A DNA stretch of 64,000 bases from Antedon mediterranea (Eukaryota > Echinodermata > Crinoidea > Comatulida > Antedonidae): assembly GCF_964355755.1 (NCBI RefSeq), contig NC_092679.1:13320932-13384931 (forward strand), written 5' to 3'. Every line of letters starts with the position of its first letter. Position 1 is the first letter of the stretch. The notes under the pieces were generated by a model. That model had not been told where the DNA came from. It did not search any database and saw only the letters and a program-made list of their open reading frames with translations. Positions 1 to 64,000 of the stretch are shown one piece after another. The translations under genes and the position numbers were made by a program.

Positions 1-831
1 CAACAAAAGGTCAAATAAAAGTTGTCAAAGCCACATGGCAGCAACCCAATGCTCTCTTTGTTAGACACCAATTCAGGCATAAAAGATAAACAAAGAAAAT
101 CCCATACACTTGATTTAAAGTTAAATGTACTGTAGAATAAAAAAGTCTGATTTCAAATTAAATAATACTAATTTAATAATTCTTTTTTATTCATAATTTC
201 CCATAATATGAAATAAATTGCTGGAATTAATTAATGAAACAATCAATTTCCGCAGCAATTTTAATTAGAATAGGAGGAGCTATTATTTTCAATGATACAT
301 ATTGTTAAGTTCCTATAACTGATATTGATAACTGGGTATTGGTACTTTGTTTTAATTTTTAATTTCATCTTGGACAATTAAGAAAGGATGGGTTCCAAAA
401 CATACTGAAGATCTTGTTTTTTTTTTTTCATTTTTTTTTTTAATGATAAATAATAATTGATGATGGTACTGCTCCGATGCTAAATTGTTTGTTCCTTTCC
501 ATCTTGAAAAAAAAACACATATGACCTTTTCAATTTTTATTTAATCTTGAAATAAAATTAGAAAGATCTCCCTTCAAATTTGTTTGAAAAAAAAATTAAC
601 TTGACTTGAATAATACTAATAGGCTTCTTTGGTCTAATTTAGTATTTTTTCTTGTACAGTAAATGCACAGAAGGGAACCAAAATTGAATTCTGCTTACCA
701 TACTGTACCGTAAGTTATTAAAAAGCCTGTTCTTTCTTTAATGGTGAAATGAAGAATACTGAAAGTGTATTAATATCAATTGATATATTATTGATAAGTA
801 TTGATTATTAATTGATTATTAATTACATTAC
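1..831. other. SOS gene, part of intron 3 (left window edge)
   Basis: This stretch lies downstream of the third SOS coding exon on the minus strand. It is AT-rich with homopolymer T runs. I looked for the next expected SOS coding segment (end of the histone-fold region) and did not find it, so the next exon should lie beyond the left edge. No other feature is visible. Confidence 0.5.
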
Positions 832-915
832 CTTCAAGATATCAGCTGCTATGTATTCTAAAATTGCAATTATGTACAAAGTCACTTGCTGGTCTATTTT
901 ATATCCAAGCGTTTC
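832..915 (-). CDS. SOS1: SOS coding exon 3 (histone-fold domain)
   Basis: This 84-base phase-0 exon lies between a TTTTAG-like acceptor and a GTAATG donor. It encodes 28 residues beginning [19 protein letters not shown] and ending EYIAADILK, which parallels [28 protein letters not shown] of SOS1. It was too short for the ORF scan and was found by following the gene. Confidence 0.92.
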
Positions 916-3900
916 CTAAAATAAAATAAAATTTCATTTTATGTCTGAAAGCTTAAAATGTCTGATTTTTTTTTTTCAAAATAAAATCGATCTGGTTTAT
1001 GCTTAAATGACATTCTCAAAATAATGGTTACAAATTCCCCCTTGAGAATTCTATTTACCCAGTTATCGCTGAGCAACATTTAACTGCAATGCAAAATAAC
1101 GGTTAATTGACTGACCACCGTTGACCTTGAGTTATCTAATTATTTGTCTGAGCATATAGGCCTATATTAGTTATTTATATATTTTGGGTATTATGAACAT
1201 TTTTCCATGAACATTTTTCCATCAACAACTACGAACAAAAAAAATAACATAATTTTAGCAAAATATTGACTTTTGAAATGTTTACTGTACATTGGTCAGC
1301 AACTACAGTAAATGAAATAGGAATTTGTATTAAATCCTAATGTAGTAAAAATGTTTTTTGAATTATCCCCCTTCTTTGGTACAATACACTGTTTTTTTTT
1401 TCTTTTGTTTTTTTAAATTCTACTGTATTGGCAAAAAAATTTCTAAATTTTGTAAGAAGTCAAAAACCTTTTTAATGGGCTAAAAATTGTACAGTTCTAA
1501 GAACAGCCACCTACATCATGTTCTGCCAATGTCCTGTAGGCGTCTTCACTGATTATTATGTACCATACTATATGGAAAATATCCTACATAAAACCACATT
1601 ATGACCAACTAAATCGCTTCTTTGATTTGATTTTACTTATGAGCATTATCGTGTTCATCTGCCACAAAATCAATATCTGACATAATCTGTTAACAGATTT
1701 TGTTTATGAAGAAGTAAATGAATTGGAAAGCAATGTTGATCGAACCAAGCAATATTGAATACTCATTGTTTAAAAATCGCATTTTTACTTGGGAAATCAT
1801 AGTTGTGTCATTCAGTGGCATAACACAGGGAGCTGGTTTAGCATAGTATAGTTGCATCTGGGCTGCTCATACTCTGGGGAGCCCTTAAGCTCTGTGGCTC
1901 CTGGGTTTAGCCACTGAGTACTCTACTCAAGTTTCATAATTTTGAAATGCATTTTATAATTTTATTTAATTATTTAATTTGAAAAATATAAGTGAAATAT
2001 TATTATTATATAGTATAATAAAGTTTACAATTTTATAAATATCGTCCATTTTTTTTATGATGTCACAAAAGCTTGTTCAAATTTGAATCATTATTTTCAA
2101 TATTCATATTATACAATTTGATTTAATATGTCCTTGCTCTCTGCATTTTGCAAAGTACAGTATTTGTTCAGTTTGTGATGGATTACATTGTTTTTGCTTA
2201 AACCAGGGCCTCAGGCCTTTGTGTTGTACACCACTGGTTCTACAGAAATAACATTAAAGAAAACCACACTACCTTAAGTTGTGTATGTGTCCTGTCAAGT
2301 GGTGCTAAAACTGTAGATTTTTTCTTTCCCTTTTCAATTGCTATATTTGCCTCTTCTATTGCCCATTTATCAATTGGGTTTGGAAAAGTCTTCTGAATGT
2401 GTTCATTTACTTCCAGTACATTGTGTGGTTCATTAGCCAGAAGTATAGTCAATAACTTGATGACTAAGGACTCAACATAAACCAATGCATCATTTGTTAT
2501 ATCCAAAGATATATGCACTTGTTTTTGGACCTACAATTAAAATAGAAAAATATATTAAAAAAGGGAAACCAAAGAGGCTAGTTATAACTAAACATCTTAA
2601 TATGTTGTAATGGTGCTTGGTACAATCTATTGAGTACACCAGAACACTGTACATGCGTGATGGTGCTCACTGTAGGTACTGTATGCGTAACTGGTGCTTG
2701 GTACAATCTATTGAGTACACCAGAACACTGTACATGCGTGATGGTGCTTACTGTACTGTAGGTACTGTATGCGTAACTGGTGTTTGGTACAATCTATTGA
2801 GTATACTGAACACTGTACAGTATGCGTTCTAGTATTTAGGTATGCGAAATGGTGTTCGCTACTTAAGCGATCGAGTATACCACTGTATGCGCAATGGTGT
2901 TTAGGTATGCGTAATGGTGTTTGGTACAATCTATTGCGTACACCAGAACACTGGATGCGTGATGGTGTTTGGTACAACCTATCCCAGAAGACTATGCACA
3001 GTGGTGCTTCATACAAATTTGAGCGCAGAAACACCTGTATGCACAATGGTGTTTTGTATGTTATTGAGTATATACCAGAACACTGTAGTGTATGCGTGAT
3101 GGTGCTTGGTAAAACTTATCCCAGAAGACTACGCACCACTGATGACTGATGATACAAACAAACAAAAATCAGGCACTACAGTACACTATTATATTAAAAT
3201 TTAAATAAAAGTTTGGAAGTGCTTATTTAGACAGTTTAATAAATGCAAATGTGGTGAAAATACCAATGTACAGTACCAGAGCTTCTAAGAGTAAAGTATG
3301 TACAGTAATAAAGACTGTAAAGACAAGGTTTAGACGAATTACACCACAATTAAAATACTGAATTTCACCATTTTCATATCGTGTGTGGCTATAATTAGCA
3401 TCATGCTTATTTCATTCATTCTAACTGCAACATTGAATGTAGGACGTACAATCAAGATCAAAGTTTGATCAAATGCACATATTATAATAAATTATGCAAG
3501 GAATCACCACAAGTAATTGTATGTCCTGCAATGTACATATATTACTCTAGAGGCTATCAAATTGTAATGCACAGAATAGCCACTATATACATACAGTAGA
3601 GTTACAAATGATTAAAAAAAATCCACATAATTCTTGAGAAAAACAGTTTATTCTATAATAGTATATAATGATTGGAGAACAAAAAATAACCCTTTTTTTA
3701 TTAAGATTTTTAAGTATAAATAATTTTGAAATCTTGTTAGTATATTATTGTATATGCAGCGCTGGTATATGTTAGTATTATTATTACACATTTAACACAA
3801 TAATACAATACAATAAAACAACCATAATTGTATGCAATGTCAAACTATTAAATTTCTGCAAGTATAATTTTCGTACAATACTTTTATAATTTTTTATAAA

Positions 3901-6900
3901 ACAACCAACTGTAGATTATATTTGCATCATTATGATTCAGATGATTTGGTTAGCAATGCAAAGATTTAAGGATGGCATTGTATTTATATTTATTTATCAT
4001 CGTTAATGAATACCAAAATTACGAATGCAGAATAATGTATGACCTATAGTGTCAAACAAAATAGTTTATGCGATCACTTGCTACTATAGCATTATCATAA
4101 AAATGTAAACGTAATTAACATTTAATTGTGGTCTGACAAAAGACCTCTAAATCAGGACTCGACATTTTGAATAGGAGAAACGTTAATTTAGAGGTCAGAT
4201 GAGATGATGAGAACAAAAGATCAAAAACCAACAATAATCAATAGGCAAGTTGAGATAAACAAAGAAATGAAAGTACAGCATGGGATTCAGTAACAAAAAA
4301 GCCATTTTCTTTAATAACAATATTTTACATTGCAAAGAAAAATATTCAACATGGCTGCCAAGCAATAAACATAATTTTCTTTAGATTTTATTTTAAATGC
4401 GTCGGGAATTTCCATCTTGATTTCACCAACTCGCCGTATTCATGTACAGTATATAATACTACTAGATAAGGAATGCTACTAACCTTGCAAAAATATTCAC
4501 ATTAGATTATGAATTAATTTCTTGCAATGCGATGCACGATTCGCTGTCGTCTAGTGTATAATGGCGACTATCGTACAAGGTCATAAACCTAACATTAAAA
4601 TGTATGCGAAGCAGCTCCAGCTGCAATCCGAAACATTATTTATCAACTACAAACAGGTCAACGGTTAATGTAATAATGAAAATAAATAACATCTCATTAG
4701 AAATTATTGTACTTTCTCTATAGTAGTTACGATATAAGTGGATGCTTACCGAGATGAATAATTAGCAATGGCGATACCCAGGCCAGCTGGAATGAATGCG
4801 ACTGTAGAGTACTTTGCTATGCTTACAGCTGAGTAATTGATCAAGTGTCTTTTGTGTTAGCCTATACCCACAAAACAATGCCTGAAAACATCATAAAGGG
4901 TCATAGGTCACAATGAACAAAGAATCTCCTCCTCCACTGCTAATTTTTGCCTAGCTCATCAGTAAGCTCCGAGAGAGCATTAACAACACTGCCCCGGGAA
5001 GACTGAAGAGATAGCTGGCTGGCTGGCTGTCCTGGAACAATCTCATGAATATCCAGCTGCTAATTTGCATAATTTCAAGGCTGCGTTTAAGATGGCTGAT
5101 TGCGCTATGGAATATGAAGCAGGTTTCATTGTGCACAATCAACTGTCTGACTATACATGTAATTATCATACTTAAGAATTAACCTTACTAGCAAATCTTT
5201 TTTTTACTCTATTTTCTCGAGCAAAAGGAGAAAATGAATATTATCTAAACTGTTTGCAATTTCTATCTAAAGGATAACATTTAAAGCAAAAAAGCAAAAG
5301 CAGAACAAAGGAATGGTGAATTAACATGTCTGAAGTTGTTGCGTGGCAGTTGAAATTGGAACATAAAAATGCATACAGTAATGCAATGGTTTTTGTACGG
5401 AAGACCACCGTTTTTATATTAAATTTAGAACTTATCCATAATAGGATTTTATTAATATTTTGCAGTCCATAGAGTACATACCAATGGTATTTATTTTGTA
5501 AATTAAACATTATATTAACAATTATTTTAATAATTAAAATTATTTAAATGAATATTTTTATGCCATTACGATAATCTGTATAGCTTTTGGCATGAAATTT
5601 ATGTGGCTGATAAAAAAATATATCTTTTTCTATTTACCGATTTCAAATTATCTGCGAGCTGGGTGGCAAAGCAGTTAAGTCGGGGGAACTGCGCAGGTAA
5701 AATGGTCAAACATTTAAGGCAGGGGCGCCGTTTACCGTACCTAAAGACTCAACAATATCAACATGGTTTGAGGCCGATTCCACTAGTGGTGGAACAACTC
5801 TTTTGGTATAAGGACTATAAACCGTAAGTCCAGTACGCAGTTTGCCTGTGTGCAATTTATAGAACCTAGTTCATCTTTCAAGAGGAGTAAGGGTACCCTG
5901 GTGAACTGGTTCACAAAAAGCCCCTGTGTCATAGGGATTATCACATATCTGATAGTGATTAATTTACTAACGACTTAAAATTAAAATATATAATTGAATA
6001 CAACATCCTGGTGTAGGTTTCTGGTTCTTTTTGGTGATAAAACAAGTGTTCCTGGACAAGGAGTCAACGGACATCCAAACCCATACATCTTTTGAGAGAG
6101 TAGACTAATTGCATCCACTGTCCCTGGTGAAGAATGAGCAATGTTTTTTCAATGGCACAACACGAATAGACTCTACAGAGAGATGGAAGTTGTATGGGTT
6201 CATACACATGTGCGCAATCCAGCATAGTATACACTGAAAGTTATCCTTTTAAGTTTAAATTGGCATAAAAAAATGAAAAATATTTAAAACTTTGGATTTG
6301 GTTTTTAATATGCTGCATGGATGTTGTTAGTTTAAGGGACGATTGTCAAAAAGCTACGGGTAGGTGGGCAAAAATAGTTGTCTTGGGGTGGGTGCTGTGT
6401 TTATTAGCCTAAGCTTTAGACTTGGGGTGGAAGACATTTTAGGTTGGTGTTCTCTTCCAACTGCATGAAGATTTTGATTTTAGGTGGGTGTCCCAGTTCA
6501 GCACAATTACTTCCATTAATTAGTGGTGCTATGCATGCCTTCCCAACAATTGTGGACAAGTTAAGTGCCTCAGAGATTAGTACAGTAGTTTATATTGTGC
6601 CTTTTATGTTGTGTTTATGTTTATGTGCTTTATATAACACATACAGATTCCTTTTATTATCCAATATAATGGAAATTACAGTGATCATTTGGCTTGCCTT
6701 AAATAAATGGATTGTGGCTCAAATACTTAGTCTGTGGGCTCCTCTACATCAAAATCCTGGATCCTCTCCTGGTAGAGTTTACAAATGCAGATTCCAAATT
6801 GGAAAAATTAAGTATCTGGAGACTTTATAAAATGTGGTTAAATCATATAGGGCGCTTTCATTTTTTATGATACACAAACATAGAGGGCGCTATTTAAAGA

Positions 6901-9900
6901 TCTCTGGCATCAGCATCTAATACAGTAATTACAATGATGCACTTCAAGTGACTTCTACCTTTAAAGTCTGTTTTCCACTGGACAAATCCAACATCAAAAA
7001 GAGAAAAAAAGCGTGCTATACTTTTAACAATTTTTCCCCAGCTTAGCTGAGTGCTCATGAAAATATCATACCTCATTTCCTGAGCTCTGATTGGTCGCAC
7101 AATTTCTACAAACAACTACTAATTCCGCTGAACAAAAAACTCAAGGAATTCTTCCCAGATTTGGAAGATAGAAATATGAATACCAATATGCGTATATAAG
7201 CCGACACATACAAATGCGAGAATAGATTTTGCAGAATGTACTGTAGTAGTATTAGTAGTAACAAGAATTTGTTAGATCAAAGTTTCTTCTGTGGTTGCGA
7301 CACGATTAGTTCCATGCCTCCTAAATGTTTTACTAATTTTCGGTTTGCCAATTGGCTTCCTCAATTTTTGTTAAACCGTGTATTGGTACTTACTTATTTA
7401 TTCAAAAAATGTAATTGTAAATTAATCAATGAGTTATAACTTTACAATTTCATGAAAAATAACGGCTGTGCGTAACAGCGAACTGTTGCCTGAATTTGTC
7501 ACAGCCAATCATAAGATCAAAGGACTGAAGTTCCTATCTTAGCAAGGCAAGCTCAATCATTTTGTTTGATTGACTTGGCTACTTGAATAGTTAAAAGATG
7601 TATTGTCCCCCAAAAACATGAACAATTATTAGATTAATAAAATCAGTATTATTATCATTTTGTAATTTTAGTATTAAAAGTTAATCACTTCCATGTACAA
7701 AGACAAAATAAATGGTTAAATTATTAACCAAAACCTTATTGACTGACACTGCACTGCCAGCCAATTTGACTCATTTTACTTTATATTATAGTTTTTTCAG
7801 GTAAATATTCTTATTTTTTTCAGATCCAATTTTTGGTCAAAACATTGAAGAGGTCTCAATAGTAGAAATGCATTGAGCAAATCTTTATCTGAAGTTGAGA
7901 ATTTCCAAGAAAAGCAGACTAATCTGTGTATACAATCCATAAAATAAACGTTGAAAAGTAGTTATTGTCACCAATTGAGTATATATAATTTTGTAAAACC
8001 CAATACATTTTAGACCTTGATACAAAGTTCACCAGGTCAAATTGATTCCCAGGGGCCAGTAACAATATGAATATTCATTGTACCAGGGTTGCTGATACAT
8101 AAACCCTGGACTGAAGTTCATTTGATTAAATAATAACTTGCAGTGTATTTAATAACAATTTCCAATAAAATTCTATTATAATACTTTCTGTGGCTGACAG
8201 ATCATAAATAGTAATATGCGAAGGGGATGTCTTTCACTGTCACTCTATGATCTATTTATGAATACTCAAGCTCAAATTCATAAATAGGCATAGCAGGCAG
8301 GATCAGATTCTTTAACTTGAAAACTAACATTTGGTCATGTTTGTACAGTACAGTAAAACATATATTTTACAAACATTCAGTTTATAAATCATCGATTTTG
8401 GGAATGGGTTATGACACGATGAAGTCATTGATGAACAAATGAAATGTTTACATGATTTCTGACTGAAACTTGAAGTTGAAATTGAAAGGAATCGGCAGAC
8501 AGCCTAGAAAAAAATAATCAGAGGCTATGTAAACTACAGTAAACGGTATGCTATTGCTAAACTTCAGTCAAGCCACACATACTGTATAATACTGTAGGTA
8601 ACCGCAGAGTTCCATTATTTACATACGTTGGATTGGAGCGCTATACATTTTATGCATGCATGACTGCGGTGTCACTTTGAATCGTTTAACATTCATGGAC
8701 CAGCTCACTGCGCTTTACGCATCCACATCTGGGCTGTATATTATATCCAGGGACTCGTTTTCATGTTTCTATCATTCTCCTTTTTAAATGTTGAGGGCCT
8801 CATCAATATTAGCCGCAGATGTTTTGTAAATATTTGTAAATAATGCTAAACCATTTGTGGCTTAAGTGTAAACATAGCCCACAACTTCTGTCCTGAAATT
8901 CAAGTAAAGATCTTGCAGTTTTAGTATTGAGGTATACCTCAATTCTCAATACCTTGAATTAAGCCATGCTTTATATTCAACAAGTCTTCGTTGCATTTTT
9001 TGCTGTACTACTAAATGTAGGTCTGGTTCCACTGGCACAACATTCCCTTTATTTAAAAAAAATCAATGTCAAAAGTTGTCTGGCAAGGACAATGTTGGCG
9101 CAGGACATTAGGAACAAGACAGACTGAAAGTCTATATATTAAAAAAAGTATATTTAACTAATATCTGGAGATGAACACTTGTTGAATCATAAAGGATTGA
9201 CAGTTACTTACTAAAAACAATTGTAAACATTATAGAGGGTGCACTTCTAAAACACAGTATAAGATAATGTAGACTGGTTTATAAAATGTTTGGTTATTTA
9301 AAATTGAACTGTCGGTGATTAATATTCAGCTGAAAAGAACTTTATCTTGTTTAATTATCTTTGCATACTAATTAATATGTTTGCTATCTGATTTCCTAAA
9401 ACAATTCATTAACTTTTAATTATCAGTCGTCTAATAGTATAGGATCAACACTTTTCAAGTAACCTTTTCACCATACCATATAATACTATAGAAGGAAGGG
9501 TCAATTACAAATTATTTTGTTTTCTATAAAATAAAAAAAAGTTACAGAATTAATTAATTAATAATTAGGCTACAGTATAACCCTTTTTTAAAAATCTTTG
9601 TTCAGAAATTAAATAACACATAAAGTTACATATAATATTCACCTTTTTAGATAGATACTTACAGTATTATTTTGAAAAACATTTTCTTTTCTTCAGGTTT
9701 ACAATGGCATAATAGTTTTTCTGTGCGTAATATTCTAACGTATGACGTGCACGTGGCATCTGTCGTGCGGATAACCTAACTCGTCCATAGCGACGAGTTC
9801 AAATCTAGTTTTTCAATTTATATATCAATTATCATCACACACAATGGTCACAATGGCATAATAGTTTTTCTGTGTGAAATATTCTAACGTATGACGTGCA

Positions 9901-12900
9901 CGTGGCATCTGTCGTGCGGATAACCTAACTCGTCCATAGTGACGAGTTCAAATCTAGTTTTACAATTTATATCAATTATCATCCCAATGAATAATAATAA
10001 TAATACAGTCTTGGTATTTTCTGTTACTCCATTTAACACTAAACAGACAAATGCCTCGATTGCACTGGACTTTAATTTGGTAAAATTAACCAAGTCGCCG
10101 GTTAAATTGACCAGAAAAAATCCAATCCAACACTGACTACAGTACAATTCCCTAGTATAGTAAATTAACAAAGTCCAATGGTTATTTTTACTGACCACTG
10201 CCTGCCCAGTAGAAATGACCATGATCTCGGAAAAAGTAACCACGCCAGGTAAAAGTAAAATCTATGTCTCAACTCAGGTTATCACATAGCATTCACCATG
10301 CAAGTTCATATTCTTTAACATCACAGATATTTTGGTAAAACCATATTAAAACTTGCTGCGTGAAATGGTCAAATTTACCTTGGGTAAGGTTTACGTTGGT
10401 TAAATTTACCATTCTCCTAGTGCGAATGAGGCTTTAAGTCTATTACTATTACAGAGCACAATTTATCTTCTAACAAAATAATATATTCAGGTTATTTGTA
10501 AAATTATAAATAGCAATAATTTGTAGAGATAATAGTATGTGACTCTAAATTGTTGTTAAATGTTTTTATTCCACTCGTAGTACTACGAACTACAGTAGTA
10601 CATCTAATCCATTCAAAAAGGTGAATATTAATGAGGGTTGCTTAGCAACCTGGGCCCTTGATTCTGTGATTAGTACTACAGTATAGCGAAACAATTGTAT
10701 TTTGTTGCTCATCTATTGACATACAACAAAAACTTAATTTTCTCTTCATTACATCTACTGTACAACAAAACATATTCAATATATCTTTCAAATTTGATCT
10801 CATTACATTTTGACATTTCTCTATCTTAAAATTTAGGAGTGATTCATTGTATAATATTTCAGATTAAATCTTGGCTTAGTCTTACTCATTGTACATCACA
10901 GTAAAATTTTGGAAATTTTTTGGCACAATTCCAAATGATTGGATCCTTGTTGGAAAGGTTTTGACTCAGCAGTGAGTCATTAGCCCATGATATGTTCAAA
11001 TGACACCACCAACAAATTTACGTAATTCTTAATTTGTGTATTGTTGTACATTTTGGAAAGTTAAAACACAATGAACCAAAAATGATAGAAATTGATTGAC
11101 AAACATCTACTTTATACCATGAATATATATAACTTGCATTGGGTGTTAATGTTATACATACTGTAGAGAGACAGAGATACAGTATAGACCAAGGTCCTTT
11201 TAGTTTAAATTTAATTCGAAGGGATTTAGTCTACACACTGTTTGGTACTGTACTTTCTGTACCTACTGTATCCGTAATCGCATCTGTACTTTTTGACCAA
11301 GTAGTACTGTTCGTTTTACCATAACTTCTGATTAGAGGACTTTCTGAACCACATCGTTAATTCTTCTTGCCCACCACTGAAACTTACTAGACAGTTTAAC
11401 CTCAAACCAGTGCAAATGCTATCACTCGGTATAAACTTACTGAGCCACATGAATGAGAATGCTTTCTGCATTTCTCTTTCGACTATGGCAACTCACCAAG
11501 TAAAGGAAGTCCATGTGATTACTAACAGTACAGTAAGATTTGGTGACTTGTACTGTACTGTAACTATACTGTCAGTGATCATGTATTAAAAGGGTGTACC
11601 TTAAACAGAAACCAATTCAAAGTTACTGTACACCTGGTGCCAAACATGGGGATCTATGCAATTTATGCAACAATCAATCATTTTATAATTTATTTATCAA
11701 TTACTGAACATTTTGTACAAAAAAAAATTGGTTCACAATTAAATCAAAAGTGGTCATTGTCAATGTCAGTGGAAAGTTTTCCTTTTATAGTAGTCTATTC
11801 TTACTGAATGATGTCATTTCTATTCTTACAAGTTGATTCATAATGTAATTGGTTATATGAGAGGTGGACCACAATTGATCTGTTATGTTTACCCAGTAAA
11901 AAGTATGTACTGTAACAATTTAACATATCAAAAATGTATGGCTTCCTACGCTCGCGCTAAGGTCAAATTTTCGTTCGCCAAAATGGCAAAAAGTTTTGAA
12001 AAACATTAGCCAAATTGAAAATCCTTTAGCCAACTTTAAAAAACCATAAAAATTCGCAAAAATGTTTATTAAATAAATAATGCATGTATTTGTTTGTTAT
12101 TTTACTTCTTTTACATTTATATTATTATTAGGTATCCCAATGAAGCTGATTTTCGTTACCGCGATTTTATCACGTTCGTGAAATTTCAAAAAGTGACGTG
12201 TCTTTGAAGTTAAAAATATACTATGTCTTATGTACCCATGAGAATAAAAATTATATGCCTGGAAAGATCTTGTTTAAGGGATTATTTTTATATATTTTTA
12301 ATCTATGTTTATTAAATATTTTAATAGAAAACGCGAGTTAAAAATGAGGTACAAAAGCCGGCGAGCCGAAATCTGCGCGCTAAAAATAACTTTGGAAAAC
12401 ACCTACCCATTTTCGCACCCGATCGCACGAGGTCCTTAATAGGTGGTGGAGTAATTTTTGTTGCATGTTATCAGGCTTTAAATACTCTTTATTTTGATAT
12501 GTAAATCGGTTATTATTATTATGTACATCCGCCTCATATGTCAATTTTAACGATAAAAATTCAATTTTTGAGTCTTTCTCATTATCAAAATCTGGCTAAT
12601 TTAGTATTGAATTAAAGCTAATTTATATTTCTGTTTGATAAACCACATCGTTTTATTTGACTTTGCGTGGACCTGGTGCGAAGAAACCAACAAGACCAAC
12701 CACTGAAAAAAATAATCCCTACCATAAATATCAGTGTTTACCATTTTCCTTACGGGGGATTCAGTTCTCCGCTTATTACTAAATTACCGTCGCCCAGGCA
12801 ATGTGCATGGTATGCATGTATTAGCGCGTTAATTAATGATTGGATAACCCCCGCAGTGGACTGTTCCATTTTCTGAACTAGTCTTCGCCGCACACGAGGC

Positions 12901-15900
12901 ATGTCGAAAAATGTCGCCTCTCATCATGGAATATTTGCTTCGAAATGTCAACTTTACCGATTTATTAAATTATTTAATAAGTGGAATATTTATCAATCTA
13001 TTATATAAAACAAGTACGTTAGAAAGAAATGTACCGCAGAAATTTAAGAAGCTTTGAATTTGCTATGCAGCGGCCATAACCCATTCTATGGGCCGAAACG
13101 CAAACGCGCTTTGGCCAGGGTTGCCGTTGTGTAGTATAGTACGTTGTTTCTTAGCTATTCAATTTAAAGCGCAACTTTCGGTTAGAATAATCGAAAGGGA
13201 AATAAAATTAAACATGTTAACATTATACTATTGAGGTAAATACTTTGTTAAATTTAAAATTCCCCTTTTTAAATAACAGAACAGCCTCGTTTACGGAAGT
13301 ATTCGTCCACATGTTTCTGTTTACATTTTCTTCTTGAAGTTCATTTTCTACGTCGAAGAATAGGGACTTCCCCTTTTATTCGCCCATCATCACGTCGACG
13401 ACGACCGGCCACGAACCAATCACATTAACTGTGTGTCATTAAAACGTCATCGAGGCACGCTCTGCGCATGTTTAAACAGAACTAAAAAAATGAACACGGC
13501 GATCGTGACGTCGTCATATAAAATGCTGTGGTGGTAAAAAGTGTACCCGAGTCAGAAAGTACTGAAGTGTGGCGAATTCTCGCTCCCATAGAAGTCACGC
13601 CGACCAGGCTAGGCCTAGGCTTGGAAATGTATTTTCGCCAATTTGGCGAACGAGGCAATAATTATTTTCGCCAAATGGAGACTCCAGTCGCCATTGGCGA
13701 ATTGGCGAGCGGTTAGCGCGAGCATAGGCTTCAACTCATGGTATATTGTAACAGTACACCCTTTACTGTAAGCTTGGTTCCCACTTGGACGCAATGCAAG
13801 CCCACTGTTAATAAATGAAATGGATCATTTAAACTGTCGCTTGTGATTGGTCAACCCAATTGTGTTGCGTTACTGTACATTGCTGCATTGTGTCTGTGTG
13901 TGAACCAAGCTTTAAATAGGTTTTCTTCCACATCTACTTCCTTGCATTTGATTATAGTCTGTATGTAAATTACGTTCGTACCATCAATTTTAAATAAATG
14001 TGTATGAATAAGCCGAATCTAGACAGGGCGGTTCTATGTAGCTAACAATTAAAAATTAAAATGAATTCAAAAAGCTTTTAAAAATAAAACTACAGTCGAC
14101 TCCGCCTAAGTCGGGACCGGTATAAAAATACGAGTTATGCAAACTTCGACTTACAGATTTGTAAAAAAAATGCTAGGCCTAGGCCTACACTACACTACGC
14201 GCGATCGCGGCCCACACAATGAGCCTTCTTGAATTGAGTTTGCTTAGCTAGCTAGGCATAATAAATGCTAAGCCTCTTTTATCGGCAATGATAAACTGTA
14301 TTTTCTTTATGGTTTAAAGTGGAGCTCCACCCAGAAAATTACTATTTTTCATACATTTCAACTATTATTTAAAAATATCATCCCCCATACTTCATATTTT
14401 TTTGAATTTTTTTTCAATGAGTACGAGTTTCTTGAAAATCACGCCTTTTTGCGTTTTGGGGGGATACCTTGTAATTTCCTATTCTTTTACATGCAAAAAG
14501 GGGGTATATTTGAATAATCCTAAAAAATTAATTTCTTCACAAAAAAAAAAATTTTAAATGTAGTTTTATGTAATTTTTCCAGATCTTTCCATTTCTGGTA
14601 TAGTTATCGCGTATACATTGCGCAATTTTGCGTAAATAGACACTTTCCCCCGTTCGGGTCCAATTGGGTTTTTTATTTTGCTAGGGAGTATGATCACGTG
14701 ACATTTTTCACAATCACACTACTGCAGCTGGCGATCTGTTATTTTGTCGCGATGTTATTTTTGACGGGCAAAAAGTATATTAAAACATTCTGAATGTGAC
14801 CCTATCATGTTTCACAGTGTAATAATGTGATTATGAGACTTATTACTAAAATGTCAAATCTAACGAGATTTGAGAAAGATGTGGCTATATATTCAATAAA
14901 GCTAGGCCTAGGCCTACTAGAGTGTAGGTATGTACCGATGCTGCTTGGGCTCCAGCTGCTAGGCTGACACTCAGCAGTGAAGTTTGTTCTGCTGTCACCC
15001 AACCTCGGCCTACCCATCATATGGGCCATGATAGGGTGCCTGAATAGTTGCTTTTCAGTCAGGCCTAAGCTTCCACATCGCTTTACTACTCTTGTTCTGT
15101 ATAGGATTTTGTGTTTCACAATTCTAATGTGCGAGAAAACCCAGGAATGATAAATGGGGCGAAACGACCAAGAATTTTCAAACCCATGAATGCATATAGG
15201 CCTAGACAAAAAATTCAAGGCTAGCTAGGCTGAGCAGATGGCTTAGCTAGGCCTAGCTTAATTATTATGCTGTTGTTGTACAGTGCAAATCATGAGGTTA
15301 CAATACATGTAAATTATACCAGGGAGTTGCTCCCTGATTATACTGACATTTTTATCGGAAATATTACTTAGGCCTAAACAAATCGTATAAAATGTATTCC
15401 CCATTTTTCGACACATAATTTACCAAAGGGGAGACATTTCACCCATGCGTTCACCGGCGACTAAAACGCGTCAGTTGCTAAGTGTAACGCGTTTCGCGAC
15501 GTATTGTAAACTAATAACCCCTAAGTTACTGAAAAAGTGTAATGTATTAAAAAACACTATTTTCTGACCGATTTTTTAGAAATGAGTTTTTGGAAACTAC
15601 TTCTGTATTTTCCTTGTTTTTTTTATGTAATCACTTTCAATTAAACATACTTAAACATAATATAAGCTGAGAAAGTCTGAGTGTAGCTCCACTTTAAGCC
15701 GTATGAAAACGTATAATAAATACATTTCGGTTCTTATTCGAAATCGGTATCCATTGTTTATTGCCATCTGTCTAGCACAAAATTGGTACCCACAAAACGC
15801 CGCTCAAGTTCTCAACTCTAAAAACACTCATACAGTATAATTATACTAGCGCGAGTTGTAGGACGCCACCTATACTATACAACCTGCTTGAGAGAACCGA

Positions 15901-18900
15901 TATGGTCCCACATTATCACCTCTGTCGTTTGTTTATCAAATTACGTACTGTACGTTTCATCGCTTTTTTAGCGCGTTGTTGCCGCGTGATTTGTAACTTC
16001 GACTTATACGATATAAATCACTAAAGAATGTGTGTATTCGGACCGCAAAAAGACGTCGACTTAGATGAATTTAGACTTAGAAAAATTTGACTTACAAATC
16101 AAAATTACACAGTAATGTATAGGAAAGAATTGGGACTTCCGCAATTTTTTGACTTACACAAATTCGACTTAGGCGGAGTCGACTGTACAATACAATACTA
16201 CTGATCTACTGCATTTTTTGCTTGTGAAGACCGTTCAGTTCAGAATCGACAAGATTGGGAACTTGTGTTATGCATACATGTTGGTCAGTTGTTTGTCCTA
16301 CAGTACAGTACTCTAACATAATTTTCTACTTTATATTATTTAAGTATAAACACAATTTCTCAACTCCCTGACACACAAAAGCTACTCCATAGTTAGCTAA
16401 ATACATTATTATTATTATTATTACTGTAGTGTAACTTGTTGGTATACCCGCTTACTTAAGCTATAATCCAACCCCAGCCATCAGCACAAGCTCAGTGTTC
16501 TAGAGGTACACGAAAGCCAGGCTACAGTAGTATTAAGTAGTGAGTGGTTATTTTTGTTTTCTAATGCCAATGGTCTTCATGCACACACTAAAGTTTGGGC
16601 ATTTCCTTCTGTACAAGGTACCTTCTCAGTAAATGTTAAATGTTAATGTATGGTCCTCAAGCTTAACTGGAAACTGAGGAAATTCAGATTAGGCCCTCCA
16701 CGGACCCACGGCAGCCAGCGCCTACCAGATCAGTACAACGGGAGACGATTTCCTACTCTTTTCAAATAGTGTACCAAGTTCTTTAACGTGCAGTTAAGTA
16801 CACGGGACCAACGGCTTTACATCCCATCCGAAGGATGAGGCAATAAGAGTAAAGCATCTTGCCTTTAGGATGCAATTAGTACAGGTATGGTACAGATAAC
16901 CTCGAGCCCACGCCTATCAAAGTCCAATATTATCATTACACCATCACTCTCTGGTGTACTGTATCAGTAGCCGCTATTTCTAGACGGTCTCCCATCCAGA
17001 ACGTAACCAGGCCCAACATTGCTTAACTTCAGTGATCTGATGAGAACCGGTGTTTCAACGCAGTATGGACATATAATACTATACAGATATTGACTGCTTA
17101 GAGGTTAAATATAAGATTTGACATCCCCGAGGGAATGATATTAAGTTCGAGGGAATATATATTTCCCGAAGCGCCAGCTGAGGGAAATATATATTCCCCT
17201 CGAACTTAATATCATTCCCGAGGGGATGTCAAATCTTATATTTAACCGATATAAAAGGCAATATCTGTTATATTATATAGCCAAGAACAAGTCTGCTGGG
17301 TTGGGTGAAGCTAGGCTAGGCCTCCTATAGTATTTGTATTGTATTTAAACAAGCCTGCCTAGACACCTTACTGTACCTTGCGAAGAATAATATACAGATA
17401 ATTACTAATTAATGATTCCTTGGCAACAAAATATTCACTTAGGCCTAGGTCGTTTAAACTAACAGAAGAATTTCCATCAATAAGCCTATTAAAAATAATA
17501 ATATTATAATCAGGTAGGCCGAATAAACAATTCGTCTTCTTCTCGATCTTCGAGGAGCTGAATCACCGGATGTTCAGCGCGTACTAGTTACTAGGTTACT
17601 ACCGTGAGTATTGACCAATCACAAACGGTGTTTCATCACATTTAGGGTGAACTTATAACAAATGAGGGCGCTATGTATGCATAGTTTAAATAGTTTAGAA
17701 GATTAATTTCTTCAAGCAACTTCCGTGGCGCAACGGTTGAAGCGTTGTCTTGCGATGGAGTGACAATTCCACCCGAGTTCAAGATCGAGTTGATGACTTT
17801 TGTTTATTTATCGGCAACGCGAGTGTTGGCACACGAAAATTACACAGTCAATATCATCGTACTCGAGAATCTATATGTTTAATGACAGGAGACACGATAA
17901 TTACGCGAAAATTACACAGTCAATATCATCGTTCTCGAGAATATATATGATTTACGATCCTCGCAGCGGTAGTCATGTGATGCAGTTTCAACCAATCACG
18001 TTAGCGTATTTACATAGGCTATGTAATATTGTATAATATGGCAGTATTTATAATATATCTTTGATGACAGAACTTAAAATATGGTAATGCTATTTTCAGG
18101 GTTCGTACACCTGTGAGCTAGTAAAATTCCAGGACATTTCAAGGACATTCAATGTCAACATTTTAAAATTTCAAGGACATTATTATACCTAAATATTAAG
18201 TTCAACAGATTAATAAAAAAAAAATGAATTCGTAGTTACGATGTTTTTCAGAAATTCAAGTACTAACTGTAGCCACTAAAAAAACATACAGTACTGAAAA
18301 CATAGGCGTGGGAAATCGAGTAAAATGACACGTAACGGTAGTAAAGCGTAAAGAGTTGTAACAACTCCCTGGTAAAGCCTTTGTGGAACCGCGCCAGACT
18401 TCCGCGCCTATCGAGGGTAGTCACGGCGTGTATTGAACAAAGGCTGATGTTTCCATAGTCACTGCACTGTCGACGATATTTGGTAATTTGATACTACTAT
18501 AGGATGACGTTCTACAATTCGTTCGGAATTCGGAGTTTAAATGCCGTTTCTGTATATCGTATGTTTTTTTTAGAAGGTATAAATAAAAGAAATCAAACCA
18601 TATTCTAATTCACTCTGAACTTTATTCAAAACGATCTTTACGATTTTTACATTGTTTATTTTTTACAACTTAGCAATTTCTGCTAATTTAATCTACACAA
18701 TAGCCTAGCTATTTTTGATTTCCTCTAATTTATGTCTAATGTCTTCCTCTAGTTGAGCTAATTGCTCTTTTTTTTCAGAAGCGGTTCTACGCAAGCTATT
18801 AGCTTTGGCAATGAGGGTAAGACTACCTTTACTTTCAGCTTGATCGGAAAACTTTGCAGACGATTTTTCTAAACCCATAATATCAGCAATACATCTTTTT

Positions 18901-21900
18901 TTGGCTTTCTTTAAGTTATCTAACTCATCGATCGTCGATTTTCTCTTAATAGCCTTTGAAGATTCTGCCGCTTTACGTTTTTCATTATCAAGATGGAGAT
19001 TATAGCATTGCCTAGCCCCACTCACAGAAGTAATTAATTGGGGCGTTATCTTTACAGACAAAACACCACCAACTGAAGCTATGTGACCGCATACAACGCG
19101 CTTCGAAACATATGTACTCTCTGACATATTGACAGCCGCTACCTCCTTGTTTACACTAAAACCTCTCTCAACAGTCGCCTGGCCATGGGAAAGCATTAGA
19201 ATCAATTTTACTACCCCCCAGAATGCGTGATACTTAGTGGTTTTGCTAAGGCGGTCATAGTAAAATTCGTCAATTCTACATTTAGGATCGTATTCAGTGA
19301 AATCTGATAAATTATTTAACACAACAAAATCATAGAATTCGTTTGCCTGATTAACAATTTCATCACACATGTCATGGTTGATTTTTTGGTTGTCTGCTAA
19401 TATTTTTAATACAGCCTTTAGTCTACCAACATTAAGAGATCGCGCATTACCACTTAAACAAAAATTTCTTGGATCGAGAAATTTCGCTTTTTGAACGATT
19501 CTGAAACCAAGTGGGCATTTAGATAGCACTTTCTTAACACTTGCACTCATTTTTAAACCTGAGTTCTTGTAACTCGGACACCTTCTTTTTCTTGATCAAC
19601 TCCTTTATATGCTCTGAAGCTAATATTCCACAGTCTACTTTGTTAGCAAGTAAATGGTTTTTCGTTTCATCTATATTAAAGTTAGTGAAACTTTGGCCAT
19701 TCACGAGCCCGGAAAGGACGTCTGGTTTAATGACCAATCTCAATAGCCCTCTCAAACATGCCACTAGATCTTTCTCAAGAAACGGTATCATTGGTTGATC
19801 TGTTTGATATTTTTTAAGAAACGTTTCCATTTGTGTGGCCACCATCACAAAAAAGTGCATTCTGGGCACCGTAAATAAGTCTACTGAAGCAGCCTTCAGA
19901 GTGTCATACGACTTTGTTTTTGGGTCATTTATTTTCTTTTCGGTCACCTGCTTGATGTACGTTTTAAGGTGCGGAAAAACACTGAGAAACCGCTTCGCAA
20001 CTGCAGCATTCTCCACCCATCTGTGTTTACAAAACTTAAGGCCAAACACATGTGTGCCAGTAGCGTTCTCAAAATCTTCCCGACGAGCAGGGGTGTCTTT
20101 GAACAGTATTTGTAAACTAGACAGTATGTCGTAGACCTTCCAATCAATTGACTGCACACCACTTTGAAACCCATTGTGCATTACATGAAGGCCACACGAC
20201 CCAATGTTGAGAACTGATGTATTGTAATTCGTCTTTATATCGGCAGAGAGAAGTTTATAAAACTTCCAATTGACGTTTGGACCATCCATACCGATTTGAA
20301 GTAATTTTGCGAGATTTAGTTTGTCTGCACATATCTTAAAATCGGTGACGACTTTCTCAGCAGTAGCATGACCCATGAATGTACTATCAAAGAATCTAGT
20401 TTCCACGTGGTTGTTAGCCCAAAATCGGACATGGATATCCATTTGCTTTAGTTGTGTACCTTTGTTTAGACTTTCATCAAATAGTAGAACGTAATCTGAC
20501 TCATCCGTAACACGTTTCAGAAGTAATGACCTAAAATGAACAAAACTTAGACTAAAAACATTTGTTTTTCATACTCACCAGGCTATTACTCAATACAGAA
20601 ATGCCTATTACAATTATTTATTTAATCTAAATTGTAGGCCTATATCAATCGATATCAAACAAAACTTACCTAAAATATGGCGCTAAATAATTAACAACAT
20701 AAGCAGACTTTTTTTCACCACAACTAAATTTTGCAGCTATTCCACTATCTGGAAACATCGCCTGGAATACTTCATTTATTTCATCCATCGACTTGTTCGA
20801 ATAGTGCCGGTTAGTCATGAATAAGGCCCACAATATTTCTGCTTTACGAATCTCCTCACTACTACTGAAATACTGCATCGTCGCCGGGCCACTTGGGTTC
20901 GTACGTTTCGGTATACTATTATCAACACTAGTTCCTGGTATGTCTTGTTGTTCAATAATACTGGTGATGGTACTATTAGATTTACTGGTGGATGTTGTTG
21001 GGTTGGACTTACTAAAAAATTGATTAACTTCTTGCGTCGTATTGTTAAACCTCAACTCCATTTGTTGTTTATGCTTTTTTCCGTTTTGATGAGATATTAA
21101 CGCCGACCGTCCCATGTTGGAGATATCTAATGTTTTTCTACATAGTTTACACTTTGCCTCCGTTTTTATTGACGCACGGTTAATCCACGGGGAAAATTTG
21201 CTATCAAAAAGCCAGGACTCTTGAAAAAAGCATGTACGCGGCATGTTGGATAGATTTCCACTGACGAGAAACGCACGATAAAAAACTCATCGGCAGCCAT
21301 ATAGAGACCGCTAATATACGCGCTTGCGGTGTGAGAGAGCCTCGCTGAGAGAGGTCACTATACTCGCATTCTATTTATAGCTTATCAGAGGCTATAAATA
21401 GAATGCGAGTATAGTCACTAATTAAAGTGTAATGCTAAAATGCTATGCATGTTTACAATATTACATTCGTTAAATTAATTTTTAAACAAAATCGGAACAC
21501 AAAAAGGGCCAAGTATTTATTTCAATAGTAATAGCTATTATGCAATAATGTACTGTGGGGGAACAAAAGAATAGTTGGGCAAAGTTTTTTCAAGGTGATT
21601 GTCATCTGAACATCACTGGCCAGTGGCGTTCTGCAGTCAACAACCAACCTGATAAGAAAGCCTATTTCATGTACGAGCATTTATCGGCGGCGGAAAAGTC
21701 GGCACGTACAAACGTTGTTATCTTCCATGTACTTTCATACTTAATACTTTTATTGTTCAGTGTTTTCAAAACTTTATTAAAAAGAATTCATATAACTTTA
21801 TTGTATTTTAACAATTTTCAGGACATTCAAGGACAAATGCCAATTTCAAGGACTTTCCAGTACTTGAAAAAAGAGATTTATTTTTCCATGACTTTCAAGG

Positions 21901-24875
21901 AATTTAAGGACGCGTACGAACCCTGTATTTTATTAATAATGTAAATTTCAAATTTGTTTTTATTGGGAATGTGACAATGACATACTCATACATTGAAGTA
22001 GAAATTAAAGGAAAAAGAAGATTCAATCCAAATAGCTATTCAAATATTTACCATCGACCTTCCAACAACTTTGGATGTCTTCAATTATCAGAAGACTGTT
22101 AATGTTATGGGAATCTGTAATTTAGCGCCTTTCACACCTGCTCCGTTCCAGCAAATAAATTTGCATATATTTTGCTTTCTCTATTATTCCATGTGACTAT
22201 TGTAGTGTATGCGCCAATATTTTTACTCCATATTCGCGTACCCGTGTCGTAAAAACATAAGTCACTAATGCTGAATGCACAATCTGACACATGTAACGTC
22301 TTCTTATTGGTCACTAGTTGTTATTGAATTTTTACGACTCATAAGAATTTACATAATGAAACTGAAACATTATGAATAAAATTATGCGCATGCATATGTG
22401 TTATTAATGATTTTATTTGGTTCCAAAAAACTAAACTGTAATTGTCTTGCAGATCTAAACACCACTATAAACCAAAAGAACCAACATCTTGCAGTTCTGG
22501 CAAATACAATGCAAAAGTTACAGTAGAGCATTACATTCAATTCAGCTCACTTAAAATTACAATTTCTCTGGGCTGCCCCTTTAAAAAATCTGCAACTGCG
22601 TCACTAAACTTCAAGAAACCTCAACAAATTGTTAATTTCATAAATTCATTCAATACCATTATGGAAGAAAATGTAATGTTTTGTGTAAAACACAGCTATT
22701 CAGTTTATGTCTGCTATGGGACTACTGGTTGAAGTAATAACAAATTGACTAACAAATTAGGCCAGAAATATCATATCACAATACCAAATTATGTAAAATT
22801 AAATCATTTTGATTATTAAATAGCTCTTTTTGATATGTTTAAATTAGGTCTAGAAACTACAATAGGCTTTTGAAAATGGTTAATAAATCAAGGTCAGCTT
22901 AAATTGACAATGCATTCATAGTGTTCAATACAATTGAATTATCATTTGCAGAATTTCCTTCTCAAGAATCCAGGGACTATTAGTTACACGGTATCGATAG
23001 TAGTACCTAGATTGAGATTGTACCGATTATTAAACAAAGTAGTATTAACTATTATATAATAACAATTTATGCACAACAAATATAATTTAAACCTACATTT
23101 TTACCTAATTCTGTGATCATAATACCAATATTTATTACACATACAGTAGTGTTGGTAAGCTACAGTACAGTATGTACAGTAAGCAAGCATGCTATTTTGA
23201 AGTAAAATGTACTGTATACAGTACTACAATAATACAAATTCAAAGCGTCTATTCTTATACACTAATATGTTTACCTCAATGCACAAAGAGCTAATATTTT
23301 TTCTTCAGCTATAAAACAATTGCACAATTACCAATAATAATGATTACATTCAAACTTCCCACACATTCTATTAGTAATGTATTATTCCTACAAGTACCCT
23401 TTCCTACAGTGCACTGCAAACATACTGTAGTTTTAATACTGTAGAGAAACAGTACAATTTTAAACCTTCTGAATACCAATTTGGAACAAAACTATGTTGC
23501 CTATTTCAGATGATCTAGGTACGTGCAGTAATAAGACTCAAAACTCCACATCATATTTTACCTTCCTGTATGCAACAGACACTATGTTTTATACCATTAG
23601 AATACTAGAGTACTTGAGTTATAGTTTGATTTAATGCAACATGTCATGACGATTTTATTTTATTTTATTATTCAATTTCGGCATGAAAACAAAGACCATA
23701 CATACAGTAGAAAGGGTAGAATGATTTTAACATACGGTACTGTAGCAGCGTTTACTGAAACACAACTTGTGTGTGTGTACTCATGGAAGTACCTCCATGG
23801 TGTACTGTACAGGTACAATAGGCTATCTGCAATACATGCCTCCATTTAATAAGTTGTTAAGCTTGGTGCCCAACTATTGTATGAGGGACGTACTGTAGCA
23901 CAAACATGTATGATCTACATGTGATTAGTCATCAAATTATTTGCATACACCTACTGTAGAGCCAAGCTCCCTTCTCAATTTAGTTTTAAAAGTATAGATT
24001 TTTATTCATGTGAGTAGGTACAGTAGCTATACAGCATCCACATACTGTTGTCAGTAGCCAACCAGACTTAAAGTCTGTATTCCATTACAGTAGGTTGCGC
24101 AAATCGAAAGCATTAGCTTATACACATGCATAAATATCTTTCCATCTTCCTAATCCTTTTCTGCAATAAATTCTCTAGTTATTTAAGTTTTTCGCTTCCA
24201 CGAAATTGGTAGTTTCTACATTTTGCGAAAAATTACGCAAGCAATCAGAGCCCAGGAAATAAGTAATGACGTTCATGAGCACTAATGTAAATAAAAAAAC
24301 TTGCCACATGCGCGTTATAAATTAAATTCGCAGCTATCGCACTTGTACAGTAAAGTAGTGTTGTTGTACAGTACAGTTTTTAGTAGTGCAAATTTTGTTC
24401 TCTGCGAAACATTGGGATTTGTGCGAATAAATTTGCTTAGTTAAAAAAGGCCTTCAAAGGAAGGTACAGTATAGCCCCGATTAAATAGAAATGGGAAAAA
24501 TATGCTGATCAAAATATCAAATAATGTTACATTCATTCGCAATGCATGATAGTGATTATTACAATAGGGTGCAACAATCTTTATTATTCCTAATCAACCT
24601 GGAATCAGATCATCAATCACGTTATACATGTTTCATGTGATTGGCTGTGATCTGTGAAAAATTAAGATGTGCTCCTGTACGGTATGTATCTGAAAATAAA
24701 CTGTGGTTAAGGTACAGCAGTATTAATACATTTATTTGTCATTAATTTTAATGTTTATAATTCTTATCTTAAATACAAAATTACATACCTTCTTTAGGCC
24801 ATCTACAAATTGTCCTTTCCATTTACTTGGAGCCTGTACAAGATTTTCACTCTCTGGCTCGATTGCGGTTGCCAT
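832..24875 (-). CDS. SOS1: Son of sevenless (SOS) Ras guanine-nucleotide exchange factor, 5' part of the gene
   Basis: SOS loads GTP onto Ras (and Rac through its DH domain) at the plasma membrane after receptor tyrosine kinase signalling through GRB2. Only the first 143 codons lie in the window: exon 1 24875-24789 (29 codons), exon 2 2530-2273 (86 codons) and exon 3 915-832 (28 codons). All three are phase 0, so they join without a frameshift. The encoded part is the N-terminal tandem histone-fold domain, which autoinhibits SOS and binds phospholipids. Recognisable stretches are [14 protein letters not shown] in exon 1, [19 protein letters not shown] in exon 2 and LGYKIDQQV with [10 protein letters not shown] in exon 3; each has a close counterpart at the same position in vertebrate SOS1/SOS2. 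The DH, PH, REM, CDC25 and proline-rich regions must lie left of the window. Invertebrates usually have a single SOS, so the symbol does not imply orthology to SOS1 over SOS2. Intron 1 is about 22 kb. Confidence 0.9.
916..2272. other. SOS intron 2
   Basis: AT-rich intron of the SOS gene. I see no coding potential beyond short chance ORFs and no convincing mobile element. Confidence 0.6.
2273..2530 (-). CDS. SOS1: SOS coding exon 2 (histone-fold domain)
   Basis: The exon has an acceptor TTGTAG before 2530 and a donor GTAGTG after 2273; its 258 bases are phase 0 at both ends. The product begins VQKQVH and contains [14 protein letters not shown] and [19 protein letters not shown], the signature of the first histone fold of SOS. 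The exon ends LK, exactly where the vertebrate protein continues into EVLGYKID. Confidence 0.92.
2611..3133. repeat. Degenerate minisatellite in SOS intron 1
   Basis: A block of irregular tandem repeats built from GGTACAATCTATTGAGTA, CACCAGAACACTGTACATG and TATGCGTAATGGTGTTTGG. The first unit is about 90 bases and almost exactly repeated (2611-2700 and 2692-2790); later units are shorter and more diverged. The three-base regularity keeps several frames open on both strands, which explains the small overlapping ORFs here; none looks like a protein gene. Confidence 0.85.
5650..5945 (+). mobile_element. tRNA-derived SINE (type II tRNA head), plus strand
   Basis: The copy begins with a tRNA-like head: box A region GGGTGGCAAAGCAGTTAAG and box B-like TTTGAGGCCGATTCC near 5764. 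A body follows with CTTTTGGTATAAGGACTATA and a tail ending near GGTTCACAAAAAGCCCC. The same body in opposite orientation occurs at 35238-35525 and 37047-37345. The long gap between boxes A and B suggests an ancestor with a variable arm (tRNA-Leu or tRNA-Ser). This is the most diverged of the full copies. Confidence 0.75.
9702..9985. repeat. Tandem duplication, about 149-base spacing
   Basis: Bases 9702-9837 are repeated with few changes at 9850-9985. The shared core contains CGTATGACGTGCACGTGGCA, an inverted motif ACTCGTC..GACGAGT, and AGTTCAAATCTAG followed by T runs. The AGTTCAAATCT segment resembles a Pol III box B, so the unit may come from a tRNA-like SINE, but no good box A is visible. 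Confidence 0.8.
10048..10436. mobile_element. MITE-like element with inverted ends
   Basis: The left end (from 10051, ATGCCTCGATTGCACTGG, then GGTAAAATTAACCAAG) and the right end (GTTGGTTAAATTTACC, then CTAGTGCGAATGAGGCTTTA) are imperfect inverted copies of each other. No coding sequence lies inside. I could not fix a target-site duplication. Confidence 0.6.
11939..13733. mobile_element. About 1.8-kb element with inverted ends (non-autonomous DNA transposon)
   Basis: The left end has GCTTCCTACGCTCGCGCTAA and the right end TTAGCGCGAGCATAGGCTTC, in inverted orientation. Just inside each end are palindromic GCCAAAATGGC / CGCCAAATTTGGCG-type motifs. The interior is richer in CpG than the surroundings. 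No transposase reading frame is recognisable. Exact ends and target-site duplication are uncertain. Confidence 0.55.
13770..13912. mobile_element. MITE, AAGCTTGGTTCCCACT family
   Basis: This is a short element of about 140 bases. It starts AAGCTTGGTTCCCACTTGG and ends with the inverted form GTGTGAACCAAGCTT. It has an internal partial palindrome and no coding capacity. Related copies lie at 42694-42833, 48263-48413 and 55479-55642. Confidence 0.75.
14093..16185. mobile_element. TA-flanked DNA transposon (pogo/Tc1-mariner-like ends), interrupted
   Basis: The ends are inverted repeats starting CAGTCGACTCCGCCTAAGTC and ending GACTTAGGCGGAGTCGACTG. Each is flanked by TA (14091-14092 and 16186-16187), the target used by Tc1/mariner/pogo elements. 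The ends are followed inward by further near-inverted motifs (ACTTCGACTTACA / TGACTTACACAAATTCGAC). No transposase frame remains. A second element (14318-15693) sits inside, so the host copy is only about 0.7 kb without it. Confidence 0.75.
14318..15693. mobile_element. TTAA-flanked element nested in the TA-flanked transposon
   Basis: The left end reads AGTGGAGCTCCACCCAGA and the right end is its inverted relative ending GAGTGTAGCTCCACT. Both sides carry TTAA (14314-14317 and 15694-15697), the target of piggyBac and Kolobok families. No transposase is recognisable, so it is probably non-autonomous. A fragment with a similar end lies near 37634 (TTAAAGGGTAGCTCCGGATA). Confidence 0.7.
16660..17069 (-). 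mobile_element. 5S rRNA-derived SINE (SINE3 type)
   Basis: Read on the minus strand from 17069, the head is 5S rRNA-like: CCATACTGCGTTGAAACACC, then GTTAAGCAATGTTGGGCCTG and TGGATGGGAGACCG, which contain the 5S internal promoter region. After the head comes a body with GCCTCATCCTTCGGATGGGA and TGCACGTTAAAGAAC, a central segment shared by many animal SINE families. The 3' limit near 16660 is approximate. SINE3-type elements are Pol III transcribed and moved by LINE machinery. Confidence 0.85.
17070..17281. repeat. Long near-perfect palindrome (foldback element)
   Basis: Arms of about 65 bases (17103-17168 and about 17186-17249) are almost perfect inverted copies around a short centre, AAGCGCCAGCTGA. 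Outside them, less perfect complementarity continues (ATACAGATATT on the left, AATATCTGTTATATTATAT on the right). The left end abuts the 5S SINE head directly. No coding capacity. Confidence 0.85.
17720..17960 (+). mobile_element. tRNA-derived SINE with internal duplication
   Basis: The head has box A-like GTGGCGCAACGGTTGAAGCG and box B-like CGAGTTCAAGATCGAG. Downstream, a unit containing CGAAAATTACACAGTCAATA and TCTCGAGAAT-type sequence occurs twice (about 17836-17880 and 17907-17950). It is unrelated in body to the SINEs at 5650 and 35238. Confidence 0.6.
18705..21244 (-). pseudogene. hAT-family transposase, frameshifted
   Basis: Exon 1 (21244-20670) starts [11 protein letters not shown] and has a BED-like zinc finger, CKLCRK...H..KKHKQ. 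It is followed by a GTAAGT donor and an acceptor before 20529, which restore the frame (R at the junction, then [20 protein letters not shown]). The catalytic region continues to a stop near 19534. The C-terminal part begins at 19550 in a frame offset by one base; the break falls in the run TTTAAAAATGAG, consistent with one inserted A. The C-terminal frame (to 18705) includes the hAT dimerisation signature [15 protein letters not shown] and ends in a coiled-coil, lysine-rich tail. Apart from this break the coding sequence is intact, so the copy is young. A sequencing error in the A run is an alternative. Confidence 0.8.
21358..21414. repeat. Perfect 24-bp hairpin upstream of the hAT transposase
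   Basis: Arms 21358-21381 and 21391-21414 are perfect inverted copies (CTATACTCGCATTC... / ...GAATGCGAGTATAG) around the nine-base loop TTATCAGAG. It lies about 115 bases upstream of the transposase start, between it and the right transposon end. Confidence 0.9.
22128..22292. mobile_element. MITE fragment related to the element at 40195
   Basis: It begins CCTTTCACACCTGCTCCGTTC and contains GTAAAAACATAAGTCACTAATGCTG, both shared with the MITE at 40195-40409. The right end is missing, so this is a truncated copy. Confidence 0.55.
24789..24875 (-). CDS. SOS1: SOS coding exon 1
   Basis: The ATG is at 24875-24873 and the exon ends at 24789 before a GTATGT donor. It encodes 29 residues ending [14 protein letters not shown], matching the PKWRGLL..ALKK stretch near the start of vertebrate SOS proteins. 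The short acidic lead ([14 protein letters not shown]) is not conserved. The exon is phase 0 and joins directly to the exon starting at 2530. Confidence 0.88.
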
Positions 24876-27785
24876 TATGACATTTCGTTATAATATCCAC
24901 GAACAAGGCAATGCTCAAAATAGCAAAATATTCTTTTACACAATCATTATCGTAATCTCCAGACTTTAGCTCTTAAGTTCCTCAACCCTGGAATAATTGG
25001 ATTAGGTTCCATACAGTTTGTACAATTCAGCCAAAACAATGACGCTGCATTTAGTAGGCCTAGTAGAAATGGCAAAAATGACACCTCCTTGGAATCATTT
25101 ACATGATGGTGCAATGTTTGTATTCCTTTTTATTTTATGACAATCAAAAATATTGACAATGACTTAACATTAACAATACAACAATCAATGATTAAAAAGT
25201 GTCAAATAAATGCACTTTCAGTTAAATATGCAACTTTTCTTGACACATCAAGTACAACTTTAAATAAAGGTTATCTCCAGAATTACATTATAGTGCAGAC
25301 ATTAGTTAGGCCTAGGCTAGGCCCAAAAACTCGGACCTTCCTCTATGTACACCCACTATTACACCACCACCAGGATACGAGAGAGATGATGCCAGTGAGT
25401 GGCGTTTGCCAGGTTCTTCGCAGCAGCAGCGAGATAGATAAATGAGATCACCATTGAACTCTATTGAAACGATTTAATAGTTGGACAACGCCAGAATAAC
25501 TAATATTTAAGTGTCAAAATACATATCTGTGTTAGAATGTTGCAATAATCAATTTAAATTCCACAGGCCTACACTCTCATACACTGCGTAGAGGGAGAAA
25601 TTGAGGAAGCAGCAAGATGGAGTACAGTACTATCCCATGATGCAACGGAAAAGAGGGCGTATAAAAATTGTTTTTCCCTTGTTTTTTATACACATTCCAA
25701 TGATAACAGGTTACCTTTTGAAACATGAATAATATCATTATCTTTATAAATTAGCATTTTTTCCTTTTAAAACATTTAAATTTTTCAGGCCTGGATCTTC
25801 TAACTCATGTTGGCTAATTAGGCCTATAATTCAATAATTAACATGGAGTTACTCTTTTAAAATTGTAATTTAAATCCGTACTGTGCACATGATATTATTT
25901 CAAGAGAAGTGTTAACTTTATATATAACAATTTTAACATGTAATTATTAAAATATTTAAAATACAATAACAAAAACAAAGTAACTGTTTAGGCATATATG
26001 CCTACATCTCAGCAATTTCCAATCTTTTCTAAACGTGAGATAATTGTGTATGACGTTTGGCCATAGCGTAACGGGATTTGTCCGAGTCCCTTCTCTCTCT
26101 CCACTGTAGGCTTAAGTTTTGATTGTTGTCTCAGGTTTCACTTACCTTTATTTCATATTTTTCTTACATACTCATTTTGAATAAATAAATATTTGCAATC
26201 AATCAGTTCTTATTTCTTTTATTTTGCTTTTGCATACAGTAGTCTATATAATAGACCTTCATTATTTATTTTTTTTAACTGGTGGTCACGACTTAAAGTT
26301 GTCCGCAACTTATTTTGACCTCCATCCGCACATTTTTTATGTTTTTCTTGTTTATTGTAATTTTCTTTTTGCAATTTGTAATTTTTATCTTTTATTTTAA
26401 AATGTGTGGAGAAACTAATAAAACAAACAAACAAACAAATAAACACCAGCAAACAAGTTCTGAACTTCCCGGGTGATATTATTATGAAAATTATTATAAT
26501 AATAATTCTATAGGGGCCTATAGGCCTAAACACCACACGCACGTACAAAACAAATTCTAAACCACCCGGTGATAACAAATATATATTTCTTTTTAAAGGT
26601 TCCATTTGTCTTACAGATGTAGATCAATAGGCCTAAATATAAATTAAATACAATTATCATTAAAAAAAAATTTTTTATTGGAAACCAACAACTAGCTTTT
26701 TACACCATTAGTTGTACATTGTATTTATTAACTTTTTTTTATGTTTGCACTATTTTAGTTTATTTGCATATCATCTTCACATTTTAAAAAATAAATAAAA
26801 TTATTAAATTAAATTAATTAAATCAGCATTAATAAAATACATTCATAGAATGTATAAGAATACTCTTATTCGCGCCGCGGCTTTAGCAGCTATTTCCCAG
26901 AGGACATAAGCATTCAGAAACAGTTACCATATACGCGAAGCTTTTACTCTACAGCCGACAGAAATGAGAATGTTTATTAAACTCGACTCATCACACTTAC
27001 AATTGTTTTAACCTTTTCTTTTATCTTTCTTAAATAAATAACAATAAGAAGATAATACATTTGATCATTGTCGTAAAAAACTACTTAATATACTTTACTG
27101 TTACTTAGCTAATAATAAGTTTAGGCTACCGTAGGCCTTTTATTATGCTCGAACAATGTAGGCCCTACTTAGCTATCCGGAATGATATCATGATTTTCCA
27201 TTATAATCAGTTGTAATTAAAACACTATACATTTTATACATATGTTGTCTATTACGACAATCGTTTCATTTTAGAATCAAAATTACAGATGGTGGTACGT
27301 ATAAACGACTGGATCATGAATGACGCATCAATCGAGCCAATACGCTTTGCTCCATTTTCATACTTCATAATTGAGTATGATCATGGAGGCATGAAATTAT
27401 TCTAAATTTACAATTTATGGACTTTCCACGATAGACAGTTAGGCCTTAAAATAGAATGCGGATATTTTAGAGTCAACGCCTATGCTATCCGCATTAAATA
27501 ATATCTTGTGTCTATTTGCTTTTACTATACGGACCAGTTTTCAGGAACCAAATTAGTACGACTACATATCATTTGAGTTCTCTACACGGTAAGATTATTT
27601 ATGACATGAGTTTATAAGTCAACAAATATCAAGGTATTTCACTGAAGACTTTGAAGATATGTAATGTTTAAAATGTAATTATATTTAATCAACCAGTCGA
27701 TCAGGATTACGACGTTCCGATGTTAACGGGAATATATACAAATTCATTGGCACTCTCGTCACGAAGACAACATTCTCTTTCTTAT
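24876..27785. other. Intergenic region between SOS and the IFIT-like gene
   Basis: The 5' ends of SOS (minus strand) and the IFIT-like gene (plus strand) face away from each other across about 3 kb. The SOS-proximal part up to about 25660 has more CpG and G/C and may hold the SOS promoter and 5' UTR. From about 25900 to 27780 it is AT-rich. I see no coding exon. Confidence 0.5.
25612..25655 (-). promoter_or_regulatory. Possible SOS promoter element cluster
   Basis: The stretch contains AGCAAGATGGAG (YY1-like AAGATGG) and ACTATCCCATGATGCA, which resembles the ZNF143/SBS promoter motif ACTACA.TTCCCAGAATGC. Both are typical near animal housekeeping start sites. It lies about 750 bases upstream of the SOS start codon. 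The match is by eye and imperfect. Confidence 0.25.
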
Positions 27786-27868
27786 CCAATCAGCATGCTG
27801 ACTGGATTCTTTCACAAACGAAACTTCCTTCCGCCAATCGTATAAAAGCCTACTTGTTCCGAAAGCGA
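27786..27868 (+). promoter_or_regulatory. Core promoter of the IFIT-like gene (CCAAT, IRF-like site, TATA)
   Basis: In order: CCAAT at 27786-27790, ACAAACGAAACT at 27814-27825, a second CCAAT at 27834-27838, and TATAAAAG at 27841-27848. ACAAACGAAACT matches the second half of the interferon-stimulated response element (GAAANNGAAACT) exactly but has mismatches in the first half. A further GAAAGCGA lies at 27861-27868. Transcription would start near 27870. Confidence 0.55.
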
Positions 27869-27869
27869 C

Positions 27870-28012
27870 ATTTGACAAACTCGCAATCCTGTTTATCTTG
27901 AAAAAAAATGAGTTAGGCCTAGGTCGTCAAGATAATAATCAAAGTCAAATCTCAAAATGTTCAAATTGGTCCGATCGAGCTGAAACTTGGAGAAAACAAT
28001 CTTGAGGACAGG
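27870..28012 (+). other. Non-coding first exon of the IFIT-like gene (predicted)
   Basis: The predicted exon runs from about 30 bases after the TATA box to a strong donor (ACAGG before GTGAGT at 28013). The matching acceptor is the pyrimidine-rich TTTGTGTTTCTCTCTGCAG ending at 28319. A segment around 27961-27989 is partly repeated at 28083-28110 inside the intron (CCGATCGAGCTGAAACTT / CCGATTGAGCTGAAACTC). Confidence 0.5.
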
Positions 28013-28344
28013 GTGAGTATAAATCCGATATCAAGGAGAACACCATAAAAGGTCATGCGATGTACAGATAAAGGTAACATTTCAAAATTGCTCCGATTGA
28101 GCTGAAACTCTTGATCAATAGTATAATTCATGGAGTGTTGAAAGTGTAGGGTCTATTGAATATAAGTATCTCTAGTTCTTTTTCTTTATTTATATTTTCT
28201 ACATGGCATGGTAGGCTAGTTCATTAACATAGAATATATCATCCTTTGACTTTACATTTACATGAAAACAAATGTATGCGATTCCACTGTTACTTATTAT
28301 TTGTGTTTCTCTCTGCAGTGTGGCCGCCTTATCATCGAAAAACC

Positions 28345-30387
28345 ATGGCACAGTTAGAGATTGAGCTGCGTGAATTTCCATGCCATTTCATTTGGAAGCT
28401 TGAACAAAAATCTATAAAGCAATTTCGATCATTGATGGATTCGATTAATGACTATATCAACGAGTGTCCTGCTATGAAAATTGAGAGTTTACTGTTCAAA
28501 TGTTATATTTTCTATTCAGATTTTAAAGGAAATATAGACAAAAATAAAACTGATGCAATAACGTGCATTAATGAAGTGCGTAGAATTTTGCAAGATGATT
28601 TAAGTGAACAACCTTTTAAAGATGGATACTTGGCAATAGCCCTTGCTATCGAAGCTTGGCTCAACCGTCACAACAGAACAAAACTGGCCTCCAATATCAC
28701 AGAACTGCGAAGACTTGACTCAAAATATGAAATCGACTCGAGTGAGCGTAATAAGTTTACAGCAAGTATATGTTCAACAAAAGGATTTGCCCTGTCACGT
28801 GTAGGTATGATTCGATATCCTGATAGTATTAAAGAGCTTAAGAAAGCAGTAGACTTGTGCCCAGAGGTTGTCGATTGGCAGTTTTGCCTTGGTAAAATGA
28901 TATGGAGAATCGGTAAAGCATCTTCTAGGCGACATGTAACAAATAAGGACATTTTAGAAGCCGATCGCATTTTTCATAAGGTTGTAAGTGAGGATCGAAA
29001 TAATAGCTACGCACTTGCCATAATGGGAGAAATAAAGCGAAGGAGGGGTGCAATTGAGGATGCAGAAACCCTATTAAAGCGCGCTCTCGGAGATCCCATG
29101 CAAACCAACACAAAAGTTCTTGGTGAGGTGGCACAGTGTTACCGAAGAATGAAAAAGCATTCCAAATCATTGGAAGTTTTACACGTCGCTGTTAAACGAA
29201 AACCAACTTCTTTCATATTTCACCAACTCCATTGTGTGTACAGAGATATGCGCCAACAACAACCACCCGAAGATTATCTTCAAAAGGCAATTGATATGAA
29301 TCCATCTAATATGGGTGCTCAGTGTGATCGCGCTAAACAATTTTTTTCGAGAAATGAGTATGACAAAGGACGAGCATACTATGAATGGATACTAGATAAT
29401 AACCAAAATGACCCTGAAATAACAATTGAAACCACTTACATGTATGGAATGTCTCTAGGTAACATTCAACATTTTGAAGATTCAGTTGAGAAATTTGTAA
29501 TGGTTGTAGATAAAGCTCTTGAACTAAAATTGGACGATGATCCACCTCTTTTCCCTCATGAAATTAAATGGATGGTAGATGTAGCTGCCGAGCGAGTCAG
29601 AACATTTTATAAACGTAACCTAAATGAAAAGGAATCTCTTTTAAAGTTGGCAGAGTTAGAGATAAAACTTGGCAATTCAAAAGAAGCCTGTGAACACTAT
29701 AGACATCTTTTGATAATACTAACACAAGATAATGAAGATACGAGTGATCTTGAATGGAAATGTCTTGAATACTTAGCCGAAATAAGCACTAAACATAGGA
29801 AGATGGATGACGTCGATACCATCGTGAATAAAATGGAAGAGCTGAATCTTTCGAATTCAAAACCTGAAATACTGGATAAGTGCAAGGAAGCACTAGCGCT
29901 TGAGAGAGGCAGGGTTGCTTTAGCTGATGGTAGAAACAGTGATGCTCATAAACTGCTTATTGAATCGGTAGAATTTGGTAATATAACAGGAGCAAAAATT
30001 CTTCTTGGTGAAGTCAAAGAGATGGACAGAGGAAACAGAATCTTCTACATAAGTTGTGCCCACATTGATATTTGTACTGATCGAAGTCAAGATAACAACA
30101 ATGAATTAAGAGCTGATCTTGAGTCAGTGCTTTCAGATGATACTTCAACAGTAGGAATTGCTTTGAAAGACTTACGAGACACACAATATAGAATGGAGCG
30201 TAATATTCTGCAAAAAAGTTCACAAGTTGCAACATTAACGAAAGACGTAATTCACAAATGCCGAACTATTCTTAATGAGACAATGGTGACATTTAAAAAT
30301 CGCCACTATTCAAACAAAAAGACATCTTGTGACTACCAGAACCTATATGATTGTCCTTCAGAGGATGTAGAAGCCAACCTAAAATAA
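28345..30387 (+). CDS. IFIT-like tetratricopeptide repeat protein
   Basis: IFIT proteins are cytoplasmic helical TPR proteins; vertebrate members bind viral or non-self 5' RNA ends and block translation. I choose the ATG at 28345: it has an ideal context (ACCATGG), lies just after a strong splice acceptor at 28319, and starts MAQLEIELREFPCHFIWKL, which resembles the N-terminal L..L.CHFTW.L motif of IFITs. The frame is open 99 bases further upstream, but that part is intron. The 680-residue product has TPR-like helix pairs, for example KGFALSRVGMIRYPDSIKEL, ADRIFHKVVSEDRNNSYALA, AETLLKRAL and ASEVLHVAV-like KSLEVLHVAVKRKPTSF. It is about 200 residues longer than mammalian IFITs; the extra length is C-terminal. 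The gene has one long coding exon after a short 5' exon, the same plan as vertebrate IFIT genes. Whether it is antiviral here is inference from the family. Confidence 0.8.
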   Translation: MAQLEIELREFPCHFIWKLEQKSIKQFRSLMDSINDYINECPAMKIESLLFKCYIFYSDFKGNIDKNKTDAITCINEVRRILQDDLSEQPFKDGYLAIALAIEAWLNRHNRTKLASNITELRRLDSKYEIDSSERNKFTASICSTKGFALSRVGMIRYPDSIKELKKAVDLCPEVVDWQFCLGKMIWRIGKASSRRHVTNKDILEADRIFHKVVSEDRNNSYALAIMGEIKRRRGAIEDAETLLKRALGDPMQTNTKVLGEVAQCYRRMKKHSKSLEVLHVAVKRKPTSFIFHQLHCVYRDMRQQQPPEDYLQKAIDMNPSNMGAQCDRAKQFFSRNEYDKGRAYYEWILDNNQNDPEITIETTYMYGMSLGNIQHFEDSVEKFVMVVDKALELKLDDDPPLFPHEIKWMVDVAAERVRTFYKRNLNEKESLLKLAELEIKLGNSKEACEHYRHLLIILTQDNEDTSDLEWKCLEYLAEISTKHRKMDDVDTIVNKMEELNLSNSKPEILDKCKEALALERGRVALADGRNSDAHKLLIESVEFGNITGAKILLGEVKEMDRGNRIFYISCAHIDICTDRSQDNNNELRADLESVLSDDTSTVGIALKDLRDTQYRMERNILQKSSQVATLTKDVIHKCRTILNETMVTFKNRHYSNKKTSCDYQNLYDCPSEDVEANLK

Positions 30388-30656
30388 AAAATTGAGAATA
30401 ATTGGCCCAACTTCGACAACCAATTTCCAGATTTATTTAGTTTCCTAGTTTCTGTAAGTAAAAATGTTAAACATTATTTTAGGCTATAGTACAATATAAC
30501 CGACAATACATCGGCAATACATAATTTTTCTTTTTTATTACGTACAAGACTCGACAGACGCACATTTGTAATCAATAACAATTACTGTATACGGATAAAA
30601 AGCCTGTACAATGTAATATCCAAATATTATTTTATGAAGTTATTATTTTTTTACAG

Positions 30657-30881
30657 ATACAACCAGCTTCAAATCCCAACGCCAATAATTGGATGTTCGC
30701 TTTGATTGTCATGGATAACAAACGTAAACATGGAACACAATTTGGCGATGAACTAAATGTAAAGGTTTATTCTGATACGTTAGGTAATATGTCAAAACAG
30801 GAGTTTACTACTCTATATGTGGCAAGAGAAGCGTGTGACAAGATTCTAGATATATTGGAGAACTTTTATAAATATTTGTAA
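30657..30881 (+). CDS. In-phase downstream exon, possible C-terminal extension of the IFIT-like protein
   Basis: An acceptor (TTTTTTTACAG ending at 30656) is followed by 74 open codons and a stop at 30879-30881. The product starts IQPASNPNANNW, contains KHGTQFGDELNVKVYSD and ends ILENFYKYL. It looks protein-like but has no domain I recognise. The exon is in the frame that would continue from a consensus donor (GTAAGT at 30454) in the IFIT frame, but the TAA at 30385-30387 stands between. It could be reached by readthrough, by an unseen upstream donor, in an allele without the stop, or be a separate short ORF starting at 30693. Confidence 0.4.
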   Translation: MQPASNPNANNWMFALIVMDNKRKHGTQFGDELNVKVYSDTLGNMSKQEFTTLYVAREACDKILDILENFYKYL

Positions 30882-31059
30882 GAAGTAGGCCTACTCTGAT
30901 TTTTGTATGGAAGCTTATTTTTCAAAAACTAACTAAAATTATTTTCATAATTAGTGATATCAATCAAAGAGTTTCATTTTTCGCAATATATACATTCTTT
31001 GACATGATTTACTAAGTAATTTATCAGTATTTGTTATCCAGTTGCTTTTTTTTTATCTA

Positions 31060-31560
31060 TTATACATCTTTATATTTGTATTCTTCTAACCATATTTGTT
31101 CTCCGTTTATAACAACTGAACCAGAGGTACACATTTTTTCATAGTCAAAATAAGAACTTCTTCCGTGGTATACCCACATTAACAACTCTTTCATTTGACA
31201 TAGTATCGTTAATTTGACAAATTGTGGCCTGAACTTAAGGTAGCCATTTTGAAATATATTTGCATTAATGTTCATATTGTTTAACTTTTTAATGAGTAAT
31301 TCTGACACTACAGGGTTAAATGCACTTGAAAAATCAACATTAATGATCTAACATATGACATGTTGTTGTCTAAGTGATTATATATGCTATTTAAATGAAC
31401 AACCAGAACAGCATCTTCAACACTACGTCGGCTTGCTTCTTGATTAGTTGAGGTGCTTTACAAATCAAGTTCATATAAAACTAGATTTTCTACTTCTAAA
31501 AAGTCAATGGGTTCTTTGGTCCTCATTAAGTGCGCGCACACTTGCCAAAGAATATCTTTT
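31060..31560 (-). pseudogene. Decayed LINE reverse transcriptase fragment
   Basis: Read on the minus strand, broken frames give pieces typical of non-LTR retrotransposon reverse transcriptase: RSVEDAVLVVHLNSIYNHL, then FVDFSSAFN-like residues, SELLIKKLNNMNINANIFQ and, after a deletion, VVINGEQIWLEEYKYK (compare the ING..VE.V..YKYLG stretch of Rex/L2/CR1-type elements). The YADD active-site block is missing. Stops and frameshifts show it is long dead. Confidence 0.65.
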
Positions 31561-32631
31561 GAAACATGGAGCAAAACATTTTTCATCATGAACCTTAAAA
31601 AGATAATTTAATATTTAAATTAGCCTATATTATATATTATGATTTATTATAATTAATAATATTTAAAACAAAATAAATCTCGAAGAAACAAATGTATTCA
31701 CTTTAATTTTAATGAAAGAAATAAATGTTTATTTGATTTGATATGAACTTTATTGTTTTATGTGTGTTTTTATCCATTTCAATGTTTCCGAATTAAAAAT
31801 GAATGAAGTGTAAAATAATCTAATAAATTCAAATTATTGAAAAAGAATTGAAACACAAGTGCTCACCGCCCGATATAATAATATAAGGCATAGCTTGGTA
31901 CTCCAAATTTAAAAAATACGCTTTTTTTATTATCTACCACTGACCATGCGAACCGTCAATCCCTTTTGAGACTAGTCTACAACACTAGAGATTCATGTTT
32001 AATACATGCTCCCTGCACTACGTGTACGCGTGTAGTATTTATTTCTCCTTTTTACATGCCCACACACTATAGGTGTGTACAAATAATAATTTAGCTTTTA
32101 TTAATTTTCTGAAATTTTGCTTGATGACATCCCTACTTTTCCCGCCACGCCTTTAGGCATCAAAATAAGAGGCTGGACGGAAGCATAATTATGAAACTGA
32201 GGCTGAACAAAATGGGAAGTTTTAAACTCGTACTGAGCATACGCAAACCCCAAAGCACGTCTGGGAGAAGAGTCTATGAGACTATGCAGAATATCAATAC
32301 GTCAAAAAGTCGAGCGGCGTTTTTTGTAAGAAATATTTCTTTTTATTCTTTATTTAGGAACAAGCAGAATAAACCGGATAAAATCATATTCCACGCTGTT
32401 CGTTCCGTTGTGTATTTAAATCGCGTTGTCGTCCGTTACGTAAAAACAAGTGTGAAGTCTAGAGCTTGGTAAAGTCTCATAATAAAAATTATGCCCATTT
32501 TTATCTAAATAGGTGGCGCCATGACTTTTTAGCAAACTGTTTGTTTAGTTTATAGCTGGCGCATTTTAGTCGAGCGAAAGACGGAGGAAAAACGAATTTG
32601 AAGTTATTTTGTGAGATTATTATAAATTAAA
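31561..32631. other. Intergenic region upstream of POLR2I
   Basis: AT-rich to about 31950, then mixed sequence. The 282-base ORF at 32191-32472 has no recognisable domain. The last 100 bases before the POLR2I start are likely its promoter and 5' UTR (GAGCGAAAGACGGAGGAAAA); there is no TATA box. Confidence 0.45.
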
Positions 32632-35600
32632 ATGGATATTTTCAGCTCTGAATTTCAAGAACCTAAAAGAAATGCAGGCCCTGGCTTTGTTGGTATTAAG
32701 TTTTGTCAAGAATGGTTAGTTTACACTCTTTACATCTGCTGAAGTTAAGCTGGCTAGCCAACAACAGGCTGACTCCACTAACAATTAATGAGAGAGCGGC
32801 GAAACCACCAAGGTCGTCCCGTCCCAAGAAAGAGTTTCTCCCTACTAGGCTAGCTAGGCCTACTCCTCTAGCCTATCTAGGCCTATTGTTTCAATAAAGT
32901 TGGTATATTGAAGACCTGGTCAGATGTGCAAGCCAGGGCCTATGCCCATACTTGGAATTTTGGCTTGTTTACTAGCTAGCTACTAGGCCTAGCTAGCCTA
33001 CTAGGCTAGGCCTATATTATACTAGCTAAGGCCTAGCCTAGGAGGGCTATATAATAATATTAATATAAGCTTCTGCCATGAGTTACTCCATGCTTCTGCT
33101 TAATAATTAATAATAATTCCTGCAAGTTAAGTGGACTAGGCTAGCTAGACCTACAGTATTAACTTAACAAATTAACAATCATGATACCACATGGAGGATG
33201 ATACTGTATGTAGCATTTTCAGCTGATTTTCGGACACTGTGCGATGTGTCTTTAATTTTAAGTTCTTCTTAATTAATTCACTAGGCCTAGTAAATTTTAT
33301 GACCCACTATGCGACCCCCAGGAGAGGTGCATCATTGTCTGATGAATTCAGCCTTGCATCAAAAACTTACCTGTAGTGTGGGTCATACAATAAACAAGTG
33401 CATAAGTTCAAAAAGATTTGTTAAAAAGCATGCCTAGGATCCCCTGTACATTTTTTGTAATTTCTTAAAAATACAGGTCCCGTAGCACATTGGCCTATAA
33501 TCTACAGCTGTTATCATTGACAACTAAAATGTATTTTGATCCGTTTATAGTAACAATATGCTGTATCCAAAAGAAGATAAAGAACATAGAATTCTACTGT
33601 ATGCTGTAAGTATCCTACTGTATGAATTTGATATTTATTTCATTTCATCACATATAAAAATAGAGATGAGTACCATTGTCATGGTAAAAGTTGAGTAGAA
33701 ATGAAACCGGGACAACCATAACAAGAAAAAAAGCTTTACAAATAATGGTGCTTTAAAAAGAAATCAGTAATAATATGATTTTTTGTAATAATGTAAAATA
33801 GCAAACTGTATTATTTATGTTGTACAATATCTGTAGCATGTAACTAATAATAATTTATAAGGATAAAATTTAAATATTTTTAATTAATAAGAGTTAGAGT
33901 TCCAGAAGAGATAAATTAGAAATAATTAATTTGTTATCACCTTATTTGGTTGTACAATGGACATCATTGTCTGCGGATTATTATAAAGGCAGTAATTTTA
34001 CTCTTAAAAGAAGCGAGACCAGTTAGTTTGTTTGCGATTTTATTTGCAATTGGACTACAGTATTCTGATTGGTTCTTCATCAATTGTTTTTACCTGGTAT
34101 GAACCTAACCCTCTCGGGTCATTCCATCTCAGTTCACCCAAAAAAAATGGAATTTTAAACCCTACCTCTTCCAATTTTGATGAAATTTGGTATATGGGTG
34201 ATTCATAGCAATTAAAGCCAAAATTTCCAATTTTAACTTTATCGGACCAACGGTTTTTGAGATATCGCAATTTAAATTTTCGTTTTTTACGCAAAAAAAG
34301 GCGCGGCCGCCACGTTTCAAAGAGCTGTATCTCGGGAACTATAGGTTCGATTTTAAAAACAAAGGTATTTTTGTAAAGGGGAGACCATAAGGAACCTAAA
34401 TATACTAATTGTGTGTGTTTTATGTTAATTTTAAGTTGAATAAAACTTTGACATATATTTTGACCTTGAAATTGACCCCGTGGAACACGCCCGATTTGTT
34501 GGTGACTATCACGAAAAATGTAGCCCTACGTGTCAACTACAACATATAAAAAAATTGGAGGGGTTTTTTTGTTTGTTTCCATGAAATTACAATTTGAAGT
34601 TGACATACCTCTTCCTTTTAGTGTATTTTTGGTGTTGTTATACTTTATACACAGTGTGAACACTAACTGTTAAGGTGTCTTATTGTTACGCTTTCTCATC
34701 AGGCCCACTTAAACAGTAGATATATTTTGATATGAGAAATACTGGGTAACTCACATACTTTTCAAATCAATTTTGACACATAGTTTAGTGTCCTTACTAT
34801 GTTATTATGCACATTAACATATGCATAATAAGTGATTGCAGAGAACATACAACAGTTAACTGTATAGGCCTTTTTAAAGGTTGTCATCCCCTATTTAAAA
34901 ACAAAACTACCAACCATGAAAAAAGTTCATTATTTCACAGATGGATGTGGCAGCCAATGCAAAAACAAATATAACTTTATTAACCTTTGCCACCACCAGG
35001 AAGATTTTGGTTTAGACGCCGAGTGGAATTTTTTCGCTACATCACATGGCAAGAGTGCATGTGATGGCATAGGTGGAACAGTTAAGAGGCTTGTCACTAA
35101 GAGAAGCTTACAGCGTTTGACTGAATGTCATATTCTCACATCTCTCAGTATGTTCGACTACTGTGTAATTTTTAATTTTTATTTTATGTCTTTAGGCAAT
35201 GTGGCCAAGGATTACCAATAGTGAACTAATCAGTGTCCTATCAGATAGGTGGTAATCCCCCTGATACAGGGGCTATTGTGTGAACCAGTTCACTGGGGTA
35301 ACCCCTACTCTTTTTCGAATAATGAACTGGGTTCTTTAAAGTACACACAGGTTATAACTGTGTACACTGGACCTACGGTTTATAGTCCTTATCCGAGAAG
35401 ACTTGTTCCACCACCAGAACTAGGAGCGAGTCGGCCTCGAACCCTTGCCGATGTTGTTCTTGGCTCTTTAGGTACGGTAAACGGCACCCCTGCCTTAACC
35501 GCTCGGCCATATGACTCGCTCATATGGACATTCCAGGCATCAACTTTTTTCATGTGGGAATAGATGAGGTATCTACTGTGGAAAAAGAAATAAAGCCAAG

Positions 35601-38600
35601 ATTCAACCTCACCCAGACCATCAAGGGTACATTACAATATCATCGCTTTGCTCCTGTTTCTCTGGCACAGATGCAGGTCTACAAACTTAGTACCCAGATA
35701 AACCCTCCGGATGTGGTTGTGATTCAAGAATCTTTCAGTGATGAAAATTAAATTGTTGCTGATACACAACCCACCATTATTAGACTTCAGAATTTTGTGT
35801 GCTGTAGTTATGATGGTATCCCATGGATTGGTTTGGTTGTGGATGTCTCAGAAGAGTTTGGGGATTATCAAATTAAATTTATGCATCCTCATGGGCCAGC
35901 GAAAACCTTTTATTGGCTGTCCAAAGAAGACTGTTGTTGGATTCCTGAATCAAATGTACATTGTATTATAGCCTCTCCGTTTATAAAATCCTCTTCGACT
36001 AGGAATTACAGTATTTCCCAAAATGATCGCCACAACATTTCTAAATACTGTTTGAATTGGCCAGATGACAAGGAGTAAAGGCCAGACATAGACAATTGTA
36101 ACATTATAATGATATTTAGTTTGTAAATAAAATTATTTTTGGAATACATCAAATTGACATTGAAGTAATGCATGGACAGACACCAAAAATACACTAAAAG
36201 GAAGAGGTATGTCAACTTCAAATTGTAATTTCATGGAAACAAAGAAAAAAACCCCTCCAATTTTTTTATATGTTGTAGTTGACACGTAGGGCTACATTTT
36301 TCGTGATGGTCATCAACAAATCGGGCGTGTTCCACGGGGTCAATTTCAAGGTCAAAATATATGTCAAAGTTTTATTCAACTTAAAATTAACATAAAACAC
36401 ACACAATTAGTATATTTAGATTCCTTATTGTCTCCCCTTTACAAAAATGCCTTTGTTTTTAAAATCGAACCTATAGTTCCCGAGATACAGCTCTTTGAAA
36501 CGTGGCGGACGCGCCCTTTTTTGCGTAAAAACCGAAAATTTAAATTGCTATATCTCGAAAACCGTTGGTACGATAAAGTTAAAATTTGAAATTTTCGCTT
36601 TAATTGCTATGAATCACCCATATACCAAATTTCATCAAAATTGGAAGAGGTAGGGTTTAACTCATTGGGTGATCTGAGATGGAATGACCCTCTCATTTAT
36701 CTCAATACTAATAAAATAATATACCGGCGGTAATACTATTACTAAGAAAATGAACGCCATGGCTAGAGACACAGCAGCTTCTGACTGCTAAGTGTGTAGA
36801 TGGTATTTCTAGACATTAAAATAATAACTAACAAACAACAAAAAGTATTGTGCAATGAATAAAACACGCAATCCACAATTTACAGCACTAGACTGTGTAC
36901 TAATAAATAAAAAATGTTTATACTGTATAACTGTACACTCTAAATTGAATAAAAATGTTGTTGAAAAGATGTAAAAAGATGTATATGAAATGTTTTAATT
37001 ATCATTATACTGCATATAAGTTTGTTTGTTTGTTTGTTCATTTTTATACTGGGTGACCTCTTCAGTCAAAGACTGATCTCCCAGAGGGCCCAGTTGGTGA
37101 TCAGTGGCTGTGATGTACTAATACACCGGGGTAACCCCCTACTCGTCTCGAAAGATGTACTAGGTTCTTTAAAGTGCACACAAGCTAGTTGTGTACACTG
37201 GACTGGACTGGACGGTTTATAGTCCTTATCCGAGAAGACTCGTTCTACCACCAGAACCATGGAGTGAGTGAGCCTCGAACCCTTGCCGATGTTATGGCTA
37301 CGTAATTACGGTTCCACTGTCTTAACCGCTCGGCCACTCACTCTCCGAGTCCATTAGTAATTTTTTTTCTTTATTGATTTTTTTAGTGTGAACTAATTAA
37401 TGTTTGTTTTATTTAAAGTGTAGGAATTGTGATTACCAGCAAGAATCTGACAACTCCTGTGTTTATGTGAACAAGATAACACACGAAATAGAGTAAGTAA
37501 ATAATATTTAATAATATACTGTAAAATTCACTTCAAGATCTTTCACTGGTCAGTGTTTTGCGAGGTCAATGTACACCCACACACAGCATTTGTTAGTATA
37601 CATATATATTTCCTCTTTTGCAGTTTTTTATCTTAAAGGGTAGCTCCGGATAGAAAGTTTATTGTTTTTCTATACAATTTAAACCATGGCATTAATATTG
37701 ATAATAACCCCACTTATTTTGAAAAAAGGCTTATTTCATGATGCTTGTTCTGCTTTACAGCTAATGCAAAATAGCTAGGCTTATTATCAATATTGTTGCA
37801 AAGGTTTATAATTTATAATAAAACAACCCAGAGCACCCATTTACCTGCAGTATTAGACCAGACAAACATAAATTTGCACTGTACATTTACTATTTTACAG
37901 TGAACTTACACAAATAGTGGCCGAGGTAAAAGATGACCCAACGTTACCAAGAACAGAAGACCATCCATGTCCCAAATGTGACCACAGACAAGCAGTTTTC
38001 TTTCAGTCTCAGACAAAACGAGGAGAGGTACTGTTGGTTCCACATTTGACCGCCCTTAATAACTACAGTATTTGTCCAACATTGAAATATAGATAGCTTT
38101 CGGTTTTTTTTTCCAGGTCAACCAGTATTTCGTAGGCCGTTGCCTGGACCTAACCATCAAACCTGTGAATAGCGAGGGCACACGTCCCTTATATCTCTGC
38201 ATGCACACAATGAACTAACGTGACATAGTTTGATCGTCGGTCGTCACAAATCGACAGCTCCCTACTGTCCTACTAGGTGTTAGTTATCCGTTCATAGGCA
38301 AACATACACAAAATGCTCTATATAAAATAATGTCTAGCCTTTAGGAGGGGACCAGTGGAACCCCATTGAGTGTCCCCTTAATATAATTGTCCCCCGAATA
38401 AGGGTTGGTCATACAGTAGCATTAAAACATATACCTCTGCTCATTTATTTCATGGGAAAGTGTCCACTGTATCACCTCTATTGTATAAGCACCAAAATAA
38501 TATCTCAAATTTCCCCAAATATAATTGACTGTGGTAATACTGTATTATAAATGTTAATAGTATATATTAATATTGAACACTTTAATTTTCATTTGTAGGA

Positions 38601-38661
38601 GGGAATGCGCCTTTATTATGTATGTACTGCACCTGACTGCAAACATCGCTGGACTGAATGA
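32632..38661 (+). CDS. POLR2I: RNA polymerase II subunit RPB9
   Basis: RPB9 is a small zinc subunit at the jaw of RNA polymerase II that supports start-site choice, fidelity and TFIIS-stimulated cleavage. Five exons join in frame: 32632-32714, 33551-33605, 37419-37492, 37901-38027 and 38599-38661, giving 133 residues (the human protein has 125). The first zinc ribbon uses C25, C28, C47 and C50 (FCQEC and CRNCDYQQ). The second, TFIIS-like, uses C94, C97, C122 and C127 ([19 protein letters not shown]). [15 protein letters not shown] and the terminal HRWTE are nearly identical to vertebrate RPB9. The N-terminus ([16 protein letters not shown]) is longer and divergent. Intron 2 (33606-37418) carries a transposon and SINEs; splice sites are intact. 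Confidence 0.97.
34916..36078 (+). pseudogene. Transposase-like ORF pieces of the long-TIR element
   Basis: The first frame (34916-35220) begins [20 protein letters not shown] and contains [18 protein letters not shown]. The order 'DG-x-SQ-KNKYN ... SHGK-CDG-GG-KR' recurs in uncharacterised transposon proteins of many animals and looks like part of a DDE/RNase H-type nuclease core. After a SINE insertion the protein resumes in a second frame (35524-35751, [17 protein letters not shown]) and a third (35797-36078, [20 protein letters not shown]). The upstream part of a full transposase is absent. I do not assign a superfamily. Confidence 0.6.
35238..35525 (-). mobile_element. tRNA-derived SINE inserted in the transposase ORF
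   Basis: On the minus strand the head reads ATATGGCCGAGCGGTTAAGG (box A of a type II tRNA) and AAGGGTTCGAGGCCGACTCG (box B). The body has CTTCTCGGATAAGGACTATA and AGTGTACACAGTTATAACCT. It splits the coding pieces of the surrounding transposon, so it is the younger insertion. Confidence 0.85.
37047..37345 (-). mobile_element. tRNA-derived SINE, second copy in POLR2I intron 2
   Basis: Same family and orientation as the copy at 35238-35525. Box A is GTGGCCGAGCGGTTAAGACA and box B AAGGGTTCGAGGCTCACTC. The terminal GAGTGAGTGG / CACTCACTCC pairing resembles a tRNA-Leu or tRNA-Ser acceptor stem. It ends about 75 bases upstream of POLR2I exon 3. Confidence 0.85.
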
Positions 38662-39158
38662 CAAACTATGAATATGTGTATACTGAATATCATTATGTTG
38701 AAGATCCAAAGAGACACTATACTACTGTTTTATTGTACAATATACAACATTCCCTTTTGGAAAATCCTATTTAGGTGATGCCTCTATTCAAAGGACACAC
38801 CTATTCAGAGGAAAACGTTATTAGTGGAAATTAGTTGGGAAACCCCTATTCAGGGATCATATTCCCATGGACAGTCACCTATTGAGGGGACATTTTGTTG
38901 GTCTTGAAGGTGTTCCCCATTAATAGGGGTTCAATTGTATATGCAAACATTTGTATGGTTACTCAATAACATTTGTTAAGGATTATAATGTATTAACACT
39001 GCAGCAATCTGTATGGTATAGTTCTCAAAAATGTTTGTATGTAGAATTTTTTATTAAAAACTAAAATGCACAAGTTTGATGTTAGATTTTATTTGTCTAC
39101 TGACAAAATTCCATTTTCACAAAGACAATGTTTTGTTTTTAACAAGACATCCAGTTTT

Positions 39159-39164
39159 AATAAA
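39159..39164 (+). terminator. Candidate poly(A) signal of POLR2I
   Basis: AATAAA lies about 500 bases after the POLR2I stop codon. It is the first good match I found on the plus strand after the stop; the distance is plausible for a 3' UTR, but no transcript supports it. Confidence 0.35.
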
Positions 39165-40194
39165 GCTATAAACACGCATTAGCTTTTACAATTGCTTGCT
39201 TTAAATACTGTAGTTTATTTTAAATTAAAAAAGCAATCTGAAAATGGGAAGGGTAAATTAAACAGACCAAGATAATTTTGATATTATAAAATTGAATATG
39301 TACAAAATGAATACTATATTTAATATCATTAACCTTAATAATAAACTGGCATGTTGTGCTAAGTTGTTTATGTAGAAAAATCAAAGATATTCGGCCAACA
39401 AATATAAATTCATTCATATTTTTACCGTAATCTTCAAACACAGTTTCACTATCTTATGCAGTGTAGAAAAAAAAACTGTATAAAATGGCTAGCACTTACA
39501 ATTAAAAATACAACTAAACAAATTTAAAGCCACGCATGTAATGAAAAACTATATAACCTAAATAAACATCAAGCGTATACTAATTTGGTAGATGGGTAAA
39601 ATACTGGCACACTCAATGGAAAAACTAAACACACTTTTCTACAACAGAAGAATATCAACACATATTTAAAGATACCCACCTCAGTACAATTCCGGTCATT
39701 TTAATACCCATGTTATGGCTGCATGCAATAGCAAAAATGTGTGTAACAAATAAATATAGCCTGACCTGTGGTGAAAAGTGGAGATTTGAGACATCATTTT
39801 GAATACCATATTGGATCCAAATCCCATGCATATGGATGCATTTAATAGCAACAATGTTAATATGGGCATTTCAGAGTACTGCCTAGATAAGCCCACAATC
39901 AATAACCTACCCGTTATTTTGGAAAAAATATTAAATTCACTCATCACCTGTGTCTACAGATAACCCTGTCACAAAGTAGGGGCAAAATTGGGTACAAAAC
40001 TGATCAGTTAGTACAACATACATAGAAACTATTTTCTGTAGTAATTTTTCCCATTAATAATATTCTTTTCATTGTTTATGATGATAGGAAGCAATTAAAA
40101 CAGAATATTATTTTTTATATACATAAATTGAGCAATAGGTTTAAGGATTCTCTATAGATTCTGAATCTATACTTAATATGATATTTTCAGGGTG

Positions 40195-40409
40195 TAAAGG
40201 ACCTTTCACACCTGCTTCTGTTCTGGTGACGGCGCAGCAAATACAATCGCGTCTTTCATTTTCACGACACTCCACACGACTCAAATCAATCATCTTACTC
40301 GATATGCGCATATCCATGTGTTTTGTTGTAAAAACGAAAATTCACTAATGCTGTCGTAAACCCGAACTGGAGTCGGAGCCAGACCGGAGCAGGTGTGAAA
40401 GACCCTTTA
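40195..40409. mobile_element. MITE with CTTTCACACCTGCT inverted ends
   Basis: The left end is TAAAGGACCTTTCACACCTG and the right end is the inverted form CAGGTGTGAAAGACCCTTTA. It is 215 bases with no coding capacity. A truncated relative is at 22128-22292. Confidence 0.8.
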
Positions 40410-41239
40410 GACATGGTTGTGAAAAAGTAAAAACTAACAGTGGATTTACATGCATTAAAACATTATTTTAATATCTACACAAAGACCATGCCTGTATACT
40501 ACAAATACAACGTTAACATCAAATTCACATATAACACAGCGAGACATAATTTTACAAATATTTAGTCCTTCTGTCCAATTTAACACTGTCAACATTGTTG
40601 ATATCCTTAATTCAAGTCGCCAACATTTTAGCATTATTTATATTCAAAATTGTAAACCGTTAAAAACAGTGGCACCTTATAAATCTATTGCAATAACATA
40701 TTGCATCACAAGACATTTTAAATTTCTTTTTAAAAAATGTTTCTTAAGCCTGTTTTCAACACGAATAAAATTGTGTGAAAGTGTTGATTTTTAATCATAT
40801 TTTAATCTGTAAAACCCATTTCTGTGCCTGGACAAATTTATAGCGAAATAAAATTAGTTCAGGAAATGAGTTTAGCTTGTGGAAAATAATAAAAAATGCA
40901 GGACAATTTGTTTGCCTCTGAAACTGCATAATTTGCTAGTGGAAAACAGACTTTACACACTGTACAATAGTCTATTATAAAAAATTTGTATCATGAGTTG
41001 AAACAATCACTTATAATTCACCAATATTAATTTCAGAAAGCATGATACTAAAAGGTCATGGAAATTATGGTGTACCTATGTGAAATGCAATGGTTTTCTG
41101 ATAATTGTGCGAACATAGCTTGGATAAATTTGCAACCTTAACCCAAGTGATAAGGAATAAGTGCGAGTGTATATGGAGTAACACTTTAAAAAACAATGCT
41201 AAGAGAATACACTGTTAGTAACAACCATGTACAACAACA

Positions 41240-41560
41240 TATAATCTTAATGATATTAATAATATCCTGGATTTATAAAGTGCCTAATGTCCTGAAACCT
41301 CTAAGCACTCTACATATTTGATTATTACACAGGTCATTTTTTGGATCAAACACGTATGGAAACATACTCCCAGAACGCAGCTAGTAATCGGCGTAAAGTT
41401 GTGTCTTGACCTTACCAGGTACCCATTTGTCCATTGGGGTGGAGAGAGGCAAAGTGTCTTGCAAAAGGATAAAAGCAATGTGACGAGCTTTGGATTTGAA
41501 CCCACGATCAGTAGTCCAACGTCCAACACTGTGGCATACGCCTCACTCCAAGTTTGGCTG
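41240..41560 (-). mobile_element. tRNA-derived SINE with widespread marine-invertebrate tail
   Basis: On the minus strand a box B (GTGGGTTCAAATCCAAAG) near 41495-41515 follows a tRNA-like head starting near 41548. The body (CACTTTGCCTCTCTCCACCC, then AATGGGTACCTGGTAAGG) is a segment seen in many marine invertebrate SINEs. It is diverged from a working copy. Confidence 0.65.
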
Positions 41561-42040
41561 CCGCGAGAAGACACAATTTCAGAAGTGACTATGAAAGAAT
41601 CAGTTCAAGCATGCTAGAATAAAAACCTAGCAACACAATTGAAAGATTGTGATCTAAGACCCTTAAATATGGAATACTGTATGGTTCTGCTAGAATGTAT
41701 TGTATTCAAATCCATGTTTCATTGAATGTCTGCTAGGGACAATTATTTCTAACAGAATATTTGCATTGTGTCCATCAACCTCAGAATTTAGCATAATTTA
41801 ATTATAGTTGTACTGTTCATAATGTACTTTTGGCGAGTGTTAGATAGCTGGCAATTAATAAATAGTCAAATAATCATGGTGGGGGGAAAACAGTTTTTTT
41901 ACCTAACTGCAATGGTAGATTCCAAAGCTTAATATACAAAACACACAGACCACCAAGGCATGATGGGTATGCAAACCTTATTAGGTGTGAATTTCATTAC
42001 ACATTATTCTTTACAATTATTCCTTATACTAAATCACAAT

Positions 42041-45000
42041 CTAATGCACCTTTTTTTGCATTTTCTTATTCTTAATAAACCCTTTTGCTTCTTTTACTAA
42101 CGTTTTGACATCCTCACTGTCTTCCTCTGGGTTGTAATCTGACCCTTCTGATGCAGCTTCCTGAGGGGTTGCCTCTGAGTCCGCAAGGAAGCTATCATTT
42201 CTATCGTACGTGTTGGGAGCATCCTCATCTTCTTCTTCATCATCGTTGTCATCCACTATCTTTTTGGCTGAAAACAGAACCAAAGAAAAAATAAATTATA
42301 CAATCTATTAAAAAGAAATAATAAAATACACAAAAATAGGATGAGAGAACTTTTTAGGAACAAAGAAACAGTACCATTTAAAAAAAATATTCTAATTCAA
42401 TAATTATTTGTAAATACTTCTAGTAGTTAGTATCTGAAGCCTAACATATTATTTGACTAAAATGCTCTCTTACCAGCTTGGTCCGCAGCTTGCCTTCTTG
42501 GCCTTTTGTTTTCTTCTTTCTTACTATGTTTGTACTCCTTAAAATGTTGCTTATTTTTTCTAAAATTTAATAGATGATAAAAAAAGAGCTTTCAAAATAA
42601 CACTAACTACAGTATTATGATTTGGGTATAAAGGAAGAATTCTTCCATATCTTTATTTCTTAGTGTGTAGAAGTGCTGGGTGCAGGTGAATCCTAAAGCT
42701 TGGTTCCCACTAGGACGATATGAAATGATGTAAGGACACCATATTGTTATTTGACCAATTAGACATTTTGGATGATCTACAGTATTGCATCGTGATTGCA
42801 CAGTTCTGTTGTGTCCAAGTAGGAACCATATTTTATTATAGAAACAGCTAACCATTTTAACATCAGATTTGAACTCAGCACACCAGGGTAACCACCTGCT
42901 TATCAAGAAAGATACTCTTGGTTCTACTCTTGGGCAAACAAGCCATATGTTTACACTGGATGTTCAGTTCCAAGTTAACTAATACCTTTTTCACATCTGC
43001 ATAAATTGTTACCACTTGTGTAAACAGGTTTGATCTCCCGACTTATTATATGTTTTCACACACGCATACATAAACCTATTTGATTACTGGGTTATTTAAA
43101 GTGCACACAAGAAAATGTGTACACTGGACCTCCAGTTTTAAGTCCCTATCTGAGAAGACTTGTTATTCAGAATAATGGTGCCCACTCTTAAACACTTGAC
43201 TGTAGAGGTAAACAATGATTGTTTACAATGAGTCAACATAGAAAGTGTTTTACCTGTAACAATCTGAACCATATGGACACCATGGCAGACCACCATCATC
43301 ATCTTTGTCATCCTCCTCCTCATCATCATCTAAATAATCATCATCTCCGGGGTGTCTATATTCTTCCAAATGTTTCTGGTTTTTTCTAAAAATTATTAAA
43401 TTAGGGATAACCAAATGTTTGTATTAAATCACAACTAATTTCTACATAATTTTACCACATAGACGTTTAATTTTAGGTGAAAATAAATACAGTACATACA
43501 TTACTGTATTTTTTCTTTGAAATGTTTAGAGATAGTTACCTTGTATAAGAAATAGCTTATCAATGACTAAGGTATGTCATCACTTTTACTGTATGTACCG
43601 CATGTTTCGACTTTTACCAGGAAATAATGGACCCCTCACAGAAATTTGAAACACTTTTATTTTGAAAATCTTACTCGGAAACACTGTATGATTGACAGTG
43701 ATGTTATGCAGAGTTTAGATGGTTGGGGCCAACCAGTCTAGCTCAATTTCAACACAAATGTCTTCTATTTCTCATGGCTATCTAAACTTACCGAAAGCAT
43801 TTACTGCCATAAGAGCATGGCGTTCTTTCCTTCTCTTCATCACTGACATCCTCTTTAGGTTTTCCTCTCTTCACAACTTTTTTCTTTTTAACAACTTCCT
43901 CCTCATAATCTTCATCTTCTTCAACACTTTGACTGTAGCTACTACGTGATGCATTTCTGCCACGTTTTGTTGGTCGAGGAATGTACACTTCCTCATCCAT
44001 TAAATCGTCAATTTCTTCGTCTGAACTTGTTCTTCGACTGCTTCGTTTTCGTGGTGATTTTTTTGTTGGGGATCTGGGAAATCTTGATTGACTTCCTCTC
44101 CGTTTAGCCTAATCAGAGAAAAGAAATATTTCCAACCTAAATATCCTTGAGAGTAACCGTATTCTCAGGCCGCATATTTGAGATGCAATTTTAATTTTTA
44201 TATTGCAGTCGTATATGAGTGTCATATACTCCTCTCATATCTGTGTATATTTCTTATAAGTTGTAGAATAGTTTGATTTATTACGCGTTTATATACAGGC
44301 ATACAAGAACATTGAGAAATCTCAGTAGAAAGTATAGCTGGTCACTATTTGATTACTATGGCTGGTCAGCAATTACACATGCTCAGTAATAACTCGGGAC
44401 ATCTCGGAACAAATAACAACAGTCCACTGTGAAATCTTGTGAGATTTTTTTTAGAAGATTTTTTTCAGACTATGCAAACAACTTACTTACTTTTTGCAGA
44501 TGATAACCATCTGATAATTACAAAAAAATCAGTGTTTATCCAAGAGGTTAAATAATTAACTAGAATCTGATGAAGAAATCATATGAAATTATGTTGGTTA
44601 GCCTACCTGCTCTTTCTTATTTTCCTCTTCCCAATCACTGCCCTCGTCATCATCATCGTCGTCATCATCACTTCCCATCCAATCATCAAGGTATTCAATA
44701 TCACGTTTTGGAGCTTTTTTTGGAGTAGGTTTAGTACCACTGCTAGGTCTTCCTCTTCCACGACCTCTGCCCTTTGCTTTGGGTTTTGGCGTCGTAGATT
44801 CAGTTACTTCTTCTGAATTTGCAGTCTTTTTAGCTCTACCTCTTCCTCTGCCTAAAGACAAATTATTTTGAATATTTATTTAATTAGGATTTTAGCTCGA
44901 GTATTTTATTTGTTTTATAGCACACCTACTTTTTATTTCTTTATTCCGATATAAAATCAATAGGATAAAAACACAAAAAAATACCGAGACGACAAACTTA

Positions 45001-48000
45001 TTTCCATTGTGGTCATAAAGCTTTAACACCTACTATAAAATAAACTAAATTTAAATAATTTGTCGCTTCTTGAATTCAATGTCGAAGGCTAGGCCTATTT
45101 AAAATAATATTGCTCTTGGAATTTGGCTGTACAGTTGACCCATTACAGAAAACACACTACTAGTCCACATGTTGGTTTATGATTGTGCATTATAACGTAT
45201 TTATTCGAATAAACACCCCCCACCATGGGTGCTTTTTTTTTTCCTGAATAAATGCCCCGCCACATAAATACACACAATATTGTATGATTATTATTATTCT
45301 ATTACAACACTACAGTATTTGTAGAACAATTTTTAATTTACGATCACTTCTTTTTACTGCATTTTAGCACTTAATTAATTGTGTTGCATTTTTCATATCT
45401 AGGGGAATTTATTTGATTATGTTACCATTATACACCCAAAATATAAACGCGTGTATAGTATAACAAACTGTACCTTTTGGACTCTCTTTAGCAGTGTCAG
45501 ACCCAAGCATCCATGTTGGTAGATTTCTTTGCTTATTAACTGGTAGAGCAACTGATTTACCACTAGGCAAAACAACAACATTTTCATCTTCCTTCTAAGA
45601 TAAGACAGATAATAAAGTTTAGAAAAAGAACTTTTTATAAGATAGGCTCTTGCACATGCATGTGTCTCACGCCCTAGGCCTAGCATTGCGTTATCTTTGC
45701 TGTGCCTTCCACTCTGTGAAGAATGACCATAGAAATGCAAGTTAAGTATACTAATTGATGATCCTTGGCCTTAATACAATGTTCACAAAACTTTTTTGTC
45801 AATAATTATTAGGGAGCTTTTACATGGGGACAGTAATAAAGGGGATGGTAATTCATTTAGTGCGACAATTATTTTGAGACACAAGCAATGATGGCCATCC
45901 CCCTTCTAAACATAGTTTGCAGACCCTGTACGTGCGGGCCTGGGCATGTTTGTATAAGTACTCTGTTAGCCGGGCTAGGCCTGTACTTTTATCGAAAGCA
46001 CACCACTCTCCATTTTCAACACACTTGTTGACCAACCTGTTGAGCTTCTTCACTTTGGTCTTGTTCTTTTTCGTCTTCTTTTTCACTTTCAGTTTCTTTC
46101 TGTTCGATGTTACTTTTATCATCCTGCAGTTCAGATGACTCTCCATTCTTTTTAGTTTCTTCTTCTTCTTTTTCTTCTTCCTCATTTTTAATATCTTCCT
46201 CAGTTTCTACCTTTTCTTCTTTATTTTTAATTGGTGATGCAGTTGTATTCAACCTAATTCAACATTTAATTAAATTAATTAACTATTAATGTTATTGAGT
46301 AAAATCAAATATGAAAAGCTTCAAGGTCTGAAATCTCACTTCAGTACTCATTCGTGTATGATGAACATCTTTTTCAATTGTACATCCGATTCATAGTATG
46401 AAATCGTTAGTATTACATCGATGTAAAATCACAGAGTTCTGTAAAAATGACATCAATGATGACATCAATGCAGCACAGCGGTGTCTGGGCATACGTGTGC
46501 ACCTTTCTAATGTTTTTTTACACAGCGATTACATTACAATACACTGAGTGATAAACGTTTGAATGTTTTATATACTATTACTAAAGGTACGATTATCTAG
46601 GAGATATTGATGTTTTGATGTATTGAAGTTTTCCCTGCCTTATTTAATGTCTTTTGCTGTTAACTTGTTTTTTTTGTCCGCACCAGAAGGAGAGTACTCA
46701 CATAGTGACTTCGTCACTTTTCTACAATCTGCCAGACTGGTGTCAGTTTTTTTGTTTTAGTGTTTGTATTTTGGAAAATAAATGAAGTGAATTGAATAAA
46801 TTGTACATTTGTTTAGTAAAGTATGTGTGAATTGTGTACTAATTTACTGTACACCATGCTTTATTTCATTTTGGAATCACATAGTGTACTGAAAACCTAA
46901 CTTTACTATGATGTTGATACAAACTTTACTTCCAGAATAATTATTTCGATGTCTAGGAGAGAAATTTACATTTGACGAGATATTTAATCACTATACTGTA
47001 CTTTATCACGATCCAATCTCTCTGTGGACATACAGTACCTTGGAAACGGTCACTCCGTACGTGAGTCTGCTAATGACTGATTTAGCTTTCATTTTCAGGT
47101 TTGAGTCTAGCTCATTTTCTTTGATAACTATTATAATATTTAAGCTTTTTAACCCATCCTTTGAGAAGCCCAAGCTTATTTAAGCCATTTTATAAAAAAG
47201 CCTAAGCTTGATTTTTTAGTTGAAAAAAAATAATACAAACTTACGTCAAGCCTTGCGAGTCTTTGTTAATTGGTCGATCATCAATAACAACTTCGTAGAT
47301 ATGTTGATCAGGCAAGAGTGAAAAGCGATCACCATGACCTAAATTGTGCCAACTATTCTTTGGTAAAGGAGACAGATTTTCACCAGAGTCTTCTAAACAG
47401 AAGGTAGGATTTGTATGCGTCTATTTAAAAGAAAGAAAACATGAAAAAGTGAGATTTTTATTTGTTCTAAGGCAAAAATATGTGTAACAATGACATGCTC
47501 GGAATGCTGACATATCCATTGTTTACTATAATTAGCTTCTATTCCGACGCTTGGCATGGAATGCTTAAATTCATGGTGCACCACCAAGGACAAACAGTAT
47601 CATGTATGTTCATTGGCTTAGGTGAAGGGGAGCTTATGCCTAAAAACATCCCTCAAAATCAAGACCAGCAAACTTTTTATTTCGCAGCCTAAAATCTGGT
47701 TTCAGGGACCAAGATGTGGCCTAACCACCCAGCTGAACCAACGTATATGGACCTAAGTTCCCTCAAAATTGCATTATAATTTTGCGTTGAATTGAGACCG
47801 GCCAAAGAAAAAATCAGTGTAGCCTGGGGTTCTCACTATAACGCACACGAAACATGGCGCTTCACATAGTTTTACATTACATCGCACTCACTATCTCATT
47901 TAATTATGAAACAATGGCGTTTGTTATGTTTACAAACATTTTTGTACCAACTGACTGATTTTTTCAAGCCATCCAGTGGATATTCAAAAATGTTTTGAAT

Positions 48001-49172
48001 CCCAAATTTGGACCACGGCCCATAGTATGCTGAACTTCATTGTAGGCAATGGTGGGTAAATGAAATGCTTAGTTAAACTGTTGGTGAATAGATTATTACA
48101 CTATGACAAGAGTGGTGCATCATGAATCTAAGAATTCTATAACTAACGATTAATTTGGGCTTTTATAGACAACAAAGTCTCGAGATATCTAATTGGTCAT
48201 TTGCACTCGATTATCAGCGATGAGATGAGGTGAAAGACAAGGTCCCAGTCAGGGTCCAAGTCAGTTTCCCACTAGCAACACAATGCAACCTACGCAACGT
48301 AAACGCTACGCAAACAGAATGTAAGCAATTTGACCATTCACCAGCTATTGATAGATTATTCGAACTGTTCCTTGACATTGTCAACTCGATTGCGTTGCTT
48401 CTCTAGTGGAAACGAAGTTAATTGTATTTGCCCCGCCTCTGCATACATGAAATCAAACTTGATTTTTTCAGCATCGTTAATAGTTGACATAGACTTTGAC
48501 CCTGTTTCAATTTTAAAGTTGATAAAATTGCGATTCGTTGCAAAGGGGACGATATTTAAATTGTTTTTTCCTGAAACAAGAAAGTTCTCAGAAATGGCAC
48601 ACAGTTTGGTTAACCCAAGTATACAGGGTATATATTGGTCTTGGTACTCACAGACATAATCTTTAGTTTCCCATCATCCACTTCTAAAATAGCATGATTT
48701 CTTGAAACACGTTTGTCTGCAACCTAAATAATAAAATACTTTATTTGAAATTATTGAATAAAAAAGTTGAGCAGTCAATGTACAATAATATCTAGGCCTA
48801 ATAATAATAATATTCATTGCACAAATATGTTTTAAGTGAAAATAATATTCAAAATATCCATTTAAAAAAAAGAAAAACAAAACTACAGTAATCAATTATT
48901 TAGAAAAAAATAAATGTGAAGATCCACCGAAAATATTGAACAGAAAAAAAAGAATGTTTTCCCACACCGGGAATCGAACCCGGGCCACGGCGGTGAGAGC
49001 GCCGGATCCTAACCACTAGACCATATGGGATTAACATGAATCTATAATGAAAAATTTAGTATAGATTACTTACACTAAGAAATGGGCCACGACCAATTAC
49101 TGTTTTTCCAATTGGTAGAAGAATATTGCTTTTCGCTTCTCCATCACACACCTTTAATTCTACACCCGACAT
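42041..49172 (-). CDS. APLF: Aprataxin and PNKP-like factor (APLF), DNA break repair and histone chaperone
   Basis: APLF acts in the nucleus in non-homologous end joining: its FHA domain binds phosphorylated XRCC1/XRCC4, its PBZ fingers bind poly(ADP-ribose) and its acidic tail binds histones. Ten exons join in frame: 49172-49074, 48723-48652, 47420-47245, 46253-46037, 45594-45474, 44851-44607, 44108-43792, 43385-43254, 42559-42474 and 42267-42041, giving 563 residues (human 511). FHA region 1-105: GRGP at 27-30 and SRNH at 40-43 are the phosphopeptide-binding motifs. The middle is low-complexity: Glu/Lys-rich (117-188), then Arg-Gly-rich and an Asp run. PBZ1 uses C408, C414, H421, H427; PBZ2 uses C452, C458, H465, H471. 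The tail (505-545) has APNTYDRNDSFLADSE, like the APLF histone-binding domain. The start is supported by MSGVELKVCDG, close to human MSGGFELQPRDG. Confidence 0.95.
42694..42833. mobile_element. MITE, AAGCTTGGTTCCCACT family
   Basis: The left end TAAAGCTTGGTTCCCACTAG and the right end CCAAGTAGGAACCATATTT are inverted relatives. The copy lies in APLF intron 8 (between the exons ending at 43254 and starting at 42559). Confidence 0.7.
42886..43170 (-). mobile_element. Degraded copy of the type II tRNA-derived SINE
   Basis: Two blocks match the SINE at 37047-37345 in the same orientation: CACACCAGGGTAACCACCTG at about 42880-42900 and TTTAAAGTGCACACAAG with TATCTGAGAAGACTTGTTA at 43095-43165. The tRNA head is not preserved and unrelated sequence separates the blocks. 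Confidence 0.55.
48263..48413. mobile_element. MITE, AAGCTTGGTTCCCACT-related
   Basis: The ends CAGTTTCCCACTAGCAACAC and GCTTCTCTAGTGGAAACG are inverted relatives. The copy lies in APLF intron 2 and is diverged from those at 13770 and 42694. Confidence 0.55.
48944..48951 (-). terminator. Pol III terminator of tRNA-Glu
   Basis: A run of eight T on the minus strand, beginning eight bases after the tRNA 3' end. Four or more T is the normal RNA polymerase III stop. Confidence 0.85.
48959..49030 (-). tRNA. tRNA-Glu (CTC)
   Basis: On the minus strand the 72 bases begin TCCCATATGGTCTAGTGG. The acceptor stem TCCCATA pairs with TGTGGGA. The anticodon arm CCGGCGCTCTCACCGCCG gives anticodon CTC, and the T arm is GCCCGGGTTCGATTCCCGGT. 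Box A (TGGTCTAGTGG) and box B (GGTTCGATTCC) are perfect. No intron is present. The gene lies on the coding strand inside APLF intron 1, 43 bases after exon 1. Confidence 0.95.
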
Positions 49173-49348
49173 AATGATGATTACCGTAAATAATGTTTAC
49201 GTTTAAAATTGAGTACAACCTCTGCAAGTTGCCTTCGCGAACTTGTGGCTAGGCTAGCTCTCTAAGGCTAGGCTTGAGAACAAACAACAACCGGATGCCG
49301 CGATCCACAACAGACGCTCACTGATTACCTAGCTTGCCTAGCATGCAA

Positions 49349-49666
49349 TCAACAACCTTCGAGACTATGGCCAATTTCACTATCTAAAACAGAATTTCCA
49401 CTACCAAGCTTAAACACATAACCAAGATACAACGTCAAGTTATAGCTCAAATTCTGCAAAATATCATCCAATTTCCTATCATCTTGAAATTTCCACTGAA
49501 AGATTGCTTTTCTATCTTCCTTTTTATTATGATTCATCGAGGTCCGACCGAACGCCTTCGTAGCATCCTCGGGAAATCCGAACACAGCCGCAAAACTAAG
49601 TACAGTATACAGTAGTACAGTACAGTGAATGATGATTCTCTCTCCAAATATGATAATTGTAAACAT
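49349..49666 (-). CDS. Orphan ORF, 105 residues with N-terminal hydrophobic segment
   Basis: I do not recognise this protein. It starts MFTIIIFGERIIIHCTVLL and continues into YTVLSFAAVFGF, which could be a signal peptide or membrane anchor. A polar region, KKEDRKAIFQWKFQDDRKLD, and one possible N-glycosylation site (NLS in ILQNLSYNLTLYL, plus NLT) follow. It ends EIGHSLEGC. It lies 177 bases upstream of the APLF start on the same strand, so it could be a small intronless gene, an upstream exon, or chance. The stretch at 49602-49627 of TACAGTA repeats encodes part of the hydrophobic segment, which lowers confidence. Confidence 0.3.
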   Translation of the reverse strand: MFTIIIFGERIIIHCTVLLYTVLSFAAVFGFPEDATKAFGRTSMNHNKKEDRKAIFQWKFQDDRKLDDILQNLSYNLTLYLGYVFKLGSGNSVLDSEIGHSLEGC

Positions 49667-50334
49667 CTTTATTTTTTATTCATAATGCCTATTATTTAAT
49701 TTTTAAATAATAAGTAGAATAGATATATTATGTTGCTTGATTTATAAAGGGAGTTTTCAGTGGTCGCATTTTGGGCAATCTTTGAATTTTAAAGATCCTA
49801 GCGTAGGCCTATTCCTTGAAAATGTAAAGATAGGCCTAATGTAATTATTGTCCCCATTCCAAAATATAGGCCTATTCAATTCTAGTTTGGATTGTTTTTG
49901 TTGAATATTCCATTTTGTCACTTAATAGTTATTCACTTTCACAAACATAATTTACCCTGAAAAAAACTTTAAAGCAAAACTAGCAATGGGTTGGTTAAAT
50001 ACAAAAAAAAATCATTATTTTTTCTTACTTTATGCACAAATTAATAACTCTAATTAAATTGCAAAAATGGACTATTCAAGTCAAATTTGTTTAATCTTTA
50101 TGTTTATTGGGGTGACAACATCTTTAAAATGTGTCTAAGTTGAATAGGCAAACATTTCTAGGTCACAGTTATCACAACATTGAATAAAAAAAAAATCCAA
50201 AATTCCCGATGGCTCGCCGACATCATAATTATGAGAAAAAAAAATTATTCCCTCTTGAGATTACACATTGTTTCTTTTTATATGAACTTTCATCATCAAG
50301 CTTCTGGGGTGTGCATGGACAGTCTAAGGCCCGT

Positions 50335-50618
50335 TTACACTAGGACGAACGATCGACGAATATAGCCTAAGTGAATTTTTCTTCCATAGGCTACAACAAT
50401 TAGACTGTTTCGTTCTAGAACTAGGCCTATAGGATAATTTTTTTTAAATTCAAATGACGTCATCAGTATCAATAAAAACAATAATCATTGTATCGTCATG
50501 ATATTATTGCTCTTACTAATCATGACGTCATTTGATTGAACGTCTGAAAATTAAGCAAAGATGGGTTCCTATATAGTTCTCGTCGATCGTTATCGTCCTA
50601 GTATAAAAATGGGCCTTA
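50335..50618. mobile_element. MITE with GGCCCGTTTACACTAGGACG ends
   Basis: The left end TAAGGCCCGTTTACACTAGG, followed by ACGAACGATCGACGA, is matched at the right by the inverted TCGTCGATCGTTATCGTCCT and ATGGGCCTTA. It is 284 bases with no coding capacity. Confidence 0.75.
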
Positions 50619-50739
50619 TCGGCGAATCAGGATTCGAAATAAAGGTGCTGGAATATTTATCAGATCAACTACCATCATGATCATAATCAGTCAAGTGGGA
50701 CATTACAATCTATTATTATAAGAATAATATATATCTTTA

Positions 50740-51145
50740 CATTAGGAACATACTCCCAGATCGGTAAAATTATTCCATTGACTACCAAAATTTAAGTTTC
50801 AATATTAACCACCATTTAAGCTGTTTTTTAGTTTCATTCCAAAATTGTTTATATCTCTACCAAGCTACCTTCTTTGTTTTCTACTCTTATTTCACAGTCC
50901 ACCCTGTCACCCTTTTGTTGTGTCTCTTTTATTCCTGTTCACCCAGGCAGCACTTGCCAGTTTTTATACTATGACGTTATCCAAATTACTTCACTTGAAC
51001 TGATGAAGGGCTAGTGTTGCCCGAAAGCTCTGCTAACTTTTCTGGCTGTTTTAGTTTATCATTTTGATTTAGCTTTTCGCTTTTTTGTTGTATCTCCATT
51101 GAGATCCAGCCACTAATACCCACAGCATTGTCATTGTCATTTGTT
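50740..51145 (+). repeat. Dispersed-repeat-like segment, possibly a retroelement 3' region
   Basis: The segment contains GATGAAGGGCTAGTGTTGCC, CGAAAGCTCTGCTAAC, TTTCTGGCTGTTTTAGTTT and CCATTGAGATCCAGCCACTA. I recall closely similar wording as a dispersed repeat in other deuterostome genomes, but I cannot name the family with certainty. No coding sequence remains. Confidence 0.35.
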
Positions 51146-52599
51146 CAGTAATTTTCCTTTGGATTTAATAATATATATCATATATGTATCTTAGATTATA
51201 GGCCTACTAAGTGATTTTGAGAGCCATATTATTTATACATAATGAGCCATGTGCATCACAAAGAGTTTTACATCTCTTTAAAAATACTTGTTTTTGTTTA
51301 ACGCTCTATACAAGTTGCGCCTTCATCAATGATCTCCAATTTAATAATTTTTTCATTTTCCTAATCCATCGCGATTGGTAATAATTTGACAAATCATGGC
51401 GTGGGGAATAATCAATCCCACCGATTGGTAAATCAGCGTGTTGCTTACGTTTTAGTTGCTCCCTGGAGTGGGAACCAAGTTCTAGTTCGGTAACTCCAGA
51501 AAAATCTCCCCGCGTCCACAATCTACCACTTTACTATACCGTCTAGATTCAAGATGAAACCAGCGAATTTACAATATATTATATAAGTTATTCTTACTAT
51601 TAAAAACACGTAACAAGTAACATTTTTTGTAAACTATACGTTTAATCAACAACGACATTTAATAGTTAAAATAACATATATTATTTAAAATACATATATA
51701 TTTATACAGTTTGGTGTCTTAAGTAAAATATATCCTAATAAAATGTATATACATATAAAACAAATGTAATCAAGTTTTATGACTATTTCTTCAATTTTTT
51801 TATTTCGTATCTTAAATAGATAAATAAGCATCAATACCAATTGCATTTCATTTCATAATAAAACTTCTTATCTTATTCTATGAAATCAAATCTTATAATA
51901 TCATAATTTAATTTAAGGTCTGTTAAAATTAATATTATAATCATAATATTTCAAGGTGAACTATTTATAAGGCAAGTTAATATATTGACTGCATTGAAAT
52001 TCGTATTGCATTTTTGTTTGTGATATTATAACACACCTCACTATACCAGTAACCAGCTATAATGTTACCCTCAATTATGTGATTATGAAATATTATTATA
52101 ATACATTAGTTTTTCCGCATAAACAAATTCTACACATACAAATTTTCATTTTCAATTAATTGTGACAATTATTTACATATAATTATTTCTTTATTATAAT
52201 TTGTATCATTTGTATACACATTCTGGATTTGCGAATAATTGATATACGTATAATGTGCTAATATTAGATAAAATCATTGATATGACACAGAACAATAATG
52301 AACTAAAAAGTCCATGGTTAAAAAGTTTGTTGATAAAATTAAATAAATGAGATGTATTGTCCCCCTGAAAACATTTTTTTTTTAAATATTTTTGTTGAAT
52401 AGGCCATTTTATTTGCACATAAAAGTTATTCACTTTGAACTCAAATTAGATCGAAAAAAAAAATTATTTACTCGAGAAAATCGTAATTTAAAGCCAAAAT
52501 TAACCAACCGGAAGCTATTTGTCTGGAAGACAAACGTGTTCCGGTTTAATTTAACCCTTGACCTGAGTTAGCTCATAAATATTCATATTGTATGGATAC

Positions 52600-53640
52600 A
52601 CGTCGTACATGGTGTTGATGATGGTTCTCTCAACAAAACAGCCAACGCGACGCGATAGCAAAGATAGTGTAGTACTAGTAGGAAGATGTTACACTTCCTA
52701 CTACACTATCTTTGGCGATAGCAATGCATGCATAGAGAGAGAGAGTCGAGTAGTGACGCGAGACGATCATGAAGAAAACACGAAAACTATAGCTAGCAGA
52801 ATACTAAGTAGAACTGCAGTTGGTAACTTTGATGTTGAATCTTAATCACATTTAGGTGAGTTTTTGTTTTGCTAGCAGGAGAGCCCTAGGCCCGAATTTT
52901 TTGCTACTCCCTACTAGGCCTAGTACTACTACTAGGCCTAGTACCAACTAGCACAACTCCATGGCAGGCAGTCTCGAGTAGCCTTAATACTGCTGCCTCC
53001 TTCTGTTTCTAGAAGTAGAGGTAGTAGGCCTAGGCTAGGCAGTACACTGCTAGCTAGGGCTAGACCACCACCAGGAGGGATGTATTTTTGTTTTATAATT
53101 TTTTGTTTCCATCATGATGAATTGGTTTCATTTTAGGATTTCAACTATCTATTCTGCAGAGAAAATTACCAAATAAATCTAAATATTGTTTTGGATGTTT
53201 ACTGTACAGTATTTTAAAAATATTTTCTGCATCAAATGCAATAGGTTCAAATCAACATTTGCATAATTAACCATTTTATGCAGATATTTTGACACAAATT
53301 TCTTCTTTTTTTTTCAGGTACAATAAGAGCAAGTGAAGTAGAGAGGAACACAAAATGTATCGTACAGTGGCAACATTCACAATTTAATTTAACTACTATT
53401 AAAATGACACTTTGTAATGGATATGAGCGATCTTAGAAGACTATAGCTGCCGTAATTACTGCCACAATCAACACATTGATATTAGTTAGTAGACAAATTG
53501 ACACAAAAAACAATACCGGAATTTAATAAGATATTATATATTTTTTATTAACTGCTTTTGCACTGTAATATTTACAGTAACATTATGAAGTGTAAGTAAA
53601 TTTGAAGAATTTATTCTGTGTACTGTTGTAGTAGTATTTT
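52600..53640 (+). ncRNA. Possible two-exon non-coding transcript
   Basis: A candidate exon ends at 52855 before GTGAGT. A second candidate exon starts at 53318 after a strong acceptor (TCTTCTTTTTTTTTCAG). Joined, no long frame runs through; the 85-codon ORF at 52588-52845 contains a hairpin repeat and looks like chance. The first exon holds an inverted repeat (52660-52713). No poly(A) signal was found, so the 3' limit is a guess. Confidence 0.25.
52660..52713. repeat. Short hairpin
   Basis: AAAGATAGTGTAGTA..GGAAG (52660-52685) and CTTCCTACTACACTATCTTT (52694-52713) are inverted copies, apart from a six-base insert, CTAGTA, in the left arm. The loop is ATGTTACA. Confidence 0.75.
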
Positions 53641-54995
53641 TTATTTATTGAATGTTATGTTTACAAAATAATATACTGTACAAATATTATTGCTTTATAA
53701 AAAAAATTATACAACATTTTACAAGCTGAACAGGAACATATTGGCCGAATGCAGCATCACAAATATTTTTCTTGCAATATCCAATCATATTCCAATACAC
53801 AGAGTCTATCATCAGTTGTCTTTATGAAGTACGAATGTGACCTCTGTTCCACTCTTCATCAGCTCAACGTCTTTAAATAAAAATGTTTAAATAATGATGT
53901 ATAAATAAGTTGAATAATGTATTTCACAAAATCTAAAGTTTTTAATTTTGGCAAAGTACGAAAACCTGGAATTTGGTATTTAGAAATAGGCCTAGATCAT
54001 GCACATTTAGTGCAAAATGTGGGCTAGTGAAATTGCTTGCTTTGACAAAGTACACTAACTTTCTATGGTAAAAAACACATTACAACTTAATAAAGAGAAA
54101 ACAAATATTTTGACTTACTACAGTACAGAGTAACATGGTGAAGAACAGTAGTTTGTGTTGTAAAATGGCTAAGCTGGCTTTTCCCCCTCTGTCTACTTGT
54201 ACAGTGCTGCTGGAGGAAGGTTCTCAACTTCAGTCTTGTAATTTGTATTGTAACCATTTTCCCTGAAAAGATGTTTGTTTTATTTTTATCATAAAAACTG
54301 GTTAAACAAGATTCAACTGTAAATTATGTATATGGTACAGCAGGCTGGCTGTATTTTCGGATCGATAGCCTAGGTCAGTCTATGAAGAGTACAATAGGGC
54401 CTAGCTGGGCATTTTCTGTAGGCCCTATGCTATGCATGTATTATTCTAGGCCTAGGCTAGCCCTGAAAAAATCCAAGGCTAAGTTAATTAATTACCTTCC
54501 TGTTATTACAAACGTCTGTCTAGTTTGCGTTATATATATAATTATTATATTTAAAATAACCGTCTAGCCTAGGCCTACTTACCGACAAATTAACAGCTTA
54601 GCTTTACATACGATCAGGGGAAATCCCCAGTCAAGTCAAGTCGATCTCTCTCTGGGTGTACTCATGGAGTGGTGTACTACTGCATGTTGTGTACAACGTG
54701 CATCATCCATGTTTGTCATCACATCCCAGCTGTGTCGATGCTCATTAACATATCATGCATATTTATAAGTTAGCTCTATCGGCCTAATTTTTGAGCTGAC
54801 AAGTTGGGAAAATTGATTAACTTATTTTGCTTTTTTCTTACCGAAATTAATAATTTTTTTGGATTTTTTTTTTGGCGAAAGTGAACAACTTCATTATAGC
54901 TACAATATGATCTATTCAAAATTTGATTTAATTGATCTTCATTTTTCATGTTTTGGGGGACAATACAACTTTAACTGAGTACATTCTTTATCTTA

Positions 54996-57900
54996 CTAAT
55001 TTTTTGATCTGCAACAGAAGAAAAGGCATTGAAAAGAGCCACAATTTCTTTCAGGACCTATGACAGAAATCAAAGCTGGAAACAACAACATTGCAAATAT
55101 ATAGGACAAACCAATCGTACAGAACACAAAAGTTCCAAACTGAAGAAAGAATAAGATGACAGAAAACAGCATAAAGAAACAAGCACCCAATGTCGTAATA
55201 CAGCCGGAGAGAATAGATATACCAACACTTTCCAACATTTCTTTGGTTTTGCCAATTCGATCTTCACTTTCGGCAAGGTAGTAGCCCTCGGCTAGATGCA
55301 CCACGTAGTCTACCGATAGTCCTACAACTAAGGACAAGTTCAAGGATTCTAATGTCTGTAAAAAAAAAAAAAAATGTCTTTAAACTGAACATGAGCCAAA
55401 ATACTACCCATCACATCAAAAAACTCTTGTTAAAGCTTGGGTTTTAATGCAAGGACGACGCAGACGTAGGCTATCGTAATGCTTGGTTCCCACTAGAGAC
55501 AATCACAAGTGACTTGACAAATCACAGGTGATGTCGGTTGTCAACTCGCCTGCATTGCGTTAGGTCTCAGTGTGAACCAAACATTGACGCAATGGATAAT
55601 CACTATGTCGTTGGCTTCTTGCGTCCAAGTAGGAGCCAAATAACTGAATACATCAACTTACCCCGAGTGTCCAGCCAAGGATAGGGATTAGTCCAAGTAC
55701 ACAGGTCGTAATACAGCAGATAGTAATTGTTGCCAGCGCACCAATGATAATGTTTTGAGTTGTCAACACAAGTACAACAAAAGCAACACTTATGCCAATT
55801 GCAATGTTACGGATTGCTGAGTTGGTTAGTTCCTGTATAATATTATTGTAACAACATTATTATCTGATACCGTTACATTTTTTAATTTAAGTAGGCCTAA
55901 GTTAAATAACTTGTTTTTTTTTACCAAAGCCTAATTGTATTAGTGTTTTAATTAACTAACTAATTAATTGTATTAGACTTTATTGGATTATTTTTCATAA
56001 GTTAAGACATTTAACTTTTAATTATTTAGGTTAATTACATTTTACTCAAATAGAATTGAGAGTTAAATATGATCAAATGGTCAAACAAATTCTTTAAACC
56101 ATGAATATTTTAAGAAAAGGAAATAGAAAATATTATTTTGTATTGAAAAAAACAACCAAACATTAATTAACTCTACATGAAACTATACCAATTGGCCAAT
56201 ATCATTCTTTGAATTAACCAATTGGAACTTTAGGCCTACTGGTACGATATTGTACGATAACATATAACTGATTTCTTACCTCCTGAATTTTCTGCCATAG
56301 CCAGAAATTAAAGTTAGCCCCAGCAGGCGTACAATGGTATCCCTTATTAATCCCGTCTGGTAGCTGCGACATCTATCACAAAAGAGAATTGGGAAACGTT
56401 ATCAGTTCAGTATCTGTTGCATACGAGTGAAAACAACTTGCTATCCAATATCCAAGTTTGTTTGACTGTTAGTTAGGGCGTCTGTGTATCAGTCAATATT
56501 GGGTTAATTTTATTAAGATTTAGGCCTATGAAAATGATATTACCAATATAAATCTTCTTAATCTTACCTGCTCTGCAATAAACTCGTCCCACTTTTCTAG
56601 CAATGGTAGACCTACTTGATAACCAAAGTCGCCCCATATCATGGTTGTATTTATAACGATTGATGCATACTTTAAACGTGTATTAACCATTTCTAAAAAA
56701 ACAGTAATATTACGGTACGGTAAATACTATTAATGTAATATTTCCAAATAATTAGTAGTTATCATGTTGTTATTATAAAAACAAAGGCAAAGGATAAAAT
56801 AATTGTATTGTCATAGCAACCGATCAAGAGAAGCTACACTTTTCATGGATCACATCACACATGATATTCTTATTTGGTCTATTATGTCATCGTTGATTTT
56901 TAGGAAACTTTCATTCACCGGCCATACTGTACTGTCGACTCCGCCACCGAATAAAACGTCATTCGGCAGACGATATATGTTTCTAAGCGTGTGCAGCATA
57001 TGAGATAAATTTATTGTTGTTGTTGTTGAAGTAGTAGTGGTGCATGAAAAAAAGAAACAAAGGCTCCCTATTGTAGGCCTAGGTTTACGCAAACTGAAAG
57101 AAACTTTTATACTAGAAAAAAAAACTACTTCATGAAATTTTTAAGTTTATAGTAAATGTTATATTGTATGTACAAGCTTTGTTATTTTAACGAAGGATCC
57201 AAAATCAATTACAATTACCTCCGTTACTAATTCTAAACGTGTTACTGGTAGATTCTTCTCCAAGATAAATATCGTATTCATTATAGTCTGGTATCTCCTT
57301 GTGTCCATCCGTTAGCCAATAAGCCAAGCCAATTTCGAAAGCACGATCGTTAGGTGTTACGGTGGTATTGTAAATGTCTGTATTTCCGTCAACAAGTTGT
57401 TTTGTAGAATTGTAGTTTAATGGAAAACTGATATTTTTTTCATCCTAAATTGAGAAAAAAAATATAAATGATTCAGAATAATAATTATCAACTGTTTATT
57501 TTCAACTCACAGATTAAATTACACCATAAAAATACATTCCTTCCTTTGAAATCCATCCAATCTGTTGGTACTAAAAATCGCATCTGAGGGGCAGAAACAT
57601 GAATGAATCTCATCTAGACAAAAATATAAGGCATTAATTATAGATTTACTTACTTCAAAATATGTCTTCATATCTTCAACAAAACATTTCAATTCTGGCT
57701 TTCCAGTAATCAAGCTTCTTCGAATCCGTAAATCGTCTGTTTTTGACTCATCTAAATTTCTAAGGTATGAGCAGAAATCCTTTAAAAGATAAAACAAAAA
57801 GATCCATAAAGTAACTTAAATATTAGGGAGCATGCAACGTACTGTATATCGATATATTTGATCACATGATTTCATTTGTGACGCCTTAAAAATGGCAAAA

Positions 57901-60900
57901 GATTAAAAATTTGAAAAAGTTTAGCATTTCATTTATTTTTCAGGACATGGGGTACCACCAAATTCATGGATCTGCCAATGTAAGTAGAAAGTAACTTATT
58001 TTGCGCGAGAAAGTTATTTTGTCAATAATACGTTTGCCAACTCTAGTATAATTGTACCAAAAAATGAAAACCTTCTCTGTCCACGTTGTCTTCCAGCACG
58101 CAATTATATTGTGCTCCCTAATTTGTTATCTTACCAAGAAAGCTTGCTGATTTTCTGGTTGATTCATGTCAAAGTCATCATCGTAAATAGTATTTCCATA
58201 GCACTCATATGCGGTGAAGGAACACACACTAAGATCAACTGTTTCTAATCCAAACACAATTTGAAGTTCAACATTATCGTCACCCTCAATGCTATCCTTG
58301 AAGCGAGTTCTTCTGTCAGTATGTATGGCAACATTATGACTATCGGGAAATACTTGTACCTGTAAAAATCAAGATGGTAACCTCATTGTAGGCCTAAAAG
58401 CTTCCTCTTTTAACTTAAGTCTTCTGCAAACTTGCTTTCTGCAGTTTGCCGAAGTTTGACAAATGGGTACACTATAGCAAACTTTAACAAATATTAATAA
58501 TAATAAACGTTCGATTTTCCCCAAGTAAAAATGTTGCATGTTTAATTGATAGTCAAAAATAAATCTGAAATAATCACTCATCAAATGTATAGATTTATAT
58601 CATTGGTAATACATACATATATCATTTTTAAAATAGACCAATATAAATATTGGCCTAATTAACATACAATAAAATAAATTCCGGTGACTCTTATTTTGTT
58701 TGTGATAGATTTAACCTAGGCCTACTGTTCAAACTGTATCATGTATTATTCGTAATGCCATTTTGCATATGATTACAAAAATGATGATGGTTGCCTAGAT
58801 ACACTAGGAGAATCGTACGCAAATTTAGCTGAGAGACAATCAAAACAAAGTTGAATACTTACGTCTCGTTCTTGAGATTCAATTGTTGAAATCTTGTAGC
58901 CTAAAAATGCTGTCACACCCAGTAACACTACAACAATTACCCAACGGAATATCTTGTGTGTCACAGCCCTAAAGAATGGTCCAGCGAAGAAACGAACAAT
59001 TACATTGGCACGCTTTTCAGTTTCGTCCTCCTCTGGGTAGCAGCAATCGCAGCAGCAACACCTGCAGTCTTTCCACATCGTGTGATGCGTCATGAGAACC
59101 GTCGGGAAATATGTAATTACAGACAGATAATTGCTTACGATCATCAATGAAGAGAACACTCCAAATGAGGAAGTAGCAAAAAACGGAGAGAAATAATTTA
59201 CGAAGAAAGCAGCAGCTGTTGTTAACGAAGTGACGAACATTGCCAGTGCCGCTCGACGATACGTATCCGAAAGACGATGTGCCAGAGATGGATACGACAA
59301 CAGTGCTGTTGCACGCCATGTGTCTACAAATATAAACACGTCGTCTGCTCCTATTCCAAGTAAAATGAAAATAGCCAGTACATGAAATATACCAAAAAAT
59401 TCGTATCCGATTACCACACGATAAATCAAATTCGCGAAAAGAAATGACGTGATTATACTGAAAACTGAAAGACCAGTTATCCACCAAGACCGAGTTTGAA
59501 CGTAAATAAATACAAAAATAAAAACGAAACTGCCAACAATTAAAGTGAGATCACGATAGACAGTGGAATTTATTATCTCTTCAAATATTGAAAGAGACAG
59601 GTAGGTTATTTCTATACCATTGCCAAAGCCATTCTCAAATTTGTCATGCAAGAAGTCAATTAACTGATCTCTTATAAAGTTATCAATTTCTTCAATTGGT
59701 TGTTCGTCAAACGGCAGCCCTTCTGTAGTGTTATCAAGTGGCGTTCCAAAGTCAATAAGTAAACGTGTTTGCTCAGAAGTTGCTTCATCTATCGTAACCA
59801 CCGCCTTTTCTGCCAGGAAAAACTGTAACACTTCGTCTAATTCAGGCTGAAGTGTAGCATTGTATAAAATGGCGGGAATGTTATCAAATTCTGGATCATA
59901 AAACTCTTCTCCATATGTCCCATCAAAAAACCTTAACACAGAAAGCGGTGGTACACAACTACCTGCTTCGTTTAACTTACAATATTTATCAAAATCTGGT
60001 TTTGCTACTGTTTCTTCTTCAAAACGTTTAATTCTAGCAAGGTTACTTTTTGTGAAAACATTTCCATTTTCTAAAAATAAAATAACTTCTAAGCTATCGT
60101 ATTCTTCTCTTCGTATTCCATTGTTAATTGCCGTGTTCTCGAAACGGTTGATTCGTTCGAAATTAGCATCACGTCTGTCCCATGCTATTCCAAGTTTAAA
60201 TTGCTCCTCTCTTCGGATATCCAATGGCAGGTCCGTAAACTCGGCTGGGAAGATGTTGTAGTCAACATAGAACAGAAGTGCTGTAATAAGTAAAACGAGT
60301 ATGTGGAAACCTAAGGCAATACCTGTAAAAGAAAAAGAAAAGAAATGGCGTTAACAACAGTAAATCAATAACCAGATACAAATGTAATGTATCCATAATT
60401 ATTATCAGATGCAAGTTCTGTGATACAGACGTGCATTTCCTTATGTGTGTAGGTCCTATGTTTCACAAAATGTATCCAATTATTCCATCTTTCTTTAGTT
60501 CTTTTAAGATAACAGCTAATTTGTTTACTACTGTACTCATAATATTAAACATTTACGTTATAGAAAAATAGATATTATTTATCAATTCCGAGATCAATTC
60601 CCATACATATCAGTTTTCACCCTTGTCTGCAGCTGTTGTCACTAGGCAGATTATAACTGACTATCGCAAGTCATCTTGAAACAAGCTGTATGTTTCTAGA
60701 TGACTTGCGATAGTACGTCAGTTAGAATAAATCTGTCTAGTGAGATAGCTGCAGAATTGTATGCAGTTTTTATATCAATATCTATATTTACAAGTATTTA
60801 GTAAATAGCAATATTAATTGCATGTTTAAAATCATCTGTGCCACCTTTCTCTGTCTTTTCTATACTTAAAAGAGCATACTTCATATTTAGGCCTGAAATG

Positions 60901-63065
60901 TTCCGTAGCCAATTTCAATCTCCACTTCATTTTAAGAACAATTTAATTTGAGCAAAATTTACCGTAATTCCTTACGAAACATTTTTCAATCTGCTATATT
61001 ATAAATGCGACAGAAATGACAAAACAAATTCGCTTCACATTTTAATCAAACATGGTCATCTATAGACGATTGGCTACGAAATTTGTTTTCCTTTTACATT
61101 ACAGGTAGGCCTAAAGGCCATACTTGAATGTATTGTACGGTCAGATTACAACGATTGTTGAAGAATGATTCCCGGCCTGATTTTTGTGTAGTAGGCCTAA
61201 CTTTTCTTTTATTTCATTACTATAGTTAGTCGGCGCTTTAAAAAAAAATACCATAATGAGTGTCTCACTGTAGAAAAAAAATTGTTTGCTTTAGGTCTGG
61301 AATATTATTTTTTAAAAAAAGCAGGCCAAGTCAGACGCCCCGCGGCCGTCATACGCAATACATAAGTGTTGCTCTGTACGTAATCCAGTTAAAAAGGCAT
61401 ACAAAAGTAATCGATAACAATTACAATAGAGTACACAATAGTTTAAAACTATAGAGTGCCTTTCAATGTAATTGGCAAGTTCATATTTTACCCTACAAAG
61501 TTTCCGCTATTGTTTGATGTAGAGACAAGGGTCATGTGGTCATAGTCGTTTCTTGGAACAGGAACGAAAATGTAATATTTAATATTCACTGCATATTAGG
61601 CCTACATATATTAATTTCAGTGTATCATAATTATTATTTTACATGGAGAGAGGGAGGGAATGGTGGAGGAGAGAGGGGGAGAGCATGCAGCTATCAAACA
61701 TGTGTAGGCAGTAATTGAATGTCATTATTAAAGCTATCATCATATTTGTGAATAGAGAGTTTATCCAAAATATTATAATTGTAGTCATTGGGACACTGTT
61801 ATTTTGCTTAGAATCGTCTGAAAAGATTGTATAAATGTTTAAAATGTTGATGTTCTAAATTGGAGAGAAAAACGAAAGCACCTCACCTTATCGATTGGAA
61901 GTCATTGCGTGACCCCACTGAATGGTTTTGGTTACCTTAATATCGAATTGACACCCACCGATTCAATTTATAGGCGTACGACCCTGCAATTCTCCGTTTT
62001 AGATAACATTACACACAGAAAAATACTAGGCCCTTAGATTAGTTTGAATGATAAGGTATGGAAAGAAATCAACCTTTCTCAGTGGAATTTGGCACGTCTG
62101 AATCACGCAGACAGTAATGTACGCGACGACACAGGTGAGCATCAAGGTGCATTTTACCAAGTATTTCGCTAAGTTCCTACACTCAGTTAAATCAAGCTGA
62201 TCAATAATATTTTTGAAATATATTATGCTAATCAATAAGCGGCAACTGTTATACTGTATTACTAATACCGCATCAAAAACACTATAATTGTATGTTAGAC
62301 AATGGTGGAGGATTATCTCTCCGCCATGACTAAGCTATACGTTCACACCGACCCGGCCCAGAATTTAGTGGCGGAGAAGAGAATTGTAAAAATGGGAAAG
62401 ACGTAGTGTTGATATAAAAACCTTAATATGAGATACATTTATCATGGCGTACTGTGCATTGAAACACGAAAATGCGAAGCCTATCCTACAGCTTTATTTA
62501 CAAGATGAATGAATATATAATAATTGAATTTTATAGAGAGTAGCCCACCGAGTTTTTGATAGAGGAGGGAGAGAGGTTTTCCCAAATGCGACACCCAATT
62601 ATCGAGTGATATGATAGTGATATAATATTTGTGTTATAGGCATATTCCCTAATACAGCACCATATGTGGCACATGTACCGTAGAAGTTTAGGTTAGAATC
62701 TATGATACGGGCGTTACGTGAAACACATTTGATTTGATCACGGAATTTGCCTATGATATCGAAAATCCGCTATCTCCAGTTAATAGTAGTTGGGGAGTGG
62801 GGGAGTGGGGGAGTGGGGATAAGATAATTAAAGAGGACTTACCAAACGTAGTCTTGGGTCTATTCACAATAGCACTACACAACCACATTGGTTTCTTGTT
62901 TCGTTTGTTTTTCACATCTGATAAAGATCTCGTAAATTTGGCCTTTTGCTTATTATTCTCAACATCTCCATTTGCATCATTTGTTGCAACATACGCCGGG
63001 TTGTCTGTACCGTTCTCCGGATGTTGTACCTCAGACATGTTCATCGTTTTCCGTGTGTCATCCAT
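54996..63065 (-). CDS. Dispatched-like RND transporter with sterol-sensing domain
   Basis: Dispatched proteins are 12-pass membrane proteins of the RND family that export cholesterol-modified Hedgehog, powered by Na+ flux. Nine exons join in frame: 63065-62843, 60322-58863, 58359-58135, 57779-57654, 57444-57219, 56692-56568, 56372-56280, 55832-55662 and 55355-54996, giving 1002 residues. TM1 lies at about 75-94 and an ectodomain at about 95-328. The sterol-sensing domain (about 330-487) has the TM4 motif GIGADDVFIF (D401, D402), followed by MFVTSLTTAAAFFVNY as in DISP1. TM7 is at about 533-553, with a second ectodomain to about 826. TM8-12 have GLSVDYVVH (D899). The TM4 and TM10 acidic residues are the ones needed for Na+ flux in DISP1. 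The protein is shorter than DISP1 (about 1500), lacking its long tail. The start at 63065 has the better context (AAGATGG); an ATG four codons upstream is possible. PTCHD-type proteins are less likely because they carry GVDD rather than GADD. Confidence 0.88.
55479..55642. mobile_element. MITE, AAGCTTGGTTCCCACT family
   Basis: The left end TGCTTGGTTCCCACTAGAGA and the right end TTGCGTCCAAGTAGGAGCCA are inverted relatives, with GTGTGAACCAAACATTG inside as a second partial end. The copy lies in intron 8 of the Dispatched-like gene. Confidence 0.65.
60627..60754. repeat. Foldback repeat in intron 1 of the Dispatched-like gene
   Basis: Inner arms GACTATCGCAAGTCATCT and AGATGACTTGCGATAGT are perfect complements around a loop of about 20 bases. 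Outer arms CTGCAGCTGTTGTCACTAGG and CTAGTGAGATAGCTGCAG extend the foldback to 128 bases with mismatches. It is a MITE or, less likely, a small-RNA hairpin. Confidence 0.75.
62792..62818 (+). repeat. G-rich minisatellite beside the exon 1 splice donor
   Basis: Three units of GGGGAGTG-type sequence give four runs of four or five G on the plus strand. They lie about 25 bases inside intron 1 of the Dispatched-like gene, on its template strand. Confidence 0.85.
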
Positions 63066-64000
63066 CTTGACAATCATATACACAAAATATTAAACTGCGT
63101 TTTTATTATTACAGGTATGTGTTGATGGTCGACCAACTACAGTCTGATTACTGATGAAGAATATACCGTACTATTATTACTTACGTGAATTTCAAGTCAT
63201 GTGAATCGGTTTTACAATAAGGTAATCTGCATGACAAATAGAATGATTGAGAGTGGCAGTCAACCGTAAAACCAGCTTAAGCACAAAATACTTGCGCAGA
63301 AAAACACACACACAAACAAACTATTATATCACCATAACCTGGGATTACTAAACGGAAGAATATTTATTGTTACTAGCCGTCAACGCGTTCTACACTGCAT
63401 ATTTGGTTGCTTTATGACTATACTATATTCCTTTTGATTGTTGGTAAATAATAGGCCAATCATCACTACTGAAATATTCAGCTATTAACATTTATATAGC
63501 ACATATTTCATTTCAAGCCTTCAAGAAAACGAAACAAAACTGGGAACTATAATATACCCCGGGAATGAGATTGCGCAGAAGGTGGAAGGCATTCCAATGT
63601 GTGTAGTTAAATTCATTTAATAATTTTTTTTTCTCAGATAAACTATCCATAGAGGGGAGAGAGAGCATACTATATAACAAAAACTGGGAACTATACCTCG
63701 GGAATGAGATTGCGCAGGAAGGAGGAGGGTGGGAGGCATTACAATGTGTTATTTTAGTTAAATTCATTTAATTATTCATTCATACTACTATATTCATTAC
63801 TACATACTATATACATAACAAACATAAATATATTCTGAGAAGTATAAGACTAAATATATTTAAAAATAAGTGATTTTACACCTAATGTTGACTCTTTAAC
63901 AATGCTATTGTTTTTCTATTAAAACCCTGTTAAAACATTTTTTTCTAGAATAGGTTGGTTGCTGTCTGGAGGATGCGACCCTGGGCTGATCTGTAAGAGA
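63066..64000. other. Region upstream of the Dispatched-like gene
   Basis: Contains the presumed promoter of the Dispatched-like gene; no TATA box is obvious. Bases 63537-63622 are repeated at 63680-63773 (shared GGGAATGAGATTGCGCAG and TTAAATTCATTTAAT), a local tandem duplication. No gene was recognised to the right edge. Confidence 0.55.

What the first reader, a model, noticed from the sequence alone, without database searches (positions are those of the whole stretch)
27786..30387. IFIT-like gene with vertebrate-style architecture and an IRF-like promoter site in an apparent invertebrate
Seen: a CCAAT/TATA promoter, a 12-base site whose second half is the exact ISRE half-site GAAACT, a short non-coding exon and a single long TPR coding exon. 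Known: vertebrate IFIT genes are interferon-induced through ISREs next to the TATA box and have a short first exon plus one long coding exon. Invertebrates lack classical interferon but many deuterostomes have IRF genes. Inference: IRF control of IFIT-type RNA sensors could predate interferon. The first half of the site is mismatched, so this is a lead, not proof.
Basis: partly seen in the sequence, partly recalled or inferred. Interest (0 to 1): 0.72.

Follow-up and report, generated by a model that had tools for sequence, protein, structure and literature searches.

The report
Invertebrate IFIT-like gene, NF-kB-wired family

Summary
The described features are in the sequence: CCAAT, TATA, the 12-mer ACAAACGAAACT, a predicted short non-coding exon and one 680-codon TPR exon. 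The protein is an IFIT homologue: its best solved-structure match is IFIT5 (E 2.7e-11), and IFIT5 searched against the 354 Mb genome returns six matches, all from this family, window gene included.

The IRF reading fails its own test. In 14 family upstream regions, exact ISRE cores are at chance (4 of 14; simulated mean 2.57), and the 12-mer arises in 183 of 400 shuffles.

An unbiased count instead finds an exact NF-kB site, GGAAATTCC/GGAATTTCC, in 10 of 14 genes and all three clades (simulated mean 0.18), mostly 9-16 bp upstream of a TATA-like box. The window gene has CGAAACTTCC there, 12 bp from TATA, so its 'ISRE half-site' is better read as a diverged kB slot, though this copy remains ambiguous. 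A kB composite is shared with two tandem cGAS-like genes.

Best reading: an IFIT-type RNA-binding effector family induced directly by NF-kB. Expression and RNA binding were not tested.

The parts
27419..27427 (+). GGACTTTCC, a generic kB-type 9-mer about 410 bp upstream of TATA
   Evidence: read; not tested for significance and not in the slot that the paralogues use
27786..27790 (+). CCAAT box, first copy
   Evidence: read
27814..27825 (+).
   Evidence: as good a match arises in 183 of 400 shuffles of the 300 nt, in 9 of 400 within the slot
27819..27828 (+). CGAAACTTCC, putative diverged kB slot (one mismatch to GGRRNTYYCC, two to the family form GGRAATTYCC), ending 12 nt before TATA
   Evidence: same slot holds exact kB sites in paralogues
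27834..27838 (+). second CCAAT
   Evidence: read
27841..27847 (+). TATA box (TATAAAA)
27870..28012 (+). predicted non-coding exon 1 (5' end inferred from TATA)
   Evidence: donor GTGAGT at 28013; no transcript evidence
28013..28318 (+). predicted 306-nt intron in the 5' untranslated region
   Evidence: donor/acceptor signals
28319..30387 (+). predicted exon 2: 26 nt leader plus the whole coding sequence
   Evidence: acceptor TTTCTCTCTGCAG
28345..30387 (+). IFIT-like protein, 680 aa: residues 7-302 align with IFIT5 12-296, followed by a further TPR-like region

Best explanation
The window holds one intact member of a family of about 14 IFIT-like genes and disrupted copies, plus a fragment, in this genome. 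The protein is an IFIT-type helical TPR protein, extended at its C-terminus, that most likely captures foreign or non-self RNA in its N-terminal groove and blocks its use (inferred from homology).

Family transcription is most likely switched on directly by NF-kB (Rel). A 9-10 bp palindromic kB site sits 9-16 bp upstream of a TATA-like box in most members, so Rel would bind next to the basal transcription machinery without an interferon relay (inferred from conserved sequence). In the window gene this slot has diverged to CGAAACTTCC, which may still be a weak kB site or a kB/IRF hybrid.

Shown here: the homology, the conserved kB-TATA layout in paralogues, and the absence of ISRE enrichment. 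Inferred: binding by Rel, induction, RNA capture. The rivals below that concern only the window copy do not exclude this reading of the family.
For: IFIT identity: best PDB match is IFIT5 (3zgq; E 2.7e-11), above engineered TPR proteins. IFIT5 (285 residues) against the genome gives 6 matches at E<=0.1, all six in clade A of this family, E 3.2e-12 to 3.3e-5 over nearly the whole query, although one TPR model alone finds 77 matches in the genome.

RNA pocket (residues from PMC9677429, passages): R186 is invariant in 10 of 10 aligned family rows and Q288 is kept in 9 of 10. K150 is R in 7 of 10. The window and four clade A rows also keep R260, F284 and H287; Y156 is kept in 8 of 10.

kB wiring: GGAAATTCC is the top 9-mer of 15,575 in 14 x 1.5 kb upstream (10 of 14 genes, all 3 clades). 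In up to 2.5 kb: 10 of 14 against a simulated mean of 0.18, 0 of 300 simulations. 10 sites in 21.0 kb of upstream against 1 in 60.5 kb of the rest of the window and 0 in 40.5 kb of the rest of the family loci. Spacing to a TATA-like box: 9 or 11 bp in five clade A genes and 15 bp in one gene each of clades B and C by script; 14-16 bp in three more by eye.

The sites are letter-for-letter known human kB sites: GGAATTTCC (IL-8), GGGAAATTCC (IFN-beta, IP-10), GGGAATTTCC (MCP-1) (PMC9991059, passages).

A composite GGAAWTTCCNAYRTCAC has 14 matches genome-wide, reversed control 0; 4 are IFIT-like promoters and 2 are tandem cGAS-like genes. Rel-homology domains exist in the genome (NFAT not told apart). 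GAAACT also occurs inside the human RANTES kB site read on the other strand, GGAAACTCCC (PMC9440430, passage).
Against: The window gene itself lacks the exact kB site. Its slot is 2 mismatches from the family form and, in its better orientation, 2 from the consensus GGGRNWYYCC quoted in PMC9991059 (my count). It ranks 43rd of 63,992 positions in the window by a family matrix, and the ISRE-like match in the slot is also uncommon in shuffles (9 of 400). MAFFT places the slot one base off the paralogues' site. Two other members also lack the site (C2_3869, C7_15936), and C2_3840 has it without a clear TATA. In C2_15092 and C4_24261 the TATA-like box is weak (ATAAA, TTTAA).

Ten other genome-wide kB-TATA matches that I inspected (10 of 40) showed no recognisable immune gene (open frames read by eye, no family scan). 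Five composite matches lie in a tandem array without long open frames.

Several RNA contacts are not conserved: Q41 is Y/H, Y250 is K/H/A/R, R253 is G/S, Y254 and K257 are replaced, T37 is S/L, and the E33 metal ligand is R/G/K. The structure could not be predicted with confidence (mean pLDDT 42.0 and 41.5). With the family profile and with paralogue C2_15098, engineered TPR proteins score above IFIT5; C2_3840 has no PDB match at E<=0.01. No expression data.
Confidence: 0.62

Rival explanations
1. IRF control: the 12-mer is a weak ISRE that binds one of the genome's IRF proteins next to TATA, as in vertebrate IFIT promoters.
For: The site contains an exact AANNGAAA core and GAAACT next to TATA; the 12-mer match within the slot arises in only 9 of 400 shuffles. 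IRF domains are encoded at two loci. Two close paralogues carry IRF-like sequence about 220 bp upstream of TATA (GAAACCAAAACT with 1 mismatch in C2_15098; CCAAAAGAAACT with 2 in C2_15095).
Against: Exact ISRE cores in upstream regions are at chance (4 of 14, mean 2.57, 80 of 300 simulations reach it; the full GAAANNGAAACT 0 of 14). The 12-mer's first half is mismatched at two positions, and matches as good arise anywhere in the 300 nt in 183 of 400 shuffles.
Confidence: 0.15
2. The slot in the window gene is neither: it is an ETS-type site (reverse strand GGAAGGAAGTTT) or drifted sequence, and this copy is constitutive while its paralogues are inducible.
For: On the reverse strand 27819-27833 contains two GGAA cores, one in the form AGGAAGT (ETS motif recalled, from no call; sequence read). 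The gene lacks both an exact kB of the family form and an exact ISRE.
Against: The slot keeps the position and most letters of the paralogues' kB site; such a kB-like match in the slot arises in 2 of 400 shuffles (chosen after the fact).
Confidence: 0.25
3. A generic TPR gene: similarity to IFIT only reflects shared TPR periodicity, and the kB sites reflect some other stress role.
For: Pfam gives no IFIT-specific model; with the 10-row family profile and with C2_15098, engineered TPR proteins score above IFIT5; Liu et al. 2013 rejected invertebrate hits on these grounds (PMC3688568, passages).
Against: The reciprocal search returns only this family although the genome has many TPR genes; the alignment runs through the N-terminal CHFxWxL stretch and through R186 and Q288.
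Confidence: 0.1

Closest known systems
Vertebrate IFIT genes (IFIT1, IFIT5)
   Same: N-terminal 300 residues align with IFIT5 including CHFxWxL, R186 and Q288; short first exon and one long coding exon (predicted); some members in tandem clusters; TATA promoter.
   Different: 680 aa in the window against 482 in the IFIT5 chain; ATG in exon 2; no ISRE enrichment; kB next to TATA in paralogues; several RNA-contact residues replaced.
NF-kB-driven human antiviral and chemokine promoters (IFN-beta PRDII, IP-10, MCP-1, IL-8)
   Same: Identical kB letters in the paralogues, with a CRE-like element (label recalled) beside it in four clade A promoters.
   Different: Here the kB site is mostly 9-16 bp from TATA and the gene is a putative RNA-binding effector, not a cytokine; no IRF element is enriched.
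cGAS-like (Mab-21) receptor genes
   Same: Two tandem cGAS-like/ubiquitin-like genes in this genome share the kB-CRE-like-TATA module.
   Different: Unrelated protein; shares only the promoter grammar.

Membership tests
IFIT family | Best and reciprocal sequence match to IFIT rather than to other TPR proteins | tested here: met
   IFIT5 is the top PDB match of the window protein; IFIT5 returns only this family in the genome (6 of 6 matches). Weaker for other members
IFIT family | TPR repeats along the protein | tested here: met
   15 Pfam models at E<=0.01: 12 TPR, 2 TT21 ARM-repeat, 1 other
IFIT family | IFIT clamp fold with RNA groove | tested here: inconclusive
   AlphaFold2 without relatives gave pLDDT 42.0 (whole) and 41.5 (residues 1-347): not interpretable
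IFIT family | RNA 5'-end contact residues of IFIT5 | tested here: inconclusive
   R186 (10 of 10) and Q288 (9 of 10) kept; K150 is R in 7 of 10; Y156 8 of 10; R260, F284, H287 in the window and four clade A rows; Q41, Y250, R253, Y254, K257, E33 not
IFIT family | Two exons, first with ATG plus 2 nt (typical of mammals) | tested here: not met
   two predicted exons, but ATG lies in exon 2; feature from PMC3688568 (passages). Not universal in vertebrates either
IFIT family | ISREs in the proximal promoter | tested here: not met
   exact cores 4 of 14, chance mean 2.57; full ISRE 0 of 14. Some vertebrate IFITs lack it too
IFIT family | Induction by interferon or dsRNA | not testable with these tools
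   no expression data; an interferon family search found nothing but had no positive control
NF-kB target genes | Consensus kB site in the proximal promoter | tested here: met
   10 of 14 family genes exact; the window gene itself only a near-match, so met for the family and not for this copy
NF-kB target genes | Rel binding and stimulus-dependent transcription | not testable with these tools
   Rel-homology domains are encoded; binding not tested

The most novel reading that the evidence does not exclude
IFIT-type RNA-binding effectors predate interferon and were first wired directly to NF-kB through a kB-TATA core promoter shared with cGAS-like sensor genes; ISRE/IRF control was a later vertebrate rewiring. 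The window gene shows a plausible intermediate: a kB slot that has drifted into a GAAACT half-site readable by either factor.
Probability: 0.3. Interest if true: 0.78.

Novelty: new variant of a known kind. Interest (0 to 1): 0.6.

Why it matters
Liu et al. 2013 (PMC3688568, abstract and passages) placed the origin of IFIT genes in jawed vertebrates, together with interferon and the ISRE. A reciprocal IFIT match in an apparent invertebrate would move the protein family back, and the promoter evidence suggests that the effector came first and its control was swapped. That makes 'which came first, interferon-stimulated genes or interferon?' testable with a kB-site mutation in one gene family.

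Tried and rejected
IRF/ISRE enrichment across the family: at chance, so rejected as the family's switch.

Structure: two AlphaFold2 jobs on window sequence alone gave uninterpretable models, so no fold search was run.

Profile search with the 10-row family alignment put engineered TPR proteins above IFIT5, as did C2_15098 alone. Reported as evidence against.

Is kB-TATA a general immune promoter? 40 matches to GGRAATTYCCN{8,18}TATAAA against 30 for the reversed control, so most are probably chance. Three tandem pairs were fetched: one is cGAS-like/ubiquitin; one lies on the opposite strand to a RING/B-box gene; one precedes kinase genes. Ten further single matches showed no clear immune gene.

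TAGGCCTA is the top 8-mer, and its extension GTAGGCCTAC the top 10-mer, in the upstream regions, but TAGGCCTA occurs 46 times in the window, so it was rejected as a lead for this gene.

Species: 11 large chromosomes and 7 small scaffolds, 354 Mb. Two paper searches gave no name and no mitochondrial COX1 was found. A crinoid or other marine invertebrate is only a guess. STAT is present, as are three strong RIG-I-type C-terminal domain matches plus one weak.

Prior work on invertebrate IFIT promoters: the listings showed none in this open-access library (one search was badly framed: none of its 25 listed papers held the IFIT phrase). That does not show absence, and I recall that databases label some invertebrate proteins 'IFIT5-like'.

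Full report
What is there. The coordinates hold a complete predicted gene: CCAAT 27786-27790, the 12-mer ACAAACGAAACT 27814-27825, a second CCAAT 27834-27838, TATAAAA 27841-27847, a donor at 28013, an acceptor with exon 2 starting at 28319, ATG 28345 and stop ending 30387. The window lies in an unnamed 354 Mb genome with 11 large chromosomes and 7 small scaffolds. The species was not identified; IRF domains at two loci and STAT at one (lower bounds) fit an invertebrate better than a vertebrate.

The protein is IFIT-like. phmmer against solved structures puts IFIT5 first (E 2.7e-11, residues 7-302 on 12-296), ahead of engineered TPR proteins and IFIT1. The reverse test is stronger: the aligned 285 residues of IFIT5 searched against the whole genome gave 6 matches at E<=0.1 (11 candidates scored), and all six are members of this family, the window gene among them (E 1.2e-9). 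One TPR model finds 77 matches in the same genome, so this is not generic TPR similarity. Against: the 10-row family profile scores engineered TPR proteins above IFIT5, so does the close paralogue C2_15098, and the divergent C2_3840 has no match at E<=0.01.

RNA pocket. Using the contact residues tabulated in PMC9677429 (passages) and the alignment, in the 10 of 14 members that were aligned R186 is invariant (10 of 10) and Q288 kept in 9. K150 is R in 7 and M in 3, and Y156 is kept in 8. R260, F284 and H287 are kept in the window and the four clade A rows. Q41, Y250, R253, Y254, K257 and E33 are replaced, and T37 is S or L. The groove may bind RNA, but specificity for 5'-triphosphate cannot be assumed. 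Structure prediction without relatives failed (pLDDT 42.0 and 41.5).

The family. Searches with the window protein and with C2_3840 give clade A (window; three on C2 at 15.09 Mb; C4; a disrupted copy on C1), clade B (C2 at 3.81-3.87 Mb) and clade C (C7 at 15.93-15.97 Mb), including disrupted copies and a fragment. I took 14 upstream regions; the fragment at C2:3.830 Mb was left out. A loose scan without a control found a candidate splice acceptor 7-57 nt upstream of ATG in all 14, so an intron in the 5' leader may be family-wide. In mammals the first exon typically carries ATG plus two nucleotides (PMC3688568, passages); here it does not.

IRF test. In up to 2.5 kb upstream, GAAANNGAAA occurs in 4 of 14 genes (simulated mean 2.57; 80 of 300 simulations reach it), the full GAAANNGAAACT in 0 of 14, and GAAACT in 10 of 14 (mean 11.05). 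In the window promoter, a match as good as the 12-mer arises in 183 of 400 shuffles of 300 nt, though in only 9 of 400 within the slot 9-16 nt before TATA. IRF-like sequences about 220 bp upstream of TATA in C2_15095 and C2_15098 are noted.

NF-kB instead. Counting all 8-, 9- and 10-mers in 14 x 1.5 kb, the top 9-mer of 15,575 is GGAAATTCC (with its complement GGAATTTCC): 10 genes, all three clades; the top 8- and 10-mers are the genome-wide palindrome TAGGCCTA and its extension. With the 10-mer GGAAATTTCC counted too, 11 of 14. The simulated mean for the 9-mer in up to 2.5 kb is 0.18 genes, with 0 of 300 reaching 10. The rest of the window has 1 site in 60.5 kb and the rest of the family loci 0 in 40.5 kb. 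The genes are related, so counts are not independent; the conservative statement is that the element persists in three clades, the aligned members of B and C sharing only 25-30% identity with the window protein.

Spacing. By script, the first TATA-like box after the kB 9-mer is at 11 bp in four clade A genes (weak boxes in two), 9 bp in C1, and 15 bp in C2_3817 and C7_15949. For C2_3827, C2_3835 and C7_15963 the script named other boxes or none, and I read 16, 14 and 15 bp by eye. C2_3840 has no clear TATA. TCACG recurs within 30 nt upstream of the site in 6 of 11 genes and three clades; 12 of 2000 shuffles reached 5 for any 5-mer and none reached 6. The kB letters are exact human kB sites (IL-8, IFN-beta, IP-10, MCP-1; PMC9991059, passages).

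The window gene's slot. CGAAACTTCC (27819-27828) ends 12 bp before TATA, the place where paralogues carry kB. It is one mismatch from GGRRNTYYCC, two from GGRAATTYCC and, in its better orientation, two from GGGRNWYYCC (my count; consensus). GAAACT is not diagnostic of an ISRE: the human RANTES kB site read on the other strand is GGAAACTCCC (PMC9440430, passage). Whether Rel still binds here is open; my confidence concerns the family more than this copy.

A shared module. The composite GGAAWTTCCNAYRTCAC has 14 matches in the genome and none for the reversed pattern: 4 clade A IFIT-like promoters, 2 tandem cGAS-like genes followed by a ubiquitin-like exon (the second copy's ubiquitin-like exon was read by eye), 5 in one tandem array with no open frame over 120 codons, and 3 single places. 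The broader kB-TATA pattern is probably mostly chance (40 against 30 reversed), and 10 of its matches inspected showed no clear immune gene.

Conclusion. The likely mechanism is pathogen signal to Rel, Rel to a kB site beside TATA, then an IFIT-like RNA-binding effector, with no interferon relay. The homology, the conserved layout and the failure of the IRF test are shown; binding, induction and RNA capture are inferred. An interferon family search found nothing but had no positive control, so absence of interferon is not shown.

Noticed in passing
L027 (G000:C1:24228500-24238300), minus strand: Two tandem genes, each with a kB-TATA promoter and an upstream TGACGTCA, cGAS-like Mab-21 exons and a ubiquitin-like exon ending LRGGR: a possible cGAS-like/ubiquitin-like fusion (fusion not proven).
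   Followed up: partly
window 27931-28005 and 28056-28120: Imperfect repeat with GAGCTGAAACT, one copy in predicted exon 1 and one in the intron, giving two more GAAACT hexamers.
   Followed up: no
whole window: The palindrome TAGGCCTA occurs 46 times in 64 kb at 34% GC, where composition predicts about one by my arithmetic; also enriched in family upstream regions.
   Followed up: no
window 18705-21286, minus strand: Three neighbouring long open frames without Pfam match at E<=0.01; look like zinc-finger/hAT-type transposon-derived genes by eye.
   Followed up: no
window 58773-60350, minus strand: Exon of a Patched/sterol-sensing-domain protein (Pfam sterol-sensing E 8.3e-13).
   Followed up: no
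G000:C9:15097436-15113145 (L040, L041): Tandem array with five kB-CRE-like sites, mostly about 4.2 kb apart, and no open frame over 120 codons.
   Followed up: partly
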